Shown here: one piece after another, positions 1-64,000 of the stretch
Position numbering within the stretch: the stretch's first letter is position 1
Layout: the number at the start of each line of letters is the position of its first letter
DNA from: Salipaludibacillus daqingensis
GTDB taxonomy: Bacteria; Bacillota; Bacilli; Bacillales; Salisediminibacteriaceae
NCBI RefSeq assembly: GCF_029891575.1
Contig: NZ_JARZHF010000002.1
Location: forward strand, 372,001 to 436,000
Length of the DNA stretch: 64,000 bases
Reading direction: 5' to 3'
The notes under the pieces: generated by a model
Told to the model about the DNA's origin: nothing
Seen by the model: the letters and a program-made list of their open reading frames with translations, nothing else
Database searches by the model: none
Program-made: the position numbers and the translations under genes

Positions 1-85
1 TATAAGTTATTTCTAATCTACCTTTCATAAAATCCACCCCTTATAATTATAAACTTCTTAGTTATCCTCCATTGGTATCATTGAA

Positions 86-220
86 AATGCATATTGTTCG
101 AGGAAGTGCATTATAGTTCCTCGGATATGCATTATAGTTCCTCGCATGTGCATTATAGTTCCCCGGATGTGCATTATAGAATCGAGTAAGTTTATTATAA
201 ACGTTCCAATGTGCATTATG
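86..220. repeat. 21-bp tandem repeat tract
   Basis: The core TGCATTATAG begins at 107, 128, 149 and 170, each exactly 21 bp apart. Degenerate copies keep the phase at 191 and 212 (TGCATTATG), and a shortened copy lies near 88. Unit tails vary (GTTCCTCGGATA, GTTCCTCGCATG, GTTCCCCGGATG). The rest of 1-346 is AT-rich and shows no recognisable gene. Function unknown; it belongs with the 21-bp tracts at 19011 and 25591. Confidence 0.85.
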
Positions 221-390
221 ACAATTTTCGACAAAGTTTAAGTTAAAGCACGAAAATTTAACAGAATATTCAGATTTAATAGTGGCATTTTTGTGTCGAG
301 GTGATAAACTAAAATTATCTCGTATGAGAAGGGAGGAATATTCATTTTGCAGTTCAGCAGCAGCTTATCGTCAACCTATAAGGAGGGAAT

Positions 391-1167
391 ATGACATCGG
401 AAAAAATTGCAGTAATAACTGGATCCGGTCAAGGTATAGGTAAAGGAATTGCGTTTAGGCTTGCAAAAGACGGTTTCACCGTTGTGATTAACGACATCGA
501 TGGGAATCTAGCAGAAGAAACAGCAAAGGAACTGCAAAATCACGGGTATGGGGCGCTCGCTATTCAAGGTGATGTAAGCAAAAAGAGTGATGTGTTTAAC
601 TTAGCAAAAGAGACAGTGGAGGCATACGGAAAAATCGACGTATTCATCAATAATGCTGGGATAGAACAAGTAAAACCGTTAGAAGAAGTAACGGAAGAGG
701 AATTAAAAAAAATATTTGATATTAATGTTTTTGGAGTGATTTACGGAATACAAGCAGCTACAGAACAAATGAAAAAACAAGAAGGCATTGGAAAAATAAT
801 TAACGCTTGTAGTATCGCAGGTCATAAAGGATTTGATATGCTTAGCGTTTATTCTGCAACCAAATTTTCTGTACGGGCGTTGACGCAAGCAGCAGCTCAA
901 GAACTTGCACCGCACCAGATAACAGTTAACTCCTATTGTCCAGGCATTGTTGGAACGGAAATGTGGGTTCGGATTGATAAAGAGATGGGGAAATATAGCG
1001 GAGCTGCAGAAGGAGAATCCTTTGCTGCATTTTCAAAAGCCATTGCTCTTGGAAGAACACAAGAGCCGGAAGATGTCGCTAATTTTGTCTCGTATTTGGC
1101 ATCGTCGGACTCAGATTATATGACAGGTCAATCAGTTATGATTGACGGTGGTGTTCTATTTTCATAA
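391..1167 (+). CDS. SDR oxidoreductase, diacetyl/acetoin reductase type (2,3-butanediol dehydrogenase)
   Basis: A 258-residue classical short-chain dehydrogenase of normal length. It has the nucleotide-binding TGSGQGIG (residues 10-17), NNAG (87-90), and catalytic Ser141 and YSATK (Tyr154, Lys158). The NACSIAGH stretch, the YCPGIVGTEMW segment and the SDYMTGQS-IDGG C-terminus are typical of the BudC/ButA group, which interconverts diacetyl, acetoin and 2,3-butanediol with NAD(H). The start is the ATG at 391 behind AAGGAGGG. A second SD (331-337) precedes a 15-codon reading frame overlapping this ATG. A terminator follows at 1182, so it is probably monocistronic. The subfamily call comes from sequence resemblance; the exact substrate is inference. 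Confidence 0.85.
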   Translation: MTSEKIAVITGSGQGIGKGIAFRLAKDGFTVVINDIDGNLAEETAKELQNHGYGALAIQGDVSKKSDVFNLAKETVEAYGKIDVFINNAGIEQVKPLEEVTEEELKKIFDINVFGVIYGIQAATEQMKKQEGIGKIINACSIAGHKGFDMLSVYSATKFSVRALTQAAAQELAPHQITVNSYCPGIVGTEMWVRIDKEMGKYSGAAEGESFAAFSKAIALGRTQEPEDVANFVSYLASSDSDYMTGQSVMIDGGVLFS

Positions 1168-1181
1168 AATATTTTATGAGG

Positions 1182-1214
1182 AGAATCCCTTTATGATATT
1201 TGGGATTCTTTTTT
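1182..1214 (+). terminator. Rho-independent terminator of the SDR gene
   Basis: Perfect 8-bp stem AGAATCCC (1182-1189) with GGGATTCT (1202-1209), followed by a run of T residues. Confidence 0.85.
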
Positions 1215-1249
1215 ATAAGTCGTACCTTAAGGAAAAAAGTTTCGGAAGA

Positions 1250-1345
1250 CCTCCACTCGCTTTCCTGCGGACGACCTATGAGCTTCCTCGGTCTCACTCC
1301 CTGTGTGATCTAACATGACTCGTTTTCCGCAGGACACAGCGTTTT
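1250..1345. repeat. GC-rich imperfect inverted-repeat element
   Basis: An island more GC-rich than its surroundings. TCCTGCGG (1263-1270) is complementary to CCGCAGGA (1327-1334), and CGCTTTCC and TTTTCCGC motifs sit near each end. It resembles the core of the element at 54260-54360 (shared CTCGCTTTCC, GCGGA, TTTTCCGCAGGA), so the two look like copies of one interspersed family. The rest of 1346-1517 shows no gene; a 62-codon reverse frame here is not supported by an SD. Confidence 0.6.
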
Positions 1346-1517
1346 GCAACTAGACATAATTCGCAACAGAGCAAAACCAACAGAGAAAAATCAGTCTCGT
1401 GGGCTCTTCCTCTTTCTTCGCAATATAAGGGCGCCTCTGCAAAGCCATAATCATCGATCATATTACGAAAATAGTCTCGCAAAGGAATTAAGCTAATCTA
1501 CCTCATTTTCATCATCA

Positions 1518-2111
1518 CTAATCTTCATTTTTTGCTTCTATAGTTATAATAAATCCACTGTTATACTCTTTCACTTGAACAATTGTGAATCCCGCTTTTT
1601 TGATCGTACTTAGCGAATCTCTGTTTAAATGGCAGCCATCACACATTCTTTTCCAAAGGGGAGTGATCCAATTCTGTAACTTAGCGAAGATTGAATGTGG
1701 CATTTGTACATGCTCTAAAAAGAGAATGTTACCGTTTGGCTTACATACTCTTTTTATTTCATATAACGCTTTATCCGGATCAGGTATTGTGCAGAGGACA
1801 AGAGTACCAACAACTGTATCAAAACTGTTATCTGCAAAAGGGAGTTCTTGTGCATCTGCATCCTTTACTTCAATAGAGACATGAGACTCTTTTGCTCGAC
1901 TAATGGACTGGTCCCTCATAACAGCTTTCGGTTCAATTGCGATTACTTTATCTGCATTTTTATACAAAGGGAAATTAAAGCCAGTCCCAGAACCAATTTC
2001 CAGAACTTCCCCAGTTGCTTTTTGGATGATTCCTTTTCTTAGCGCTCGAAACTTCAATCTTTCTAACGGTTTCATTAACGTATCATACATATGTGGTAAC
2101 CAATTCGGCAT
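1518..2111 (-). CDS. Class I SAM-dependent methyltransferase (UbiE/PmtA-like)
   Basis: 197 residues. The SAM-binding motif I reads LEIGSGTGFNFPLY (about 37-50), followed by the acidic ribose contact (VIAIEP), a motif near DADAQELPF and a post-motif CKPNGNILFLEH. This is the Methyltransf_11 fold, close to small lipid/quinone methyltransferases. The substrate cannot be read from the sequence. The C-terminal third has CDGCHLNRD, which is common in METTL7-like proteins. The start ATG follows GGAAGTAGGG. It is transcribed alone on the minus strand, downstream of the ydbC remnant and its terminator. Confidence 0.8.
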   Translation of the reverse strand: MPNWLPHMYDTLMKPLERLKFRALRKGIIQKATGEVLEIGSGTGFNFPLYKNADKVIAIEPKAVMRDQSISRAKESHVSIEVKDADAQELPFADNSFDTVVGTLVLCTIPDPDKALYEIKRVCKPNGNILFLEHVQMPHSIFAKLQNWITPLWKRMCDGCHLNRDSLSTIKKAGFTIVQVKEYNSGFIITIEAKNED

Positions 2112-2181
2112 CTTTTTCCCTACTTCCTAAACGTTATTTATTCGTATTTTCTACTGTATCATATCTCATTTTTTTGGTCTT

Positions 2182-2216
2182 ACAAAAAGCACAATCCAAA
2201 ATTATGGATTGTGCTT
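2182..2216 (-). terminator. Terminator downstream of the baeRF/ydbC-remnant unit
   Basis: AAGCACAATCC (2187-2197) pairs with GGATTGTGCTT (2206-2216). On the minus strand the stem is followed by TTTTTGT. Confidence 0.85.
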
Positions 2217-2228
2217 ACTAATACATTT

Positions 2229-2352
2229 TCACATTTCATCAAGAAGGACTTTTGCTTGTATACTTCTTCCTTGCTTAACGTCATTCCTTTTCCCATTTTT
2301 TCGTGATCAGGTGACCAGTCTCTGATGTCATATTTAGGTTCTCTTCCAATAT
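2229..2352 (-). pseudogene. Truncated, frameshifted ydbC (PC4/p15 coactivator-like) remnant
   Basis: Read on the minus strand, this stretch translates as GREPKYDIRDWSPDHEKMGK followed by GMTLSKEEVYK, which is the C-terminal half of the YdbC-type PC4 single-stranded-DNA-binding family. After EEVYK the frame shifts; the other frame gives KVLLDEM and a stop at 2229-2231, the expected family ending. The N-terminal half is missing: the remnant abuts the stop codon of the next gene upstream (2353). A terminator lies 13 bp beyond its stop. This looks like a gene cut by a deletion or insertion that placed the baeRF gene against its tail. Confidence 0.75.
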
Positions 2353-3489
2353 TTATCTAAAAACTGCAGCTACACCTGTTTCACTGGGCATTCTGTTTTT
2401 AGGGAGCACGACTAGATTCGCTTTTTTCTTGAAAGCTATCTCTGTTAAATCTCCAAGAACGTCACTATAATCATCGTCATTACTAGTTCCATTTTTAATT
2501 TCACCTGAAGTGTCATCAATTGTTCCAGGTATGATTCTATCATCCTCGATTAAAATAGACACTAACCGGTTTTCGATAGCTGCTTGTACAACTTCTTCTA
2601 AATGGTATGAACCGGACCCTTTTGCTTTTGCAGTTTCAAAAGCATCAATCAACTTTTTTGTCTTATCCAAATAAATCGGTTCAATAATCTCCCAAACTTT
2701 TTCAGTTAACTTATCTTTTTCCATTGAATCATATGCACCTTTTATACCTTCATTCATTAAAAAGGAATTATTACTTACTTTTTTGAACGGTCCATGATAC
2801 TCCTTTAATGCAACTAAAATAAGCGGGAGTTGAGATGATTTAGAATAATTTTCTAACACAAAGCGATCCACAAATCGGAAAAATTTCTCGGTGTCTTTAT
2901 CCAGTTCATCTTTTTTCCCACCATGACCGAAGTATTTTCCTCCCGGATCTCCAAAAGACCCTTTTGCTAAGTAAGGTTCCGTTCGTTGATCACCTAAAAC
3001 ATCCTCTTTTGTTCTTGGTATATCATTCGGAAGAGGAATTTCCCTAAATCCATATCTATTTCCTTCGAAAAGAGAGAAAGTGTTTCTGTTTATCCCTAAC
3101 AACTGATACTGATCTGCTGATTGGAAAACTCTAATAAGAGGGCTAATATGAAGTCGGTCTGCTACTATAGCCAGTTCTTTAACAGGTCTTTCAATTTTAT
3201 AAACAACACAGGTCGATTCCGTAGCATAAATAGCTAACCCTTCAGAAATCGTGCGCCAAAATTCTTTATCTTTTGCTATTTGATTAAAAGGTTTCATTAA
3301 ACTTTTAAAATTACTATTTGGATAGGAATCCTTTAAAGAAGATTCAATCTTGCGAGTTAATCGTTTGAACACAATTGGATCTTGTTTATTCCCAGGAGAA
3401 AACTTATGAGTCGGTTGGTAAAGTGAGATAAACGGAGCTGCCTTTTCAAACATAATTTCATGTGGAAACTCTTTTACGATTTCATACAT
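2353..3489 (-). CDS. baeRF-family (bacterial archaeo-eukaryotic release factor-like) protein
   Basis: 378 residues. The ending NLVVLPKNRMPSETGVAAVFR, the GHGGKKDELDKDTEKFFRFVDR segment and the acidic loop before DYSDVLGDLTEIAF match the baeRF superfamily, bacterial proteins related to the eRF1/Pelota core. They are proposed to act on ribosomes or tRNA, but their biochemical role is not established. No catalytic GGQ motif is seen. The start ATG follows GGAGGCG at 8 nt. It stands alone; its 3-prime end touches the ydbC remnant. Family assignment is from remembered motifs, and function is open. Confidence 0.6.
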   Translation of the reverse strand: MYEIVKEFPHEIMFEKAAPFISLYQPTHKFSPGNKQDPIVFKRLTRKIESSLKDSYPNSNFKSLMKPFNQIAKDKEFWRTISEGLAIYATESTCVVYKIERPVKELAIVADRLHISPLIRVFQSADQYQLLGINRNTFSLFEGNRYGFREIPLPNDIPRTKEDVLGDQRTEPYLAKGSFGDPGGKYFGHGGKKDELDKDTEKFFRFVDRFVLENYSKSSQLPLILVALKEYHGPFKKVSNNSFLMNEGIKGAYDSMEKDKLTEKVWEIIEPIYLDKTKKLIDAFETAKAKGSGSYHLEEVVQAAIENRLVSILIEDDRIIPGTIDDTSGEIKNGTSNDDDYSDVLGDLTEIAFKKKANLVVLPKNRMPSETGVAAVFR

Positions 3490-3593
3490 ATCATAACGCC
3501 TCCATTCAAATTATCGACATGCTTTGTCCTACTTTCCTACCGCTACCAGTCTCCTTTCTGAAAAAATTCTATCTTTGTTTCATGGAGCCTCAA

Positions 3594-3634
3594 AGGAATA
3601 AAAGTAAAGGTAGACCCTCTTTACTTTTATTCCT
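3594..3634. repeat. Perfect 16-bp inverted repeat
   Basis: AGGAATAAAAGTAAAG (3594-3609) is exactly complementary to 3619-3634, with a 9-nt loop. It lies in the 360-bp gap 3490-3849, between the ABC exporter terminator and the baeRF promoter region. There is no T-tract typical of a terminator for either neighbour; it could be an operator or a small-RNA stem. Nothing else is recognised in the gap. Confidence 0.7.
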
Positions 3635-3806
3635 AGTATTCAAACCCTATATCATTCAATTATACAATATATTCCTAGATATGCGCTTTATTTTTCAGTT
3701 AATTTCCTTTAACTAGTTTTTTATCATTTGATAACTTATCTAAAGTACGTTAAATATTTCTTTGTTCTTCATCATATATCAACCATTCCTGAGAAAATTG
3801 ATTAAT

Positions 3807-3833
3807 CCCCTTGTTCAATGAAAGAACAAGGGG
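3807..3833 (-). terminator. Likely terminator of the ABC exporter operon
   Basis: CCCCTTGTTC (3807-3816) pairs with GAACAAGGGG (3824-3833), 16 bp after the permease stop. The minus-strand T-tract is weak (ATTAATCAATTTTC). Confidence 0.65.
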
Positions 3834-3849
3834 TTGAAACGTATTATCA

Positions 3850-5451
3850 TTATCCTTCAATATCTCGTTTATTAAATCCAATAAAACCAATGATCATTAA
3901 TCCTACTGCCAAGATAGTTAAAACGAATAGTGGCATAAACGTTACAGTTTCAATCGGAGCATTGGCAATGTGACCGAATGGAGAAAGTTTGCCTACCCAA
4001 TCATCAAATTGAAACAAACCACCTAAATATAAAACAAGGAATGAGTATAACACGTATATCCAATTAAAGTTAGTCATCCTTGGTAAAAATCCAATAAGAA
4101 CAACTGAAATCCCAATCATCACTAACATTGCTGGAAAATATGCCATCGTTGCGCCATAAACCATTCCGAAAGATAGCCCTTCTTCCATAACTGTGTTTCC
4201 TGAAGACCATAGACCAATTGCTGAAAGGGACAGCATCACCAATCCATTAAAGACCGCTATCATCAAGTATGCTCCCATAAGTTGTGTACGCGATACAGAT
4301 CTTCCAAGTAATTGTTCGAGCCGTCCTTTTTTTTCTTCTCCACGTAATTTATTTATTGCCATGAGAGCTGGAATCGTTGATGCGAGAGACATCACGATGA
4401 TCAACATGGGAATGAATTGGTCTACAATTGAAAAACCTTCCACTTGCACTAACATTTGTTCATACATGTCATTTCCATCAAAAAATGATTCTAAATCACC
4501 GAAAATCGAGCCGTAAGAAGCTCCTAATACAAACAAACCTATTGCCCATGCAATAATTCCGGTTCTCTGAAGCCTTGATGCAAGACCTAATGGACTTTGT
4601 AAATATCGAGACGCATAACTTCTACCTGGTTTCGAAGGTAAAAACCCTCTTTCCAAGTCACGTACCGCGTTTAAATAGTTTGCAGCAATAAATAAGACGA
4701 AAGTAACGAGGACCATTAATAAAATAGGTCCCCAGTTGTTTGACGTATATGCTTCTGTTTTTGTCACCCAACCTAAAGGAGAAAGCCAAGATAGCGTTTC
4801 ATTACTAACATCTGTAATCGCACGAAACAGATAAGCGATAAGTAATACAGCGATAGACATTCCAATTGTTCCACGAGCATTTTCCGAAAGTTGAGCAAAG
4901 ACAGCAGTCACTCCGGCAAAAACAAGCCCAGTTCCTCCTAAAGCAGCGCCATAAAGTAATGATCCACCTAAGTCCATACTTTCAATCCCAAGAGCATACA
5001 AACCAAAACCTATGATTAACGCTAAAGCAATACTCGTGCCACTTATGACGATTAACGAAGCATTTAAGTAAGACAGACGTCCTGCTGGTAAGGATCGAAC
5101 CATTTCAATGCGGCCATCTTCTTCATCTGCTCTTGTATGCCTAGTCACAAGTAAAATACTCATTAACCCAACAATCGCTGCTGTCATCAGTAACATTTGA
5201 TGAGTTGTCATGGCACCTACCGTATAATTCGTCAAGTCACCCGGTCCCACCATCGCTGTCATAGCAGGGTTTGCCATCGTTTCAGCCATCGCATCTCTTT
5301 CTTGCTGAGATCCATATAAATCCCTAAACGCTATAGGAACAATAATTGTGAAAAAGCTTAGTCCAAATAACCATAATGGAATCCGGATACGATCCAACCG
5401 AAGAATAAAACGCGAAAGATGTCCTGTTTTGGCCATTAAATTCTTTGCCAT
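3850..5451 (-). CDS. ABC-2 type exporter permease (polyketide/tetronasin exporter family)
   Basis: 533 residues, two similar halves of about six membrane segments each, separated by a hydrophilic stretch (about 265-295). The sequence DEEDGRIEMVRSLPAGRLSY after the third membrane segment, and the matching EEKKGRLEQLLGRSVSRTQL in the second half, is the conserved cytosolic loop of the TnrB3/TetB-type permeases annotated as exporters of polyketide antibiotics. It pairs with the ATPase gene, whose stop overlaps this ATG by one base (TAATG), so the two are translationally coupled. The likely role is drug or metabolite efflux controlled by the divergent TetR gene; the natural substrate is unknown. 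Confidence 0.8.
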   Translation of the reverse strand: MAKNLMAKTGHLSRFILRLDRIRIPLWLFGLSFFTIIVPIAFRDLYGSQQERDAMAETMANPAMTAMVGPGDLTNYTVGAMTTHQMLLMTAAIVGLMSILLVTRHTRADEEDGRIEMVRSLPAGRLSYLNASLIVISGTSIALALIIGFGLYALGIESMDLGGSLLYGAALGGTGLVFAGVTAVFAQLSENARGTIGMSIAVLLIAYLFRAITDVSNETLSWLSPLGWVTKTEAYTSNNWGPILLMVLVTFVLFIAANYLNAVRDLERGFLPSKPGRSYASRYLQSPLGLASRLQRTGIIAWAIGLFVLGASYGSIFGDLESFFDGNDMYEQMLVQVEGFSIVDQFIPMLIIVMSLASTIPALMAINKLRGEEKKGRLEQLLGRSVSRTQLMGAYLMIAVFNGLVMLSLSAIGLWSSGNTVMEEGLSFGMVYGATMAYFPAMLVMIGISVVLIGFLPRMTNFNWIYVLYSFLVLYLGGLFQFDDWVGKLSPFGHIANAPIETVTFMPLFVLTILAVGLMIIGFIGFNKRDIEG

Positions 5452-6368
5452 TAGTTTGCACCTCCCACTCCTGAATCTACAGATGTCGCTTTTCCTTCAT
5501 AATGTCGCATAAATAACGTTTCCAATGTTGGAGGGGCGCTTTCTAGTTTTAAAATTCCGAAAGAACTAATATGTTTCATCACATTATCTAATTCATTTGT
5601 GTCTACTTGGAATAATAGCCCTTGATCAGTGCCTTCTACTTCATGAACCCCTTTTACTTTTTCTAATGAAGTAATTTTCTGTTTCGTCTCCACAAGAATC
5701 TGCGTACGAGTCAAGTGACGAAGCTCATTCAACGTTCCAGTTTCAATGATACTCCCTTCACGAATAATCGCCACTTTATCACATAATTTCTCTACTTCTG
5801 ATAAGATATGGCTCGATAAAAGGACACTTTTCCCTTGCTTTTTTATGTCCATCACACATTCTTGGAATACTTGTTCCATCAATGGATCCAATCCTGATGT
5901 CGGTTCATCTAATATATAGAGATCTGCATCAGAGGAAAAAGCAGCAATTAATGCAACCTTTTGGCGATTTCCTTTAGAATATGTGCGACATTTTTTCGTT
6001 GGATCTAAATCAAATCTATTAATTAACTCTTCTCTTCTACTTTTATTGTTCGTTCCTCGTAATTTCACAAAGAGATCTATTACTTCTCCACCAGTTAAAT
6101 TTGGCCATAAATTAACGTCTCCAGGCACATATGCCACTCGTTTATGAATTTCCACAGCATCATCCCATGCATCTTTTTCGAAAATCTTTACCGAGCCATC
6201 CGTCGCCTTCAATATCCCAAGCAAAACTCGTATTGTCGTTGATTTACCAGCACCATTTGGACCAATAAATCCAAAAATTTCGCCACTATTAACTTCTAAG
6301 TTCACACGATCTAAAGCTGTGAATTTACCAAATTTTTTCGTTAAATTGGTTATTTTCACCATACTCAT
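5451..6368 (-). CDS. ABC exporter ATP-binding protein
   Basis: 305 residues. It has Walker A GPNGAGKST (about 36-44), a Q-loop region, signature YSKGNRQKVAL in place of the canonical LSGGQ, Walker B DLYILDEPTSGLDP and the switch SSH. The DEPTSGLDP and C-terminal extension of about 90 residues (LETLFMRHYEG) are typical of DrrA/CcmA-type drug-export ATPases. It is the first gene of a two-gene operon with the permease, and it reads away from the TetR gene. The SD is GGAGGAAATAG before the ATG. Confidence 0.9.
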   Translation of the reverse strand: MSMVKITNLTKKFGKFTALDRVNLEVNSGEIFGFIGPNGAGKSTTIRVLLGILKATDGSVKIFEKDAWDDAVEIHKRVAYVPGDVNLWPNLTGGEVIDLFVKLRGTNNKSRREELINRFDLDPTKKCRTYSKGNRQKVALIAAFSSDADLYILDEPTSGLDPLMEQVFQECVMDIKKQGKSVLLSSHILSEVEKLCDKVAIIREGSIIETGTLNELRHLTRTQILVETKQKITSLEKVKGVHEVEGTDQGLLFQVDTNELDNVMKHISSFGILKLESAPPTLETLFMRHYEGKATSVDSGVGGAN

Positions 6369-6398
6369 ATCTATTTCCTCCTCCGTTTACATACTAAG

Positions 6399-6430
6399 AT
6401 ATGAAATTTATATATCTATATATTTCATAT
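6399..6430. promoter_or_regulatory. Candidate TetR operator between divergent regulator and exporter genes
   Basis: Perfect inverted arms ATATGAAAT (6399-6407) and ATTTCATAT (6422-6430) around an AT-rich centre, in the 156-bp divergent region. A second small palindrome TGTTTTGAAACA lies at 6458-6469. Either could be bound by the adjacent TetR protein and control both promoters. This is inferred from position and symmetry only. Confidence 0.5.
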
Positions 6431-6524
6431 TATACAATAAATCGATCTATTGCAATATGTTTTGAAACAATGTATTTGTTTTATTTCATATTTTTTATTA
6501 CACTTAACGTGAGGTGAAAGAAAA

Positions 6525-7112
6525 ATGGATGGATTCGAACGACGTCGAGAACTTAAAAAAGCAGAAATCTTACAAGCATCATTAGATCTATTCATGGTAC
6601 ATGGGGTACAAAAGGTATCTATTTCAGAAATCGCTGCAAAAGCAAATGTATCCCAGGTAACGATTTATAATTATTTTCAAAGCAAACAAAATTTAATTGA
6701 TGAGACGATTGTATATTATGTTGATAAATCTTGGGACGAGGGTGTCGAAATTCTTGAAAGTAACTTGCCTTTTCCAGAAAAGATTAAGCAACTAATTTTT
6801 AATAAAAAAGAAGCCGCAGATAATATTCATGAAGATTTTTATTTTTATTTTATGAAGGAATACAATTCTGGGTTGAGTTATATTGAAGAAGTTTATCAGA
6901 AAGATGCCATTCCTAGACTAATTAATTTCTTTAATGAAGGAAAAGAAGAAGGATATATTGATCCAAACTTATCAAACGAGGCCATTTTGCTGTATTTTCA
7001 AATCTTAAAGGATTCCATGCAACGAGAAGATATTTATGAAAAAATCTTACCGTTTACAGAAGATATTACGAAAATTTTGTTTTATGGTATTGCAGGAAAC
7101 CGTGAGAAATAA
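6525..7112 (+). CDS. TetR/AcrR-family transcriptional regulator
   Basis: 195 residues. The N-terminal helix-turn-helix is clear: ILQASLDLFMVHGVQKVSIS (about 15-34) then EIAAKANVSQVTIYNYF, the standard TetR signature. The C-terminal ligand domain is unspecific in sequence and rich in aromatic and acidic residues. The start ATG follows GAGGTGAAAG. Placed divergently from the ABC exporter, it most probably represses the exporter and itself. An inverted-repeat terminator follows at 7120. Confidence 0.88.
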   Translation: MDGFERRRELKKAEILQASLDLFMVHGVQKVSISEIAAKANVSQVTIYNYFQSKQNLIDETIVYYVDKSWDEGVEILESNLPFPEKIKQLIFNKKEAADNIHEDFYFYFMKEYNSGLSYIEEVYQKDAIPRLINFFNEGKEEGYIDPNLSNEAILLYFQILKDSMQREDIYEKILPFTEDITKILFYGIAGNREK

Positions 7113-7119
7113 TGAAGGT

Positions 7120-7169
7120 GAACGAAGAGCGATACAGCTTGCTTGGTTTGCAAAGCTTTTCGTTCTTTT
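7120..7169 (+). terminator. Terminator after the TetR gene
   Basis: GAACGAA (7120-7126) pairs with TTCGTTC (7159-7165), extended by AGC/GCT, and is followed by TTTT. Confidence 0.65.
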
Positions 7170-7202
7170 ACGTTATTCGTAGGGATTAATAATCCTTTTC
7201 TG

Positions 7203-8342
7203 TCATGAATTCCTTGCTATTTTCCACAATCGAGCGATATTTTTCGATAGGACAAACGTATTCTCATAAGCATCTTCAAGTGCTTCATCCAAACTCATGG
7301 CAGAAGGAGTGATTGAAAATAAAGCATCCATCCCTTCGTCATATAAATCATCCCCATCCATTTGCAAACTTCCTGCTATAGCAATAACGGGTTTTTTATA
7401 TTTTTTAGCTAATCTAGCTACGCCAACTGGCGTTTTGCCAAAAGCAGTTTGGCCGTCAATTTTACCTTCCCCAGTAATCACAAGGTCAGCTAGCATAATC
7501 TTCTCCTCTAACTTTGTAGCTTTTATTATCATCTCAATGCCAGGTATAAGCTTCGCTGAACAAAAGGCTAGAAGTCCCGCACCTAAACCACCTGCCGCTC
7601 CAGCACCGGCAACATCCATTACTGAGATGTTCAAATGCGATTCAATCAAATCACCAAAATGAGTTAAATTACGATCGAGAGAAGAAACCATCTCTTCATC
7701 CGCTCCTTTTTGAGGTCCATAAATGGCTGAAGCACCTGTTGGTCCAGTTAAAGGATTAGTCACATCACATGCAATTTCCATGTCTACCTTTAGTAAAGAT
7801 GGGTGGAGGTTAGAGAAATCAATGGATCGAATGAGGTGAAGTTGTCCTCCTCCCCACTTTATTTGTCGCTGCTTTTCATTTAATAGTTTAACTCCTAAAG
7901 CTTGAGCCATTCCAGCTCCTCCATCATTTGTAGCACTTCCTCCAATGCCGAGAATGACCTTGTCAACGTTGTGTTGGAGTGCAGCTAAAATTAATTCCCC
8001 CGTTCCATAAGTCGTTGTCACAAGTGGGTTTCGCTTATCTAATGGTACTAGATGCAACCCTGATGCTTCAGCCATTTCAATTACAGCTGTTTTTCCATCT
8101 CCAAGAATTCCGTAAGTCGCTTTTACTCTTTCACCTAGGGGACCTGTTACTTCTTTTTGATAAATCTTCCCGTTTGTTGCATGAACTAACGATGAGACAG
8201 TACCTTCCCCCCCATCAGCCAAGGGGACTTTTACAAACGTACACTGTGAATCTTCTTCTTTCCATCCCTTTTCAATGGCTTCTGCAACTTCGATGGACGT
8301 TAAGCTTTCTTTAAATGAATCTGGTGCAATGACTATATTCAT
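7203..8342 (-). CDS. glxK: Glycerate kinase (GlxK/GarK family)
   Basis: 379 residues, the usual length for the type I glycerate kinase family, which phosphorylates D-glycerate. It begins MNIVIAPDSFKESLTS, and the family motifs ADGGEGT (about 43-49), ILGIGGSATNDGGAGMAQALG (about 130-150) and VITGEGKIDGQTAFGKTP are all present. It is transcribed alone; the SD GGGAGGCGG precedes the ATG. No glyoxylate or glucarate genes are adjacent, so its upstream pathway is not shown. Whether the product is 2- or 3-phosphoglycerate cannot be told from sequence. Confidence 0.92.
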   Translation of the reverse strand: MNIVIAPDSFKESLTSIEVAEAIEKGWKEEDSQCTFVKVPLADGGEGTVSSLVHATNGKIYQKEVTGPLGERVKATYGILGDGKTAVIEMAEASGLHLVPLDKRNPLVTTTYGTGELILAALQHNVDKVILGIGGSATNDGGAGMAQALGVKLLNEKQRQIKWGGGQLHLIRSIDFSNLHPSLLKVDMEIACDVTNPLTGPTGASAIYGPQKGADEEMVSSLDRNLTHFGDLIESHLNISVMDVAGAGAAGGLGAGLLAFCSAKLIPGIEMIIKATKLEEKIMLADLVITGEGKIDGQTAFGKTPVGVARLAKKYKKPVIAIAGSLQMDGDDLYDEGMDALFSITPSAMSLDEALEDAYENTFVLSKNIARLWKIARNS

Positions 8343-8420
8343 CTATGCCGCCTCCCTAGACTTTTATCTGATGGATCCAAATTGAAATACTAAAAAAAGC
8401 TATAATTAAATATAATGAAA

Positions 8421-8453
8421 AAGCAACCGACCTTAAAGAACGACCGATTGCTT
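8421..8453 (-). terminator. Terminator at the end of the decayed rsbQ/GGDEF region
   Basis: AAGCAACCG (8421-8429) pairs, with one G-U, with CGATTGCTT (8445-8453). On the minus strand the stem is followed by TTTTTC. It may now end transcripts of the thiamine operon. Confidence 0.65.
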
Positions 8454-8460
8454 TATATAT

Positions 8461-8840
8461 CTATTGAATCATAACAGTTAAACGATATCTACCTTTTGAT
8501 TTAGAGACATACATTTATGTCTGATTTACGAAAAGAATTCATTCCACTAACAAAGTGACCAACAACCTTAACATTGCTAGCAATTTGAGAATCGATCACT
8601 TCCATCAAATCTTCTGCATATCCTTGAAGACTATTGTATCGACCTTTATCGTAAAATGATTTACCTTATTTTCGTGCTCTTACATAATCAAATAAAATCA
8701 AATTTTAGACTTTTTGAAAAGAAGGGCTCCTATTTTTCAAAACTTTTTGATCACATCCAAAACCATTGGCAAATACAATAGTATCTTTTCCATGACCAAT
8801 TACATTCACGTGGTTTTTTTACTATAAATTCTTTGTTCAC
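8461..8840 (-). pseudogene. Decayed rsbQ-like alpha/beta hydrolase joined to the tail of a GGDEF gene
   Basis: On the minus strand the region encodes pieces of RsbQ, the hydrolase partner of the stress phosphatase RsbP: NHVNVIGHGKDTIVFANGFG and CDQKV near the start, NLILFDYVRARK, then GRYNSLQGYAEDLMEVID and VVGHFVSG, where an intact protein would carry the GHSVG nucleophile elbow. There is a one-base deletion in an A-tract near 8818-8824, at least one in-frame stop, and the catalytic Ser is gone. The last 60 bp read MYVSKSKGRYRLTVM plus a stop, the usual C-terminus of a GGDEF domain. A deletion seems to have removed the middle of an rsbQ plus GGDEF gene pair. The region fills the gap between glycerate kinase and thiY. 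Confidence 0.75.
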
Positions 8841-8866
8841 CTAAGTATTCTGTAGTCTATTTCATA

Positions 8867-9862
8867 TTATTCTTCAACGAAATTAATAAATATATCACTT
8901 GTATCTGGTTTTTCATCAATATAACCCGCTTCGTACAACCAATTGATTGTCTCTTCCCAAGAAGATTCGAATTGACTTCCAAAGGGCTCGTCTTCCCTTT
9001 CCATTTTCGATAGTAAAATATCGAGACTATCCTCTTCTACTTCACGTATGAGTGGAAAATTCTCTTGATCCTCATGCCTGAACAAGATGTCCAAACTATC
9101 ATCAGGATTTTCTTTCATGTACTTATATCCCTTTTCTGCAGCATTCCAAAAGGATTCAATCCTCGGTTTGTTATCTTCAAGCTGACTTTCATTCGTAACC
9201 ATCACTAACTCGTAAAAACTCGGCACTCCATAATCAACAGGATTAAAATAGTGAACATCATGATCTTGGTATTCAAGTACTGGTACCTCGTGATTAATAT
9301 ATGCACCAATGACGGCATCAACTCTTTCACTAACAATAGAAGAACCTAATTCAAACCCTACGTCAATGAGTTCCACTTGTCCAAAGTCACCACCATCTTC
9401 TGTTACCATTGTTTCTAGCAACGGTTCATTAACAGGAATTCCAGGATATCCAACTTTTTTTCCTTCCAAATCTTTCGGCGATTGAATCTCTTCATCATTT
9501 AAATAAACGATATGATTTAAAGGAGAGCGTACAATTGAAGCAACGGATACGACAGGAATATCCTCGTTTCTTGCTGTGATTACATCTGGCTGATAAGTAA
9601 TGCCTAATGTCACTTCCCCTGTTGCAGCTAGATTTATGGGATCTGTCGGGTTGGTCGGAAAAATAATTTCTACATCTAACCCTTCCTCTTCAAAGTAACC
9701 CATCTCCTCTGCTACGTATAAATAACTATGCACGGCATTTGGGTACCAATCGAGCATAATTTGTACTTCCTTTAATTCCTCTCCGTTTTCCCCTTGAACC
9801 TTTTCATTATTACTATTGCACCCTACTAACAGAATAAGCATGATTATAAATGCTATTTTCAT
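8867..9862 (-). CDS. thiY: Thiamine-precursor (formylaminopyrimidine) ABC transporter substrate-binding lipoprotein
   Basis: 331 residues from the ATG at 9862. Signal peptide MKIAFIIMLILLVGC ends in a lipobox, so the protein is membrane-anchored. The mature part is an NMT1/THI5-like binding domain (VQIMLDWYPNAVHSYLYVAE, then GYFEEEGLDVEI, and DPINLAATGEV). The family binds N-formyl-4-amino-5-aminomethyl-2-methylpyrimidine, a thiamine breakdown product. The chosen ATG follows GGAGG at 8 nt and overlaps the thiX stop by one base (TAATG); an ATG 15 nt earlier lies inside the SD. It is the last gene of the TPP-riboswitch operon. The protein is strongly acidic. Confidence 0.88.
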   Translation of the reverse strand: MKIAFIIMLILLVGCNSNNEKVQGENGEELKEVQIMLDWYPNAVHSYLYVAEEMGYFEEEGLDVEIIFPTNPTDPINLAATGEVTLGITYQPDVITARNEDIPVVSVASIVRSPLNHIVYLNDEEIQSPKDLEGKKVGYPGIPVNEPLLETMVTEDGGDFGQVELIDVGFELGSSIVSERVDAVIGAYINHEVPVLEYQDHDVHYFNPVDYGVPSFYELVMVTNESQLEDNKPRIESFWNAAEKGYKYMKENPDDSLDILFRHEDQENFPLIREVEEDSLDILLSKMEREDEPFGSQFESSWEETINWLYEAGYIDEKPDTSDIFINFVEE

Positions 9863-10623
9863 TATTTGTTCCTCCACTTTATTGAAATATTTTCAAACAC
9901 CTTCACTAGTAAAAACAAACAAATACCCATCATCGATAACAAAACGATTGGCGCAAATACACCTGCACCATCCATTTGAGTCATCATTCTTCTACTAAAG
10001 TATCCAAGTCCTTTGCTTGCTCCAAGCCATTCTCCAATCGCTGCCCCAATAACACTTAGCGTCACCGCTACTTTCAATCCTGAATAAAAATATGGAAGCG
10101 CGGATGGGACTTGAACTTTGAAAAAAAGCTGTCTTTTGCTTGCTCCCATCGTTAGCAGCAAATCTTGCAGTTCTTTACTCGTCGATCGTAATCCATCAAA
10201 CGTACTAACCGTAATGGGAAAGAAAGTAATCAAAACTGTCACAGCAACTTTGCTCCAAATCGAATATCCAAACCAAAGCACAAAAATAGGTGCTAAAGCA
10301 ATAATCGGAATCGTTTGAGAGGCGATGACTAATGGAAAAAAAGTCCTTTCAGTAAACGAACTGCGATTCATAAAAATCGCCAACCCACCACCGACAATCA
10401 TAGAGATTCCTAAACCGATTACCACGATTTGAAGAGTTGCAGGTAAATGAACATAAAACAGCACCTGTCTTAATTCCCAAAGTTTCACTAGAATCCCAGA
10501 AGGGGAAGGCAAAATATACGCTTTGTCATAGATTCGCGCACCTACTTCCCAGACAATCAGCAAAAGAGATACTAACACGAGCGAACTTCCATAATAAAAA
10601 ATGTTGGTCATTAATTTTTTCAT
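9862..10623 (-). CDS. thiX: Thiamine-precursor ABC transporter permease
   Basis: 253 residues with about six membrane segments and the BPD_transp_1 EAA loop (LLLTMGASKRQLFFKVQVPS ALPYFYSGLK, about 155-185). It is a SsuC/TauC-like permease. It overlaps thiZ by four bases (ATGA) and thiY by one base, showing tight translational coupling. Together with ThiZ and ThiY it forms the pyrimidine-precursor importer of the thiamine salvage route described in B. halodurans. Confidence 0.88.
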   Translation of the reverse strand: MKKLMTNIFYYGSSLVLVSLLLIVWEVGARIYDKAYILPSPSGILVKLWELRQVLFYVHLPATLQIVVIGLGISMIVGGGLAIFMNRSSFTERTFFPLVIASQTIPIIALAPIFVLWFGYSIWSKVAVTVLITFFPITVSTFDGLRSTSKELQDLLLTMGASKRQLFFKVQVPSALPYFYSGLKVAVTLSVIGAAIGEWLGASKGLGYFSRRMMTQMDGAGVFAPIVLLSMMGICLFLLVKVFENISIKWRNK

Positions 10624-11417
10624 AGAGAACGTTCCTTCGATCTCATTTTTTTCAAGAGATCTTGTTTTAATTTCATAAATGCAGCATCACTTCGATGTTC
10701 CTCATTTCGCGGTCGACTTATTGGTACGTTAACTTCATCTATTTCCCCTTTAATTGGAGGGTGAGTTAACATCAATACTCGGTCAGAAAGAAAAATCGCT
10801 TCCTCCACATCATGAGTAATAAAAATGATCGTCTTATCCCATTCATGCCATTGTTCCAACAGCCATTCTTGCATCATATATCGAGTCATTGAATCTAGTG
10901 CACTAAATGGTTCATCAAGGAGTAAAATTTCATTTCCTCCAAGAATCGCCCTTAAAAAAGATACCCGCTGTCTCATTCCTCCTGAAAGTTGGTGAGGGTA
11001 ATGATCTTCTGTTCCCAGCAGGCCAAATTTCTTCATATGATGCAACACTTTTTCTCTTGCTTCTTTTTTATTCATCCCTTTAATCTCTAACGGAAGCAGT
11101 CCATTTTCTAACACAGTTCTCCATGGAAGAAGCAAATCTTGTTGTGGCATATAACCAATTTTTCCAAGGCGATGACGCTCTTCCTTGTCTCGAAGTCTAA
11201 TGTGACCAGACTCTGGTTGTTCAAGCCCGGATGCTAATCGAAAAAATGTTGATTTTCCCGCTCCACTTGGACCAAGAATCGTTACGAATTCTTTTTCATG
11301 GATAGTAAGATTGATGTTGTCAAACACAGAAGTAAATTTATCACTATGCTTATAAGAAAACGAAACATGATCAAAAGCTAAATGTGAATGACTATGGCTC
11401 TTATCTTTTTTCTTCAT
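10620..11417 (-). CDS. thiZ: Thiamine-precursor ABC transporter ATP-binding protein
   Basis: 265 residues from ATG 11417, which overlaps the tenA stop (TAATG). An in-frame ATG at 11432 is possible but has no SD. It has Walker A GPSGAGKST, the Q-loop MPQQDLLLPW, signature LSGGMRQRV, Walker B ILLLDEPFSALD and switch FITHD, the SsuB/ThiZ class of importer ATPases. The His/Ser-rich start (KSHSHSH) is unusual but outside the fold. It powers the ThiXY importer. Confidence 0.88.
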   Translation of the reverse strand: MKKKDKSHSHSHLAFDHVSFSYKHSDKFTSVFDNINLTIHEKEFVTILGPSGAGKSTFFRLASGLEQPESGHIRLRDKEERHRLGKIGYMPQQDLLLPWRTVLENGLLPLEIKGMNKKEAREKVLHHMKKFGLLGTEDHYPHQLSGGMRQRVSFLRAILGGNEILLLDEPFSALDSMTRYMMQEWLLEQWHEWDKTIIFITHDVEEAIFLSDRVLMLTHPPIKGEIDEVNVPISRPRNEEHRSDAAFMKLKQDLLKKMRSKERSL

Positions 11418-12085
11418 TAGTCCATTGGCCACATTTCTTTGTTATAGGACATATCCCAAAACATGTATTCAAACCGAGTCGTATTTAAGAAAATTTCTTC
11501 TATATCTTTTAGTTCATGCTCCGGTTTGCCTTCTGCCAACTTATCTAATAAGGAAATCGTCCATTCTGTTAAGTCATGAAATTCTTTACTAGAATACATC
11601 TTTATCCACTCCCCATATTTCCCATTACGAGCTCCTGGCACCTCATCAAGCGTTTTACCAATCTCCGCATAACTCCACATGCACGGAAGTAAACTTGCAA
11701 CTAATTCTGCTAAGCCGCCATTATTTCCAACGTGGAGCATGTAGTGACTGTAGGCTAACGTTGTTGGTGCTGGTGAAGCCGTTTCAAGCTCATGTTCAGA
11801 TATGTTGAATTCTTTCGCGTATTGTCGGTGAAGTGCCATTTCTGTGTTCATTGTTGAGTCTAATAGCTCGGCGAATTTCCCCATCGTTTTAACATCATTC
11901 GCCTTCACAGCTCCTATAGCAAAAAGTTTCGCATACTCGATTAAATACAAATAATCTTGGATCATAAAAAATCGGAATTTATCTTCGTCTAATGTTCCAT
12001 CACCAATGCCTTGAACAAATGGATGATCATGATTTTTTCTCCAAATTGGTTTCACATTTTCATATAAACGTTGACTAAACGTCAT
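11417..12085 (-). CDS. tenA: Aminopyrimidine aminohydrolase / thiaminase II
   Basis: 222 residues from ATG 12085, preceded by GAGAGGATG; the longer frame to 12121 lies inside ylmB. An all-helical TenA/THI-4 protein: FVQGIGDGTLDEDKFRFFMIQ, DYLYLIEYAKLFAIG, the Cys of LLPCMWSYAEIG (active-site nucleophile of the family) and the Tyr/Glu-rich C-terminus FEYMFWDMSY are present. It releases HMP from thiamine degradation products after the YlmB step. It overlaps ylmB by 11 bp and thiZ by one base. Confidence 0.92.
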   Translation of the reverse strand: MTFSQRLYENVKPIWRKNHDHPFVQGIGDGTLDEDKFRFFMIQDYLYLIEYAKLFAIGAVKANDVKTMGKFAELLDSTMNTEMALHRQYAKEFNISEHELETASPAPTTLAYSHYMLHVGNNGGLAELVASLLPCMWSYAEIGKTLDEVPGARNGKYGEWIKMYSSKEFHDLTEWTISLLDKLAEGKPEHELKDIEEIFLNTTRFEYMFWDMSYNKEMWPMD

Positions 12086-13373
12086 TTCTATCATCCTCTC
12101 TTTTTTGATGACTCCACTCATAAATAAATGTCATTATTACTTTTGTAAAATCAATAAGCTGAGCAATCGAGACTGATTCATTTATTCCATGAGCATTTTG
12201 TAAATCTCCAGGACCATAAATCATCGTCGGAATTCCTGCATTACCAAGCCAACCTCCATCTGTTACCGTTTGCGACATACTAATTTCAGGACTTTTTTGA
12301 CAGACGGTTGAATGGGCAATCTTTAATGTTTGCACTTCGTCTCCATTTTCATCAAGAGAAAGAGAAGGAAATATTTCTCCTCTATCCTCAATCATGGATT
12401 TACCTCCCCAAGTAAAAATTGGCGGATTGTCTCTCAACCAAAGGTCCCCTTCCGCTACTTTGAGGAGATGATCTTCCACTTCTTTTACAATATCCTTATG
12501 GTTTTCATCTGGATAAAAATGAACAGTAATCCAAAGCCTACATTCATCGGCTACGAATGCTGCATGTCGTCCTCCCTCAATAACAGCAGGGTTAATCGTA
12601 TTCATCCCAGGAGAGAATCCTGGATATGATTTTGTAACTGCCCAATGTTTCTCTAAATCTTTCAGTCCTTCGATGATTTTAACCATTTTTTCAATTGCAC
12701 TTGCTGCGTGTATACCGCCACCAGCGTGAACCATGTTTCGACGCATGGCATCATGATACGTCTTCGGACTTTTCACCGTCACCCAACCAGTAATCACACC
12801 ACCTTGCCCTTGAATGTGTAAATCGCTCGTATCTACCACTACTGCTGCGTCCGCTGTATATCCTCTGTCGCAACATTCCAACGTTCCCGCTTCTCCAACC
12901 TCCTCGCCAATCACTGATTGAAAAATCAAGTCCCCTGGCAGTTCTATCTCTCTCTCTCGTAAAAGCTTGATCGCAAATAACGCTCCAGCAAGACCCGCTT
13001 TCATGTCAGCGGTTCCCCGTCCGTAAAGTCGGTTGTTTTTAACAAATGGTGTAAATGGATCTGTTTCCCATCCTTTTTCATGTTCATCAACTTCGGCTAC
13101 ATCGATATGTCCATTAATGATTAAACTTTTGAATTGATTAGATTGAGAACCTTTAAATGTACCAACAACGTTTGGATCTCCAGGATACACATCCCATTGA
13201 TCTACTTCTGCTCCTAGCTTCTTTAATTCATCTGCTACGAATTCTTGGGCCTCTTGGGTATTTCGAGCAGGAGGGCTCGGTGTTTTGTATCGCACAAGTT
13301 GATTTACCAGTTCGATTAATTCTTCTTTTCTACCATCGATTTCTTGGAATATAGTGTTTAGCTCTTCGTTCAT
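12075..13373 (-). CDS. ylmB: N-formyl-4-amino-5-aminomethyl-2-methylpyrimidine deformylase (M20 family)
   Basis: 432 residues, ArgE/DapE-like zinc hydrolase. It has the metal-binding INGHIDV (His and Asp), GRGTADMKAGLAG (Asp), IGEEVGEAGT (catalytic and metal Glu) and the C-terminal NAHGINESV (His). In the B. halodurans pathway YlmB deformylates the imported formylaminopyrimidine so that TenA can make HMP. This assignment rests on its place as first gene of the TPP-riboswitch operon with tenA-thiZXY; alone it could be any M20 deacylase. The ATG follows AAAGGAGAA. Confidence 0.85.
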   Translation of the reverse strand: MNEELNTIFQEIDGRKEELIELVNQLVRYKTPSPPARNTQEAQEFVADELKKLGAEVDQWDVYPGDPNVVGTFKGSQSNQFKSLIINGHIDVAEVDEHEKGWETDPFTPFVKNNRLYGRGTADMKAGLAGALFAIKLLREREIELPGDLIFQSVIGEEVGEAGTLECCDRGYTADAAVVVDTSDLHIQGQGGVITGWVTVKSPKTYHDAMRRNMVHAGGGIHAASAIEKMVKIIEGLKDLEKHWAVTKSYPGFSPGMNTINPAVIEGGRHAAFVADECRLWITVHFYPDENHKDIVKEVEDHLLKVAEGDLWLRDNPPIFTWGGKSMIEDRGEIFPSLSLDENGDEVQTLKIAHSTVCQKSPEISMSQTVTDGGWLGNAGIPTMIYGPGDLQNAHGINESVSIAQLIDFTKVIMTFIYEWSHQKREDDRNDV

Positions 13374-13467
13374 ATCATTTCTCCTTTACCTTTGACATTT
13401 CCTGTTGATTGTCTAATAGGTGATTTTCTCTAGCATTTCATTTAGAAACATGATGAACTAGAGAACG

Positions 13468-13495
13468 ACAAAAAACCACTCTAGCAAGAGTGGTT
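13468..13495 (-). terminator. Riboswitch-controlled transcription terminator
   Basis: AACCACTC (13474-13481) pairs with GAGTGGTT (13488-13495). On the minus strand the stem is followed by TTTTTTGTCG. It lies between the TPP aptamer and ylmB, so it is the expression platform: TPP binding should favour termination. Confidence 0.88.
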
Positions 13496-13561
13496 GTGTA
13501 TGTAGAACAAATCAAAAATGAGAGAAATATAAGAAAGAAATCTTATACAACTGAGTTTGCT

Positions 13562-13651
13562 CACACCACTTCCCTCCGCTAGTATTATCTAGTTCAGGTA
13601 ATAGGGTTAAGACAAACGTCTCTCTCAGCAAATCAAGCACCCCTAGTGGTC
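13562..13651 (-). ncRNA. TPP (thiamine pyrophosphate) riboswitch
   Basis: Read on the minus strand: ACTAGGGGTGCTTG, GCTGAGAGAGA, then ACCCTATTACCTGAACTAGA, TAATACTAGCGGAGGGAAGTGG. These are the conserved THI-box blocks in order, including CTGAGA and ACCTGA. It controls ylmB-tenA-thiZ-thiX-thiY. The upstream gap 13652-14008 holds only its promoter (a possible TTTGCA-17 bp-TATCTT on the minus strand near 13695-13670) and AT-rich sequence; no gene is seen there. Confidence 0.95.
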
Positions 13652-14008
13652 GTTCATAAAATTGTCAATACACAAAAGATACCACACATTTCTGAATTTG
13701 CAAACAATCATGTTTAAAAATTCATAATGTTCTTTCCATTTGTAACATCCAATAAAAAAGTTGTTCAATGTGAAATCTAAGGCTTTAGGCTATTAATTTT
13801 AAAAATTTCTTTTTCCAATCTACATCATATATCCTCTTATCATGATAACGAACACGAATAGTCGTGAAATTAAAGATTTATGACCTTTAACCTCCTATTT
13901 TTTAAAATAATTAGCAGAAATTTCTTTTAATCAACCTAACTGTTCAATTGTAGTTATTAATTTTTTTGTATAGATAACCAATTAATGTAAATCATATGAA
14001 AGGAAGGG

Positions 14009-14788
14009 TTGTGTGGACAAATGGACAATTTTCATCCAACGAATAAAGAACGACGATTTAAGGCCTATTTAGGACCTCTTGGAACAACCCAATTACATTT
14101 ACGAAATCCATATGTTGTCGCATGGTGGTCCGCTGCATTCCCTGGTTTTGGTCATCTGTTACTATCCAAATATATTAGAGGCTTTTCTCTCTTCATATGG
14201 GAAGTTTTTGTTAATAGTATGTCGAACCTTAATCATGCTATCGTGTTCTCTTTTATTGGAAATTTTGAAATGGCTAAAGAAGTGCTTGATCCAAGATGGT
14301 TACTTTTATATCTACCTGTCTATATGTTTGCTATATGGGATAGTTATCGAACAACGATGGATATCAATAAGGAATTTATCTTAGCAGAACGTGAAAATGC
14401 TGAAATAAATACATATAGTATTACCTCAATGGAAATCAACTACCTCGATAAGAGAAGACCAATCATGGCTGTTTTATGGTCGTTAATGACTCCTGGACTA
14501 GGACAACTTTATATCCATCGTATTTTCACAGCTATTTTTACGATGGGGTTCATGATCGTTTTTGTTTACTTTTCAAATGCTCTCGTAGCAGTCCATTGGA
14601 TTTTTCTAGGTGATTTAAACGAAGCAAAAGAGGTGATAGATCCTCAATGGTTTCTGTTCATACCTTCGAATATAGGTTTTGCCGTTTATGATTCTTATAC
14701 GAATACAGTTGAAAATAATAAATTATATGAAAGTGAACAACGAAAGTTTCTTCGAAAGAACTATCAACATTACCATGTTAAATTATAA
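14009..14788 (+). CDS. Conserved membrane protein with internal duplication (TM2-like)
   Basis: 259 residues from TTG 14009 (ATG 14021 is an alternative start; the SD AAAGGAAGGG is close to the TTG). Two similar halves are visible. The first has WWSAAFPGFGHLLLSKYIRG and AKEVLDPRWLL ending AIWDSYRTTMD; the second has LWSLMTPGLGQLYIHRIF and AKEVIDPQWFL ending AVYDSYTNTVE. Each half carries a Gly-Pro-rich turn between membrane segments like the TM2 fold. Function is unknown. The next gene, also a small membrane protein, starts 22 bp later, so they are probably co-transcribed. Confidence 0.7.
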   Translation: MCGQMDNFHPTNKERRFKAYLGPLGTTQLHLRNPYVVAWWSAAFPGFGHLLLSKYIRGFSLFIWEVFVNSMSNLNHAIVFSFIGNFEMAKEVLDPRWLLLYLPVYMFAIWDSYRTTMDINKEFILAERENAEINTYSITSMEINYLDKRRPIMAVLWSLMTPGLGQLYIHRIFTAIFTMGFMIVFVYFSNALVAVHWIFLGDLNEAKEVIDPQWFLFIPSNIGFAVYDSYTNTVENNKLYESEQRKFLRKNYQHYHVKL

Positions 14789-14810
14789 TAAAAATTTGAG
14801 GTGAACCACG

Positions 14811-15266
14811 GTGCAGATTTTCTCCTCGTTTGAACATTCATCATATATTGAGTTAGCCATCACTGCCTTAGAACAAATAGGGATCGAGAAAGAAAACATT
14901 CTTGCGGTCCCTTTATATAATCGCATCGAAGAAAGAAAGCTCTTCGATACTTTGCATCGAGCTGATGGGGTTAGTTTATTTGATACTGGTGCCGCTTTAG
15001 GGACAGCTTTTTCTGTTATCGGAACTTGTTTCGGATTTGCCTTAGCTTGGGGACCTATTATATGGGGACTAATTGGAGCAATTATTGGATTCTTATTAGG
15101 TTTTATCATTAACTACACTTTTTATAAAATAACTCGAAATAAACAAAGAGCTTTAAAAGGTAAAAAATCTGAAGTATTTTTAGTTATCAATTGTCCTCAA
15201 GAGATAGTTGAACAGGTCGAAAAAATATTATGGGAAAACTTTGCTTTAGGCGTTTCAAAAGTGTAA
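14811..15266 (+). CDS. Hypothetical membrane protein with glycine-rich hairpin
   Basis: 151 residues from GTG 14811 (SD TTGAGGTGA). The N-terminal 50 residues are soluble and alpha/beta in look (FEHSSYIELAITALEQIGI). Then come two membrane segments joined by a short turn, rich in Gly (TGAALGTAFSVIGTCFGFAL and GPIIWGLIGAIIGFLLGFII). The tail returns to a soluble strand-helix pattern (EVFLVINCPQEIVEQVEKIL). This resembles glycine-zipper proteins, but I do not recognise a named family. Likely in one transcript with the preceding gene. Confidence 0.65.
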   Translation: MQIFSSFEHSSYIELAITALEQIGIEKENILAVPLYNRIEERKLFDTLHRADGVSLFDTGAALGTAFSVIGTCFGFALAWGPIIWGLIGAIIGFLLGFIINYTFYKITRNKQRALKGKKSEVFLVINCPQEIVEQVEKILWENFALGVSKV

Positions 15267-15357
15267 GATCCTCATTAAATTGACAAGAGTTTATGACATT
15301 TTCGGTGATAATTTAAGCTGTTCTAAAGCTCATTATCCTATCTTTTTCCTATTAAAC

Positions 15358-15393
15358 AAAAAAGGGAGCTCTCATTCACTCTAAGAGATCCTC
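15358..15393 (-). terminator. Probable terminator after the CxxCxGxG protein gene
   Basis: Imperfect stem GGGAGCTCTC (15364-15373) with GAGATCCTC (15385-15393). On the minus strand it is followed by six T residues. Confidence 0.55.
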
Positions 15394-15402
15394 TTCGTAT
15401 CG

Positions 15403-15606
15403 TTACAGTTGTGACCAATCCTGATAGCTTCCACTCCCGTTACATCCAGGACAATTATAATGACTCGGAGAGATGTAAAATTCACTTACTGGTATATTAA
15501 AACCTTTCCCCTGACAGTCTGGACACAATCCTTGCTCTTTCATATTTTGTAAATGTTTTTCTTGTCTTTCCTCTTGCCATTGAGCAATAGCTTGAAAAAG
15601 TCTCAT
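15403..15606 (-). CDS. Small zinc-ribbon-like protein with two CxxCxGxG motifs
   Basis: 67 residues from ATG 15606 (SD GAGGTG, 6 nt). A charged N-terminal helix (QWQEERQEKHLQNMKEQG) is followed by CPDCQGKG and CPGCNGSG, the repeat unit of the DnaJ/Hsp40 zinc-binding domain. One pair of motifs could bind one zinc ion. Similar small proteins occur near chaperone genes or alone in Bacillaceae. There is no J-domain here. The role is unknown; protein binding or folding help is only a guess. Confidence 0.7.
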   Translation of the reverse strand: MRLFQAIAQWQEERQEKHLQNMKEQGLCPDCQGKGFNIPVSEFYISPSHYNCPGCNGSGSYQDWSQL

Positions 15607-15774
15607 TCCCTTCACCTCTTTAACTCTTTTTTTATAGTATTAGGCAAAAGGAAACCTTTTATACTTTGAACATCTTAAACATATTTTCCACTATAAAAAT
15701 ATTTTCACTGTATTTTTGAACACATCTCTAGGCACTTGCATATAGTGAATCTTGTAAAGGAGGAGTGATTAATT

Positions 15775-16227
15775 ATGATGCATCAACCTTATCAAGGGAT
15801 GCCAGCACAAGGACATCACCAAAACGAACAACATGCTAAAGACATGCACAACATGTGTACTCAGTATCATTTACACTTTATCCAGATCCAGTTAATGGAT
15901 GGAAGTTCTCATGATGGAATAATTGAGGAAGTGGATAATGAAGGGGTCACGCTATTAATGCCTGAAGCAGAAGAAGGAGCCCAGCAGCCTTACTACGGTC
16001 AGCACGGGCATGAGAGTCACCACGAATTACACGCACAACAAGGGACTCAAATGCAAGACAGTCCTCAACATTTCGGATACGGGTATCCAGGATATGGTTA
16101 CCCAGGATTTGGACCAGGTCCTGGGTATGGGTATGGATACGGAATTCCTAGAAGGTTTCGGCGTTTTAGAAGAAGACGATACCCATTTTTCGGAATTCGT
16201 CGGTTGTTCTTCCCATTCTTTTTTTAG
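15775..16227 (+). CDS. His/Tyr/Gly-rich protein with LSM-like core, possibly spore coat-associated
   Basis: 150 residues behind AAAGGAGGAG. The N-terminus is His/Gln-rich. A short core HFIQIQLMDGSSHDGIIEEV (about 34-53) then DNEGVTLLMPE resembles the Sm/LSM strand pattern. Next is a His-rich stretch, then tandem GYGYPG/GFGPGP repeats and a basic-aromatic tail (RRFRRFRRRRYPFF then RRLFFPFFF). This composition is common in spore coat or crust proteins of Bacillaceae. Monocistronic, with a strong terminator. The coat role is inferred from composition only. Confidence 0.6.
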   Translation: MMHQPYQGMPAQGHHQNEQHAKDMHNMCTQYHLHFIQIQLMDGSSHDGIIEEVDNEGVTLLMPEAEEGAQQPYYGQHGHESHHELHAQQGTQMQDSPQHFGYGYPGYGYPGFGPGPGYGYGYGIPRRFRRFRRRRYPFFGIRRLFFPFFF

Positions 16228-16235
16228 AATTTTAA

Positions 16236-16266
16236 AAGGCTGATCAGTAGTTATCTGATCAGCCTT
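16236..16266. terminator. Bidirectional terminator between convergent genes
   Basis: AAGGCTGATCAG (16236-16247) pairs perfectly with CTGATCAGCCTT (16255-16266). T-rich sequence lies on the plus side and A-rich sequence on the left. Confidence 0.85.
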
Positions 16267-16276
16267 CCACTTTTTT

Positions 16277-17272
16277 TTACTCTTCTACAACTAATGCAAT
16301 TTTTCCTAATTGTTTTGCATCAGCGAGTCTTTCTAACGCTTGTTTTGTATCTTTTAACGGGAAAGTAGTATCAATAACTGGTTTAATCTCGTGTTTACTA
16401 ATGAATGACAACATCTTTTGATATTCTTCTTGGCTTCCCATCGTAGTTCCGAGCAAATTATATTGGCCATAGAAAAAACTTCTTAAGTCTAAACTAACAG
16501 TGTCTCCTGCTGATGCACCAAACGTAACCATTGTTCCACCTTTTCGAAGTTGATCCAATGATTTTTGAAACGTTGCTGCACCCACTGTTTCAACAACTAC
16601 ATCAACTTTTTCACCGTCTAATGCTTCATTCCAATCACTTTCACTATCAATTGCTATATCAGCGCCTAATTCCAATGCTTTTTGACGTTTCTTTTCTGAT
16701 CTTGATGTTACAATTACTCTCGCTCCCGCAGCTTTAGCAAACAGTAACAAGAAAGTTACCGCCCCACTCCCGACACCCGGCAGTAAAACCGTATCTTCAG
16801 AAGAAATCTTAGCTCTTGTAAACAATGCACGGTATGCCGTTAAAGCAGCAAGAGAAAAAACACCTGATTCTTCCCATGTCAGATGAGTTGGTTTTTTCTC
16901 TAGATTTTTTTCAGAAATGATCACTTTTTCTGCAAATGTTCCATGTCCAGGAAGTCCAACAATTTGAAAGTTTTCTGGTGGAGCATCGCTCTGATTGATC
17001 CATCCTAAACTAGGATTAATGACGACTTCATCGCCAACGGCTACTCTTGTTACACCTTTTCCAATACTCTCAACAATACCTGCTCCATCTGACCCAATTA
17101 TAAGAGCCGAGTCCGTTTCATCATGTTTTTGTAAAACGAATAAGTCGCGGTGATTCAAACCTGCGACTTTCATTTTGACGCTTACTTCCCCTTTATTTGG
17201 CTTTTGTTCATCCATATCCTGATAAAAAGTTCCCACCATACCTTTTGTTCCCTTATGTACAAATGCCTTCAT
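16277..17272 (-). CDS. Zinc-type alcohol dehydrogenase / quinone oxidoreductase-like (YogA-like MDR)
   Basis: 331 residues of the medium-chain dehydrogenase superfamily. The GroES-like half has GLNHRDLFV, IIGSDGAGIVE and VGDEVVINPSLGW; the Rossmann half has LLPGVGSGAVTFLLLFAKAA and VVVETVGAATF. The zinc-ligand Cys/His set of classical ADH is incomplete, so it may be a zinc-free NADPH-dependent oxidoreductase like YogA/YhdH relatives. The SD is AAGGAGGTC. It is convergent with the coat-like gene and transcribed alone. The substrate is unknown. Confidence 0.8.
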   Translation of the reverse strand: MKAFVHKGTKGMVGTFYQDMDEQKPNKGEVSVKMKVAGLNHRDLFVLQKHDETDSALIIGSDGAGIVESIGKGVTRVAVGDEVVINPSLGWINQSDAPPENFQIVGLPGHGTFAEKVIISEKNLEKKPTHLTWEESGVFSLAALTAYRALFTRAKISSEDTVLLPGVGSGAVTFLLLFAKAAGARVIVTSRSEKKRQKALELGADIAIDSESDWNEALDGEKVDVVVETVGAATFQKSLDQLRKGGTMVTFGASAGDTVSLDLRSFFYGQYNLLGTTMGSQEEYQKMLSFISKHEIKPVIDTTFPLKDTKQALERLADAKQLGKIALVVEE

Positions 17273-17388
17273 TAAATGACCTCCTTAAAAAATTTGATAC
17301 TTATAACGTAATATAAGTGATTTTCTCCTCTTTTTTCTATTATACTTGAAATGATAGCCATCTTTCAAAAATCCAGAGGTGACAATTA

Positions 17389-17676
17389 GTGAAACTTACC
17401 GTTGACGATCTACCAATAAAAGAACGAAAAACGTATCTTATGATTCAGGACCTACCTATACATGAAAAACGCGTTCTTTGGAAGTTGATTCGTTTATCAA
17501 ATAAAGATCATATTTGTGTCATCGATTCACTAACACCAACCGTGCACGTTTTAATCGAAAAACAATTAATAACGTTAAATAAAAGTTTCAAACAGCCTAA
17601 CAAAATAAGTTTGTTTGTTCTTCGCAAGACACCTTTTTTGATGAAAAAATTACAAGTGATAGGACAAAATAGTTAA
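17389..17676 (+). CDS. Small hypothetical protein
   Basis: 95 residues from GTG 17389 behind AGAGGTGAC. The protein is basic and looks mixed alpha/beta (PIKERKTYLMIQDLPIHEKR, then VLWKLIRLSNKDHICVI). A winged-helix fold is possible but I see no clear signature. No signal peptide or membrane segment. It lies alone between the dehydrogenase and the thiamine-binding protein gene; no terminator is obvious before the next gene, 116 bp on. Confidence 0.55.
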   Translation: MKLTVDDLPIKERKTYLMIQDLPIHEKRVLWKLIRLSNKDHICVIDSLTPTVHVLIEKQLITLNKSFKQPNKISLFVLRKTPFLMKKLQVIGQNS

Positions 17677-17792
17677 CCTCCCCCACAGAAGCCCAAATGT
17701 TTAATTCTTATTTCATATGGTAATAGTGTGGATGTAACCTTTTAAAACTAACCAAACATGTTACTCACATGTTTATGAGGAGGCTTTACTTT

Positions 17793-18092
17793 ATGCCATT
17801 ATTGGAAATAAGTGTTGTGCCTGTTGGAACAGATTCAGAAAGTTTCAGCAGTGATGTGGAAAAAGCAGTATCATTAATAGAGCAAAACGGTTTAAATTAT
17901 CAGGTGACTGCCACATCAACGATCATTGAAGGCGATTTAGACAAATTGATGAATGTCGCCCAAGTCATTCATATGAACGAAATTGAGAACAAAGCAAAGC
18001 GAGTCGTAACAACGATTAAAATTGACGACCGTGTGGACAAGCCTATTCATTTAGAAGAACAAGCGAAAAAAGTTTCACAACCGAAAAACTAA
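17793..18092 (+). CDS. MTH1187/YqgV-type thiamine-binding protein
   Basis: 99 residues from ATG 17793, behind GAGGAGG; an upstream in-frame ATG at 17769 lies before the SD. The sequence MPLLEISVVPVGTDSESFSS, a central VTATSTIIEGDLDKLMNV and the basic end match the MTH1187 family (B. subtilis YqgV), small ferredoxin-like tetramers shown to bind thiamine or HMP. An inverted repeat AAACATG/CATGTTT (17754-17774) sits just upstream of the SD. It may relate to the thiamine salvage operon 4 kb away, though no TPP riboswitch is visible here. Confidence 0.8.
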   Translation: MPLLEISVVPVGTDSESFSSDVEKAVSLIEQNGLNYQVTATSTIIEGDLDKLMNVAQVIHMNEIENKAKRVVTTIKIDDRVDKPIHLEEQAKKVSQPKN

Positions 18093-18117
18093 CAAATCTC
18101 CAAAAAACAAATCATAT

Positions 18118-18168
18118 ACTGTCTATCAGAGCTGGACTTTCGTGCCCACTGATAGACAGTTCTTTTTG
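18118..18168 (+). terminator. Terminator after the thiamine-binding protein gene
   Basis: ACTGTCTATCAG (18118-18129) pairs perfectly with CTGATAGACAGT (18149-18160), followed by TCTTTTTG. Confidence 0.85.
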
Positions 18169-18250
18169 TTTGTATTCTTATTTTCTCTCCAATGATAAAA
18201 TATTCACATGTCATTCAAGGAAATTTATCGTTCCTAGGGGAGGAATCATT

Positions 18251-19000
18251 TTGTTGGAACTAGATTGGACTCAAATCGTCCTTGTTATCGTATCTGCATT
18301 ATTCATAGGTATTTCGAAAACAGGCTTACCAACGCTTGGTATTTTAGTTGTTGCTACAATGGCCTCTATTTTTCCGGCACGAGAGTCTATTGGACTTGTT
18401 TTACCAATGTTGATCATCGCTGATCTGATTGCTGTCGTCTACTATCGAAGAAGTGTTCATTGGAAAACACTATTTTCTCTCGTTCCTTGGGTTCTCGGTG
18501 GTTTAGCAATCGGATTTACACTATTGTTTTTCATGACATCTAGCCGACCTGTTGAAATGATTTTAGGTGGAATCATTGTCACGATGATTATTCTTCAAGT
18601 CGTTCGCGAGAAATTGGGTTCTTCATGGGTCGATGCTATTCCACAATCCAAATGGTTTGTAGTTGTCATGGGTACTCTCGCCGGTTTTACTACGATGGTA
18701 GGGAATGCAGCTGGTCCCATCATGGCGATTTTTTTATTGGCGATTGCGATGCCAAAAAAACATTTTATCGGAACCGGTGCATGGTTTTTTCTGTTTGTTA
18801 ATCTACTAAAAGTGCCTATGTACGGAAGTTTGGGTTTGATCACACTAGAAACACTCACATTCAATGCGTGGCTTACTCCAGCTATTTTAATCGGGACTTA
18901 TATTGGTATTAAATTCTTACCGTTGATTCCACAGCGGAAATTCAGTTTCATTGTTTTACTTTTTGCTTTCGCTGGTGGTTTGAAACTGTTAATTGGATAG
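18251..19000 (+). CDS. TauE/SafE-family sulfite/anion transporter (TSUP)
   Basis: 249 residues from TTG 18251 (TTG 18254 also possible), behind GGGGAGGA. The ORF can be extended upstream to 18170, but that part overlaps the preceding terminator and is not membrane-like. About eight membrane segments; the TSUP pattern IGISKTGLPTLGILVV near the start and the repeated FTTMVGNAAGPIMAIFLLA motif are clear. Members export or import sulfite, sulfoacetate or organosulfur anions. No sulfur-metabolism genes are adjacent, so the substrate is open. Confidence 0.85.
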   Translation: MLELDWTQIVLVIVSALFIGISKTGLPTLGILVVATMASIFPARESIGLVLPMLIIADLIAVVYYRRSVHWKTLFSLVPWVLGGLAIGFTLLFFMTSSRPVEMILGGIIVTMIILQVVREKLGSSWVDAIPQSKWFVVVMGTLAGFTTMVGNAAGPIMAIFLLAIAMPKKHFIGTGAWFFLFVNLLKVPMYGSLGLITLETLTFNAWLTPAILIGTYIGIKFLPLIPQRKFSFIVLLFAFAGGLKLLIG

Positions 19001-19010
19001 TGGTGGTGGG

Positions 19011-19135
19011 GTGCGCTTTCTCGATTTCAGTGCGCTCTCACATGCCCTAGGTGCGCTTTCAACTCAGGTTGGCGCGCTTTCAACTTACTCTCTCGCGCTC
19101 TCATGATACCTAGCTGCGCTTTCTCGATCTATCAT
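19011..19135. repeat. 21-bp tandem repeat tract (GTGCGCTTTC units)
   Basis: Units start at 19011, 19030, 19051, 19072, 19093 and 19114; after the first (19 bp) all spacings are exactly 21 bp. The core is NTGCGCTYTC with variable tails. The unit differs from the tract at 86-220 but shares the period and the TGC-start. It fills the gap between the convergent TauE and gltD genes. A small stem ATCTATC/GATAGAT follows. Confidence 0.85.
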
Positions 19136-19164
19136 CACGATAGATTCTATTTCTCCAAACCAAA

Positions 19165-19188
19165 AGGCAACTGCATAAGCAGTTGCCT
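19165..19188 (-). terminator. Terminator of the gltBD operon
   Basis: AGGCAACTGC (19165-19174) pairs with GCAGTTGCCT (19179-19188). On the minus strand it is followed by TTTGGTTTGG. Confidence 0.8.
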
Positions 19189-19201
19189 AACAATTCAATC
19201 T

Positions 19202-20689
19202 TCAAGGTAATTTCGTTGTTCCCATCAAGAAGCGGTCACATTCTCTTGCTGCTCCTCTACCTTCATTAATCGCCCAAACAATTAAACTTTGACCACGTCT
19301 CATATCTCCAGCAGCGAATACACCTTCAACATTCGTTTTGTATTTTTCAAACTCTGCTTTCACCGTAGACTTTTCTTCCGTTTCCACTCCTAAATCTTTG
19401 ATCAACTTTTGTTCTGGACCAGCGAATCCAATCGCTAATAATACGAGATCAGCCGGCCACACTTTTTCTGTACCTGGAACTTCTTTGCGGATTCGCTGAC
19501 CATCCGCTGCAAGAGTTGTTTCCACATCAATCGTATGAACTTCTTTTACATGACCTTGATCATCGCCAACAAACTTTGTTGTCATAACAGCATAAGCTCG
19601 CGGATCTTGTCCAAATACTGCCGCAGCTTCTTTGTGACCATATTCCACACGGTGGATAATCGGCCACTGTGGCCATGGGTTGTTATTCTCATCTCGGTCC
19701 GTTCCTTTTTTCGTATAAATATCAAACTGTGTCAAGCTTTTGCATCCATGTCGTACTGATGTTGATAAACAATCTGTTCCTGTATCACCGCCACCAATAA
19801 CAACAACATTTTTACCTTTAGCTGTTAAGTAATTTCCATCCTCATGACCAGAGTCTAATAAACTTTTTGTATTCGCATGAAGAAAATCCATTGCGTAATG
19901 AATACCTTCTAGTTCTCTGCCATCCGCTGGAATGTTGCGATGGACTGTTGCACCACCACAAAGAATCGTCGCATCAAAATTTTCGTCTAGTTCAGATGCA
20001 GAAATATCTTTCCCTACTTCTGTATTCGTTACAAACTCAATACCTTCTTCTTCCAGTATCTTAACACGTCGCTCTACAACATAATATGGTAGTTTCATTT
20101 CTGGAATACCGTAAGTGAGCAAGCCTCCGATTCGATCATGTCGTTCAAAAACTGTCACAGAGTGACCTGCTTTGTTCAATTGAGCTGCTGCTGCTAGCCC
20201 TGCTGGACCTGAACCAACGACGGCAACCTTTTTTCCTGTCCTAGTTTTAGGCGGTTCAGGTACTACCCATCCTTCTTCAAAACCTTTTTCGATAATCGAT
20301 CTCTCTACCGTTCGAATAGCGACGGGCGGTTCATTTATTCCTAGAACACAAGCTCCTTCACATGGAGCTGGACAAGCCATACCTGTAAATTCTGGAAAAT
20401 TATTCATTTCATGCTCTTTTTTCAACGCTTCTTTCCATTGACCACGATAAACCATGTCATTCCACTCAGGAATCAAATGATAAACAGGACAACCTGTTGT
20501 GACACCATCAATTTCCATTCCTGTGTGGCAAGTAGGCACGCCACAATCCATGCAGCGAGCCCCTTGCTTTTTCAATTCATCTTCAGACATTGGTTTCGTA
20601 TAATCTTCCCAATCCTTCGTTCTTTCAGAAGGGTCACGTTCTAGCTGGGACTGACGTTCATATTCTATAAAACCAGTCGATTTCCCCAT
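19202..20689 (-). CDS. gltD: Glutamate synthase (NADPH) small subunit
   Basis: 495 residues from ATG 20689, with GGAGGG 8 nt upstream; six more codons exist but precede the SD. The N-terminal [4Fe-4S] Cys sets CMDCGVPTCH and CPAPCEGACVLG are present, followed by the FAD-binding GSGPAGLAAAAQL and NAD(P)-binding VIGGGDTGTDCL. GltD passes electrons from NADPH to the large subunit. The N-terminal MGKSTGFIEYERQ is typical of the small subunit. It follows gltB by 18 bp in one operon. Confidence 0.96.
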   Translation of the reverse strand: MGKSTGFIEYERQSQLERDPSERTKDWEDYTKPMSEDELKKQGARCMDCGVPTCHTGMEIDGVTTGCPVYHLIPEWNDMVYRGQWKEALKKEHEMNNFPEFTGMACPAPCEGACVLGINEPPVAIRTVERSIIEKGFEEGWVVPEPPKTRTGKKVAVVGSGPAGLAAAAQLNKAGHSVTVFERHDRIGGLLTYGIPEMKLPYYVVERRVKILEEEGIEFVTNTEVGKDISASELDENFDATILCGGATVHRNIPADGRELEGIHYAMDFLHANTKSLLDSGHEDGNYLTAKGKNVVVIGGGDTGTDCLSTSVRHGCKSLTQFDIYTKKGTDRDENNNPWPQWPIIHRVEYGHKEAAAVFGQDPRAYAVMTTKFVGDDQGHVKEVHTIDVETTLAADGQRIRKEVPGTEKVWPADLVLLAIGFAGPEQKLIKDLGVETEEKSTVKAEFEKYKTNVEGVFAAGDMRRGQSLIVWAINEGRGAARECDRFLMGTTKLP

Positions 20690-20707
20690 AGTTGACACCC
20701 TCCTCAT

Positions 20708-23700
20708 CTATTTTTTCAAAGCTTCTACATTAAGTTTACTTTCTTCAAATGCTTTCATATCAGCATCATATTTGGATAAACCTTCGTCTCTATACTGTTT
20801 AATCCGATTTTGAATCGTTCGGTAATCCTTAGGAATAACTTTGATAAATTTAGGTACTAACTCTTCCCAATTCTTCAAAATTCGTTTTCCATTATCACTG
20901 TACGTATGTTCAATGTGTGTTTTAATTGTTTGGTATAATTCATCGATTTCTTCATGATCTTTTAATGACTCTATATGAACGAGTTCTTTGTTACATTTTG
21001 CTTCAAAGGAGTCATTTGATTCATGAAGGACATAAGCAACGCCACCTGACATCCCAGCTGCAAAGTTTCGACCTGTATCACCAAGGATAATCACTTTACC
21101 ACCTGTCATATATTCACAAGCGTGATCACCTACTCCTTCTACAAGTACATTAGCTCCGCTGTTTCGAACACAAAATCGTTCTCCGGCTATCCCATTAATA
21201 AATGCTTCTCCACCGGATGCACCATAAAAACAGACGTTACCAACAACAATATTATCTTCTGGTTTAAACGTTCGTTGTCGTGAAGGTCGAACGATGATTT
21301 TACCGCCAGACAACCCTTTTCCTACATAATCATTTGCGTCTCCAACTAGTTTTAGTGACATCCCTTTCGGAATAAATGCCCCAAAACTCTGACCGGCTGA
21401 TCCTTTAAACGTAAGACGAATCGTATCTTCTTGAAGACCTTCCAACCCATACCGTCTCGTTACTTCACTACCGAGAATTGTTCCCGCCACCCGGTTTATA
21501 TTACGAATCGAGAATGTTCCCTTTACAGGAATTTGGTTTTCTAAGGCATCTTCACAGAATGGAATTAATTCTTCCATATCCAATGAACTTTCTAAGCCAT
21601 GATCTTGATCGGTCGTTTTGACAAGAGAAACATTTTCATCCATTTCGGGCTTATGAAGCAATGGCGATAGATCGATATTTTTCCCTTTCCAATGATCAAT
21701 AGCGTCATTAGGTTCTAAAACGTCCGTTCGACCTACCATTTCATTTAACGTTTTGAAGCCAAGTTCAGCCATGAGTTCTCTTGCTTCTTGTGCAATAAAT
21801 AACATAAAGTTTTCGACATGGTCTGCTTTACCTGGAAATTTCTTTCTTAGTTCAGGGTTTTGTGTGGCTACGCCAACTGGACACGTATCTAAATGACAAA
21901 CCCTCATCATGACACAGCCTAAAACAACTAATGGAGCCGTTGAAAAGCCATATTCTTCAGCACCTAGTAAAGTTGCAACAATCACATCTCGACCAGTCAT
22001 CATTTTTCCATCCGTCTCTACTACGATACGATCTCGTAATTTATTTAATAAAAGCGTTTGATGGGTTTCAGCTAGACCGATTTCCCAAGGAAGTCCTGTA
22101 TGCTTTAAACTCGTTCTTGGTGCAGCTCCTGTCCCACCATCATAACCACTGATTAATACGAGATCTGCGCGACCTTTAGCCACACCAGCAGCAATTGTGC
22201 CTACTCCTCCAGCTGAAACTAACTTCACGCTGATTCTCGCTCTTGGATTGGCATTTTTCAAATTGTGAATCAATTCTGCTAAATCTTCAATTGAATAAAT
22301 ATCGTGATGTGGAGGTGGTGATATTAATTCTACTCCCGGAGTCGATCCGCGTACTTCTGCTATCCATGGATACACTTTCTTTCCAGGCAGATGTCCACCT
22401 TCTCCTGGTTTCGCACCTTGGGCAATTTTAATCTGAATTTCATCAGCGTTGACGAGATAATGGCTATTTACGCCGAAACGTCCAGATGCTACTTGTTTAA
22501 TGGCGCTTCTTCTAGAATCACCATTTTCTTCAGGACTAAAGCGGTCAATGTCTTCTCCACCCTCGCCACTATTACTTCTAGCACCAATTCGATTCATTGC
22601 AACTGCTAACGCTTCATGAGCTTCTTGACTTATCGCTCCATACGACATGGCACCTGTTTTAAACCTTTTACAGATTTCTTCAACGGACTCCACTTCTTCA
22701 ATAGGAATGGACTTCCTCTTTTTGAATTTCAATAATCCCTTGAGTGACTGCAAGTTATTTTTCTCATCAGTAAGCAATGTCGAATATTTCTTGAATTTTT
22801 CATAGTCATTTGTGCGGCACGCCGCTTGAAGAAGATGGATTGTTTCCGGATTATATTGATGATCTTCTCCATTTTGTCTGTATTGGAATTCATCGCCACT
22901 TTCTAGTGTTTTCTGAGCACCTCGCTCATCTCCGAAGGCAATCTCATGTCTTAATAACGCTTCTTTTTCAATCATGTCTAACTTGATCCCACTAAGTTTT
23001 GAAGATGTTCTTGTAAAGTATTTATCGATCACATCTTGATGAATACCGACTGCTTCAAAGATTTGTGCCCCTCGATAACTTTGGATCGTTGAAATCCCCA
23101 TCTTAGAAAGTATTTTAATTACACCATCCGTCGCTGATTTAACATAGCTATCAGCACAATCATTGAAAGAGTCACTCTCTATTTCATCAATAGAAATTAA
23201 ATGGCGAATCGTATCAAAAGCTAAGTACGGGTTAATCGCTTCTACTCCGTATCCTAACAATGCTGCAAAATGATGGACTTCTCTCGCTTCACCTGATTCA
23301 AGTAATATACTTACCTGTGTCCTCGTTCCTTGACGGATAAGATGGTGATGTAACCCTGAAACAGCTAAAAGAGAAGGAATTGCCGCTTTATTCTCATTGA
23401 TACCTCGATCTGAGAGTACCAATAAAGTCGCACCATCTGCCATTTTCCGATCAGCCTCAGCAAAAAGTTCTTCTAACGCTGTTTCCATCCCTTCAGAAAC
23501 GTTCGAATGAAACAATATCGATAAATTAGCTGTTTGGAAACCATCCATATCCTGATTTCGTAATGTTTCTAACTGTTCATTTCTTAAAATAGGTGTATCT
23601 AGCCATATATGTTTGCAACTTTCAGGTTTTGGATTAACAAGGCTACCTTCTGCACCAATCGTTGTACCGACTTGGGTAATTAACTCTTCTCGAATCGCAT

Positions 23701-25303
23701 CGATTGGAGGATTCGTTACTTGCGCGAACAGCTGCTTAAAATAATTGTATAAAAGCTGTGGCTTTTTAGACAACACAGCAAGTGGTGAGTCATATCCCAT
23801 CGAACCAACAGGGTCCTTGCCACCAGAAACTAACGGCTTTATTATTTTCGTTAATTCTTCAGAAGTATAACCAAAGGCCAATTGATGATCCAAAAGTTCT
23901 TCGTCCTTTATAATCGTATCTTGTTTCTCTTTTGACTCTGGTAACTCATCTAATTTGATCAGATTCTCCGCTAACCATTCTCCATAAGGCTGTTCGTTTG
24001 CAATTTGCAATTTGATTTCCTCATCTGGAATAATTTTCCCTTGTTCTAAATCCACAAGGAGCATCTTACCTGGTTTCAATCGATCTTTATACAACACATC
24101 TTCAGAGAAAATGTCTAATGCTCCAACTTCTGAACCAAGAACAATCATGCCATCCTTTGTCACATAATATCTAGCAGGTCTTAAACCATTACGGTCTAAG
24201 CATGCTCCAATTTGTTTTCCATCTGTAAATGCAATTGCAGCAGGTCCATCCCAAGGTTCCATAAGTGTACTGTGATACTCATAGAAATCTCGTTTATCTG
24301 GATGAATCGTATCATCATTTGCCCATGGTTCTGGCACCATCATCATCGCTGTATGAGCCAATGAACGACCCGATAGGTGCAAAAATTCAAATGCATTGTC
24401 AAACATTGAAGAATCGCTTCCGTTCTTATCAATTACCGGTAATATTTTTTGTAAGTCTTCATCAGTAAAATGACTAGATTGGCAAAGTTGCTCACGAGCC
24501 TTCATCCAATTTACGTTCCCACGAATCGTATTGAATTCGCCATTATGAATGGTGTATCGATTTGGATGAGACCTCTTCCAGCTTGGAAATGTATTTGTAC
24601 TGAAACGAGAGTGAACAAAGGCTAGTGCCGACTTGAAATCTCTGTGATTCAAATCAATATAAAAAGAGTCCAATTGTTCAGGGATTAACATCCCCTTATA
24701 AACGACCGTCCTTGTAGACAGACTGCTTATATAAAAATCGTTTGCTTCTGTTGTTTTTGAAACTTCAATTTCCGTTCTTTTTCGGATGATATATAATCTT
24801 CTCTCAAAATCGTCTTGGTCTTTTATGTTGTCAGAAGGGAGAATAACGACTTGCCTAATATTAGGCTTCGTCTTTCTAGCATCCTTACCTACAAAGGATG
24901 GATTCACAGGAACTCTTCGCCATCCAAGAATTTTCTGTCCTTCTTCCTCGATGATTCTCTCAAATATTTTCCGGCTACTTTTACGCTCTTTTTGATCTTG
25001 CGGAAAAAAAATCATCCCTAATCCATATTGACCTTCATCAGGGAGGACTAAATCTTCCTTATGAAACTGCTTCTCAAAAAAGCGATGTGGAATTTGTGTT
25101 AATATTCCAGCGCCGTCTCCTGTACTCACATCAGCGGATTGACCTCCGCGGTGCTCTAAATTACATAAAATCGTAATCGCGTTTTGAACGATATCATGAG
25201 ATTTTGTCCCATCTATATGTGCAATCATACCAATTCCACATGCTTCATGTTCATTCTCTGGATGATATAATCCTTGTGGCAGCGGTGTACTAAGCTGTGT
25301 CAT
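20708..25303 (-). CDS. gltB: Glutamate synthase (NADPH) large subunit
   Basis: 1531 residues, normal for the bacterial large subunit (gltA in B. subtilis naming). The class II glutaminase domain should start at Cys22 after propeptide removal ([11 protein letters not shown]). Next are the central domain, the FMN-binding synthase domain ([20 protein letters not shown]), the [3Fe-4S] Cys motif [15 protein letters not shown] and the C-terminal beta-helix (GXXG repeats such as [20 protein letters not shown]). It makes two glutamates from glutamine and 2-oxoglutarate. The SD is GGAGGAAC. No divergent gltC is adjacent; a TnrA-like box lies upstream. Confidence 0.97.
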
Positions 25304-25410
25304 GACAACGTTCCTCCTTTTAATATAAATTAGGCTAATTAAATTGGATTATCTCTACCAATATATAGTTACCTAAAATTAAAAATATTTCGATTAGTGT
25401 AACATGAAAA

Positions 25411-25427
25411 AGTTAATAATTCTAACA
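25411..25427 (-). promoter_or_regulatory. TnrA/GlnR-like box upstream of gltB
   Basis: The minus-strand reading TGTTAGAATTATTAACT matches the consensus TGTNA-N7-TNACA except for the last base. It lies 108-124 bp upstream of the gltB ATG. TnrA represses gltAB in B. subtilis under nitrogen limitation, which makes the match meaningful, but the score is unverified. Confidence 0.45.
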
Positions 25428-25590
25428 TCAGGTGACCGAATTACTGTGCAAGTGACATATGAATCTTTATATCAGAAAATAATAGAAGAATAGAGCAAAA
25501 TTTATTTATTCAAACGCTAATACTACTAATTACTGCTTAATACTCGGGATTAATAACTATAATGACATTCGCCCACATCCGTTGTGGTCT

Positions 25591-25640
25591 TGTGCGTGAA
25601 AATCACACGTTTGTGCGTGGGAATCATCATTAATTGCGTA
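25591..25640. repeat. Short 21-bp periodic repeat (TGTGCGTG units)
   Basis: TGCGT occurs at 25593, 25614 and 25635, exactly 21 bp apart. The first two units are TGTGCGTGAAAATCACACGT and TGTGCGTGGGAATCATCATT; the third is degenerate. It lies in the 415-bp divergent gap between gltB and the yqgC-like gene, which otherwise holds their promoters and AT-rich DNA. Confidence 0.65.
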
Positions 25641-25718
25641 ATTTAAAATAATGATAATCCGTTATAAGTTTATTATTATTAAGAAATTGAGTAAACTACA
25701 AAGAGAGGTGAAAATAAC

Positions 25719-26207
25719 TTGGAAATCTTCCTTTGGATAATCATTATTTTATTATTTATACTTAGTTTTGTAGGGCTATTATATCCGATTATTCCTTCCG
25801 TATTATTATTGTGGGCAGGAATCTTCCTTTATCATTTTTTTATTGATGGTACCCCCTTAACTTTATGGACATGGGGATCGTTTCTCATTTTAACCATGAT
25901 GATCTTTATAGCTGATTATTTAGCAAGCATGTATTTCGTCAAAAAATACGGCGCATCAAAGCGGGGAATGACAGCTGCAACAATAGGACTAATTATTGGA
26001 AGTTTTATCATTCCGCCAATTGGTATTTTTGTGGTTCCTTTTGTCCTCGTCTTACTCACTGAGTTAACTCAAAAACAACCGTTTGAAAAAGCAGTTAAAA
26101 TTGCAGTAGGTACTCTTTTTGGATTTCTTACAAGTACTTTTGCAAAAGGAACGATCCAATTCATTTTAATTATTATTTTCTTACTAGATATTGCATTTTT
26201 TGTGTGA
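25719..26207 (+). CDS. yqgC: DUF456 membrane protein (YqgC-like)
   Basis: 162 residues from TTG 25719 behind AGAGAGGTG. Four to five membrane segments with the DUF456 pattern: FVGLLYPIIPSVLLLWAGI near the N-terminus, IADYLASMYFVKKYGASKRG in the middle, and IGSFIIPPIGIFVVPF. The function of the family is unknown. In B. subtilis yqgC lies next to sodA; here it faces gltB, so the neighbourhood is different. No terminator immediately follows; a structured region begins 30 bp downstream. Confidence 0.85.
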   Translation: MEIFLWIIIILLFILSFVGLLYPIIPSVLLLWAGIFLYHFFIDGTPLTLWTWGSFLILTMMIFIADYLASMYFVKKYGASKRGMTAATIGLIIGSFIIPPIGIFVVPFVLVLLTELTQKQPFEKAVKIAVGTLFGFLTSTFAKGTIQFILIIIFLLDIAFFV

Positions 26208-26237
26208 TAAATGACCAGTTTTTAGTTACAGAAAAGA

Positions 26238-26340
26238 ATGCTACCTGAAGGAAAACATAGGCTTCTACAATGAAGGATACAATGGAAGATGGAGCTTGAC
26301 CGCTCCCTCCCTCGAAAAGTTTAGCACTGAAAGGTAGCAT
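26238..26340. other. Candidate structured RNA element of unknown class
   Basis: ATGCTACCT (26238-26246) is perfectly complementary to AGGTAGCAT (26332-26340), closing a 103-nt region. Inside it, GAAG (26247-26250) can pair with CTTC (26262-26265), and GGAGC (26291-26295) with GCTCC (26302-26306). This suggests a multi-branch RNA. It sits between yqgC and the promoter of the next gene, in a gap without a convincing ORF on the plus strand. The strand is unknown and I do not recognise the family. Confidence 0.35.
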
Positions 26341-26418
26341 CCCCAGTCTACTATGAAACAGCAACGTCTCTTTCAGTAAATTAGAGTTGTTAAGCAGATC
26401 TTTTTTCACCTGCGAGCT

Positions 26419-26448
26419 TTGTTACTTTCTTTTTTCTTGTGATATAAT
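26419..26448 (+). promoter_or_regulatory. Sigma-A type promoter of the 150-residue protein gene
   Basis: TTGTTA (26419-26424), an 18-bp spacer and a perfect TATAAT (26443-26448), 36 bp upstream of the ATG at 26485. Confidence 0.75.
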
Positions 26449-26484
26449 AAGGACGCTCATTAATAAACAATTATTGGAGGCATC

Positions 26485-26937
26485 ATGTTAACATTTGAAG
26501 AAAAGCTCAGCATTATTGAATCCTATCCAGAACTAGAGAGAAAAGATGTATCTTTAGGAAGAGTTAACTTCCACTATAACAATAGCTCTGTGGATAAAAA
26601 AAATGTCGTATATCATCTCCATCCAAATGGCAATGGTTTTGTTTATGCTGGTGAATTAACTGGTTATGAGACGAATGAAAAAGGAATGGTGAACATCCGA
26701 AATTTCACTGAAAAAGCCCTTCGCAATGTGCTTCAAAATGCGATTACGTCTCTTACTCCTAATGAAGAGGAAGAGATCGGTGAAGAATCTTGGATGAACG
26801 ATAATACACAAGTTCTAACTTTAGTGAAAGAAGGCGAGATGTGGAATGTCTATGCCGACGATTCGTTAGATGGTACGTTTACCACTTATAAAGAAGCGGC
26901 ACAATTTTTAGATGAAGAAGGCTTCTCTAAAATTTAA
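26485..26937 (+). CDS. Conserved hypothetical acidic protein
   Basis: 150 residues behind TTGGAGGCATC. Soluble, acidic, without signal or membrane segments. Visible blocks are MLTFEEKLSIIESYPELERK, YHLHPNGNGFVYAGEL, a linker with NEEEEIGEESW, and a C-terminal strand-rich part ending TYKEAAQFLDEEGF. I do not recognise a named family. It has its own promoter and terminator, so it is a single-gene unit. Confidence 0.7.
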   Translation: MLTFEEKLSIIESYPELERKDVSLGRVNFHYNNSSVDKKNVVYHLHPNGNGFVYAGELTGYETNEKGMVNIRNFTEKALRNVLQNAITSLTPNEEEEIGEESWMNDNTQVLTLVKEGEMWNVYADDSLDGTFTTYKEAAQFLDEEGFSKI

Positions 26938-26951
26938 CTTCTTATAACGTA

Positions 26952-26999
26952 ACATGCCCCTTTTATCTTCATCGATAAAAGGAGCATGTTTTATTTTTT
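26952..26999 (+). terminator. Terminator of the hypothetical acidic protein gene
   Basis: ACATGC-CCTTTTATC pairs with GATAAAAGG-GCATGT (26952-26989), followed by TTTATTTTTT. The A-rich left side lets it also serve the convergent gene. Confidence 0.85.
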
Positions 27000-27021
27000 A
27001 TCATGAAAGTAGTAGTTATGA

Positions 27022-29265
27022 TCATTCGTTTTTACTTTTCATAAAACCAATCTCATCAACCATGACTTTTCCTTTATCACTTGAGAAATATAATGTAATC
27101 CTTTCGAGGTTTTCTAGCTCTATGTTAGGATTTACCTCTTGGAAGGAAGCAAATGGAATTTCATGTGATTGGAAAACTGGCTCCGTTGCTTCACTATATT
27201 TACCATCTCTCATGAGATCTTCAAAATAACGGTTAATAGTAAACTGTGTATGAATTGCCGGGGCAATCTCTTTGAATGTTTCCAAAGATACTCTAGCTGA
27301 TTCACCATCAGTCGTTTCCAGTTTCACATCCAATAATGGGTTCGTTGGAACATCCACTTCTTTTTCTTCTTCGTCAAACTGCCCTTCCATATTCGCTATA
27401 GAAAGAAACACGCTTTCCACGTCATCTGTCAGCTGACTCTCACCATATCCATCAGGAATAAATAACGAATACGTACCTGAATTTTCCCACTCAAAAACCA
27501 TCCCTTTTTTTCGTTTCGTATTCCCAGAGCGATTTATCGATGACTCTATTTCCCAAACATCAAAACCAATTCCCTCAGCCAAAATACCTTGAGATAATTC
27601 TGTTTTACTTTTAGCACTATTAAAGTTAACTAAAGGATGGAACTGATTGTTTTCAAAACGAGTCACATACTGAGTGTTAGGTAACCACTCACTACCATAA
27701 CGGACGTCTCGAAAAAGTGGAATATATTGATCGTTTCCTCCAAGAGTACTTTCAATAAAAGCAGAAATGTACACTTTTGCTACTTCTCTTTGCTCCTCAG
27801 GATCCATCATTTGGTCTCTGTTAAGAAACATTCCACCAGGGAGACGCATATCCATCCTGCCCCAGTCTTTATTAAATTGACTATGATTCGCATCAGCTAT
27901 ATAAACTCCTGCTTTAAAGTGGTCCGAGTCATTAGCAACGGTAACCCTAGAATATTGTCGATCCCCATGATAATTATGAACGTCACCATCTCTTGCACCA
28001 TGGATTGTCAAATAAGAAGCACCATCAAACTCAGGTCTCATATCATCAACTTGACGATCTGTCGGAGCAACACCAATAGCAGCTTGAACATTTATGGCTT
28101 CCATTCCTTTAACTGAATCATCATCTGCAAACCATCGCTCATAATCGGCAACCATTGCAGCTGCCTGTCCTCCACGAGAATGGCCCATTACTGCAACACG
28201 TTGCAAATCTACTTTAGAGTAAAAAGGGGTAGTTGGATCATTGTTAAAATCATCAATCTTTAAAAGATGCTGTAACATCATCCATGCACGAAATCTATAA
28301 TCATCATTGGGAATCCCTGTCCAATTAGAATAATTTAAGAAATTCTGATCAACCGAAATAGCAATATAACCTCTGCTTGCCAAAAGTTCTCCTAAATAAT
28401 CATATCCCGCATCCGAAAAGTTTTCCATTCGATGATTTCCATGAACCATCAGTACGAGTGGAAATACTTCATTACCTTCTGGCATCCATACACGCCCATT
28501 TAAAGGTAGTTCGGTTTCATCAAATCCCCAGAAAAATTTTCTGAACCACTCCCATTCATTCATGACGTCAGATGCATCGACAGAACCAGACAACACGTCC
28601 ACATGGTTTCTAAATTCATCTCTGTGATTATCTGTTCCATTTCCATAGGTAAATGTTTCAACTAAATAATCACCCTTTTCAGCAGGGTTGTCCACAGATA
28701 ATGGTGTGATATACTCTTCTTCACTAAAAGAATTTTCTACTTCAACATTATCAATTTCAGGAGACCAAAAAATCACAAATAATATAATCAAAAGAGGGAA
28801 AGCTGACCATCCAATTTTTTTGCTGCTGCTCCAATGCTTTGATTTCATGATTGTAAATAGCATACCAATACATATAGCAAGAAGAATAGCAACACTTGTG
28901 ATAATCCACGTAAACGTTGTTCCTAAATTCGCTTCTGATAAAATATAATAATGAAGATAAATCGTATATGATAAGCTTCCCACAAATAATCTAGGGATGG
29001 GAAGATACATCAATGATAAAAGGAACCCAACTAAGCCCGTTACACTAAAAAAGAGTAACGTATTGACTAATGTATAAATAAGTAAATCAATAAGTACACC
29101 GAAACCTGTTGGTGTAGCTACCCCTGCATTAAAAACAGCAAAAAGGGTCATCAGCCATAGTGCGAGGACCATCATTTTAACTTTCGAATCATAGGCCGAT
29201 GTTTTAAGCGCTCTTCTTTTCACCCAACTTTGTATTTTTTGTAATTTAGTTAACCGTATTTGCAT
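27022..29265 (-). CDS. Membrane-anchored alpha/beta hydrolase with C-terminal accessory domain
   Basis: 747 residues. The first ~175 hold about five membrane segments. An alpha/beta hydrolase domain follows (about 255-510): oxyanion region VLMVHGNHRM, nucleophile elbow VMGHSRGGQAAA and a likely late His (ADANHSQFN). The last ~200 residues are beta-rich and may be an accessory or carbohydrate-contact domain. PET-hydrolase and dienelactone-hydrolase relatives share the GHSRGG motif; the substrate is unknown. The catalytic domain should face outward. The start is uncertain: GAGGAG lies about 15 nt upstream of the ATG, longer than usual. Confidence 0.7.
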   Translation of the reverse strand: MQIRLTKLQKIQSWVKRRALKTSAYDSKVKMMVLALWLMTLFAVFNAGVATPTGFGVLIDLLIYTLVNTLLFFSVTGLVGFLLSLMYLPIPRLFVGSLSYTIYLHYYILSEANLGTTFTWIITSVAILLAICIGMLFTIMKSKHWSSSKKIGWSAFPLLIILFVIFWSPEIDNVEVENSFSEEEYITPLSVDNPAEKGDYLVETFTYGNGTDNHRDEFRNHVDVLSGSVDASDVMNEWEWFRKFFWGFDETELPLNGRVWMPEGNEVFPLVLMVHGNHRMENFSDAGYDYLGELLASRGYIAISVDQNFLNYSNWTGIPNDDYRFRAWMMLQHLLKIDDFNNDPTTPFYSKVDLQRVAVMGHSRGGQAAAMVADYERWFADDDSVKGMEAINVQAAIGVAPTDRQVDDMRPEFDGASYLTIHGARDGDVHNYHGDRQYSRVTVANDSDHFKAGVYIADANHSQFNKDWGRMDMRLPGGMFLNRDQMMDPEEQREVAKVYISAFIESTLGGNDQYIPLFRDVRYGSEWLPNTQYVTRFENNQFHPLVNFNSAKSKTELSQGILAEGIGFDVWEIESSINRSGNTKRKKGMVFEWENSGTYSLFIPDGYGESQLTDDVESVFLSIANMEGQFDEEEKEVDVPTNPLLDVKLETTDGESARVSLETFKEIAPAIHTQFTINRYFEDLMRDGKYSEATEPVFQSHEIPFASFQEVNPNIELENLERITLYFSSDKGKVMVDEIGFMKSKNE

Positions 29266-29410
29266 GATTCAGTAGATACTCCTCACTATATAGTAAAAGT
29301 TTTCCGAACATATTTGTTGGGAACTTTAATTATATCAGACCTCACCTTATTCTAGCAGATGAATATAGGATCATTTTCAATAAATAGGAATTTATATAAT
29401 TAAACACATT

Positions 29411-29438
29411 AAAAAGAAAAACCACTTTAGAAGTGGTT
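29411..29438 (-). terminator. Terminator of the LysM/GH18 gene
   Basis: AACCACTT (29420-29427) pairs with AAGTGGTT (29431-29438). On the minus strand it is followed by TTTCTTTTT. Confidence 0.8.
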
Positions 29439-29484
29439 GGCGACGTAAACGAATACGTTTGAATATCTTTATATCTTTAAATAC

Positions 29485-30774
29485 CTATATGCGTTTGTTA
29501 ATATTAAAGTTATCTTCAAGGAGAGCCCAGTTTTGTGGGAAATCCCACCCTAAAACCCAATAATATACTCCCTTAACCCCCAACTCTATCACTAGGTCAA
29601 ATTTCGCTTGAATGCTTCGAGCATCTTCAAACCAGACTTCATGTTGGAGTCCTTCTTCATCATAATACGTAAAAAAAGGAGATTGACTTTCTTCATCAAA
29701 TTCAATTGCAGCGTTGTAATTTCGAGCTAACTCTAAAGCCTCTTGATGGTCAATCGCTCTTGCCCTCGTTTCCCCTGCTACAAAGGGAAGCGTCCAATCA
29801 TAACCATACAACGGAACACCCATCATAATTTTTTCAGTAGGCATAACAGTAGACGCATATTCGATTACTCTTCTTACTTCATTGATTGGTGCTACAGCTC
29901 TTGGAGGACCACCTGTCCATCCCCATTCATACGTCATTAAAAATACAAAGTCTGCCACTTCACCATGAAAAGCATAATCATGTCCTTCATAAAGAAGTCC
30001 GGTCATTCCCGGTTCTACTTTTGGTGCTAACGCACTGGAAAGAAGATACCCTCTTTCATCTAACCGAGTTCTCGCTCTTTGCATCAACTGATTATAATTT
30101 TCTCTTAACTCAGCTCCAAGATACTCTAAGTCTAAATCCAAACCTAGATATCCTTTTTCATCCATTATGGCTAAGGCTTCATCTAACATGACATTTTGTA
30201 ATTCTTCGCTTTGAAGAACAGTTCTGGCTAACTCTGTACTGAACGCCCCATCCTCAATATTAGTAATGACCATCAAAGGAACAACTTGATTGTCATATGC
30301 CGTATTAATAACCTCTTGGTCATTTATTGGTGTGAGCGAACCATCTTCATTTAACTCATAGCTGAAAATTTGTACATATGTTAAATACTCTCCTACTCGA
30401 GCTACTTCTTCGGCAGACTCAGCACCTGTTATTTGTAAATCAACATAGGCCCCCACATCAATAGATGGTTTTTGTCTAACCACATCAGGAATAAACAATC
30501 GACTTCCTACAGGCATAAATGAAGGATTATTCATATAGTTCATTCTAAGTAGCGAGTCAACGGAAACTTTATTTTTTTCACTTACCTTCCAAATATCATC
30601 CCCTCGTTGTAATTCATGGACTCTTCCTTGCACAGGTATAAGTAACGACTGACCTAAAACAAGTTGAGTGTCTTCAGCTAATTGATTAACCGCAGCGATA
30701 TCTTGATATGGCACTCCATAATTTTGCTGCAACAACCATAAGTTATCACCTTGAGCAACAACGTGTATTTGCAA
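29485..30774 (-). CDS. LysM-GH18 spore peptidoglycan hydrolase (SleL/YaaH-like)
   Basis: 429 residues from TTG 30774, directly behind GGAGGGGA; the longer frame to 30834 places that SD inside the coding region. Two LysM repeats come first (IHVVAQGDNLWLLQQNYGVP and HELQRGDDIWKVSEKNKVS), then a GH18 barrel. The catalytic DLDLE (in GYLGLDLDLEYLG) supplies the DxDxE acid. SleL-type enzymes are N-acetylglucosaminidases acting on cortex fragments during spore germination. There is no signal peptide, as in SleL/YaaH, which reach the spore coat from the mother cell. Confidence 0.88.
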   Translation of the reverse strand: MQIHVVAQGDNLWLLQQNYGVPYQDIAAVNQLAEDTQLVLGQSLLIPVQGRVHELQRGDDIWKVSEKNKVSVDSLLRMNYMNNPSFMPVGSRLFIPDVVRQKPSIDVGAYVDLQITGAESAEEVARVGEYLTYVQIFSYELNEDGSLTPINDQEVINTAYDNQVVPLMVITNIEDGAFSTELARTVLQSEELQNVMLDEALAIMDEKGYLGLDLDLEYLGAELRENYNQLMQRARTRLDERGYLLSSALAPKVEPGMTGLLYEGHDYAFHGEVADFVFLMTYEWGWTGGPPRAVAPINEVRRVIEYASTVMPTEKIMMGVPLYGYDWTLPFVAGETRARAIDHQEALELARNYNAAIEFDEESQSPFFTYYDEEGLQHEVWFEDARSIQAKFDLVIELGVKGVYYWVLGWDFPQNWALLEDNFNINKRI

Positions 30775-31103
30775 AAAATCCCCTCCCTCGTTCTGACCAT
30801 AGTTCTCTTCTAGGACTATATTCTGCCATTTCATATTTATGAATCTTAATAATCTAACAGATTCCTATTGAAAACCCATACTTATCTTCAAGATTAGATA
30901 TTCTCAGTGATAAATAATCTATATTTGTTTTGCTAATTATTTAGATATTGGACACAGTAAGAATAAAGACAATTTAAAAGGACCGTTAACTTTTAGAAAT
31001 GAAAGCCATACAACAAAGTGTGATAACAGAGTCGATTCAAAAAATAGAATGAGAATCTAATCGGACTAATTAAAGTACAATATTCTAAGGAGGATAAATC
31101 ACG
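30775..31103. other. Intergenic region, divergent promoters
   Basis: 329 bp between the LysM/GH18 gene (minus) and the polysaccharide deacetylase gene (plus). AT-rich, presumably holding both promoters; I could not assign a sigma-A or sporulation-sigma promoter with confidence, and no ORF, hairpin or repeat stands out. Confidence 0.5.
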
Positions 31104-32198
31104 GTGAGTATGTTCATATTTATTAAAAAGCATAAAAATTATTTAGGAAAAATGTTGTTATTGCTTTTCATCTTTAGCGTTATGACTATTGGAACAGATG
31201 TAATTGAAGCAAAAGAATCTTCCGTATCGGAAGCTCATGTATATGTCGATGAGACCCCAATCCAAACAAACTATGCATTACGAGACGGTCATTTATTAGT
31301 TCCCGCTATATTTTTCAAAGAGACTGGCTCACTCGTTGATTGGAACGAAAAATATGACTCCATTGTATTTCGGTTAGGTGATATTTCTTTTGCACACCCA
31401 ACGGGATCAAACGTCATTGATATTAAAAAAAATAATAATTGGGAACGTGAACAACTTTCTGTTGCTTCTATTCATATCGATGGCCAAACCTTCGTTCCAC
31501 TCAATGATATTGCAAAGTATTTAGATCTTAATGTCAGCTATCATGAAGACATCAAAAAAACATTCATTCAAAATCCCGAACCTCGAACGGTATCAAGCAT
31601 CGGTTCTGGTGATGGGGAACAAAAACAAGTAGCTTTAACCTTTGATGATGGCCCGGACATTTTGTATACGACTCAAATATTAGAGATTCTTAAAGAAAAA
31701 GGTGTTCCTGCTACTTTTTTTGTTGTTGGTCAGCAAGTGGAAAAACACCCAGAAATGATGAAGAGGATTGTTGACGAGGGTCATGCATTCGGAAATCACA
31801 GCTTTACTCATTCTTTATTCCCAGACATTCAATCGAGCGATGTCCAAAATGAATTAAGACAAACTCAAGATATTATTTCTGATACAGTTGGTCGGCAGTC
31901 GGACTTATTTAGACCTCCGTTCGGTGCACTGACACGAGCTGATGAAGAATTAATTCATCGAATCGGATTCCGGTCTATCATGTGGTCAGTTGATACAATG
32001 GATTGGTCAGGTCTTTCTGGTGATGAAATTTATTCAACGGTGATCAATGAGATCTCACCAGGTGGAATTGTTCTTCAACATAATATCGATTGGAACCCGG
32101 AGAATTTAAAAGGAACTGTCGATGCCTTACCAAAAATCATTGATGAACTTCAAAGGCAAGGTTATACTTTTGTAACGATACAAACATTATTAGAATAA
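31104..32198 (+). CDS. Polysaccharide deacetylase with N-terminal copper amine oxidase-like domain
   Basis: 364 residues from GTG 31104 behind AAGGAGGA. A signal anchor (MLLLLFIFSVMTIGTDVIEA) is followed by a copper-amine-oxidase N-like domain (about 45-155, DGHLLVPAIFFKETG), then a NodB domain. NodB motifs are all present: TFDDGPD, HSFTH (metal His), RPPFG, DTMDWSG and LQH. The enzyme should be exported and remove acetyl groups from peptidoglycan or chitin-like polymer. The stalk domain probably binds the wall. Single gene with a terminator at 32313. Confidence 0.9.
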   Translation: MSMFIFIKKHKNYLGKMLLLLFIFSVMTIGTDVIEAKESSVSEAHVYVDETPIQTNYALRDGHLLVPAIFFKETGSLVDWNEKYDSIVFRLGDISFAHPTGSNVIDIKKNNNWEREQLSVASIHIDGQTFVPLNDIAKYLDLNVSYHEDIKKTFIQNPEPRTVSSIGSGDGEQKQVALTFDDGPDILYTTQILEILKEKGVPATFFVVGQQVEKHPEMMKRIVDEGHAFGNHSFTHSLFPDIQSSDVQNELRQTQDIISDTVGRQSDLFRPPFGALTRADEELIHRIGFRSIMWSVDTMDWSGLSGDEIYSTVINEISPGGIVLQHNIDWNPENLKGTVDALPKIIDELQRQGYTFVTIQTLLE

Positions 32199-32312
32199 CT
32201 ATCGGTGAACTTTTTTAACAAGGAGAAGCAAAAGTAAAAGGGGAAATTTTATATTAATGGAAGGGAAAGCATTTTCTTTTGATGTTTTACCATCAACTTC
32301 TATAATAACGTC

Positions 32313-32347
32313 AAAAAACAGTGTGCATTCTCTGCACACTGTTTTTA
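32313..32347. terminator. Bidirectional terminator
   Basis: AAACAGTGTGCA (32317-32328 region) pairs with TGCACACTGTTT (32333-32344). A-rich and T-rich flanks serve both the deacetylase gene and the convergent NlpC/P60 gene. Confidence 0.85.
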
Positions 32348-32353
32348 TTATGA

Positions 32354-33742
32354 CTAGTTAACTCTTACTACTACACCTCTGAAATTATCTGCCCAGTATC
32401 CACTATTCATGCTAGCAATTGCAACACCTGTAGAGCTTTGAGAACCGATGAACTGTCCTCCACCTAAGTAGATGGCTACATGTCCATTTGTTTTGTAAGT
32501 GTCAAAGAACACAAGGTCTCCAGGTCGCGCTTCGCTATAAGAAATACGTTGACCAGCGTTTACTAATCCATCTGTACTATAAGGTAAGCTTTTACCAACT
32601 TGAGAGAAGGACCATGCAACGAATCCCGAACAATCAAATCTACCATTAGCTACGTCATAAGAACTTCGGCCACCACCGAATACATAAGTAGAATTACCGA
32701 AATACTTTCTTCCTACTTGCGTGACTGCCCCGCCACTAGAAGAAGTTGATGCTGTAGTTGATTGACTTGTCGAAGAATCACTACTCGAACTTGAAGTTGT
32801 GTTTGAACTTGAACTCGAGCTTGAACTTGAGCTTGAACTCGAGGTTGAACTTGAAGAACTATTGCTGCTGCTTGAGTTATCATTAGAACTTGACGAGTTT
32901 TCACTTGTCGATTGGCTTTGTTGTTCCGCAATTACTCTTTCTTCTTCTTCTTGACGCTCTTGCTCTTCCGCTTGGCGCTGTTGTTCCGCTTCTATTCTAG
33001 CTTGAATATCTGCTCGATCAGATTGCAAGTTTTCATCTTGTTTTACTAGTTCTTCCATCATTTCTTCCGTTTGCTTTTCTTTCGAAACTAGTTCTGCTTT
33101 AAGTTCATCATTCTGATCTTGTTGACCTTTAAGATGTTTATGCATTCCTTCCATCTCTGTTAAGATGTCATTTAGTTCATCTAATTTATTCTCAACCTTT
33201 TCTTGCTTCTCTTCTAACTCTATTTGATTTTTTTCTAGTTTTTCAATAAACTCATTATCAGCTTGAGCAATTCTTGAAATTGTAAACACTCGGCTCACAA
33301 AGTCACTGAAACTTTCAGAACCTAAAATAACTTCTAAGTATTTAGCATTACCGCCTTGTTTTTGATAGGCATTTGCACGATCTTTAAGTAAGTTAAATCG
33401 TCTTTCTATATCTTCCTCTAATTCATTAATTTCTACTTCCATTTTTTCGATTTCTTCATTTCTAGTAGAAATATCTTCTTCTGTTTCTTCCATTTTTGAT
33501 TTATTATCAGCAATTCCTTGATCTACTCGTGCAATTTGATCATTAATTTCATCAATTTCAGTTAAGATATCCGATAATTCTTGTTCAGCTTCTGACAAAT
33601 TAGATTGTACTTCTGATAATTCAGATTCAATTTCAACTTTCTCATTTTCTAAATCACTTGTCGCTCCTGCCAACCCTGCTGGAAAAAATAATACCCCTGT
33701 CATTCCTAAAACGATCATAAGTCCTACTAATTTTTTCTTCAC
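32354..33742 (-). CDS. CwlO-like peptidoglycan DL-endopeptidase (coiled coil + NlpC/P60)
   Basis: 462 residues from GTG 33742 (SD AAGGTGGGG). A signal peptide (ending AGLAGA) is followed by a long coiled coil (about 30-270) like CwlO, which contacts FtsEX. Next is a linker of roughly 60 mostly Ser residues, then an NlpC/P60 domain with catalytic RFDCSGF, GHVAIYLGGG (His) and a C-terminal polar residue. It cuts D-Glu-meso-DAP bonds in the wall to permit elongation. The Ser linker is encoded by tandem six-base units (32806-32862), so its length may vary between strains. No second hydrolase is adjacent. Confidence 0.9.
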   Translation of the reverse strand: MKKKLVGLMIVLGMTGVLFFPAGLAGATSDLENEKVEIESELSEVQSNLSEAEQELSDILTEIDEINDQIARVDQGIADNKSKMEETEEDISTRNEEIEKMEVEINELEEDIERRFNLLKDRANAYQKQGGNAKYLEVILGSESFSDFVSRVFTISRIAQADNEFIEKLEKNQIELEEKQEKVENKLDELNDILTEMEGMHKHLKGQQDQNDELKAELVSKEKQTEEMMEELVKQDENLQSDRADIQARIEAEQQRQAEEQERQEEEERVIAEQQSQSTSENSSSSNDNSSSSNSSSSSTSSSSSSSSSSSSSNTTSSSSSDSSTSQSTTASTSSSGGAVTQVGRKYFGNSTYVFGGGRSSYDVANGRFDCSGFVAWSFSQVGKSLPYSTDGLVNAGQRISYSEARPGDLVFFDTYKTNGHVAIYLGGGQFIGSQSSTGVAIASMNSGYWADNFRGVVVRVN

Positions 33743-34011
33743 AAATACCCCACCTTAATCTCTAATCATTCTAATGTCCCATTATCTTAAGTTACATCTA
33801 TATAATTCTATGTTTTTATGTATATTCTTGGTGAAAAATGATAGATATATGACTCACTAGGTAGAATAGTACCATTATAAAATCACAGGAATATGATAAT
33901 CATGTTACAAAAACATTTCAATTTGTATTTTTAGAGAATTTGTGTCTGTTATCAGAATTTTCTAAACGGGATTTTTTATCTTTTTTTATCATTCTTTTGT
34001 ATGATATCTGC
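33743..34011. other. Upstream region of the cwlO-like gene
   Basis: AT-rich 5-prime region carrying the promoter and leader of the cwlO-like gene. I looked for WalR half-sites (TGTWAH) and found TGTAAC twice (near 33790 and 33905 on the minus strand) but no direct repeat at the right spacing. No ORF with an SD is present. Confidence 0.4.
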
Positions 34012-34042
34012 AAAAAAAAGAACAAGCCTTTGCTCGTCCTCT
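34012..34042 (-). terminator. Terminator after the P-loop protein gene
   Basis: Minus-strand GGACGAGC pairs (with G-U pairs) with GCTTGTTC, followed by eight T residues. Confidence 0.75.
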
Positions 34043-34099
34043 TCTATTTATATACTATGAAATTCTCTTCTAAATCAGACAGTCTTGGGTTCTTAATCT

Positions 34100-35188
34100 T
34101 TAAGACCTTTTGTTTCTCAGTGATCGTACAAAAACCTCTTCAAGTAATTTATCTCGTTTATGCATCGATATACTATTATTAAATCTTTGTTCCCATTCTT
34201 CGTTTAATTTGTTTGCCTGAACTAAATATTCTGCTCCTTTTTTCATAAATGATTTGTAACGATCTGTTAAAATTTCAATTGCTTTACCATATTTTTCATC
34301 CGTATAAGGTTCGACAGCCTCTTCATAAATATCTATTAATATATCACCTTCTCTTTCGGGAAAATATTCATGAGGAGGAGTACTGTCAAATGCGCAAAAT
34401 CCTATCTCTCTAGCTACAACCATATCAATACTTTCAGGATCAAAACCGCAATGATAAAGTTCAACATTATAGCCTTTCTTACTAACTTCATCTGCCACTT
34501 TTTTCAACAACGTAGATTTCCCTGTTCCTGCTCTCCCTTTTATAAGCCATCTTTTATGACAATCGGTCGTTAATTGTGGTATAAAATCCACCATGCCTTT
34601 AGGTGTGACAGCTCCAAAAAAACGATGCTTTATAACTGCTTTTTTTGTCAATTCCTTTCCCTCACTTAACCAGTCTTTTGTCATACGTTGAGCTAATTTG
34701 TTAAGCTTATGAAAATCCATATTATTAATATATATCTCTTCTAGACCATCGTGTACATACAACCCCTTTTTAAATGATACATGAGCATTTTGGAAAGCGA
34801 TGTTCATTCTTTCATTAACAAGTTTCTTACTTTCCTTTTCAATCATTTGTGCTTCTTGATTCAATTCAGCATCTAGATCTAGTTTTTTTATGATTGTACC
34901 TTGAAACTCTAGTTTGAGTAGGTCCCCGTCATATATAGCAATGCTCAGTTCTCGATTGATCACACAATCTATGCCATTTTTAATGGAGGAGCTATGAATA
35001 ATTTCAACATCAAAACCTTCTTTCGTCCACTTGTTAGCCATTTCTTTCATGAAGTCTGTTTTAATGGACGGGATTTTTCCATTACATACGATACCTTGGC
35101 GAATTGATTGTAAATTAGATGAGTAGAAATGATAAAACCCTTTTGCCGTATGGTCCCCTGCAAAGTAATCCAACTGTTTAGCTGCCAT
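34100..35188 (-). CDS. P-loop nucleotide-binding protein, PRK06851-like, with one degenerate half
   Basis: 362 residues from ATG 35188, nine bases after AAGGAG; earlier ATGs lie before or too near the SD. Two tandem NTPase-like halves can be seen. In the second half Walker A is intact (KGRAGTGKSTLLKK, about 220-235). The matching position in the first half reads CNGKIPSIKTDFMKEMA, lacking the GxxGxGK(S/T) pattern, so only one site should bind nucleotide. Each half ends in a similar VEL/VEI-H-D motif (VEIIHSSSIKNGIDCV; VELYHCGFDPESIDMV). Function is unknown. Transcribed alone. Confidence 0.7.
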   Translation of the reverse strand: MAAKQLDYFAGDHTAKGFYHFYSSNLQSIRQGIVCNGKIPSIKTDFMKEMANKWTKEGFDVEIIHSSSIKNGIDCVINRELSIAIYDGDLLKLEFQGTIIKKLDLDAELNQEAQMIEKESKKLVNERMNIAFQNAHVSFKKGLYVHDGLEEIYINNMDFHKLNKLAQRMTKDWLSEGKELTKKAVIKHRFFGAVTPKGMVDFIPQLTTDCHKRWLIKGRAGTGKSTLLKKVADEVSKKGYNVELYHCGFDPESIDMVVAREIGFCAFDSTPPHEYFPEREGDILIDIYEEAVEPYTDEKYGKAIEILTDRYKSFMKKGAEYLVQANKLNEEWEQRFNNSISMHKRDKLLEEVFVRSLRNKRS

Positions 35189-35304
35189 ATGCATGCACTC
35201 CTTTTTCAAATAAAATTTCCATTGGTGTATTAGCCTATGCAACAACTATCAACTGGTGATGATCAATACGCCATTTCTCCCGTTCCCTAGGATTAATAAA
35301 ACAC

Positions 35305-35341
35305 AAAAAAACAACAAGATAAAGATATTCTCGTTGTTTTT
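35305..35341. terminator. Terminator near the 44-residue protein gene
   Basis: Minus-strand AAAACAACGAGA pairs with TCTTGTTGTTTT (one G-U), followed by TTTG. It ends the small gene at 35365. Confidence 0.75.
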
Positions 35342-35364
35342 TATTGACGACTAATTTTTAAATG

Positions 35365-35499
35365 TTATGCTGATTTCTTTTTCTTCTTTAAGAACAATTC
35401 TCTTCGACGTTTCATCCCCTTTGTAATATAACAACCTTTAAAACTTCGAGGTTCATAAGAAGCAACAAAGGCTTTTTCTTCATATTGAAATTTCGACAT
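35365..35499 (-). CDS. Small basic protein, 44 residues
   Basis: ATG 35499 to TAA 35365, with GAGGT 10 nt upstream. The product begins [20 protein letters not shown] and continues [16 protein letters not shown] with a Lys-rich tail. A terminator follows 24 bp after the stop. Codon use and the SD support a real gene. I do not recognise the family; the basic tail could bind nucleic acid, but nothing in the sequence proves it. It lies between the P-loop gene and trhO. Confidence 0.65.
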
Positions 35500-35535
35500 G
35501 ATTCAAGAACCTCATTTGAAGCTATTCATAATCCA

Positions 35536-36507
35536 TTATTGACTACTTTTTCCTAGAGTATTTTCAATCTTTTCAAGTCTTTCTTCTACCTCTTCTTCTG
35601 TTAATTCATATTCTACGATATATCTGTTTCTTGGATGAACACGACATTCATGCGTACAACCTCTCAAATAAAAATGTTCATTTTCTTCTGATATTAAAAT
35701 TTGCTTATTGCATTCAGGATTGGCACAATTTACATATCGCTCGCAAGGTTCGCCTGTAAAATGATCTCTTCCTACAACATGATGCGTTATTTGGTTGACA
35801 GGAACAGTCAGTCTCTCGTCAAAAACGTAGCATTTTCCATCCCATAGTTCCCCTTTCACTTTAGGGTCTTGTCCATACGTAATAATCCCCCCATGAAGTT
35901 GGGAAACATCTTCAAACCCTTCTTTCAAAAGCCAGCCTGAAAACTTTTCACAGCGAACACCACCAGTGCAATATGTGAGAATTTTTTTATTTTCAAACGT
36001 CTGTTTATTTTCTTTGATCCAATCTGGTAATTCGCGAAAACTTTTGATATCAGGTTTGATAGCCCCTTTGAAATGACCTACGTCATATTCATAGTCATTT
36101 CTTGCATCTATAATAACGGTATTAGGATCATTCATCTGCTTATAAAATTCCTCAGGTTCTAAGTAATTTCCAGTTATCTCATTTGGATCCACATCTTCTT
36201 CTAAATCAAAAGAAACCAATTCATCTCGGTGACGAACGTGCATTTTTTTAAATGCATGCTCCTTGGATTCTTCTATTTTAAACACCATATCTTCAAATCG
36301 AGGATCTTTCTTCATTTCTTCCATATATAAATCAGTTTGCTCTACTGTTCCAGAAACTGTCCCGTTGATCCCCTCTTCTGAAATCAAAATACGACCTTTT
36401 AATCCGAGACTTTTACAAAAATCTAAGTGTTCTTGTTTTAACTCTTCAGGAGAATCAATCGTAATGTATTTATAATAAAGCAATACTCTATATTTATAAT
36501 CGAACAT
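35536..36507 (-). CDS. trhO: tRNA uridine(34) hydroxylase (rhodanese-like, YbfQ)
   Basis: 323 residues from ATG 36507 (AAGGTGG 8 nt upstream); the GTG at 36519 lies within that SD. Order: an N-terminal acylphosphatase-like domain ([19 protein letters not shown]), a central rhodanese domain with loop [11 protein letters not shown], and a C-terminal Cys-rich zinc-like region ([16 protein letters not shown] then [13 protein letters not shown]). TrhO introduces the 5-hydroxyl at U34 of tRNA. It is divergent from uvsE; an inverted repeat lies between them. Confidence 0.93.
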
Positions 36508-36582
36508 TATTTCTACCACCTTTAATTCATTGAAATAGTTATTAAACCTTTTTACTTAAAAAGTCCATTTTATAGTATACCA

Positions 36583-36615
36583 AAGGATTAACAATCGTTA
36601 CAACGGTTAATCCTT
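36583..36615. promoter_or_regulatory. Inverted repeat between divergent trhO and uvsE
   Basis: AAGGATTAAC (36583-36592) and GTTAATCCTT (36606-36615), a perfect 10-bp inverted repeat with 13 bp between. It could be an operator or a leader hairpin. It does not match the LexA box. Confidence 0.45.
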
Positions 36616-36699
36616 ACAACTACTTTCCCATACGTGCGTATAAACTCGGTTCATTTTTGCTATTCTTGGGTAAATTGGTCTGTAAAGGAGTGGATGTCA

Positions 36700-37581
36700 T
36701 TGTTACTAGGATACGCTTGTATTAATACTGTAATCCCAACAAAATTAAAAACATGTAGGCTAGCCACATATCATAAAAAAGGGAAAGAGATTATCAAACA
36801 GCATACAATATCTAATTTAAAAAGCGTCATTTTGGCTTTAAAATGGAATATAAAAAATGACATATTATTTTTTCGAATCAGTTCAGATATAGTTCCCCTA
36901 GGAAGTCACCAAGATATGGACTGGGAATGGTGGTTGGACTCAGACGTTCTAGATTTGACAACTGAAATTAAAACATTACAAGAAAATTACCAAATGAGAT
37001 TATCGATGCACCCTGGGCAGTACACGGTAATTAGTTCTACAAGAGAAGACGTATTTAAACGAAGTGTGAAAGATCTTGAATACCATGATCGCTTGCTTAA
37101 CCTTATCGGCGGAACGGAAATGATCATCCACGGAGGTGGGGCCTATGGCGATATGGACTCAGCTAAAAATCGCTTTGCTGACCGCTATTTAACACTCTCT
37201 TCAAGTATTAGAAAGAAATTAATTTTAGAGAATGATGACGTGACGTATCAATTACATGACGTACTTGAAATCCACGATAAGTGTGGCATTCCGATTTGTT
37301 TTGACATCCATCACCATCATTGCAATCACGGAAAAGAGACAATTTCGTTACGTGATTTATTTGACAAAGTGATTGATTCTTGGCCATCTGGAACTACACC
37401 TAAAGTACATATAAGTTCCGGGAAAGAATATCTAACCGATCGGCGTCATCACGATTACGTATTTAAGGAGGATTTCGAAAAATTGCTAGCTATTATTAAT
37501 GGAAGAAATGTAGATATCATGCTTGAAGCGAAGAAAAAAGAACAAGCTGTATTGAAGCTAACAGAAGAAGTTTCAAACTGA
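36700..37581 (+). CDS. uvsE: UV damage endonuclease
   Basis: 293 residues from TTG 36700, nine bases after AAAGGAG, giving the family-like start MLLGYACIN; ATG 36694 is only 3 nt from the SD. TIM-barrel UvdE family: FRISSDIVPLGSH, MRLSMHPGQYTVISS (metal His), IIHGGGAYGDMDSAKNRFA, LILENDD, FDIHHHHCNH and PKVHISSGK are all present, with metal-binding Glu, Asp and His residues. The enzyme nicks DNA 5-prime of UV photoproducts. It has its own promoter facing trhO and a terminator. Confidence 0.93.
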   Translation: MLLGYACINTVIPTKLKTCRLATYHKKGKEIIKQHTISNLKSVILALKWNIKNDILFFRISSDIVPLGSHQDMDWEWWLDSDVLDLTTEIKTLQENYQMRLSMHPGQYTVISSTREDVFKRSVKDLEYHDRLLNLIGGTEMIIHGGGAYGDMDSAKNRFADRYLTLSSSIRKKLILENDDVTYQLHDVLEIHDKCGIPICFDIHHHHCNHGKETISLRDLFDKVIDSWPSGTTPKVHISSGKEYLTDRRHHDYVFKEDFEKLLAIINGRNVDIMLEAKKKEQAVLKLTEEVSN

Positions 37582-37602
37582 CACGACAAGAAGATAACTA
37601 AA

Positions 37603-37627
37603 AAAGAGCCTTCAAATGAGGCTCTTT
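37603..37627. terminator. Bidirectional terminator between uvsE and yisL
   Basis: AAAGAGCCT (37603-37611) pairs with AGGCTCTTT (37619-37627). A-rich left side, convergent genes on both sides. Confidence 0.8.
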
Positions 37628-37633
37628 CATGTT

Positions 37634-38005
37634 TTACGCTAAAAAACTAAATCCTATTGGCAAACTAAAACCTAAATAAAGTGTTATGATAAATGAAATA
37701 ATTAACCCAATTGTTACGCCTTTTGCACTCTTCCCTTTGTTCAATTTTACTAATACCATCTCAGAGAACCCTATCACAGCTAAACCTGTAGCAAACTTCA
37801 ATCCATACATCATGTGATCAATCGAACCGAAATTTACAAACAATATGATCCCTGTAATTAAAATGAGAACGTAAAATAATCGTAAAACCATATGTACGAT
37901 TTTCATTTGCTTAGCCATACCATTTTTAAATAATGATAATGCTACAAAAAACAAAATAAGCGCTACAACCCATGTGAAGATGTGGGTATGTGTCGAATAT
38001 AACAA
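37634..38005 (-). CDS. yisL: YisL-like DUF1516 membrane protein
   Basis: 123 residues from TTG 38005, seven bases after GGAGGA; the ATG at 38026 lies before the SD. Four membrane segments. The family pattern is clear: THTHIFTWVVALILFFVALS, KIVHMVLRLFYVLILITG, and KGKSAKGVTIGLI with the ending LGFSLPIGF. Matches B. subtilis YisL in length and layout. Function unknown. Confidence 0.88.
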   Translation of the reverse strand: MLYSTHTHIFTWVVALILFFVALSLFKNGMAKQMKIVHMVLRLFYVLILITGIILFVNFGSIDHMMYGLKFATGLAVIGFSEMVLVKLNKGKSAKGVTIGLIISFIITLYLGFSLPIGFSFLA

Positions 38006-38283
38006 ACCAATTCCTCCTTTTTTCATTCATATTATATAGACGAATAATCGTCTCATCTCCCATCTTATACAAATTGAATGCATAAATAAAGAAAAACCCC
38101 CTGTAGCTTCTAGTTTTTCACCTCTTATTTTTCTAGACTTTTTTTATAATCTGACGTTTAAGAAAATCTCCTTGACACTAACCGGTTCTTAAGGCTAAAT
38201 TACTTGGTGAAACGAAATATATTAATTCTTTATTTATATACTCGTTCATTATGTTAATGAAGATAGAAAAGAGGCTATCAAAT

Positions 38284-39195
38284 ATGAAACATGCAGATCC
38301 AAAAGACATTAGTATAGGTATTGCAGCTGGAACCGGAGCATACCTTCTATGGGGATTCCTCCCTATATATTGGAAACTTGTCGATCATGTCCCATCGATG
38401 GAAGTTTTAGCCCATAGAATTTTTTGGTCATTATTATTTATGATCGTCATGTTTGTTAGTTTACGAAAAGTCAGTCAACTCTCGTATGATATTCGCTATT
38501 TATGGACTCATCCTAAAATCATTGCTGGTATTTCTCTTTCTGCATTTTTCATCAGTGTAAACTGGGTCTTATTTATATGGGCAGTAGCAAATGAAAGGAT
38601 TGTAGAAGTCAGTTTAGGTTATTATATTAATCCTCTTTTCAACGTTTTACTAGGGGTGCTTTTTTTCAAAGAAAAACTTATCTTCTGGCAGAAGATTTCT
38701 GTTATTCTCGCATTAATTGGTGTCAGTATCATGACGTTTTCTTTCGGGCAAGTCCCATATATCGCTCTTATACTCGCTTTTAGTTTTGGTATGTACGGAT
38801 TAGTGAAAAAACAGACAAAAATTGGAGCCATGACAGGATTAACGATTGAAACATTATTATTAACACCTGTTGCTTTAGGTTTCTTATTTTGGGTGCATGC
38901 TGACTTCTCTTCCGTATTTTATACAGACGAACCTACAACAGGCATTCTCCTTGTTGGAACGGGGATAGCAACTGCAATTCCTTTATTGTTATTTGGTATT
39001 GGTGCGCAGAAGATTCCCCTTTCCTTTATCGGATTTCTTCAATATATTGCACCTTCTATCATGCTACTTTTAGGTGTTCTCTTATACGGAGAGCCGTTTA
39101 CACCTGTTCATGCCGTATCATTTTTCTTTATATGGCTTGGTTTAATTATTTATTCTTTTGCAAAAACATCGTTTATGAAAAAACTCACCCCATGA
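38284..39195 (+). CDS. rarD: EamA/RarD-type transporter
   Basis: 303 residues from ATG 38284 behind AAGAGG; upstream ATGs lack an SD. Ten membrane segments as two EamA repeats. The RarD signature is present: GAYLLWGFLPIYWKLVDHVP, EVLAHRIFWSLLFM, and INWVLFIW-like SVNWVLFIWAVANERIVEVS LGYYINPL. Named for chloramphenicol sensitivity; the natural substrate is not known. A single gene, followed by small membrane protein genes 76 bp later. Confidence 0.88.
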   Translation: MKHADPKDISIGIAAGTGAYLLWGFLPIYWKLVDHVPSMEVLAHRIFWSLLFMIVMFVSLRKVSQLSYDIRYLWTHPKIIAGISLSAFFISVNWVLFIWAVANERIVEVSLGYYINPLFNVLLGVLFFKEKLIFWQKISVILALIGVSIMTFSFGQVPYIALILAFSFGMYGLVKKQTKIGAMTGLTIETLLLTPVALGFLFWVHADFSSVFYTDEPTTGILLVGTGIATAIPLLLFGIGAQKIPLSFIGFLQYIAPSIMLLLGVLLYGEPFTPVHAVSFFFIWLGLIIYSFAKTSFMKKLTP

Positions 39196-39271
39196 TAAGA
39201 ATACTCTTCATTGGAATATTCTATCTTCTATCTGCTAACGATATAAGAAAACAGGTGGAGGGTTGACGACA

Positions 39272-39595
39272 ATGAATAAGACAACAACTTTTTTTCTCGG
39301 CATGACCGGAGGAGCAATCGGCTTCATATATACGTTTTATGCTGTCTTTTTTGGTACCCTAGACGAAACGACCTTTGGGGAATCATTTTTTATGGGGACA
39401 ACGATGGTTGCTATGTTATTAAGTACGATAGCGATGATTGGTGCTGCGCTCGTAAAAAGAAAACCGACATTCTCAGGTTGGCTAATGTTCGTTTCAGGGC
39501 TTATGCTACCGTTATTCATAAGCACCTTTGGGCTCATTCCATTACTATTTATAGTGCCTGCTGGTTTATCGGAAATAATTAGAAATCGTCACTAG
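39272..39595 (+). CDS. DUF4064-like small membrane protein
   Basis: 107 residues from ATG 39272 (SD GGTGGAGG, about 10 nt). Three to four membrane segments: FFLGMTGGAIGFIYTFYAVF, MVAMLLSTIAMIGAALV and LFISTFGLIPLLFIVPAGLS. The pattern fits DUF4064, found in pairs with DUF4870 proteins in Bacillaceae, as here (next gene 74 bp on). The role is unknown; a two-component membrane module is inferred from the recurrent pairing. Confidence 0.7.
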   Translation: MNKTTTFFLGMTGGAIGFIYTFYAVFFGTLDETTFGESFFMGTTMVAMLLSTIAMIGAALVKRKPTFSGWLMFVSGLMLPLFISTFGLIPLLFIVPAGLSEIIRNRH

Positions 39596-39669
39596 ATCTG
39601 ATGGTTACATTCCACCTAATATGGGAATATGGATTAGGTACTTATTTTATCTTTAGGGGGAATGTTCAA

Positions 39670-39990
39670 ATGATTTCACAAGAGGAAAAAACGTTAGCAT
39701 TGCTTATCTATCTCGTTAGTTTTTTAACAGCAATTATCGGCCCATTAATAATTTGGCTGCTGAAAAAAGATGAGTCAGCTTTTATTGACTACCACGGTAG
39801 AGAGTACTTAAATCTTTTTATTTCTTATACAATTTATATGACAGTCAGTGGAATCTTAGTTATCCTCCTTATCGGATTTGTTTTGCTCCCGATTGTTGGT
39901 GCTGCCGCTCTCATATTCACCATTATTGGTGCGGTAAAAGCTTATAGTGGAGAATATTACCGTATTCCGTTTCTTTTACGGATTTTATAA
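39670..39990 (+). CDS. DUF4870 (YtxG/Tic20-like) membrane protein
   Basis: 106 residues from ATG 39670 (SD GGGGGA). The longer frame from 39601 has no SD. Three membrane segments with the DUF4870 signature: LLIYLVSFLTAIIGPLIIWLL, KDESAFIDYHGREYLNLF, and a short loop then AALIFTIIGAVKAYSGEYYRIPF. Function unknown. It ends the small operon with the DUF4064 gene, and a terminator follows. Confidence 0.85.
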   Translation: MISQEEKTLALLIYLVSFLTAIIGPLIIWLLKKDESAFIDYHGREYLNLFISYTIYMTVSGILVILLIGFVLLPIVGAAALIFTIIGAVKAYSGEYYRIPFLLRIL

Positions 39991-40005
39991 GCAACAAGGG
40001 TAACG

Positions 40006-40031
40006 AAGCTGGTTTACGACCAGCTTTTTTT
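40006..40031 (+). terminator. Terminator of the DUF4870 gene
   Basis: AAGCTGGT (40006-40013) pairs with ACCAGCTT (40019-40026), followed by TTTTTTT. Confidence 0.85.
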
Positions 40032-40059
40032 ATGTCTTATAAAGATGATGATTGAATGC

Positions 40060-40566
40060 CTATGAATGAGATCGGTTTCTACGATTTCGTTTATTAATCA
40101 TGTTTACCCCCATCACAACTGCAATCATTTCTTCATTATCGACCGATTGCGAGTCGTTAATAAGCTGAAAAACAGGTGCTTCAAAAAAACCGCTGATTCT
40201 TTTAAATTCAGCAATCACTTCCTCCTTTTCATTCATCATTGTGTATTCATTTGAAAATGCTCCTGAATGTATGGAAATTGTCCCTCGATTATCTGTAGTA
40301 TATTCAAATTTTTTTGCAAAAAAAGCGATTTTTTGCTTAAGAGAACCCATTTCCCTCGCTCCTTCCCCTACCACACCCCATTTTCTTGACATAAACGGAA
40401 AAGCACCTTTGACAACAACTTTTCCATCTGCATTTTGTACATCAACGCTTGACGAAAAAGCACTTTTTAAATCTAATTGCCCAATTTGCACTTTCTCTCC
40501 ATTGAATATAGGTGTGACACCATTGGAGAAAAAATTATCCTTAAAATAAATCGTTCTATCGTCCAT
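40060..40566 (-). CDS. LURP-one/tubby-like (YxjI-type) protein
   Basis: 168 residues from ATG 40566 (AAAGGATGAAAGGC upstream); the ORF extends 30 codons further but those carry no SD. Soluble, beta-rich: MDDRTIYFKDNFFSNGVTPI, then GQLDLKSAFSSSVDVQ, FEYTTDNRGTISIHSG and AEFKRISGFFEAPVFQL. This pattern resembles the LOR/tubby-like barrel of YxjI proteins, which have an unknown role. It is convergent with the DUF4870 gene and transcribed alone. Confidence 0.55.
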   Translation of the reverse strand: MDDRTIYFKDNFFSNGVTPIFNGEKVQIGQLDLKSAFSSSVDVQNADGKVVVKGAFPFMSRKWGVVGEGAREMGSLKQKIAFFAKKFEYTTDNRGTISIHSGAFSNEYTMMNEKEEVIAEFKRISGFFEAPVFQLINDSQSVDNEEMIAVVMGVNMINKRNRRNRSHS

Positions 40567-40807
40567 GCCTTTCATCCTTTCTAAAAATAAACATTTCAAA
40601 CTCCCCTGAAAATAATAAAACTTTAGAAAGAGTTCTAGCTTCCACTCTCTCGTCAATTAAGATCATTTTCATGCATCATGGTGCGAAAAATTAGAATTGG
40701 TGCCTAACTAAGTTTTAATACCTTAACTTATAAATTCTTCTTTTATCGATTAATTCCTTTAACCTTTTTTATAATAGTTATTTACATTAAGCTATTGATG
40801 CTATAAA

Positions 40808-40984
40808 TTAACCACACGTGTCGTGCACAACCTTAGGACAGAGCAATCCGACCAGATTAACATAAATCGTCTCTTGGCTTCTAAGATCACATTCACAATA
40901 AGTGCTCCCTATATTTAATTACATATCATTTTGCAATCTATGTGTCGATGAATCACAAAAGGAACCTCCACGGTTGCCAAACAT
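40808..40984 (-). pseudogene. Degenerate Cys-rich small ORF with an in-frame stop
   Basis: Minus strand, ATG 40984 with GGGAGA seven bases before it, reads MFGNRGGSFCDSSTHRLQND, then M and a TAA stop. In the same frame it continues LNIGSTYCECDLRSQETIYV and NLVGLLCPKVVHDTCG to TAA 40808. The second part is coherent and Cys-rich, like small spore-surface proteins, but I cannot name a family. It is either a gene broken by one stop codon or the head of a deleted gene. The remainder of the 466-bp gap 40567-41032 shows nothing else. Confidence 0.35.
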
Positions 40985-41032
40985 CACGTTCTCCCGTATA
41001 AATAAACTATAATTACGGAGGTGATGAGATAT

Positions 41033-41860
41033 ATGTTAAAAATCGCTGGTGTACAAATGTTTTCTGATGATTTGCAAGTATCAAAAAATAAACAAAAAGC
41101 CATCGAACTCGTTAAAGAAGCGGCTAATAATGGAGCAAAAATGATCTGTCTACCTGAGTTATGGGTTACAGGATACAACTTAAAAAAAGAGGACCTCTCT
41201 AATTTAGCAGAAACACATGACGGAGAAACGGTTAACACGTTTAAAAAATTAGCTAAACAATTAGGAGTTGTGTTAGTTATTCCTTTTTTAGAAAGTGAAA
41301 ATATGATAGATACTAAAAAACAATCGTATTATATTTCAGCAGCAATCATAGACTGTGATGGAAGCATAGTTGGCGTTTATCGAAAGTCTATGCTTTGGGG
41401 AACCGAAAAAAACATATTTACTGCAGGGGAAAAAGTTTACGAGGTTTATCATACGTCACTAGGTTCCATCGGAGTATTAATTTGTTATGATATTGAATTT
41501 CCAGAACCAGCAAGAGCGCTTGCTTTAAAAGGTGCCCAACTAATTTTTGTACCTTCTGTATGGAGTTTTGAAGCAGAACCACGTTGGGATATTCAACTAC
41601 CTGCTAGAGCGCTAGATAATTCTCTTTATATTTTCGGCATTAACACTTATGGAAATAACTCTTGTGGAAAAAGTAAATTACTCGATCCAAATGGAAGTCT
41701 ACTAACTTGTGCTCCTAAATATAAGGAGGAAATCATATATGGAAACATAGATTTCCAAAAAATACTTGAAACAAGAAAAAGAATTCCTTATATAGCTGAT
41801 CTACCCTCTCGATTTATTTCAAAAGACCTTATGGAAAATCCGATTCATTCAAAGAATTAA
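41033..41860 (+). CDS. Carbon-nitrogen hydrolase (nitrilase superfamily)
   Basis: 275 residues from ATG 41033; the SD GGAGG is 11 nt upstream, and ATG 41024 or GTG 41021 are too near it. The catalytic triad of the family is complete: Glu in MICLPELWVTGY, Lys in YRKSMLWGTE and Cys in VLICYDIEFPEPARALALKG. GINTYGNNSCGKS is the usual region after the active site. It resembles omega-amidases and amidohydrolases of the YafV/MtnU group, acting on a small amide. The substrate is unknown. Single gene. Confidence 0.85.
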   Translation: MLKIAGVQMFSDDLQVSKNKQKAIELVKEAANNGAKMICLPELWVTGYNLKKEDLSNLAETHDGETVNTFKKLAKQLGVVLVIPFLESENMIDTKKQSYYISAAIIDCDGSIVGVYRKSMLWGTEKNIFTAGEKVYEVYHTSLGSIGVLICYDIEFPEPARALALKGAQLIFVPSVWSFEAEPRWDIQLPARALDNSLYIFGINTYGNNSCGKSKLLDPNGSLLTCAPKYKEEIIYGNIDFQKILETRKRIPYIADLPSRFISKDLMENPIHSKN

Positions 41861-41923
41861 ATTATGCACTAATCATAAATTGTCCGAATCATACGAATTT
41901 TAACTTTTATAAAAAAATATTAT

Positions 41924-41946
41924 AAACCCTTTTAAATAAGGGGTTT
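41924..41946 (+). terminator. Terminator-like hairpin after the nitrilase gene
   Basis: AAACCC (41924-41929) and GGGTTT (41941-41946 region) around TTTTAAATAA, followed by CTTCTTT. Weak but correctly placed. Confidence 0.5.
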
Positions 41947-42128
41947 CTTCTTTATTCGCATATTCTGTGTAATATTTTATTGTAGATAGTTTTGTATAAC
42001 TATGCTAAAATCATTTTTATCATACATTAACTTAAGATATACATTAATCTTTTAGACCATCTTCTCTTTTAAATAGTGCTAATATTAGTACTATTTGAAA
42101 TATAAAAAACTATAAGGGGGAACGATTT

Positions 42129-42977
42129 GTGAAAAAACTATTTTTGATTTTTGCACTTGTATTGATTGCTAGTTTTGTCGCTGCTTGTGGAGATGGAAAT
42201 GCTAATGAAGAGGTTACTGGAGATGGTAATGCTGCTGAAAACAACAATGTTGAAGATAATGCTGAAAATAACAACGCCGTTGCAGATGAGGACATGCCTG
42301 AGTTGACCGTAGCAACGGACTCCAACTATGTTCCATTTGAATACTTAAATACGGAAACTGGAGAAATGGAAGGCTTTGATATTGACCTTATTTATGAGAT
42401 TGCTGATCGAGTAGGATTTACCATTGACTTAGAAGTCGTCGAGTTTGACGGGATTGTATCTGGTATGGGAACAGGTCGTTACGACATCGGAATTGCTGGT
42501 ATGACGATTACGGAAGAACGTGCGGAAAACTTTGACTTTTCTGACCCATACTATGACGCTGGTTTAATGATAGCGGTACGTGAAGATGAAGAAGAAATTC
42601 AATCCGAAGATGATCTTGATGGAAAACCAGTTGCAACAAGAGCTTCAACTACAAGTGAAGATTATTTGTTAGAAAACACAGATGCTGAAATTAATACATT
42701 CCCTGACATCGTCAATGCATACCAAGACCTCGTTGCTGGTCGTGTTGATGCCGTTGTTTATGATTTACCAAACGTGCTTTATTACATTGATACAGAGGCA
42801 ATTGGTGAAATGAAAACAGTTGGTGACACGTTGACAGGTGAGCAGTATGGAATTGCCTTCCCTCAAGGATCTGAACTAGTAGCAGATGTTAACGAAGCTC
42901 TAGCTGAGATGAAAGAAGACGGGACTTACGGAGACATTTACGAAGAGTGGTTTGGTGAAAGACCAGACGATGAATAA
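42129..42977 (+). CDS. Polar amino acid (glutamine-type) ABC transporter binding lipoprotein
   Basis: 282 residues from GTG 42129 behind AAGGGGGAA. Lipoprotein signal: ALVLIASFVAACGDG, with the lipid-carrying Cys in VAAC. An Asn/Glu-rich linker leads to an SBP_bac_3 domain: LTVATDSNYVPFEYLNTETG, GFDIDLIYEIADRVGF and the family signature IAGMTITEERAENFDFSDPY. This is the glutamine/polar amino acid class. The protein is very acidic, as often seen in alkaliphiles or halophiles. The operon continues with permease and ATPase genes. Confidence 0.88.
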   Translation: MKKLFLIFALVLIASFVAACGDGNANEEVTGDGNAAENNNVEDNAENNNAVADEDMPELTVATDSNYVPFEYLNTETGEMEGFDIDLIYEIADRVGFTIDLEVVEFDGIVSGMGTGRYDIGIAGMTITEERAENFDFSDPYYDAGLMIAVREDEEEIQSEDDLDGKPVATRASTTSEDYLLENTDAEINTFPDIVNAYQDLVAGRVDAVVYDLPNVLYYIDTEAIGEMKTVGDTLTGEQYGIAFPQGSELVADVNEALAEMKEDGTYGDIYEEWFGERPDDE

Positions 42978-42999
42978 TCGTTTAATAACATGATATAAA

Positions 43000-43040
43000 T
43001 TTGGAGCGCAACAAAAAGATGTCACTCGTTGCGCTCCAAA
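43000..43040 (+). promoter_or_regulatory. Intercistronic hairpin between binding-protein and permease genes
   Basis: TTTGGAGCGCAAC (43000-43012) pairs perfectly with GTTGCGCTCCAAA (43028-43040), 13 bp with a 15-nt loop. No T-tract follows, so it is not a classical terminator. Such stems between a binding-protein gene and its transporter genes often stabilise the upstream mRNA and give excess binding protein; that role is inferred. Confidence 0.7.
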
Positions 43041-43071
43041 ACTACATAATAGAAAAAGGAGGCCACCTAAG

Positions 43072-43743
43072 GTGATAGAGAATTTTACTGAAATTTTCAC
43101 TAGTCCTCACTGGGTTAATACTCTCCCCTTCATATTGAAAGGCTTACAATTAACATTAATCGTTACATTTGTTGGTGTGTTTTTCGGATTTATTTTAGGT
43201 AGTATTTTTGGATTGGCTCGATTATCAAAAAGTAAAGTCATCTATGGTATTGCTACAGTTTATATCGAAGTTGTGAGAGGAACACCAATTCTCGTACAAG
43301 CTTTATTTCTATATTTTGCTGTATCCGACTTTTTTGGTATTAACTTTACAGCTTTGACTGCTGGAATTATTGCTATTGCCATTAACGCTGGAGCTTATAT
43401 TGCTGAGATCGTTCGAGGTGGAGTGGAAGGAATTGATAAAGGTCAAGCGGAAGCTGGACGTTCTGTTGGACTAAGTTCTACTCAGACGATGCGCTATATT
43501 ATATGGCCCCAAGCTTTTAAACGGATGATTCCACCCCTCGGTAACCAATTCATTATAAGCTTAAAAGATACGTCTATCTTTGCCGTTATCTCATTAGGAG
43601 AGGTTACTTATTTGATGAGACAGTATGTCGGAACAACTGCTGAAACATTCGTGCCGTATATCATGCTTTGTTTAGCTTATCTTATTATTACGATCCCATC
43701 GATGGTATTTTTACGTCGTATAGAGCGGAGGTTAGATGTTTAA
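43072..43743 (+). CDS. Polar amino acid ABC transporter permease
   Basis: 223 residues from GTG 43072 behind AGGAGGCC. HisM/GlnP-type: five to six membrane segments, the N-terminal [36 protein letters not shown] and the EAA-loop [30 protein letters not shown]. Its stop overlaps the ATPase start by one base (TAATG). It works with the preceding binding lipoprotein. Confidence 0.92.
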
Positions 43744-44465
43744 TGATTAAAGTTACTGATTTACACAAATCCTTCGGAGCTACAGAAGTGTTAAAAGGAA
43801 TTGATGCTGAAATAAAAGAACAAGAAGTATTATGTGTCATTGGTCCATCCGGATCTGGTAAAAGTACATTTTTACGTTGTATCAATCTATTAGAAGAAAT
43901 TACAGCAGGTGACATCGTTATCGATGGCGAAAGCCTCATGGACCCTAAAATTGATATTAATGAACTTCGGTCTCAAGTAGGAATGGTGTTTCAACACTTT
44001 AATTTATTCCCACACATGACGGTACTTAATAATGTTACGTTAGGTCCAATGAAAGTGAAAGGAATTTCAGAAAAAGATGCCGAAAAACTTTCTCTCGACT
44101 TATTAGAAAAAGTTGGTTTATCTGATAAAGCGTACGTATATCCTGGTAGCTTATCCGGAGGTCAAAAACAACGAGTTGCTATCGCAAGAGCATTAGCTAT
44201 GAGTCCTAAAGTGATGCTGTTCGATGAGCCCACCTCTGCACTTGACCCCGAACTAGTTGGAGATGTTCTAGGAGCGATGAAAGACCTTGCTAACGAAGGA
44301 ATGACAATGGTTGTTGTTACACACGAAATGGGATTTGCTCGTGAAATGGGAGATCGCGTGTTGTTTATGGACGAGGGTAAAATTATGGAGGAAGGCCGTC
44401 CAGAAGACATCTTTGATAACCCGCAGCACAAACGAACACAAGAGTTTTTAAGTAAACTCCTTTAA
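43743..44465 (+). CDS. Polar amino acid ABC transporter ATP-binding protein
   Basis: 240 residues from ATG 43743, coupled to the permease stop; the ORF runs further upstream inside the permease gene but in another frame from it. It is GlnQ-type: Walker [11 protein letters not shown]-loop [20 protein letters not shown], signature [20 protein letters not shown], Walker [15 protein letters not shown], switch [10 protein letters not shown]. It completes the importer operon. A strong terminator follows. Confidence 0.94.
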
Positions 44466-44475
44466 AAAGATCCTA

Positions 44476-44510
44476 AGCAAAAAGCCATTCCAATAGAATG
44501 GCTTTTTGCT
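44476..44510 (+). terminator. Terminator of the amino acid ABC operon
   Basis: AGCAAAAAGCCATTC (44476-44490) pairs perfectly with GAATGGCTTTTTGCT (44496-44510), 15 bp with a T-run inside the 3-prime arm. Confidence 0.9.
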
Positions 44511-44671
44511 TATTCCATTTAATTATTAATTTAGTTCATCTCTTATCTATCAATAACTGCTTCTCTATATCTTCTTTATGTAAAGAAAATTAAAAATAAA
44601 TCTAGTGATAAAATATATTTTCAGCTTTATTTCCTCTGAAAAAGGGAAACAAAGAAAGCAGGTGATGATAT

Positions 44672-45508
44672 ATGCGTGTATTAATAAAAACAATCTCGAT
44701 CATAGGTTTCTTCATTCTACTTATCTATGGTATTCAACTAGCAATGTTTTACTTCAATCAAGAGCAATCTTTGTTCCTTAAACCATCGCTTTCCGAAGAA
44801 GATGCAAAAAAAATATCCACTAATCGAGAAAATGTCGAAGAACTAATCATCGAAGTAGAGGAAAATATACATATTCATGGTTGGATAATGGAAAACCAAA
44901 CAGATCGCACCTCCCCCGCTCCCTTACTTATCTACTTTGGAGGAAATGGGGAAGAACTTTCCCACTCAATTGATTCTTTTAATCATCTAGATGGTTGGTC
45001 CGTATTGTTAATGAATTATCGAGGATATGGATTAAGTGATGGTTCTCCGTCTGAAGAAACGTTATTTCACGATGCTCGAGCAATGTATGATGAACTGACT
45101 GAACGTGATCGTATTGTTGTTGCTATGGGAAGAAGCATGGGTACAGCACCTGCCACACATTTATCGAAGGAAAGAGACTTGGCTGGTACTATCCTTGTCT
45201 CGCCTTATGATAGCAGAACGCGATTATCAGAACATCGCCATCCCTTCATCCCAGCTCAACAACTCATTCGTCATCCATTCGAACTCAGTGATAAAGCACA
45301 TTCAATAGAATCTCCTTTATTAGCTTTCGTTGCTTCTGAGGATCGAGTTATTCCTCCTGAACATTCACAAGTAACCATAGATGCGTGGGCTGGAGAAAAA
45401 AAAGAAGTTTACTTAGAAGGATTTGGCCATAATGATTTGCAAGCTAGTGAAAATTATTGGGAAAATATTGAGAAGTTTTTGGAAAACAAAAAAGGTCAGA
45501 AACCTTGA
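44672..45508 (+). CDS. Membrane-anchored alpha/beta hydrolase (BEM46/ABHD13-like)
   Basis: 278 residues behind GCAGGTGATG. One N-terminal membrane segment (about 5-27), then an alpha/beta hydrolase domain. Visible are FGGNGEELSH (oxyanion region), LLMNYRGYGLSDGSPSE, the nucleophile elbow AMGRSMGTAPA, the Asp in ASEDRVIPPEHS and the His in FGHNDLQAS, a full triad. The BEM46-like group has no fixed substrate. Single-gene unit with its own terminator. Confidence 0.85.
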   Translation: MRVLIKTISIIGFFILLIYGIQLAMFYFNQEQSLFLKPSLSEEDAKKISTNRENVEELIIEVEENIHIHGWIMENQTDRTSPAPLLIYFGGNGEELSHSIDSFNHLDGWSVLLMNYRGYGLSDGSPSEETLFHDARAMYDELTERDRIVVAMGRSMGTAPATHLSKERDLAGTILVSPYDSRTRLSEHRHPFIPAQQLIRHPFELSDKAHSIESPLLAFVASEDRVIPPEHSQVTIDAWAGEKKEVYLEGFGHNDLQASENYWENIEKFLENKKGQKP

Positions 45509-45520
45509 TTATCAGAAAAA

Positions 45521-45551
45521 AAGCTAACGGACAATTACTATCCGTTAGCTT
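45521..45551. terminator. Bidirectional terminator
   Basis: AAGCTAACGGA (45521-45531) pairs with TCCGTTAGCTT (45541-45551). A-tract on the left and convergent genes. Confidence 0.85.
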
Positions 45552-45588
45552 AAATTAGTTTCTGTTATCTAAAAAATAACAATCTAAT

Positions 45589-46665
45589 TTATACATTCAC
45601 ATATGTCTTTCTTCGATCGCGAAAGCCTTTCACAATTCTCAACAACATAGCTCGATCCATCTTTAATAAAGGTTGACCTATATTTTTTAATAACTCTTTC
45701 GTATTATCGTCATGAAAACATATCGTACGGTTTAAATAAGGTTTAAACACTCGTAACGGATCATTTAATTTCTGTTCTTCCAAAGATAATGTATTTTCCT
45801 TTTCATAAGGAACAAGTTCAATAGCTTGGAAGTCCATTCCGTCTTTGATCGTATCCATAATTAAGTCATTAGCTGGAGGCGCAGGGTTTACAAGATTATA
45901 GACTTTAGTCGTCTGTGCAAACTTCAGTCCTGCCACTAGAAGTGTCGTAATATAATCTACTGGGACAATATGCGTTGTCTCATTAATTCCTACTAAAATC
46001 TTCACATCATGATGATCGACCTTATCAGGATACCTCGACATTCTCTTCTTTAAAAGCTCAACCATACGCATAACACCATACATACCAAAAGTCGTGTCCG
46101 CTTCTCCGGTTTCGGAATCACCAATAATGATCGCTGGACGCATGATGACCACATCAAAATGTTCTTTGTACGACATCACTTCGTGTTCTGCGTAGCATTT
46201 ACTTTCCTCATATGCATTGACAAACTGTGTAGAATCAATTGGGTAAAGTTTTTCAAACCCTTCCGTTCGTTCTCCTAATGTATAGGCTGTACTCACATGG
46301 ATGAACTTTGAAATTTGCATTTGTTTTGCAAAGTTTAAAAGATTTTGCGTCCCTTCAAAATTAACTTTTAGAAGTTGATCACGATCTTTTTCATTAAACG
46401 ATAAATATGCTGCACTATGATAGATAGCATCAATCGTTCCTGATAATTGTTTTAATTTTGTCTTCGAAAGACCTAGCGTTTCGTCGGAGAGATCTCCTTC
46501 CAAAACGTGCAATTGCTTTTGCTCTTGACTGTTCAAACGATTTTTCAATAACGCTGCTTTTTTATGACTACGAACAAGGACATAGACGTTATGGTCTTCT
46601 TTTACTAATTTATGAACTAAATCCATTCCTAAAAATCCCGTTCCACCTGTTACAAAAACATTCAT
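45589..46665 (-). CDS. NAD(P)-dependent extended SDR, thioester-reductase-like
   Basis: 358 residues. TGGTGFLGMDLV at the start is the NAD(P) motif, YHSAAYLSF is a conserved active-site region, HVSTAYTLG and NAYEESKCYAEHEV give the catalytic Ser and YxxxK. This is the NAD_binding_4 (fatty acyl-CoA reductase/thioester reductase) subgroup. The C-terminal 90 residues are specific to it. The substrate is unknown; no NRPS or lipid genes adjoin. SD AAGGAGC. Single gene. Confidence 0.78.
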   Translation of the reverse strand: MNVFVTGGTGFLGMDLVHKLVKEDHNVYVLVRSHKKAALLKNRLNSQEQKQLHVLEGDLSDETLGLSKTKLKQLSGTIDAIYHSAAYLSFNEKDRDQLLKVNFEGTQNLLNFAKQMQISKFIHVSTAYTLGERTEGFEKLYPIDSTQFVNAYEESKCYAEHEVMSYKEHFDVVIMRPAIIIGDSETGEADTTFGMYGVMRMVELLKKRMSRYPDKVDHHDVKILVGINETTHIVPVDYITTLLVAGLKFAQTTKVYNLVNPAPPANDLIMDTIKDGMDFQAIELVPYEKENTLSLEEQKLNDPLRVFKPYLNRTICFHDDNTKELLKNIGQPLLKMDRAMLLRIVKGFRDRRKTYVNV

Positions 46666-46843
46666 GGAATAAAAGCTCCTTACTTACTCTTTATTTCAAA
46701 ATCACCGATCGACACGGTTGTTTAATAATAACTGAATATCTAGTTTATTTTACACTAACTAAGTATTGTTTGTGTAGTAAAAAGGGTTACTTGATCAGTT
46801 TCCCATCTGAGTTCCTACAGAAACACCAGTTATTGTCTTATGA

Positions 46844-47473
46844 TTATTGTGGTTTTTTGGTAACTTCTTCGGTCACATCTTGTCCAACAAATAAAAATAT
46901 CATTACCCAACAGATAAGGCTGACACTATATACAGGAAGAAGGCCAGGGATGAAACCATTGAGTAAATAAATGACACCAATAGCTAAAATAAGCACAATT
47001 GATTTTCCTGGAGACAGAACTAAACGCTTGATTGGTTCAACGAAAGCTATTTTAGAAAAAGCTACTTTATATTTTTCAGCTGATACGAGTCCGAATACGA
47101 ACGTCCATAAAATGAGTACAATTAGCAGTATAAATGTACTAATACTATAAAAATAAAAGAAAAATCCTCCAAACAAGCTAACAATATTTAAATTAACAAA
47201 AATAACTGCAAACATGATGATAATTCCTAAAGCAATCGCATTTGCTTTCAAGAACACGGTTCGATATACGGACCAAAAAGTTTTAAAAAGAGGTGGTTCC
47301 TCTCCTTTACTCCATAATGTCATCAATCGACACATTGCAATCCATGCGGGATAAAAACCAAATACCCCAAATCCTAATATTGTAAATAAAATCCATAATA
47401 AATTAACGAAGGCAAGTTTCATCATCCAATCTGCCACTCGGTAAATAAACCCTGAAGTTCCAGTCTGTTGCAC
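46844..47473 (-). CDS. YesL-like DUF624 membrane protein
   Basis: 209 residues from GTG 47473, seven bases after GGAGGGA; the ATG at 47497 precedes the SD. DUF624 pattern: FIYRVADWMMKLAFVNLLWI, LFTILGFGVFGFYPAWIAMC, then FKTFWSVYRTVFLKANAIAL. Five to six membrane segments. In other Bacillaceae this family sits near sugar-ABC or rhamnogalacturonan genes; none is near here. Function unknown. Confidence 0.82.
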   Translation of the reverse strand: MQQTGTSGFIYRVADWMMKLAFVNLLWILFTILGFGVFGFYPAWIAMCRLMTLWSKGEEPPLFKTFWSVYRTVFLKANAIALGIIIMFAVIFVNLNIVSLFGGFFFYFYSISTFILLIVLILWTFVFGLVSAEKYKVAFSKIAFVEPIKRLVLSPGKSIVLILAIGVIYLLNGFIPGLLPVYSVSLICWVMIFLFVGQDVTEEVTKKPQ

Positions 47474-47702
47474 TTCATTCCCTCCTCTAGTTTTCATTTA
47501 GTGATAATAAATTACGTTCTTTAAACCTAAAAAAGTAATCATCCCGAAGGTGACTACCTTAATAATTTCATGATTAATAATACGACCTTATCAGTTTAAC
47601 TCTTTGCGGCATTTTTTTCTACACTTATTGATTTTCTTTCCCACTTTGGTCACTTATGCATATCTTATTTAGGAACAATTAACGAATAGGAGGATAATTT
47701 AC

Positions 47703-48329
47703 ATGTCTATGCAAGAAGAACGAGATCGTTTAAGCGTTGATGAGTTGGATTTATGTGATATTCCTTTTACCGCTACTAGAGACGATTTGGCACCCGAATT
47801 TACTGCACAGGCACTCATCAATAATCAATTAAGTGAGGTAAATTTAGGTAATGAACGTGGAAAGTGGGTTATTTTATTTTTTTACTCGAGCAATTTCACG
47901 TTTGTATGACCAACAGAGTTAGCAGCAGTTGCTGCTATTTATGATCATTTACAAAAGTTAAATGCCACAGTTTGGGGCATTAGTACCGACAGCATTTATT
48001 CTCATAAAGTGTTTAAAGAAATCTCTCCGTCTATGACTCAAGTTGAGTTCCCACTCGTAAGTGACCGAAATCAACGAATAAGTCGAGCATATCGTGTATT
48101 AGATGAAGAATCAGGTGCTCCCTTTCGAGCAACGGTCTTAATCGATCCAGAAGGGATTATTAAATCAAAACTAGTATATCCACGAGAAGTTGGACGAAAC
48201 ACGTATGAAATCATTAGAATGTTAGAAGGTATTCAATATTTTTTAGATACTGGTCTTGGTGTCCCAGCAAATTGGGTACCTGGGAAACCCGGTATCGAAA
48301 GAGATCCAAATATGATAGGAAAAATTTAG
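47703..48329 (+). CDS. Candidate selenocysteine-containing peroxiredoxin (UGA at the peroxidatic position)
   Basis: One continuous frame of 208 residues, interrupted only by TGA at 47907-47909 (codon 69). The context reads SNFTFV-[UGA]-PTELAAV. In AhpC/Prx1-type peroxiredoxins this position is the peroxidatic Cys (FTFVCPTE), so UGA very likely encodes selenocysteine. A 7-bp stem with apical loop AGTT starts 10 nt after the UGA, as bacterial SECIS elements require. All else is intact: SD AGGAGG, thioredoxin fold, DPEGIIKSKLVYP and the C-terminal GVPANWVPGKPG. The usual resolving Cys before PANW is replaced by Val; the only Cys is Cys18. A single-base null mutation (TGT/TGC to TGA) is the alternative. 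The role would be peroxide reduction. Confidence 0.72.
47907..47937 (+). promoter_or_regulatory. Putative bacterial SECIS element with its UGA
   Basis: UGA 47907-47909, then stem TAGCAGC (47920-47926) with GCTGCTA (47931-47937) and loop AGTT. The loop starts 17 nt after the UGA, is 4 nt long and has G as its second base. These fit the rules used by bSECIS searches (16-37 nt from the UGA, loop of 3-14 nt, G in the first two loop bases). Confidence 0.65.
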
Positions 48330-48402
48330 TGCAACGCCTTCAAGGATTTATCTATGTTAAAGCTAATTATTGATGTGAAAATATTCGTGAGGCTCCTTAA
48401 GA

Positions 48403-48429
48403 GTGATGATTTTAGCAAAATCATCACTT
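48403..48429. terminator. Hairpin between the peroxiredoxin and lrgB genes
   Basis: AGTGATGATTTT (48403-48414) pairs perfectly with AAAATCATCACT (48418-48429) around loop AGC. No T-tract outside the stem, but its place between convergent genes suggests a terminator. Confidence 0.5.
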
Positions 48430-48449
48430 AATGATAACAAAACCAGACG

Positions 48450-49118
48450 TTAAAAAACCCACAAAAAAATAGATAAATATACACCAGTTAAAGCCATTGC
48501 CGATCCTGCTACTGCTCCTTGTATTTCACCCTCTCTTGCTATTTGTGCGGTTCCAATTCCATGAGCAATCGTTCCGATCGCCAGTCCCCGAGCCATCGGA
48601 TCAGAGATATTAGTTATATTCAAAAGCCGTGGTCCAAACATAGCTCCGATCATCCCTGTAACCATCACAAATATTGCGGCTAGCGCTAGATCCCCTTGAT
48701 TTAATGAAGCAATTTCTAAAGCTATTGGTACTGTTGCTGATTTCACAGAAAGTGAAACAGAAACAGATTTTGTTATCTGAAACAAATGTGCCATTATTAA
48801 GCTAATCACTACCGCAACTGTAGACCCTAAAATAAGACTTACACCAGCGGCTAACCCGTGTTTTAAAATAAACTTTCTGTTTTTATAAATGGGGACAGCC
48901 AAAGCAACTGTAGCAGGTCCAAGAGCATACGTTATGACATTTTTTGCCGGTTCATACTGACTATATGGGACATCTCTAAAAATTAGAATAGCCATGATCA
49001 ATACCGTGCTTAAAAATATCGGAGTCAAAAATGGTGACGGAAAACGCTGATATATTTTTTTAGTGATCATGTAAACGGCAATGGTCATAACAATGTGTAC
49101 GATTAGTATAGTATTCAT
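48450..49118 (-). CDS. lrgB: LrgB-family protein (holin-like antiporter partner)
   Basis: 222 residues from ATG 49118 (SD GGAAGAG); the longer frame starts inside lrgA. LrgB/CidB pattern: SPFLTPIFLSTVLIMAILIF, YALGPATVALAVPIYKN, and KSATVPIALEIA, ending with the GIGTAQIAREGEIQGA region. It starts one base after the lrgA stop. LrgAB acts in pyruvate uptake or murein hydrolase/cell-death control in other Firmicutes. No lytTS pair is adjacent. Confidence 0.9.
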   Translation of the reverse strand: MNTILIVHIVMTIAVYMITKKIYQRFPSPFLTPIFLSTVLIMAILIFRDVPYSQYEPAKNVITYALGPATVALAVPIYKNRKFILKHGLAAGVSLILGSTVAVVISLIMAHLFQITKSVSVSLSVKSATVPIALEIASLNQGDLALAAIFVMVTGMIGAMFGPRLLNITNISDPMARGLAIGTIAHGIGTAQIAREGEIQGAVAGSAMALTGVYLSIFLWVF

Positions 49119-49119
49119 C

Positions 49120-49485
49120 TCACTCTTCCTTTTTTCGTGATATCGTTTGTGACATTCCACCAGTTACGATGATACCAATACATGTGCTCAACATAATAAC
49201 AAACATTAAAAAAATTCCTTCCGAAATACCCATATGTCCAAGAGTCATAAGACCAACACAAATAGGTATAAAAAAAAATGTCAAATGTTTTATTAATAAT
49301 TTCGCTCCACGTTCTATCCAAGTGATCGGTATAATACCGGAGACTAATAAAATAAACAAGATAACCATACCTAAGACATTACCCGGTAGCGGAATGGAGG
49401 CCCATTCCGTTAAAAATAAACCTAGTTGATGAATAGCCCATAATATCATTAGCTGTAGTAAAACAAAACTTATATTTTTCCACAT
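49120..49485 (-). CDS. lrgA: LrgA/CidA-family holin-like protein
   Basis: 121 residues from ATG 49485 (AGGAGTGAATGA at 9 nt; ATG 49491 is too close to the SD). Four membrane segments with the family core IHQLGLFLTEWASIPLPGNV LGMVILFILL and IPICVGLMTLG. First gene of a two-gene operon with lrgB. Confidence 0.9.
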   Translation of the reverse strand: MWKNISFVLLQLMILWAIHQLGLFLTEWASIPLPGNVLGMVILFILLVSGIIPITWIERGAKLLIKHLTFFFIPICVGLMTLGHMGISEGIFLMFVIMLSTCIGIIVTGGMSQTISRKKEE

Positions 49486-49556
49486 ATTCATTCACTCCTA
49501 GGTTCACTGTATCTGTAGCCTTTTATTTCGTCACTATAGAATTATTTTTTACTAAT

Positions 49557-49586
49557 GAAAACCGCCCTCCGTAGAGGACGGTTTTC
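49557..49586 (-). terminator. Terminator of the BH0509-like gene
   Basis: GAAAACCG-CCTC pairs with GAGG-CGGTTTTC (49557-49586). It lies 46 bp after the small gene stop on the minus strand. Confidence 0.75.
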
Positions 49587-49632
49587 ATTTTCACGTTCTT
49601 TAGATCGGAGATGGTTTTCTATCATTTCTCAC

Positions 49633-49785
49633 CTAAATTACTTCTTCGTATACTTCATGATCGTTATATGCCCGCGTATACAAATGCTCTACATCCGCGT
49701 CCGTCAGAACCATCAATTTTTCAAATGACATCTCTTTTACTCTAGACAAAAATTTAATCATGTTTTCTCTTTCCTGACGTTGCAT
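49633..49785 (-). CDS. BH0509-family small protein
   Basis: 50 residues, ATG 49785 to TAG 49633, with GGAGAGGG about 8 nt upstream. It begins MQRQERENMIKFLSRVKEMS and continues FEKLMVLTDADVEHLYTRAY. The RxERxxMIxF start and the TDxxVExLY core resemble the BH0509 family of very short Bacillaceae proteins, of unknown function. An AT-rich promoter region (TTGTAT, TATAAC near 49830) lies upstream. Confidence 0.7.
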   Translation of the reverse strand: MQRQERENMIKFLSRVKEMSFEKLMVLTDADVEHLYTRAYNDHEVYEEVI

Positions 49786-49965
49786 ATAAACCCTCTCCTT
49801 TTCTGTATTAATACAGTTTGTATTTTATATTTGTATTGTATAACAGATATAAACAGTGGTCAATGTTTTTTTAAAACATTTTTTACAATCTACTAAAAAT
49901 AGTTAATTGGTCATTAAAAGTGGAAAAGTATATGAACTTCGACCTAATATTCATTTTTATTAGAA

Positions 49966-50051
49966 AAACTTGGCTTATCGCCAAGTCCTGGCGAAAGCCT
50001 TAGTTTTTATACTTTAGTCCATTAACGGAATTAAACTTTAAAGTATAAAAA
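49966..50051. repeat. Compound inverted-repeat element
   Basis: CTTGGC (49969-49974) pairs with GCCAAG (49980-49985). Then TTTTTATACTTTA (50004-50016) is exactly complementary to TAAAGTATAAAAA (50039-50051), 13 bp with 22 bp between. GC-rich GGCGAAAGCC sits between the two. It looks like an intergenic repeat inserted in the gap 49786-50088; origin unknown. Confidence 0.6.
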
Positions 50052-50078
50052 AGCCCTTCTGCATAGGACAGAAAGGCT
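50046..50078 (-). terminator. Terminator of the first radical SAM gene
   Basis: Minus-strand AGCCTTTCTG pairs with CAGAAGGGCT (one G-U), then TTTTTTATAC. It ends 11 bp after the radical SAM stop. Confidence 0.8.
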
Positions 50079-50088
50079 AAAAAAAGTG

Positions 50089-51210
50089 TTATTGAGCTTT
50101 TTTTCTCATTGATTTTGGTACATAAACACAATATGGCTCGCTCTCCAAGTAATCTCCTGTCATTGCATAAGCTCTCGAACGAGACCCACCACAAACGTGT
50201 TTGAATTCACAGACGCCACACTTTCCTTTATATAAGTCTGGATTTCTTAATGATGTAAACACTTCTGACTCTCGATAAATGGTTGGAAGAGGTGTCTCTC
50301 GTACGTTACCTGCTTTAATAGGCAACAATCCGCTTGGGAACACATCTCCTGTATGGGATATAAACACAAAGCCATTGCCATCATTAACCCCTTTAGGCGC
50401 TCTCCCTAGTCCGTCGATCTGACCTGTAGAGCCGCTTTTCAGTGCATCTTCATAATGAATGTCAGATCCTTCACTCGCACTAATTTTTTCTCGCATTTTA
50501 TTTTGAATGACAACTCTTCGGTAATGTTGTGCTGCTGTTGTTTTAATATCAAATGGCACTTTCTTGGAAAGGTCATAAAGCCATTGGAAAACTTTTTCGT
50601 GTTCAACAGGTGAAATCATATCTTTTTCCTGTCCTCGTCCTGTAGGAACGAGGAAAAACACACTCCATAACACACAGTCCAATTTTTCAATCATTTCTGC
50701 CATTTCTTCTAAGTAATCGTAATTATATCTAGAAATAACCGTATTAATTTGCAAAGGCATTTCTAATTCATGCAAATAATTGATCGCATTCATCGTTAAG
50801 TCAAACGAACCTGTCGTACCTCTAAAATGATCATGAATTTCTGCATTGTGTCCATCTAAACTAAATGCCCATCTTGATAAACCGACATCTTTTGCTTTTT
50901 CCATCGCTTGTTTAGTCACATTAGGTGTAGCAGAAGGAGTCATTGAAACACGAACACCTTTATCAATCGCATATTTCGCTATATCAAAAACATCTTCTCG
51001 CATTAATGGATCTCCGCCTGTAAAAACAAGCATTGGATTATTCATGGAATGTATATCATCAATGAGTTTCTTCCCCTCATCAAAAGAAAGTTCAAATGGA
51101 TGGCGGTGATACTGAGCTTCCGCTCGACAGTGTAAACATTTTAATTCGCAAGCTCTCGTTAATTCCCATATAACGATAAATGGATTTTCATTATAGTCTC
51201 GAGGAAACAT
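50089..51210 (-). CDS. Radical SAM/SPASM protein (TIGR04053-like, NirJ/AhbD-related)
   Basis: 373 residues. Cluster motif CELKCLHC (Cys21, Cys25, Cys28) binds the SAM [4Fe-4S] cluster. GGDPL and the beta-barrel follow. The C-terminal region CGVCEFKHVCGGSRSRAYAM plus ESEPYC (SPASM-like) binds a second cluster. The overall pattern matches the TIGR04053 group, near the heme/heme d1 and siroheme-branch enzymes; the substrate is unknown. A second copy lies at 58761 (about two-thirds alike by eye). A CRP/FNR-type palindrome 62 bp upstream suggests expression at low oxygen. Confidence 0.85.
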   Translation of the reverse strand: MFPRDYNENPFIVIWELTRACELKCLHCRAEAQYHRHPFELSFDEGKKLIDDIHSMNNPMLVFTGGDPLMREDVFDIAKYAIDKGVRVSMTPSATPNVTKQAMEKAKDVGLSRWAFSLDGHNAEIHDHFRGTTGSFDLTMNAINYLHELEMPLQINTVISRYNYDYLEEMAEMIEKLDCVLWSVFFLVPTGRGQEKDMISPVEHEKVFQWLYDLSKKVPFDIKTTAAQHYRRVVIQNKMREKISASEGSDIHYEDALKSGSTGQIDGLGRAPKGVNDGNGFVFISHTGDVFPSGLLPIKAGNVRETPLPTIYRESEVFTSLRNPDLYKGKCGVCEFKHVCGGSRSRAYAMTGDYLESEPYCVYVPKSMRKKAQ

Positions 51211-51271
51211 GTGAAACCCTCCCTGTATCTTATCTCTTACGATAAGTTTAACGTTGGGAGTATCTTCTCGA

Positions 51272-51287
51272 TGTGACGAAGATCACA
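51272..51287 (-). promoter_or_regulatory. FNR/CRP-family palindrome upstream of the radical SAM gene
   Basis: TGTGACGAAGATCACA, a perfect TGTGA-N6-TCACA palindrome, 62-77 bp upstream of the ATG. The consensus for B. subtilis Fnr is TGTGA-N6-TCACT/A. It suits activation under oxygen limitation. The rest of 51211-51530 holds a stem TGCCAGT/ACTGGCA (51407-51444) and no ORF. Confidence 0.65.
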
Positions 51288-51530
51288 TTATCTCCAACTT
51301 AAACATAATGTTCACATTATCTATACATGTTTTGTTAAGTTCACTGAATGTTAGAAAATGAATGGACACAAAAAGTGTAGGACTATTTCGAGAATGCTTC
51401 TTTCTCTGCCAGTTTTTCTCTCTTAGGGACTTTCTCTACTGGCAAAACACTGAGTCCTTTGACAAGACAGTACTTGAACATCCTTATTATTCAGAAGTGC
51501 AAATTTATATGTATGTTTCACTCATTAGTT

Positions 51531-51926
51531 TTACATGCTAGTGATCGCAAGTAGAATGAATACAATTAACAGGCAAATCGCAACAATCCATGAAACGGTA
51601 TAATCTTTTGTTGGTGAAGCACTAGTTCCATCCTCCTTCAGTTTCTCATCCAAAACTTGTTGACTATCCGTTTCACTAAAGGCAAATTTGTCTTCTCCTT
51701 GACTGTTTAGCTTTTGCAGTTGTTCAATAATCTCAGCTAACGCAACAAAAACGACCGCAATGGCAATACCAGAAAACCAGTAAGGTAAAATAAAACTCCA
51801 CGCATAATAAGTTCCTGCTCCTCTGAATGTTTCTGAGCCAATTACTAATCCACTTATCATTGTAAAAATGAGAATGATTACTGCTACAGTTAGAAGTAAT
51901 ATGGAAACCTTGTTTTTATAATTCAA
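51531..51926 (-). CDS. Hypothetical membrane protein
   Basis: 131 residues from TTG 51926, directly behind GGAGGCG; the ORF to 52013 lies before this SD. Two N-terminal membrane segments (ILLLTVAVIILIFTMISGLV and WFSGIAIAVVFVALAEII), a polar linker with Gln/Glu/Ser, and a C-terminal membrane segment (WIVAICLLIVFILLAITSM). No family recognised. Single gene downstream of the YkuD gene. Confidence 0.6.
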   Translation of the reverse strand: MNYKNKVSILLLTVAVIILIFTMISGLVIGSETFRGAGTYYAWSFILPYWFSGIAIAVVFVALAEIIEQLQKLNSQGEDKFAFSETDSQQVLDEKLKEDGTSASPTKDYTVSWIVAICLLIVFILLAITSM

Positions 51927-52203
51927 ATAAACGCCTCCTAAAATTCCACTAGAGAGTAATATTCTACAAAAAAAAAATACTTTTCCTTCAATATAGAAGA
52001 AATTTAAATTCAAAAACCTCTATACTTCTCAACTTGGCTCCATTTATCGTAGGTTATTGATTTTTAAATCACCGCTCATGTCTTGTGGACAAGGTGTTAT
52101 CAGCCTCTTTTTTCAGCTTGAGTATCACAGATGTTTAAAATCATACTTCGACAGAATATTTGAGTTAAAAAGTATAGTGGCTCAATTATTTTTAACATAA
52201 CTG

Positions 52204-53070
52204 TTAGTAGTTCTTGATCTTATAATCTGTCTTCGTTCTAGTTACTAGATAAGATTCCTTCCCGTTTATATAATCAGTTCGTGACGGTATATAGAGTGGA
52301 GCATCCGCTCTTTTGTTCCTTTTTTCCAATAGAGTTTCTGTTTCTTTCCCTGCGATGCCATCTATTTCTAAATTATTATCTGTTTGAAATTGTTTCACAA
52401 CTTCTTTAGTATCTTCACCATAACTCCCTATTGCATCTTCCATATGGTAGCCTAATTTCTTTAATTTGTTTTGTAGTTTTTCTACAGATTCTCCAATATT
52501 GCCATAACGAAGAATGTCACTCGAGACGATAGGGGTTGCTTCGATATGAGCACCTTCAACGTTGAACCCATTTTCTTCAGCAATCGAGTCGAATGAAAGT
52601 TCAGATGTGACAATGAGCACTGGTGTATCCACTTCTACTGTATCAAAAAGCCATTCTACTTGTTCATCATACATGCGAACACAACCTGCGCTTGCATACG
52701 TTCCAATAGAGGAAGGGTTATTGTTTCCATGAATGGCATAAGTATTGCCATGTGTCCCATTTGCATCTAAACCAAGCCATCTGTTTCCAAGTGGGTTACT
52801 TGGATCTCCACCTGGAATGTCTTCTTTATAATATGGACGATTTTTAATTTTATTAACAATATTGAATTGACCCTCAGGAGTTAGACTTTGATCTCTTCCA
52901 GTAGCCACATAAAATAATTCTACTGCCCTATTGTTTTCATAAAATATAAGGTTATTATTTGCTTTGTTAATAATAATAAGTTGCTCGTTAGATGCAGATA
53001 CCTCTCCCACTGGCATCATCGATCCGAAAAAAAGCACAAGTAACACGCTACACAATCCTTTTTTAAACAC
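52204..53070 (-). CDS. L,D-transpeptidase (YkuD) with C-terminal peptidoglycan-binding domain
   Basis: 288 residues from GTG 53070, seven bases after AAGAAGG. A signal peptide (FKKGLCSVLLVLFFGSMMPV) precedes the YkuD domain. The motif YAIHGNNNPSSIGTYASAG then CVRM gives the catalytic Cys and His. A PG-binding-1 domain follows (GESVEKLQNKLKKLGYHMED). It cross-links or anchors peptidoglycan outside the membrane; many Bacillaceae members act in the spore cortex. The Pro/Tyr tail is unassigned. Single gene. Confidence 0.88.
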   Translation of the reverse strand: MFKKGLCSVLLVLFFGSMMPVGEVSASNEQLIIINKANNNLIFYENNRAVELFYVATGRDQSLTPEGQFNIVNKIKNRPYYKEDIPGGDPSNPLGNRWLGLDANGTHGNTYAIHGNNNPSSIGTYASAGCVRMYDEQVEWLFDTVEVDTPVLIVTSELSFDSIAEENGFNVEGAHIEATPIVSSDILRYGNIGESVEKLQNKLKKLGYHMEDAIGSYGEDTKEVVKQFQTDNNLEIDGIAGKETETLLEKRNKRADAPLYIPSRTDYINGKESYLVTRTKTDYKIKNY

Positions 53071-53196
53071 ATACATACCTTCTTTCATATCGTTGTATTA
53101 AACTATATGAAGAAGGGCTTATACAATTTCTAGTCATATCTAAAAAATCACAAATAAATTTATCATTTGACATAAATAAGTCAACGAGGAGGAGTC

Positions 53197-53242
53197 AACA
53201 ATAAAATGCTAACTATTTCAAATCGTCAGCATTTTTATTGTT
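53197..53242. terminator. Terminator of the YitV-like gene
   Basis: AACAATAAAATGCTAAC pairs, with small mismatches, with GTCAGCATTTTTATTGTT (53197-53242). T- and A-rich flanks on both sides; it serves the minus-strand gene. Confidence 0.75.
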
Positions 53243-53251
53243 ATTTTATTG

Positions 53252-54019
53252 TTAATTAATTTTTATCGTTTGTCGTTTTTTCATCCATGAAACAAAGTCT
53301 AATATGGCTTGATGACTTACATGATGTCCCGCATGTTTATCTACAATTAATTTTATATTATCGTTTTCTCGTTGATGGTCTACAAAGTCTTTTGCCCCTT
53401 TAATCGGAACAACATCATCTTTTTCTCCATGCCAGAAAAATAATTCTCTCCCAATGATAGCTTCTGGTTTCTTCGAAAGATCATACTGATTGATTAATGC
53501 TACTTTCTCCGATAGCTCCTTCTCCGTAAATGGAAAATAATCTGATGAGCGTTTCATTTGCTCTACTTGCCGCTGAACAAAGTCTTCATAAGCCGGAGTC
53601 CCCATAAAAGATCCAGCTGTTTTAATCCAATCAAATTGCGTCATGGCTCCTAATGAAATAATAGCACCCATCGAAACCCCAGCTATCGAAATATCATCAT
53701 GATATATATGTGCCTTTTCTTTAAAAATTGATACGATACTTGCTGTTTCATGAATGCTTTGAATAACAATTTCCCAGAAAAATAAGTTTCTTTGGTCATT
53801 GGAGATACCTTTGTCACGTTCTCCATGATGCAAAGCATCTGGAAGAATAACTCGATATCCTTCTTCTGCTAATAAGTAAGCGTGATGAAGACTATGTTCC
53901 TTCACACCAGTAAACCCGTGCCAAAAAATAACGAGTGGAAGCGGGTTGTTTTCTTTCTGTAAATCGACTACCTGTAAACTTGGTATTCCAGCTAACTGTT
54001 CTTTTGAAACTGTAATCAT
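53252..54019 (-). CDS. yitV: YitV-like serine hydrolase (esterase)
   Basis: 255 residues. Alpha/beta hydrolase: LPLVIFWHGFTGVKEHSLHH (oxyanion), nucleophile elbow IAGVSMGAIISL, Asp in HGEKDDVVPIKGA and His in KHAGHHVSHQ. HHGERDKGI between them is typical of the YitV group. Its substrate is unknown. SD GAGAGGGA, single gene. Confidence 0.85.
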   Translation of the reverse strand: MITVSKEQLAGIPSLQVVDLQKENNPLPLVIFWHGFTGVKEHSLHHAYLLAEEGYRVILPDALHHGERDKGISNDQRNLFFWEIVIQSIHETASIVSIFKEKAHIYHDDISIAGVSMGAIISLGAMTQFDWIKTAGSFMGTPAYEDFVQRQVEQMKRSSDYFPFTEKELSEKVALINQYDLSKKPEAIIGRELFFWHGEKDDVVPIKGAKDFVDHQRENDNIKLIVDKHAGHHVSHQAILDFVSWMKKRQTIKIN

Positions 54020-54165
54020 ATGATTATATCCCTCTCTATATGAAATTAGTATTATTCATCTTACCATTGAATGACCATTTACTTAAAGAGAGAGCCTTCT
54101 AAAAAAATGATAATTCGATAAAATTATAAAACTGTTAACAATTTGTTCATAATAAGAACTAAAAG

Positions 54166-54447
54166 AAACGGTTCCGAGACCAGTGAAAAAGTGTTATATT
54201 TTCAGAAACGTTATTAAAATTATAAGGTAAGATGCATAAAGGCTTGATGATCCCTGCGCAAACTCGCTTTCCGCGGAGAAGTCGTCAAGCCGCTTCGGAC
54301 TTTGCCCTGTAGGGTCTTGACTGACTTCCTTTTCCGCAGGAGTCTCGCTTGCTTCAGTCTCATCAACTACCTCTGCAATAAGTTAAATTGGATTATTATG
54401 CATTCTAATTTAAGTAAATTGACTTTTTCAGCAGTCTCAAACGGTTC
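54166..54447. mobile_element. MITE-like element with terminal inverted repeats and candidate 9-bp target duplication
   Basis: AAACGGTTC occurs at 54166-54174 and in the same orientation at 54439-54447, as expected of a target duplication. Just inside, GAGACCAGTGAAAAAGTG (from 54176) and, at the other end, the complement GAGACTGCTGAAAAAGTC form 18-bp terminal inverted repeats with three to four differences. The ~263-bp body has no transposase ORF; its centre (54260-54360) is the GC-rich inverted-repeat family also seen at 1250. TIRs ending in GAGACTGCTGAAAAAGT resemble IS1182-type ends. The rest of 54020-54681 shows no gene. Confidence 0.6.
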
Positions 54448-54650
54448 TGTTCTAACCATAACTCGTACCTAGCTAAATCATGCATGCGAAAGGTGTTCGT
54501 TTCTTGTAAATTGTTCTCCTTATTATTTAAACAGAGGGCAAGTTAATCTCACCCTTCCTGAAAAGATAGGTTAATACCTCATACTAGTTGAAACATCCAT
54601 AAACCTGAAACTCACTTTGATGTGATCTTAGGTTACATACATCATAAAAA

Positions 54651-54673
54651 AAGCTCCGATTAGATCGGAGCTT
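54651..54673 (-). terminator. Terminator of the first cold-shock gene
   Basis: AAGCTCCGA (54651-54659) pairs with TCGGAGCTT (54665-54673). The A-run on the left gives a T-tract on the minus strand. Confidence 0.9.
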
Positions 54674-54681
54674 ATGTACAA

Positions 54682-54879
54682 CTATTTTTGTACATTTGTT
54701 GCTTGTGGACCTCGTTGTCCCTCTTCAATCTCAAATGTAACTTTTTGACCTTCATCAAGTGATTTAAACCCTTCTCCTTGAATAGCAGAGAAGTGAACGA
54801 ATACGTCATCTTGCCCCTCTACTTCAATAAAGCCAAATCCTTTTTCTGCATTAAACCATTTTACTGTTCCTTCTGTCAT
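54682..54879 (-). CDS. csp: Cold-shock protein (CspA family)
   Basis: 65 residues. Cold-shock domain with RNP1 [10 protein letters not shown] and RNP2 [10 protein letters not shown], an RNA/ssDNA-binding beta-barrel. SD AGGAGG. Near-identical to the next gene over the first 40 residues, but codons differ throughout, so the duplication is not recent. Downstream of the second csp gene on the same strand, separated by a terminator. Confidence 0.95.
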
Positions 54880-54950
54880 ATTAAGTTCCTCCTGTTTAAA
54901 TGTTTCCCTATAAAGTATGGACGGATTCTCAAAATATATTCAAACAAATA

Positions 54951-54980
54951 AAAAAAGATTCCCATAAGGGAATCTTTTTG
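54951..54980 (-). terminator. Terminator between the two cold-shock genes
   Basis: AAAAAGATTCCC pairs with GGGAATCTTTTT around loop ATAA. T-rich on both strands. Confidence 0.9.
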
Positions 54981-54983
54981 TTA

Positions 54984-55181
54984 TTACTTAGTTACGTTAG
55001 CAGCTTGCGGTCCACGTTGACCTTCTTCGATATCGAAGCTTACTGCTTGGCCTTCTTCAAGTGTCTTGAAGCCTTCGCCTTGGATCGCTGAGAAGTGAAC
55101 AAAAACGTCGTCTTGTCCTTCTACTTCGATGAAACCGAAACCTTTTTCTGCATTAAACCATTTTACTGTACCTTGAGTCAT
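54984..55181 (-). CDS. csp: Cold-shock protein (CspA family), second copy
   Basis: 65 residues from ATG 55181, behind AGGAGG; the ORF extends 19 codons upstream through the SD. Same cold-shock domain with RNP1 [10 protein letters not shown] and RNP2 [10 protein letters not shown]. It differs from the downstream copy mainly after residue 40 ([16 protein letters not shown]). Both genes have their own terminators, so they can be controlled separately. Confidence 0.95.
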
Positions 55182-55544
55182 TAAAAATTCCTCCTGTGCG
55201 GGGGTTACCCACGTAATATTACTATTTGAGCTCTTCATTTATTCGTTCAAGATGAAAATTACTTACAAGTAAACTTTTCTCTTTCAGTCATATCCGAACG
55301 TCAATAAGTTAACCCTAGTTTAGCATAGAATACCTGAAAAGAAAACAATATATCTAAATTTTTTCTATTATTTTTTCTATAACTCCTATAAAGGACCTGT
55401 CATTCATTACTAATTGGTCCAATTTAATAAAGGAAACCGATGAGAACAAAAGCTTCTTTATATTTTTTTATTGTGGGGTTCCTTGTTTGATTAGATCAAT
55501 CCTAGATTTTATAAACTCAAAATAAAAAATCTAGGATTTCTCCA
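55182..55544. other. Leader and promoter region of the second csp gene
   Basis: A leader of up to about 140 nt is suggested by an extended -10 (minus-strand TGCTAAACT, 55317-55325). A small GC-rich hairpin lies just before the SD (GTGGGT with ACCCAC-like GGGGTTACCCAC, 55200-55215). Long structured leaders are common for csp genes and act in temperature control. Near the phnC side is an inverted repeat AATCCTAGATTTT (55498-55510) with AAAATCTAGGATT (55526-55538), probably the end of the phn operon. Confidence 0.45.
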
Positions 55545-56318
55545 TTATTTTATCTGACTAGCAAATGTTTCTGATTTAATATCATGCCCATAAATATCGT
55601 CATAAACTTTCGTCGTTAATTGATTAGGTTTTCCATCAAACACAAGTTTCCCATCTTTAAGTCCAAGAATTCGAGTTGCAAAGTTTTTAGCTAATTCTAC
55701 ATCATGGACATTAATTACTGTCGTTAATTGCCGTTGTTCATGCAACCTAGTTAACAACTGAAAGATGTTTTTAGATGTGGTAGGGTCAAGGCTTGCCACT
55801 GGTTCATCACCTAATAATATGGACGGTTCTTGCATCATCGCCCTAGCAATCCCAACACGTTGTTTTTGCCCTCCGCTCAGGTGCTCGACACGTCTATTCG
55901 CAAAAGGTAATAAACCAACTTCTTCAAGATAGTAATCAGCTAAATCTCGTTCTTGTTTTGTAAACAATCCTAATAAATTTTCGAATGCTTTCTTTTGACC
56001 AAATCGTCCCGTTAAAACATTTTGCTTCACAGATAATCTAGGAATTAAATTAAAATGTTGAAAAATCATACCTACTTCGGTTCGAAGTCGTCTCGTCTCT
56101 TTTTCAGAAAGACGGTCGAGATTTTCTCCAGAAACATGAACTGTTCCTTTCGTTACAGGTTGCAACAAATTTATCGTTCGGATAAACGTTGATTTCCCAG
56201 CACCGCTCTTCCCAAGCACACAAATAAACTCACCTTCGCTAATCTCCACTGAGAGCTGAGATAAGGCCATTTCTTTTTCGCTAGTATAAGTAACGGAGAC
56301 ATTATCAAATGATATCAT
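55545..56318 (-). CDS. phnC: Phosphonate-type ABC transporter ATP-binding protein
   Basis: 257 residues. Walker A GKSGAGKST, Q-loop FQHFNLIPRLSVKQNVLTGR, signature [20 protein letters not shown], Walker B ILLGDEPVASLDP and switch NVHDVELA, the PhnC subgroup pattern. Third gene of the operon (phnD, phnE, phnC). It powers uptake of phosphonate, phosphite or phosphate esters; the exact substrate is not shown, and no C-P lyase genes are nearby. SD AAGGAAAG. Confidence 0.9.
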   Translation of the reverse strand: MISFDNVSVTYTSEKEMALSQLSVEISEGEFICVLGKSGAGKSTFIRTINLLQPVTKGTVHVSGENLDRLSEKETRRLRTEVGMIFQHFNLIPRLSVKQNVLTGRFGQKKAFENLLGLFTKQERDLADYYLEEVGLLPFANRRVEHLSGGQKQRVGIARAMMQEPSILLGDEPVASLDPTTSKNIFQLLTRLHEQRQLTTVINVHDVELAKNFATRILGLKDGKLVFDGKPNQLTTKVYDDIYGHDIKSETFASQIK

Positions 56319-56334
56319 CTAGATCACTTTCCTT

Positions 56335-57096
56335 CTATATTACTCTCTTTCGAACGATTCCACCCATCACATCTACTAGAATCACCAGTCCCATGATGAT
56401 AACAATTGCCGTTGCCATTGATTCGTAAGCAAGGCTATTATAATAATTCATTAAACTTTGCCCCAAACCTCCACCACCAATCATGCCGAGCACGAGTGAT
56501 GTTCTAATTGCAACTTCAAACCGATAAAAATAATGTGATAAAACATTCGGCCAGATCTGTGGAATAATCGCAAAAATTTGACCTATTCTTCTCGAAGATC
56601 CTACAGATTTCATTGCTTCTTGGGGTCCTGAATCCGCTGCCTCAACAAGTTCCGAAATTAGTTTCCCTAAAACACCAACATTGTGCAAAAATATCGCCAT
56701 CAGCGCCGCAAAAGGCCCTAACCCCAGAGAAACAACAAAAACGAGACCAAATACAATCTCCGGTATCGATCTTACAAGGCTTAAACTTGAGCGAATCGTA
56801 AAGTAACCGAATTTGGAAACTGACGTATTTGCTGCTGCTAAAAAGCTAACCGGTAGTGCAATCACTAACGCTGCAAACGTCCCAAGAAAGGCAACCCCTA
56901 ATGTTACGAGCGATTGCTCCAATAAATAAGGAAGTAATTCCCAACGAATCGGCCAAAAATTCCGTTGGATAAAGTCCCATGTATTATTTAGCTGAAATAG
57001 ACTAATCAAAGAAAATTCCGCTTGTTTTGCACTTAAAAAAATGGCTACTGAAAGAATAATTAAATAGACAAGAAGTCTTTTACGAAACCAAATCAT
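56335..57096 (-). CDS. phnE: Phosphonate-type ABC transporter permease
   Basis: 253 residues from ATG 57096; the ATG at 57108 overlaps the SD AAGGA. About six membrane segments. The EAA loop AMKSVGSSRRIGQIFAIIPQ then IWPNVLSHYFYRFE and the following GMIGGGGLGQSLMNYYNS are typical of PhnE. Starts 14 bp after the phnD stop and ends 16 bp before phnC. It forms the channel with PhnC. Confidence 0.9.
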   Translation of the reverse strand: MIWFRKRLLVYLIILSVAIFLSAKQAEFSLISLFQLNNTWDFIQRNFWPIRWELLPYLLEQSLVTLGVAFLGTFAALVIALPVSFLAAANTSVSKFGYFTIRSSLSLVRSIPEIVFGLVFVVSLGLGPFAALMAIFLHNVGVLGKLISELVEAADSGPQEAMKSVGSSRRIGQIFAIIPQIWPNVLSHYFYRFEVAIRTSLVLGMIGGGGLGQSLMNYYNSLAYESMATAIVIIMGLVILVDVMGGIVRKRVI

Positions 57097-57110
57097 ACGA
57101 AAACGCATCC

Positions 57111-58031
57111 TTATTCATCGTCATCTTGATCCAGTAAATCCATTGCTCTTGCCGCTTCCAAAATACCATCATATTCCTTATGACTCGCTTCAACAAACGC
57201 ATCCGCTCCACCAAAAATGGATAAAATCTCATCGTCTTCAATCGCTAAGAAAGCTTCTTGAATATCATTTTTTCTCGTTTCATCCATATCATGCGGAACT
57301 GCCCACGGATATTGGTACAATTGATCAGATTCCCAAATAATCTTATAGTCATCTTCGTCAATAACATCATCTTTTATGAGTGCTTGAAATATCGCACTAT
57401 CTATTGCTCCCGCATCTACATCACCATTTGCTACAGCATTCGCAGTAATATCATGAGAACCAGTAAACCTTACACTGTTGAAAGCGTAAGAACCTTCATT
57501 TTCGTAAACTTCCCGTTGCATTAACTCGTAACCTGGAATGGTAAATCCTGACGTTGATGATTGACTTCCGAAAGCAAAGTCAATCTCATCCACTTCAGCT
57601 AACAATTCATCGAGAGAATCCCACGGTGCGTCTGGCTGTGTCATGATATAAGAATAATAGTAAGGCTCATTATCAATCAACTGCGTTAATATTGCTTCTG
57701 CGCCACTTTGCTCAAATGCGATTAAATATGTGACTGGTCCAAAATAAGCTAAATCAACATGGCTATAGTTGATCGCTTCCACCACCGCATTATAGCTAGG
57801 GTAATGAGTTACTTCTACCGACATATCAAGATGATTGCTTAAATGTTCTTCTAAACGTGACAATCCTTCTTCCATTTCGCCAATCGATTGCGATGGAATA
57901 ACAGCAACCTCAAACACATTATCATTATTCGTACTTTCTACCTCTGAAATTGATCCTTCATTTCCTTCTCCACAAGCGCTTAACAATACGCTGATCAACA
58001 TCAATGATCCTATAAAAATTTGACTTTTCAC
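57111..58031 (-). CDS. phnD: Phosphonate-type ABC transporter substrate-binding lipoprotein
   Basis: 306 residues from GTG 58031. Signal with lipobox: MLISVLLSACGEG. PhnD-type domain: FEVAVIPSQSIGEMEEGLSR, NYSHVDLAYFGPVTYLIAFE, FAFGSQSSTSGFTIPGYELM and the ANAVANGDVDAGAIDSAIF region. It binds the substrate outside the membrane. Strongly acidic, especially its tail. First gene of phnDEC. No Pho box is obvious in the upstream AT-rich sequence. Confidence 0.9.
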   Translation of the reverse strand: MKSQIFIGSLMLISVLLSACGEGNEGSISEVESTNNDNVFEVAVIPSQSIGEMEEGLSRLEEHLSNHLDMSVEVTHYPSYNAVVEAINYSHVDLAYFGPVTYLIAFEQSGAEAILTQLIDNEPYYYSYIMTQPDAPWDSLDELLAEVDEIDFAFGSQSSTSGFTIPGYELMQREVYENEGSYAFNSVRFTGSHDITANAVANGDVDAGAIDSAIFQALIKDDVIDEDDYKIIWESDQLYQYPWAVPHDMDETRKNDIQEAFLAIEDDEILSIFGGADAFVEASHKEYDGILEAARAMDLLDQDDDE

Positions 58032-58217
58032 GTTTACAACAACCCTTCCTAAACAACATAAGTAAGATAACTACCATATCATAAGATATAATTATATAAA
58101 TTATAACATTTATTTATATAGCTCAGTTACTCTAAAGCATTGATATAAGAAAAATTTCACATAACTCTTATAAAATTGGAATGAAATAAAGTTCCATTCC
58201 ACTCTCAATTTCGTTAA

Positions 58218-58247
58218 AAACACTCTGAACTTTAGCTCAGAGTGTTT
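58218..58247 (-). terminator. Terminator after the 99-residue protein gene
   Basis: AAACACTCTGA (58218-58228) pairs with TCAGAGTGTTT (58237-58247). T-tract on the minus strand. Confidence 0.85.
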
Positions 58248-58260
58248 TCTTTCTAATTCA

Positions 58261-58560
58261 TTATTTTTGTTTTGCCATTTCTTCACTAACTACAAAGGCA
58301 AGATCATCATTACCAAATAAGGAAAGAACACCGAGAAGAGTATCGTTTGGAACATCTCCCGCCTCCTGTTTAGAAACAGTAAGTTCAATCGCCTGCTTAA
58401 GCGACTGGTTTCCAGCTTGATCAGGGTAGGCTTTCAAATATAAGTCTTCAGGATCTAAGTCATGATTTACACACCACTGTGCAAACACTAAGATCATCAT
58501 TTGTTCATCTTTTTGGTAATTTTTTATAATGTATTCTTCCATCTCTTTTTTATCATCCAT
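58261..58560 (-). CDS. Conserved hypothetical protein
   Basis: 99 residues. Acidic, soluble and helical in look: MDDKKEMEEYIIKNYQKDEQ, MMILVFAQWCVNHDLDPEDL, then a second helical half ending AFVVSEEMAKQK. It resembles small Bacillaceae proteins I cannot name; no catalytic motif is visible. SD AAGGAG is about 13 nt from the ATG. Single gene with its own terminator, upstream of a gap before the second radical SAM gene. Confidence 0.65.
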   Translation of the reverse strand: MDDKKEMEEYIIKNYQKDEQMMILVFAQWCVNHDLDPEDLYLKAYPDQAGNQSLKQAIELTVSKQEAGDVPNDTLLGVLSLFGNDDLAFVVSEEMAKQK

Positions 58561-58760
58561 GATTAAATTAACTCCTTTCCACCTTTAGTATAACGAATCA
58601 AATTAGTGAATGATAGAAAGAATCATAAAGCGAATTTTCTTATATGCGAAACGAAAGTGTCTCTCTTTTGTAACATTTTCGCCCAAATTTCTATTGATGA
58701 ACATTTACAATAGGTATAGAAGAATTTTATATCAAAATCTATAAAAAGTATGGTGATACT

Positions 58761-59918
58761 ATGCATGGAAAAAATCATTCTTCAACTGTAGGTCATCCGC
58801 ACGGTATGAATACAGACTATAGCGAAAATCCTTTCATCGTTATTTGGGAAGTGACACGCGCCTGTGAACTTCGTTGTGTACACTGTCGTGCAGATGCACA
58901 AGTAGAACCTCACCCTAACGAACTTTCTCATGAGGAAGGTTTGAAACTTATTGATGATATATATGACATGAATAACCCTATGCTTGTTTTTACAGGTGGA
59001 GACTGTATGATGCGTGAAGATTTATTTGAATTAGCAGACTATGCCGTGAAAAAAGGCATGCGCGTCTCTATGACACCAAGTGCAACAGATAACGTAACAA
59101 AAGAACGAATGCTAAAAGCTAAAGAAGTAGGGTTATCTCGCTGGGGATTTAGCCTTGACGGTCCTACACCGGAAATTCATGACCATTTTCGAGGAACTTC
59201 AGGATCCTTTGATTTAACACTGGAAAAGATCAAATATCTAAAAGAGTTAAATATGCCACTTCAAATAAACACAGTTATTTCTAGATACAACTATGATTCG
59301 TTAGAACAAATGGCAGCATTAGTAGAAGAATTAGATGTTGTTATGTGGTACATCTTTCTACTCGTACCCACAGGTCGAGGTCAAATGGACGCATGTCTCT
59401 CCCCCGCTGAACATGAAAAAGTATTCCGTTGGCTTTATGAATTAAACAAAACATCAAATTTCGATATAAAAACAACGGCAGCACAGCACCATCGACGCGT
59501 CGTTATTCAACAAAAAACAAAAGAAAAAATGGTTGAAAAAGGAGAAATCAACTATGAAGATGCCATTTCAGATACTGCTTCTCAAGTTGATGGCTTAAAA
59601 CGAGCTCCCAAAGGAGTCAACGATGGAAATGGATTCATCTTTGTTTCGCATACTGGTGATGTCATGCCAAGTGGTCTCTTACCAATCCCAGTTGGAAATG
59701 TGAAAGAACAAGCCTTAAAAAAGATCTACAGAGAATCACCGATCCTACAAGAATTAAGAAACCCTGATTTATACAAAGGAAAGTGTGGGGTTTGTGAATA
59801 CCGTTTTGTTTGTGGTGGTTCAAGATCACGTTCTTATGCCGTGACAGGTGACTATTTGGAAAGTGAACCATTTTGCGTATACATTCCTGATGCTTATCGT
59901 CAAAAACAAACAACATAA
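58761..59918 (+). CDS. Radical SAM/SPASM protein, second paralogue
   Basis: 385 residues. Cluster Cys motif CELRCVHC (Cys35, Cys39, Cys42), then GGDCMMRED in place of the GGDPLMRED of the first copy: a Pro to Cys change next to the motif. SPASM-like end CGVCEYRFVCGGSRSRSYAV and ESEPFC. It adds a His-rich N-terminus (MHGKNHSSTVGHPHGMN) absent from the copy at 50089. SD GGTGAT at 5 nt. No clear FNR palindrome lies upstream. Like its paralogue it fits the TIGR04053 group, function unknown. Confidence 0.85.
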   Translation: MHGKNHSSTVGHPHGMNTDYSENPFIVIWEVTRACELRCVHCRADAQVEPHPNELSHEEGLKLIDDIYDMNNPMLVFTGGDCMMREDLFELADYAVKKGMRVSMTPSATDNVTKERMLKAKEVGLSRWGFSLDGPTPEIHDHFRGTSGSFDLTLEKIKYLKELNMPLQINTVISRYNYDSLEQMAALVEELDVVMWYIFLLVPTGRGQMDACLSPAEHEKVFRWLYELNKTSNFDIKTTAAQHHRRVVIQQKTKEKMVEKGEINYEDAISDTASQVDGLKRAPKGVNDGNGFIFVSHTGDVMPSGLLPIPVGNVKEQALKKIYRESPILQELRNPDLYKGKCGVCEYRFVCGGSRSRSYAVTGDYLESEPFCVYIPDAYRQKQTT

Positions 59919-59938
59919 TCGATCATACCATCTTATAA

Positions 59939-59971
59939 TACCTAAGCCGATTTTGGTCTTAGGTACTTTTT
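59939..59971 (+). terminator. Terminator of the second radical SAM gene
   Basis: TACCTAAG (59939-59946) pairs with CTTAGGTA (59958-59965), followed by CTTTTT. Confidence 0.85.
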
Positions 59972-60176
59972 AATTGACTTTGTTATCGTTTTGTATTGAT
60001 ATCGTTTCTTTCGATACATCTTATGAATACCTCATTTATCAATTAGTGAGCCTATTTTAATAAGAATTAGTTTAATGTTCTCTAAGGGCATTCTAGCTAG
60101 TCTAATAAATCACGGTATGATAGAATGAAGGTGGAATAGTGGTCTATGTAACTTTACAAGTTAGGATGATGATAAA

Positions 60177-60902
60177 ATGATTAACAAAGACTCCCCCATC
60201 CCTATTTACTACCAATTAGAGGAAAAAATAAAAGGTCAAATTGAGCAAGGTGAATTGAAAACAGGGGATATGTTACCGTCAGAACGAGAGTATGCTGATC
60301 GTTTCGAAATCAGTCGAATGACAGTCAGACAAGCGATATCTAAGCTTGTAAATGATGGATACGTGTACCGCAAAAAAGGCACAGGAACATTTGTTGCCGA
60401 AAAAAAGATTGAGCAACCTCTTCAAGGGCTTACAAGCTTTACAGAAGATATGAAAACACGTGGTATGAAACCAAGTAACAGACTTATCCACTTCAGGGTT
60501 GTCCCAGCAACTTCTTATACCGCTTCTGCTCTAAATATTGATGAAGGAGCACCCGTGTATGAAATCCAACGCATTCGTTTAGCAGACGGCGTCCCAATGG
60601 CTTTAGAAACGAATTATTTATCCGAAAGTCTTAATCCTAGACTAACGGAGGAAGTTGTTCAGTCCTCTCTATATGATTTTATAGAAAATAAGTTAAATAA
60701 AAAAATTGGTGAAGCAACACAAATTATCGAATCATCTATTGTCACAGAAAAAGAGATGGAACTTTTAGAAGTGAAAAAAGGCTCGCCAGTTTTAATTATT
60801 GAACGAAAAACTTATTTAGATGACGGAACACCCCTTGAAGTCGTAAAGTCTGCATACCGTGCGGATCGTTATCGTTTCATGATTAACATGAAAAGGAACT
60901 AA
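60177..60902 (+). CDS. GntR-family regulator with UTRA domain (NagR/YvoA-like)
   Basis: 241 residues. N-terminal winged helix: PIPIYYQLEEKIKGQIEQGE and the HTH PSEREYADRFEISRMTVRQA, with wing RKKGTGTFVA. UTRA ligand domain (about 85-235): PLQGLTSFTEDMKTRGMKPS, ALETNYLSESLNP and EVVKSAYRADRYRF. NagR senses glucosamine-6-P/GlcNAc-6-P, but no nag genes are adjacent, so its target is elsewhere or different. A GGTCTA half-site appears upstream (60145), too weak to call an operator. Confidence 0.85.
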   Translation: MINKDSPIPIYYQLEEKIKGQIEQGELKTGDMLPSEREYADRFEISRMTVRQAISKLVNDGYVYRKKGTGTFVAEKKIEQPLQGLTSFTEDMKTRGMKPSNRLIHFRVVPATSYTASALNIDEGAPVYEIQRIRLADGVPMALETNYLSESLNPRLTEEVVQSSLYDFIENKLNKKIGEATQIIESSIVTEKEMELLEVKKGSPVLIIERKTYLDDGTPLEVVKSAYRADRYRFMINMKRN

Positions 60903-60923
60903 CTCTCTCCCCTTTATTCATTT

Positions 60924-60966
60924 GTCATGACGCCCCATGTGGAATATCCACATGGGGCGTCATGAC
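60924..60966. repeat. Perfect 20-bp inverted repeat (43-nt hairpin)
   Basis: GTCATGACGCCCCATGTGGA (60924-60943) is exactly complementary to 60947-60966, with a 3-nt loop. It is GC-richer than the surroundings and lies between convergent genes (gntR and the FMN reductase). No adjacent T-run, though TTCTTTTTGG follows. It may serve as a terminator for both genes. Confidence 0.75.
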
Positions 60967-61038
60967 TTCTTTTTGGTCAAACGAAATTTGGACTTTTCAC
61001 TCTACCATGTATTTTATCTTGGATGATACTCTTACATG

Positions 61039-61599
61039 TTATGCTTTTTTATTTTCACTCTCCAACAACTTCGAAAAATCATCGAAGCTCTTCGTTAAAA
61101 AACTGACCGTTGTTTGGTCAATTAATTTTCCATTTTCATCTAACTTTTTATGAACTTGACTAATAAATATTTGTGGTTGAGGTGGAACATAGGCATTACA
61201 TGCCGCGAGAGTTTGTCGCAATTGCGATTGAGAAAACCCTCCCCCCATTCCACTTGGTGATGCACTCATTAGCAATACAGGTTTTTCTGAGAGCACATTT
61301 TCATTTGTCATACTCCCTGCCCAATCCAATGCATTTTTTAATACACCAGGTGTTCCATGAGAATATTCAGGAGAGACGATCAAAAGTCCATCAGCATTTT
61401 TTATCGCTCGTTTGAATTGAGCAACTGTAGAAGGATCACCCCCATCTTCCTCATCCGCATTAAAAAGAGGGATATCTTTGATGGAATAAGGTGTTACTTC
61501 TAATTTTTCATGTGTCAATGCTTCCATAAATTTCATAATACTTTTGTTGTAAGAGTTTTTACGTAAACTTCCAACAATACCAAGGATTTGTTTTTTCAT
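61039..61599 (-). CDS. NADPH-dependent FMN reductase (azoreductase/ChrR-like)
   Basis: 186 residues. Flavodoxin-like FMN_red family: GSLRKNSYNKSIMKFM (FMN phosphate loop at residues 10-25), LLIVSPEYSHGTPGVLKNAL DWAG, and SASPSGMGGGFSQSQLRQTL. Likely reduces quinones, azo dyes or chromate using NAD(P)H. SD GGAGGAGAT. Transcribed alone; the MFS gene is divergent. Confidence 0.9.
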   Translation of the reverse strand: MKKQILGIVGSLRKNSYNKSIMKFMEALTHEKLEVTPYSIKDIPLFNADEEDGGDPSTVAQFKRAIKNADGLLIVSPEYSHGTPGVLKNALDWAGSMTNENVLSEKPVLLMSASPSGMGGGFSQSQLRQTLAACNAYVPPQPQIFISQVHKKLDENGKLIDQTTVSFLTKSFDDFSKLLESENKKA

Positions 61600-61675
61600 T
61601 ATATCTCCTCCTCTAGTCGTATTATCACATATTGTTATTTATTTTGCTCGTAATACGCATACCAGACTTTAGCTA

Positions 61676-61705
61676 TTGACAATGAATCAAGTCTTTCATT
61701 ATGAT
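61676..61705 (+). promoter_or_regulatory. Sigma-A type promoter, probably of the MFS gene
   Basis: TTGACA (61676-61681), an 18-bp spacer and TATGAT (61700-61705). A leader of about 210 nt would follow before the MFS start. The 324-bp divergent gap 61600-61923 holds this promoter and that of the FMN reductase; no other feature is seen. Confidence 0.6.
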
Positions 61706-61923
61706 GTGAAGAGATATTTCTATACTCGAAATAATTTTACCAAGCTTTCATTCCATGGTAATCTCTGTTTATTTGTTATATTATAGACAATTCTTCCTTC
61801 AATCTCGCATGTTTATAACTTTTCTTGTCATATAACTATCATTCTATTAGAGCTTCATCCTCTCTAATAAATTTATTCCTTTGCATCCTTCAGCTAATTT
61901 TATACTCCGAAAGAGAGGTCAAT

Positions 61924-63300
61924 ATGAATAATGACCAACAAAGTAATCCACTAAGCCGAAAAGATAAAAATAATTTAACACTACTCTTATGTATTATCCT
62001 TACATTTACAGTGATGAACGGAACAATGTTTAACGTAGCTATACCTGATATCGCTGAAGAGTTTCATTTACTTCCTTCCCAAGTAAGCTGGGTCATGACA
62101 GGATATATCCTTGTTTTCGCTATCGGTTCTTTGATGTACGGTAAGTTAGCCGACATTTTCCCAATCAAAACATTACTCACAATTGGTATTATCCTTTTTG
62201 CGTCAGGAGCAACGTTAGGTTTGTTTTCACCAAACTATGCCGTCTTATTAACCGCTAGAGTTCTTCAAGCAATGGGTGGTGCTACCATTCCAGCTTTAGC
62301 ATTTATCATTCCTGCACGGTTCATGCCTGAGGACAGAGCTAGAGTTTTTGGCATTGTTTCAGCGACGGTTGCCTTTGCTTCAGGTTTAGGTCCGATAACA
62401 GGAGGCCTTGTTGGTGGAGCATTTAACTGGCGATACTTATTTGTCCTGTCAATCTTATCACTCATCGCAATCCCTTTTTTACGAAAGTGGTTACCTGATG
62501 AAAAGAGGAAAGAAGGAACAGTTGATGTTTTAGGTGCCGTTTCCATCGCTGCTACCATAGCTGGCTTATTAATATTTATTACATCATTTAACGTTTTTGG
62601 ACTCGTCGGCGGCTCGATCGCTTTCCTAATTTTTATCTGGAGGGTTAAAACGTTTCACTCTCCATTTATCGAACCATCTATGTTAAAAAATAGATACTAC
62701 ACGACAACAATATTAACTAGTTTTTTAGGTACGAGTGCCATGTTCGGAATGATTTTTATTGTACCAATTATGGCAAGAACAATTTATGATTTAAATACGA
62801 TTGAAATCGGATTACTCCTTTTTCCCGGTGCGATGGCTGCTGGATTAATAGGACAATACGGTGGCACTTTAGTTCAGAGAAATGGTAGTTACCCTGTATT
62901 GAGAAGTGCCTTTCTTATGGTCATTCTAGGAAGTTTACTTATTTCAACTTTTATTGGGTTCCCCCCTTATCTGATTGCTTTTTGTATCATTGTTCAATAT
63001 ATGGCTTTCCCACTTATTCAAAGTTCCACAGCCAATCTATTAACAGAACTTGTCCCCGCTGAGCGAACGGGTGTAGGAATAGGACTATTTAATTTAATGA
63101 ATTTTCTTTCTGGAGCCATTTCTAGTGCTGTATTTGGGTCATTATTAGATATGGATCATATTCGATTTCAAATGAACCCACTCGCATCAAATGGAGAATT
63201 TGCGATTTACTCCAACTTATTTATTGGACTTACAATTATCGCCATTATTGCTGTAACGATCTTTACCATCGTATTTCGAAAAAATCCTTATGCTCATTGA
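61924..63300 (+). CDS. MFS drug transporter (DHA family)
   Basis: 458 residues from ATG 61924 (SD AGAGAGG); the upstream frame from 61825 has no SD. About 12-14 membrane segments. Motif A GKLADIFPIKTLLTIG (segments 2-3), the DHA-type motif C GPITGGLVGGAFNWR in segment 5 and RVLQAMGGATIPALAFIIPA in segment 4 place it in the drug:H+ antiporter class. A dozen-residue polar N-terminus precedes the first segment. Divergent from the FMN reductase, with its own terminator. The substrate is unknown. Confidence 0.9.
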   Translation: MNNDQQSNPLSRKDKNNLTLLLCIILTFTVMNGTMFNVAIPDIAEEFHLLPSQVSWVMTGYILVFAIGSLMYGKLADIFPIKTLLTIGIILFASGATLGLFSPNYAVLLTARVLQAMGGATIPALAFIIPARFMPEDRARVFGIVSATVAFASGLGPITGGLVGGAFNWRYLFVLSILSLIAIPFLRKWLPDEKRKEGTVDVLGAVSIAATIAGLLIFITSFNVFGLVGGSIAFLIFIWRVKTFHSPFIEPSMLKNRYYTTTILTSFLGTSAMFGMIFIVPIMARTIYDLNTIEIGLLLFPGAMAAGLIGQYGGTLVQRNGSYPVLRSAFLMVILGSLLISTFIGFPPYLIAFCIIVQYMAFPLIQSSTANLLTELVPAERTGVGIGLFNLMNFLSGAISSAVFGSLLDMDHIRFQMNPLASNGEFAIYSNLFIGLTIIAIIAVTIFTIVFRKNPYAH

Positions 63301-63318
63301 TCCAAAATCAATAGGAAA

Positions 63319-63345
63319 AAGCAGTCTGATAACTACAGACTGCTT
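63319..63345. terminator. Terminator of the MFS gene
   Basis: AAGCAGTCTG (63319-63328) pairs with CAGACTGCTT (63336-63345), extended by AGGAA/CCT flanks. Confidence 0.75.
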
Positions 63346-63383
63346 CCTATTCAAATAACTGGTAGAAATCTCTCCAATCTCCG

Positions 63384-63632
63384 TTAAATGGACTGGTCGA
63401 ATCTTTCACCTTTTCCTGTTATTACTTTTTCATGTATTTTTCCTGCTTTTAAAAGCCTTTGCTTTAGCTTATTTCTTTCAAAATAATTCGCTTTCTTTGA
63501 GCGTTCTTTCAATGCATCAAAAAATTCTACTCGCTCCGAAGGTGAAGGCCCTTGAATCATTGGCTTTTTTTCCGTTTGCCGCTGACCATAAACCATCATT
63601 TGCTCATCTTTTACTGGCGGAATATATCCCAT
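63384..63632 (-). CDS. Hypothetical basic protein
   Basis: 82 residues behind AAAGAGGTGATCAT. MGYIPPVKDEQMMVYGQRQT begins the protein; a helical, Lys/Arg-rich middle follows (VEFFDALKERSKKANYFERN). No signal or membrane segment. The family is not recognised, though the MGYIPPVK-type opening recurs in small Bacillaceae proteins. It lies 63 bp downstream of another small gene on the same strand and may share its transcript. Confidence 0.65.
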   Translation of the reverse strand: MGYIPPVKDEQMMVYGQRQTEKKPMIQGPSPSERVEFFDALKERSKKANYFERNKLKQRLLKAGKIHEKVITGKGERFDQSI

Positions 63633-63695
63633 ATGATCACCTCTTTATTACCTTATACCCTCATATCATTTTTTATAATCTTGTAAGAAAGAATT

Positions 63696-63854
63696 TTAAT
63701 AAGTTTTAAAACGAGACCTCATTCGATTTCCGCCACATGAACAATGACCTTTTTTTCGAGTTGGTTTATATGTCATCATTCCTGAAGAATACATTCGTTT
63801 CCTTCCACTATTATCAACCCTGCTTTTTTTACTGTTCACCATTTTTTTATCCAT
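63696..63854 (-). CDS. Small basic Cys-containing protein
   Basis: 52 residues from ATG 63854, seven bases after AAGGAG (ATG 63857 also possible). MDKKMVNSKKSRVDNSGRKR begins it, and the tail has GHCSCGGNRMRSR. The longer frame upstream to 63965 precedes the SD. Basic, with a CxC motif that might bind metal. Function unknown. The region 63855-64000 is the window edge without other features. Confidence 0.6.
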   Translation of the reverse strand: MDKKMVNSKKSRVDNSGRKRMYSSGMMTYKPTRKKGHCSCGGNRMRSRFKTY

Positions 63855-64000
63855 CATCTCACTCCTTTTCTTCATCCATAACAGAATATGAAACATAAAA
63901 AAAAAGTGCAATGATCGATTTATTATATAGGGACTGTTGTAAATTTTTAATCCCTTCTCTTTCATTCACCAAAGCCTACCAGACTTTATTAATCCTTTTT

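Follow-up and report, generated by a model that had tools for sequence, protein, structure and literature searches.

The locus and its reading frame

The window, meaning the whole 64,000-nucleotide stretch analysed here, is C2:372001-436000 of a 4.58-Mb assembly of Salipaludibacillus daqingensis in 27 contigs. NCBI places this genus in Bacillaceae. It holds a peroxiredoxin gene, prx, whose frame is interrupted by a single UGA. The features at the locus are as follows.

47688..47693, + strand: ribosome-binding site AGGAGG, read from the sequence, with ATG 9 nt downstream
47703..48329, + strand: prx gene, predicted Sec-containing AhpC/Prx1-type peroxiredoxin of 208 residues, stop TAG (assigned from frame, Pfam and AlphaFold2/Foldseek)
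47754..47756, + strand: codon of Cys18, the sole Cys of the window protein and one of two N-terminal Cys positions
47907..47909, + strand: in-frame UGA, putative selenocysteine, residue 69, at the peroxidatic position of FTFV-U-PTE
47920..47937, + strand: bacterial SECIS hairpin, as judged by covariation; stem 47920-47926/47931-47937 (7 bp), loop AGUU 47927-47930, loop 17 nt past the UGA
48261..48266, + strand: Val187-Pro188, site of the C-terminal resolving Cys (VCP) in typical 2-Cys peroxiredoxins

The frame comprises 208 codons and a TAG, with one TGA at codon 69 and no other in-frame stop. An earlier note on this DNA had described a frame open except for one TGA at the peroxidatic Cys, with both halves in the same frame and otherwise undamaged, and the sequence agrees on each point. 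The note had also predicted that a gene finder would split the gene and call it a pseudogene. A plain ORF list does break the frame into 47703-47909 and 48009-48329, but the pseudogene call is not borne out in RefSeq, where an orthologue from Cytobacillus spongiae (WP_225003809.1; 61% identity over 93% of the query) is annotated "peroxiredoxin" and runs as one 597-nt CDS through the same TGA. The C. spongiae protein differs from the window protein in having its one Cys, apart from the Sec position, at N-terminal position 23.

Assignment to the peroxiredoxin fold is straightforward. The window protein scores 112.9 bits against Pfam AhpC-TSA (PF00578; gathering cut-off 26), and its AlphaFold2 model has a mean pLDDT of 88.0 and a pTM of 0.86. 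The best Foldseek matches of this model are Salmonella AhpC structures, resolving-Cys variants included; five Salmonella AhpC chains stand among the first seven matches, with TM-scores by target length of 0.93-0.94.

Downstream, an inverted repeat (48402-48428; 12-bp arms, 3-base loop) lies between prx and the convergent lrgB and is perhaps a shared terminator, recognised by eye and left unflagged by the terminator scan. LrgB and LrgA (CidB/CidA-like) genes follow on the minus strand (48450-49491), their listed frames overlapping by about 40 bases. A radical SAM protein is encoded at 50089-51210 (minus strand), with a Cys-rich C-terminal part that looks SPASM-like by eye.

Conservation of the UGA among relatives

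Homologues were compared at 110 loci (L024-L133), including those from the genomes of the window's own family and from the best 80 of 181 relatives in the genome collection. Some TGA genes were fetched twice, so the set reduces to 64 distinct UGA proteins and 62 distinct 45-nt stretches past the UGA. The codon at the peroxidatic position is TGA at 69 loci and TGT or TGC at 41, placing the in-frame UGA where homologues carry their redox Cys. Among the best 80 of the 181 collection relatives, 59 have TGA and 21 have Cys. Of the 35 family genomes, nine have an orthologue with TGA and one (genome G009) an orthologue with TGT; genome G034 supplies a tenth TGA gene, which is a distant PrxU. A set of 397 genomes sampled evenly across the order and searched at E up to 1e-50 yields 53 orthologues, 52 of which contain exactly one TGA and span 20 genera. 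The only one lacking it is again that of G009. TGA loci are mostly from Bacillaceae, with others in Fictibacillaceae, Guptibacillaceae, Paenibacillaceae, Clostridium, Pelotomaculum and one member of Desulfobacterales. At one TGA locus, L104, a premature TAA cuts off about six residues.

The earlier note had called for homologues to be aligned at codon 69, holding that close relatives with Cys codons and otherwise decaying frames would speak against a selenoprotein. The relatives instead carry TGA in frames that are otherwise open. Past the UGA, dN/dS is 0.04-0.16 in 9 of 13 pairs tried, and beyond the SECIS it is 0.03 to 0.17 in 8 of 13. The window itself yields no dN/dS because dS is saturated in all three pairs that include it, and the remaining non-estimable pairs are likewise saturated. 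These ratios show purifying selection downstream of the UGA in the relatives.

These data bear on whether prx is a pseudogene, a dispensable peroxiredoxin whose Cys codon mutated to a stop. A lone in-frame TGA would fit such an origin, and the genome does hold another, 2-Cys AhpC-type gene (G000:C2:347869-348378, locus L051) that could make prx dispensable. Decay is nevertheless extremely improbable given the identical TGA across 20 genera, the selection past it, and the residue identity between the window protein and L025, which is 64% before the UGA and 83% after.

The SECIS hairpin

A stem-loop begins 10 nt after the UGA, with TAGCAGC and GCTGCTA as its arms and AGTT as its loop, 17 nt from the UGA. 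Sequence and spacing are exactly as the earlier note gave them, and its claim that the hairpin follows bacterial SECIS rules also holds. As published, those rules are a loop of 3-9 nt, a stem of 4-16 bp, G within the first two loop positions, a distance of 16-37 nt from the UGA and a minimum free energy of -7.5 kcal/mol or lower (PMC13188914); the hairpin has a 4-nt loop (AGUU), a 7-bp stem, a distance of 17 nt and an energy of -10.6 kcal/mol. Folding of the surrounding 44 nt gives -11.6 kcal/mol, a z-score of -2.55 relative to dinucleotide-shuffled versions. When the encoded LAAVAAI is recoded synonymously, 252 of 3000 uniform draws are as stable, so the window hairpin alone is not remarkable.

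Comparison among relatives is more telling. With the base just 3' of the UGA as position 1, pairs 15:24 and 18:21 each connect two third codon positions and are therefore largely free of amino-acid constraint. Both are paired in all 62 distinct stretches, as A-U in 12, G-C in 48 and C-G in 2 at 18:21, and as A-U in 44, G-C in 13 and G-U in 5 at 15:24. Shuffling gives mean pairing of 48.9 and 52.8, respectively, and reaches 62 in none of 5000 shuffles, a comparison that ignores kinship. By Watson-Crick count, 18:21 and 15:24 rank first and second among 105 third-position pairs, and on the tree pair 18:21 shows 4 changes, the same number for each side. The outer pairs 11:28, 12:27 and 13:26 are looser (53, 56 and 59 of 62). 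Across 40 distinct stretches from Cys homologues, 18:21 pairs in only 17 and 15:24 in only 11. The -7.5 kcal/mol threshold is reached by 61 of the 62 UGA-gene hairpins, the lone failure being L108 from Clostridium, versus 0 of 41 Cys homologues. By this covariation with compensatory changes, the hairpin is a SECIS element.

An Rfam scan of 45000-51000 at E up to 5 did not find any SECIS family. The terminator scan marks the hairpin as terminator-like, and the synonymous draws show that its stability can arise from Ala-Ala-Val-Ala-Ala codons. A transcription terminator or a coding by-product is still a most improbable account of a hairpin whose loop and spacing match SECIS rules and whose third-position pairs covary in UGA genes and mostly fail in Cys genes.

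Selenocysteine machinery and its co-occurrence with the UGA

Whether the genome encodes selA, selB, selD and tRNA-Sec was a check named in the earlier note. All four are found over curated cut-offs on contig C12, within about 7 kb that also include a LysR-type frame. The relevant loci in the genome are listed below.

Locus L018 (G000:C12:65000-84500), 7405-14300: Sec gene cluster with selA (-), selD with its UGA (+), LysR-type frame (+), selB (-) and tRNA-Sec (+)
Locus L138, G000:C1:126935-128953: formate dehydrogenase alpha gene, one in-frame UGA inside the match
Locus L139, G000:C13:53106-55121: formate dehydrogenase alpha gene, one in-frame UGA inside the match

Scores are 525.2 bits for selA, 364.4 for selB, 406.3 for selD and 61.2 (cut-off 47) for tRNA-Sec, which ARAGORN also reports as tRNA-SeC with anticodon tca. 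selD carries its own single in-frame UGA (KAG-U-GCKI). Judged by its gene content, the genome can make selenocysteine. At least four selenoproteins are predicted: two FdhA, SelD and the peroxiredoxin. Each fdhA has a further TGA beyond the match that is probably the gene end. The LysR-type regulator between selD and selB was recognised by eye, and the selenium genes may be under its control.

The SECIS elements of the two fdhA genes have loops starting GGTC and AGTT, 18 nt past the UGA, the distance at which Escherichia coli fdhF also shows GGTC. The prx element resembles them in being a hairpin right past the UGA, with an apex of GGUC or AGUU at 17 to 18 nt (AGTT at 17 nt in prx). It differs from the formate dehydrogenase elements in its four-base loop on a 7-bp stem, which lies within LAAVAAI codons rather than FdhA residues.

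Contrary to the earlier note's remark that selenoproteins are rare in Bacillaceae, selA exceeds its cut-off in 28 of the 35 family genomes and in 181 of the 397 from the order. In the family, all 10 genomes with a TGA gene have selA, and none of the 7 without selA has a TGA version. In the order draw selA occurs in 52/52 TGA genomes versus 129/345 others, while 216 of the 397 have neither selA nor the TGA version (Fisher p 1.8e-20, uncorrected for kinship). Genomes that have selA without the prx gene are thus common (129), and a TGA gene without selA was seen in none of the 397. Genomes of further TGA loci, which overlap partly in species with the order draw, have selA in 49/49 and 5/5 cases; among 21 genomes holding Cys homologues (L112-L126 and L128-L133), one has it. 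These co-occurrence counts are not independent because the genomes sharing both genes are related. In three of the 49 (G042, G066 and G069, genomes of L065, L090 and L093) selA is apparently broken or split despite the UGA peroxiredoxin, through draft errors or recent decay.

The pseudogene was rejected on the TGA kept in 52/53 orthologues and the selection past it. UGA readthrough is a general phenomenon, and translation might simply stop at codon 69 or continue with Trp, Cys or another residue. That no selenocysteine is inserted is nonetheless very unlikely, and this candidate too was rejected: every TGA genome tested has selA, the SECIS covariation contradicts a plain stop or readthrough, and a Cys orthologue occurs where the Sec machinery is missing.

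That orthologue, L032 of G009, has TGT at the peroxidatic codon. Its genome has no selA over cut-off, and its best selB score falls below threshold (187.3 bits against 242.25). Both third-position pairs are broken in L032 and the corresponding hairpin reaches only -3.3 kcal/mol. In a tree of 63 proteins L032 groups with 34 Sec rows (support 97/93) within a 60-row clade (95/92) that is otherwise Sec; support is weak at the nodes separating these two groups (31/0 to 56/82), and the L032 branch is long. A second, quickly built tree with 89 rows gives the same placement. L032 is therefore likely a Sec-to-Cys reversion, as judged from codon, hairpin and tree. The passages of a 2006 survey of selenoproteins list no Sec-to-Cys event for peroxiredoxins (PMC1794560).

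The resolving cysteine

The earlier note had read Val in place of the resolving Cys before PANW. Val187 does occupy that position, and the C-terminal VCP Cys of typical 2-Cys peroxiredoxins is absent from the window protein and from the other UGA loci alike (Cys in the C-terminal resolving region: 0 of 69). Of the 41 Cys homologues, 39 have a Cys 117-120 residues past the peroxidatic one; the exceptions are L032 and L130. In the homologues whose C-terminal region was aligned, apart from those two, the motif reads VCP or LCP. The PrxU of G034 (L034) likewise lacks the C-terminal Cys, so its loss alone is not special to the window clade.

Most UGA proteins do have a Cys near the N-terminus. Among the 64 distinct proteins, 30 have Cys at both positions 18 and 23, mostly as C-x4-C, 5 (the window protein included) only at 18, 19 only at 23, and 10 at neither. 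Cys elsewhere is rare; past the UGA, three other positions have it in 4, 2 and 2 loci. This pattern suggests a relocated resolving Cys, in which Cys18 and/or Cys23 would form a selenenylsulfide with Sec69 and the protein would not be a pure one-Sec enzyme. The presence of at least one of the two in 54 of 64 proteins is consistent with such a relay, as is L032, which also lacks the C-terminal Cys and has both N-terminal ones. The 10 proteins with neither Cys count against it, as does the window's own genus, in which three of four distinct sequences have position 18 only. AlphaFold2 confidence is also low at the N-terminus (pLDDT 56 for residues 1-10 and 76 for 11-20), and the N-termini are predicted starts picked by a crude ribosome-site score. 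On balance relocation is possible, though doubtful. The earlier note's one-Sec enzyme with another thiol partner accordingly stands as to the lost resolving Cys; an outside partner is only one possibility, and Cys18 may resolve.

Cys-rich N-terminal tails also occur in the Cys peroxiredoxins L116, L117 and L121 of Parcubacteria and relatives, with as many as 8 Cys preceding the peroxidatic one.

Relation to known selenocysteine peroxiredoxins

A Sec-containing peroxiredoxin, PrxU, was described from Eubacterium acidaminophilum in 2001 (cited in passages of PMC9312934 and PMC13188914), and passages of several papers show that Sec-peroxiredoxins with a T-x-x-U active site are long known (PMC9312934, PMC13188914, PMC2398784, PMC1088965, PMC5029168). 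The window protein shares with PrxU the AhpC/TSA domain and the T-x-x-U site. The curated PrxU model, NF040737, presumably takes in the E. acidaminophilum protein. Against its cut-off of 270, the window protein scores 158.9 bits; together with seven other Sec proteins, among them L127 from outside the clade, the range is 154.7-194.5. L034 of G034, at 400.8 bits, is a PrxU member and resembles the window clade in its UGA, its lost C-terminal resolving Cys and its N-terminal Cys, but in the tree it stands apart from that clade, adjoining Cys homologue L130. The tree place of L034 suggests a separate Sec origin.

With AhpC/Prx1 proteins (TIGR03137, Salmonella AhpC) the window protein shares the fold and the FTFVxPTE motif; it differs in having Sec for the peroxidatic Cys and in lacking the C-terminal resolving Cys. 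It scores 149.2 bits against the AhpC equivalog TIGR03137 (cut-off 272). Assignment to PrxU or to AhpC was rejected on these two scores.

Since T-x-x-U Sec-peroxiredoxins are long known and RefSeq already carries a CDS through the TGA, this is by its sequence a known kind of protein; a clade below the PrxU cut-off is less usual. We tentatively suggest, as one possible reading, that Bacillaceae and their neighbours have a Sec-peroxiredoxin clade of their own, apart from PrxU, which combines Sec with loss of the C-terminal Cys and with an N-terminal C-x4-C or single Cys as a relocated resolving or relay thiol; a lineage that lost the Sec machinery would have retained the layout with Cys. No Bacillaceae Sec-peroxiredoxin is named in the titles, abstract openings and passages searched.

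Interpretation and significance

The frame and the position of its UGA, the SECIS covariation, the Sec machinery, the selection past the UGA in relatives and the loss of the resolving Cys can all be read from the sequences themselves. Together they make it highly probable that prx is a functional selenoprotein gene in which UGA is read as selenocysteine, encoding an AhpC/Prx1-type peroxiredoxin. Because dozens of related Bacillus-like species share the arrangement, prx appears to be a real selenium enzyme and not a broken gene.

Selenium incorporation, peroxidase activity and the reductant are inferred in the following scheme. The hairpin just past the UGA would recruit SelB with Sec-tRNA-Sec, and selenocysteine would be inserted at residue 69. 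The Sec69 selenolate would then reduce H2O2 or organic peroxides and be converted to a selenenic acid. Reduction of a selenenic acid by thiol is described as general for selenoperoxidases in a passage on these enzymes (PMC8533274). Since the C-terminal resolving Cys is gone, the selenenic acid must take another thiol, which could come from outside (a thioredoxin-like protein or a low-molecular-weight thiol) or, in most members, from an N-terminal Cys (Cys18 here). A search around 59 loci (the window and 58 relatives) for a gene regularly accompanying prx gave, at best, a neighbour family present at 10 of the 59, almost always within a single species group. With no neighbouring gene conserved, the context points to no partner.

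Many Bacillaceae live in oxygen. According to passages of the 2006 survey, Bacillales had only 3 selenoproteins and selenoprotein-rich species were mostly anaerobes (PMC1794560). With prx, the selenoproteins of Bacillaceae gain a predicted peroxide-directed enzyme. The finding raises a question about the reduction of a Sec peroxiredoxin that lacks the customary resolving Cys. G009, in which selA and selB are missing over their cut-offs and the SECIS pairing is gone, would offer a natural experiment in Sec versus Cys.
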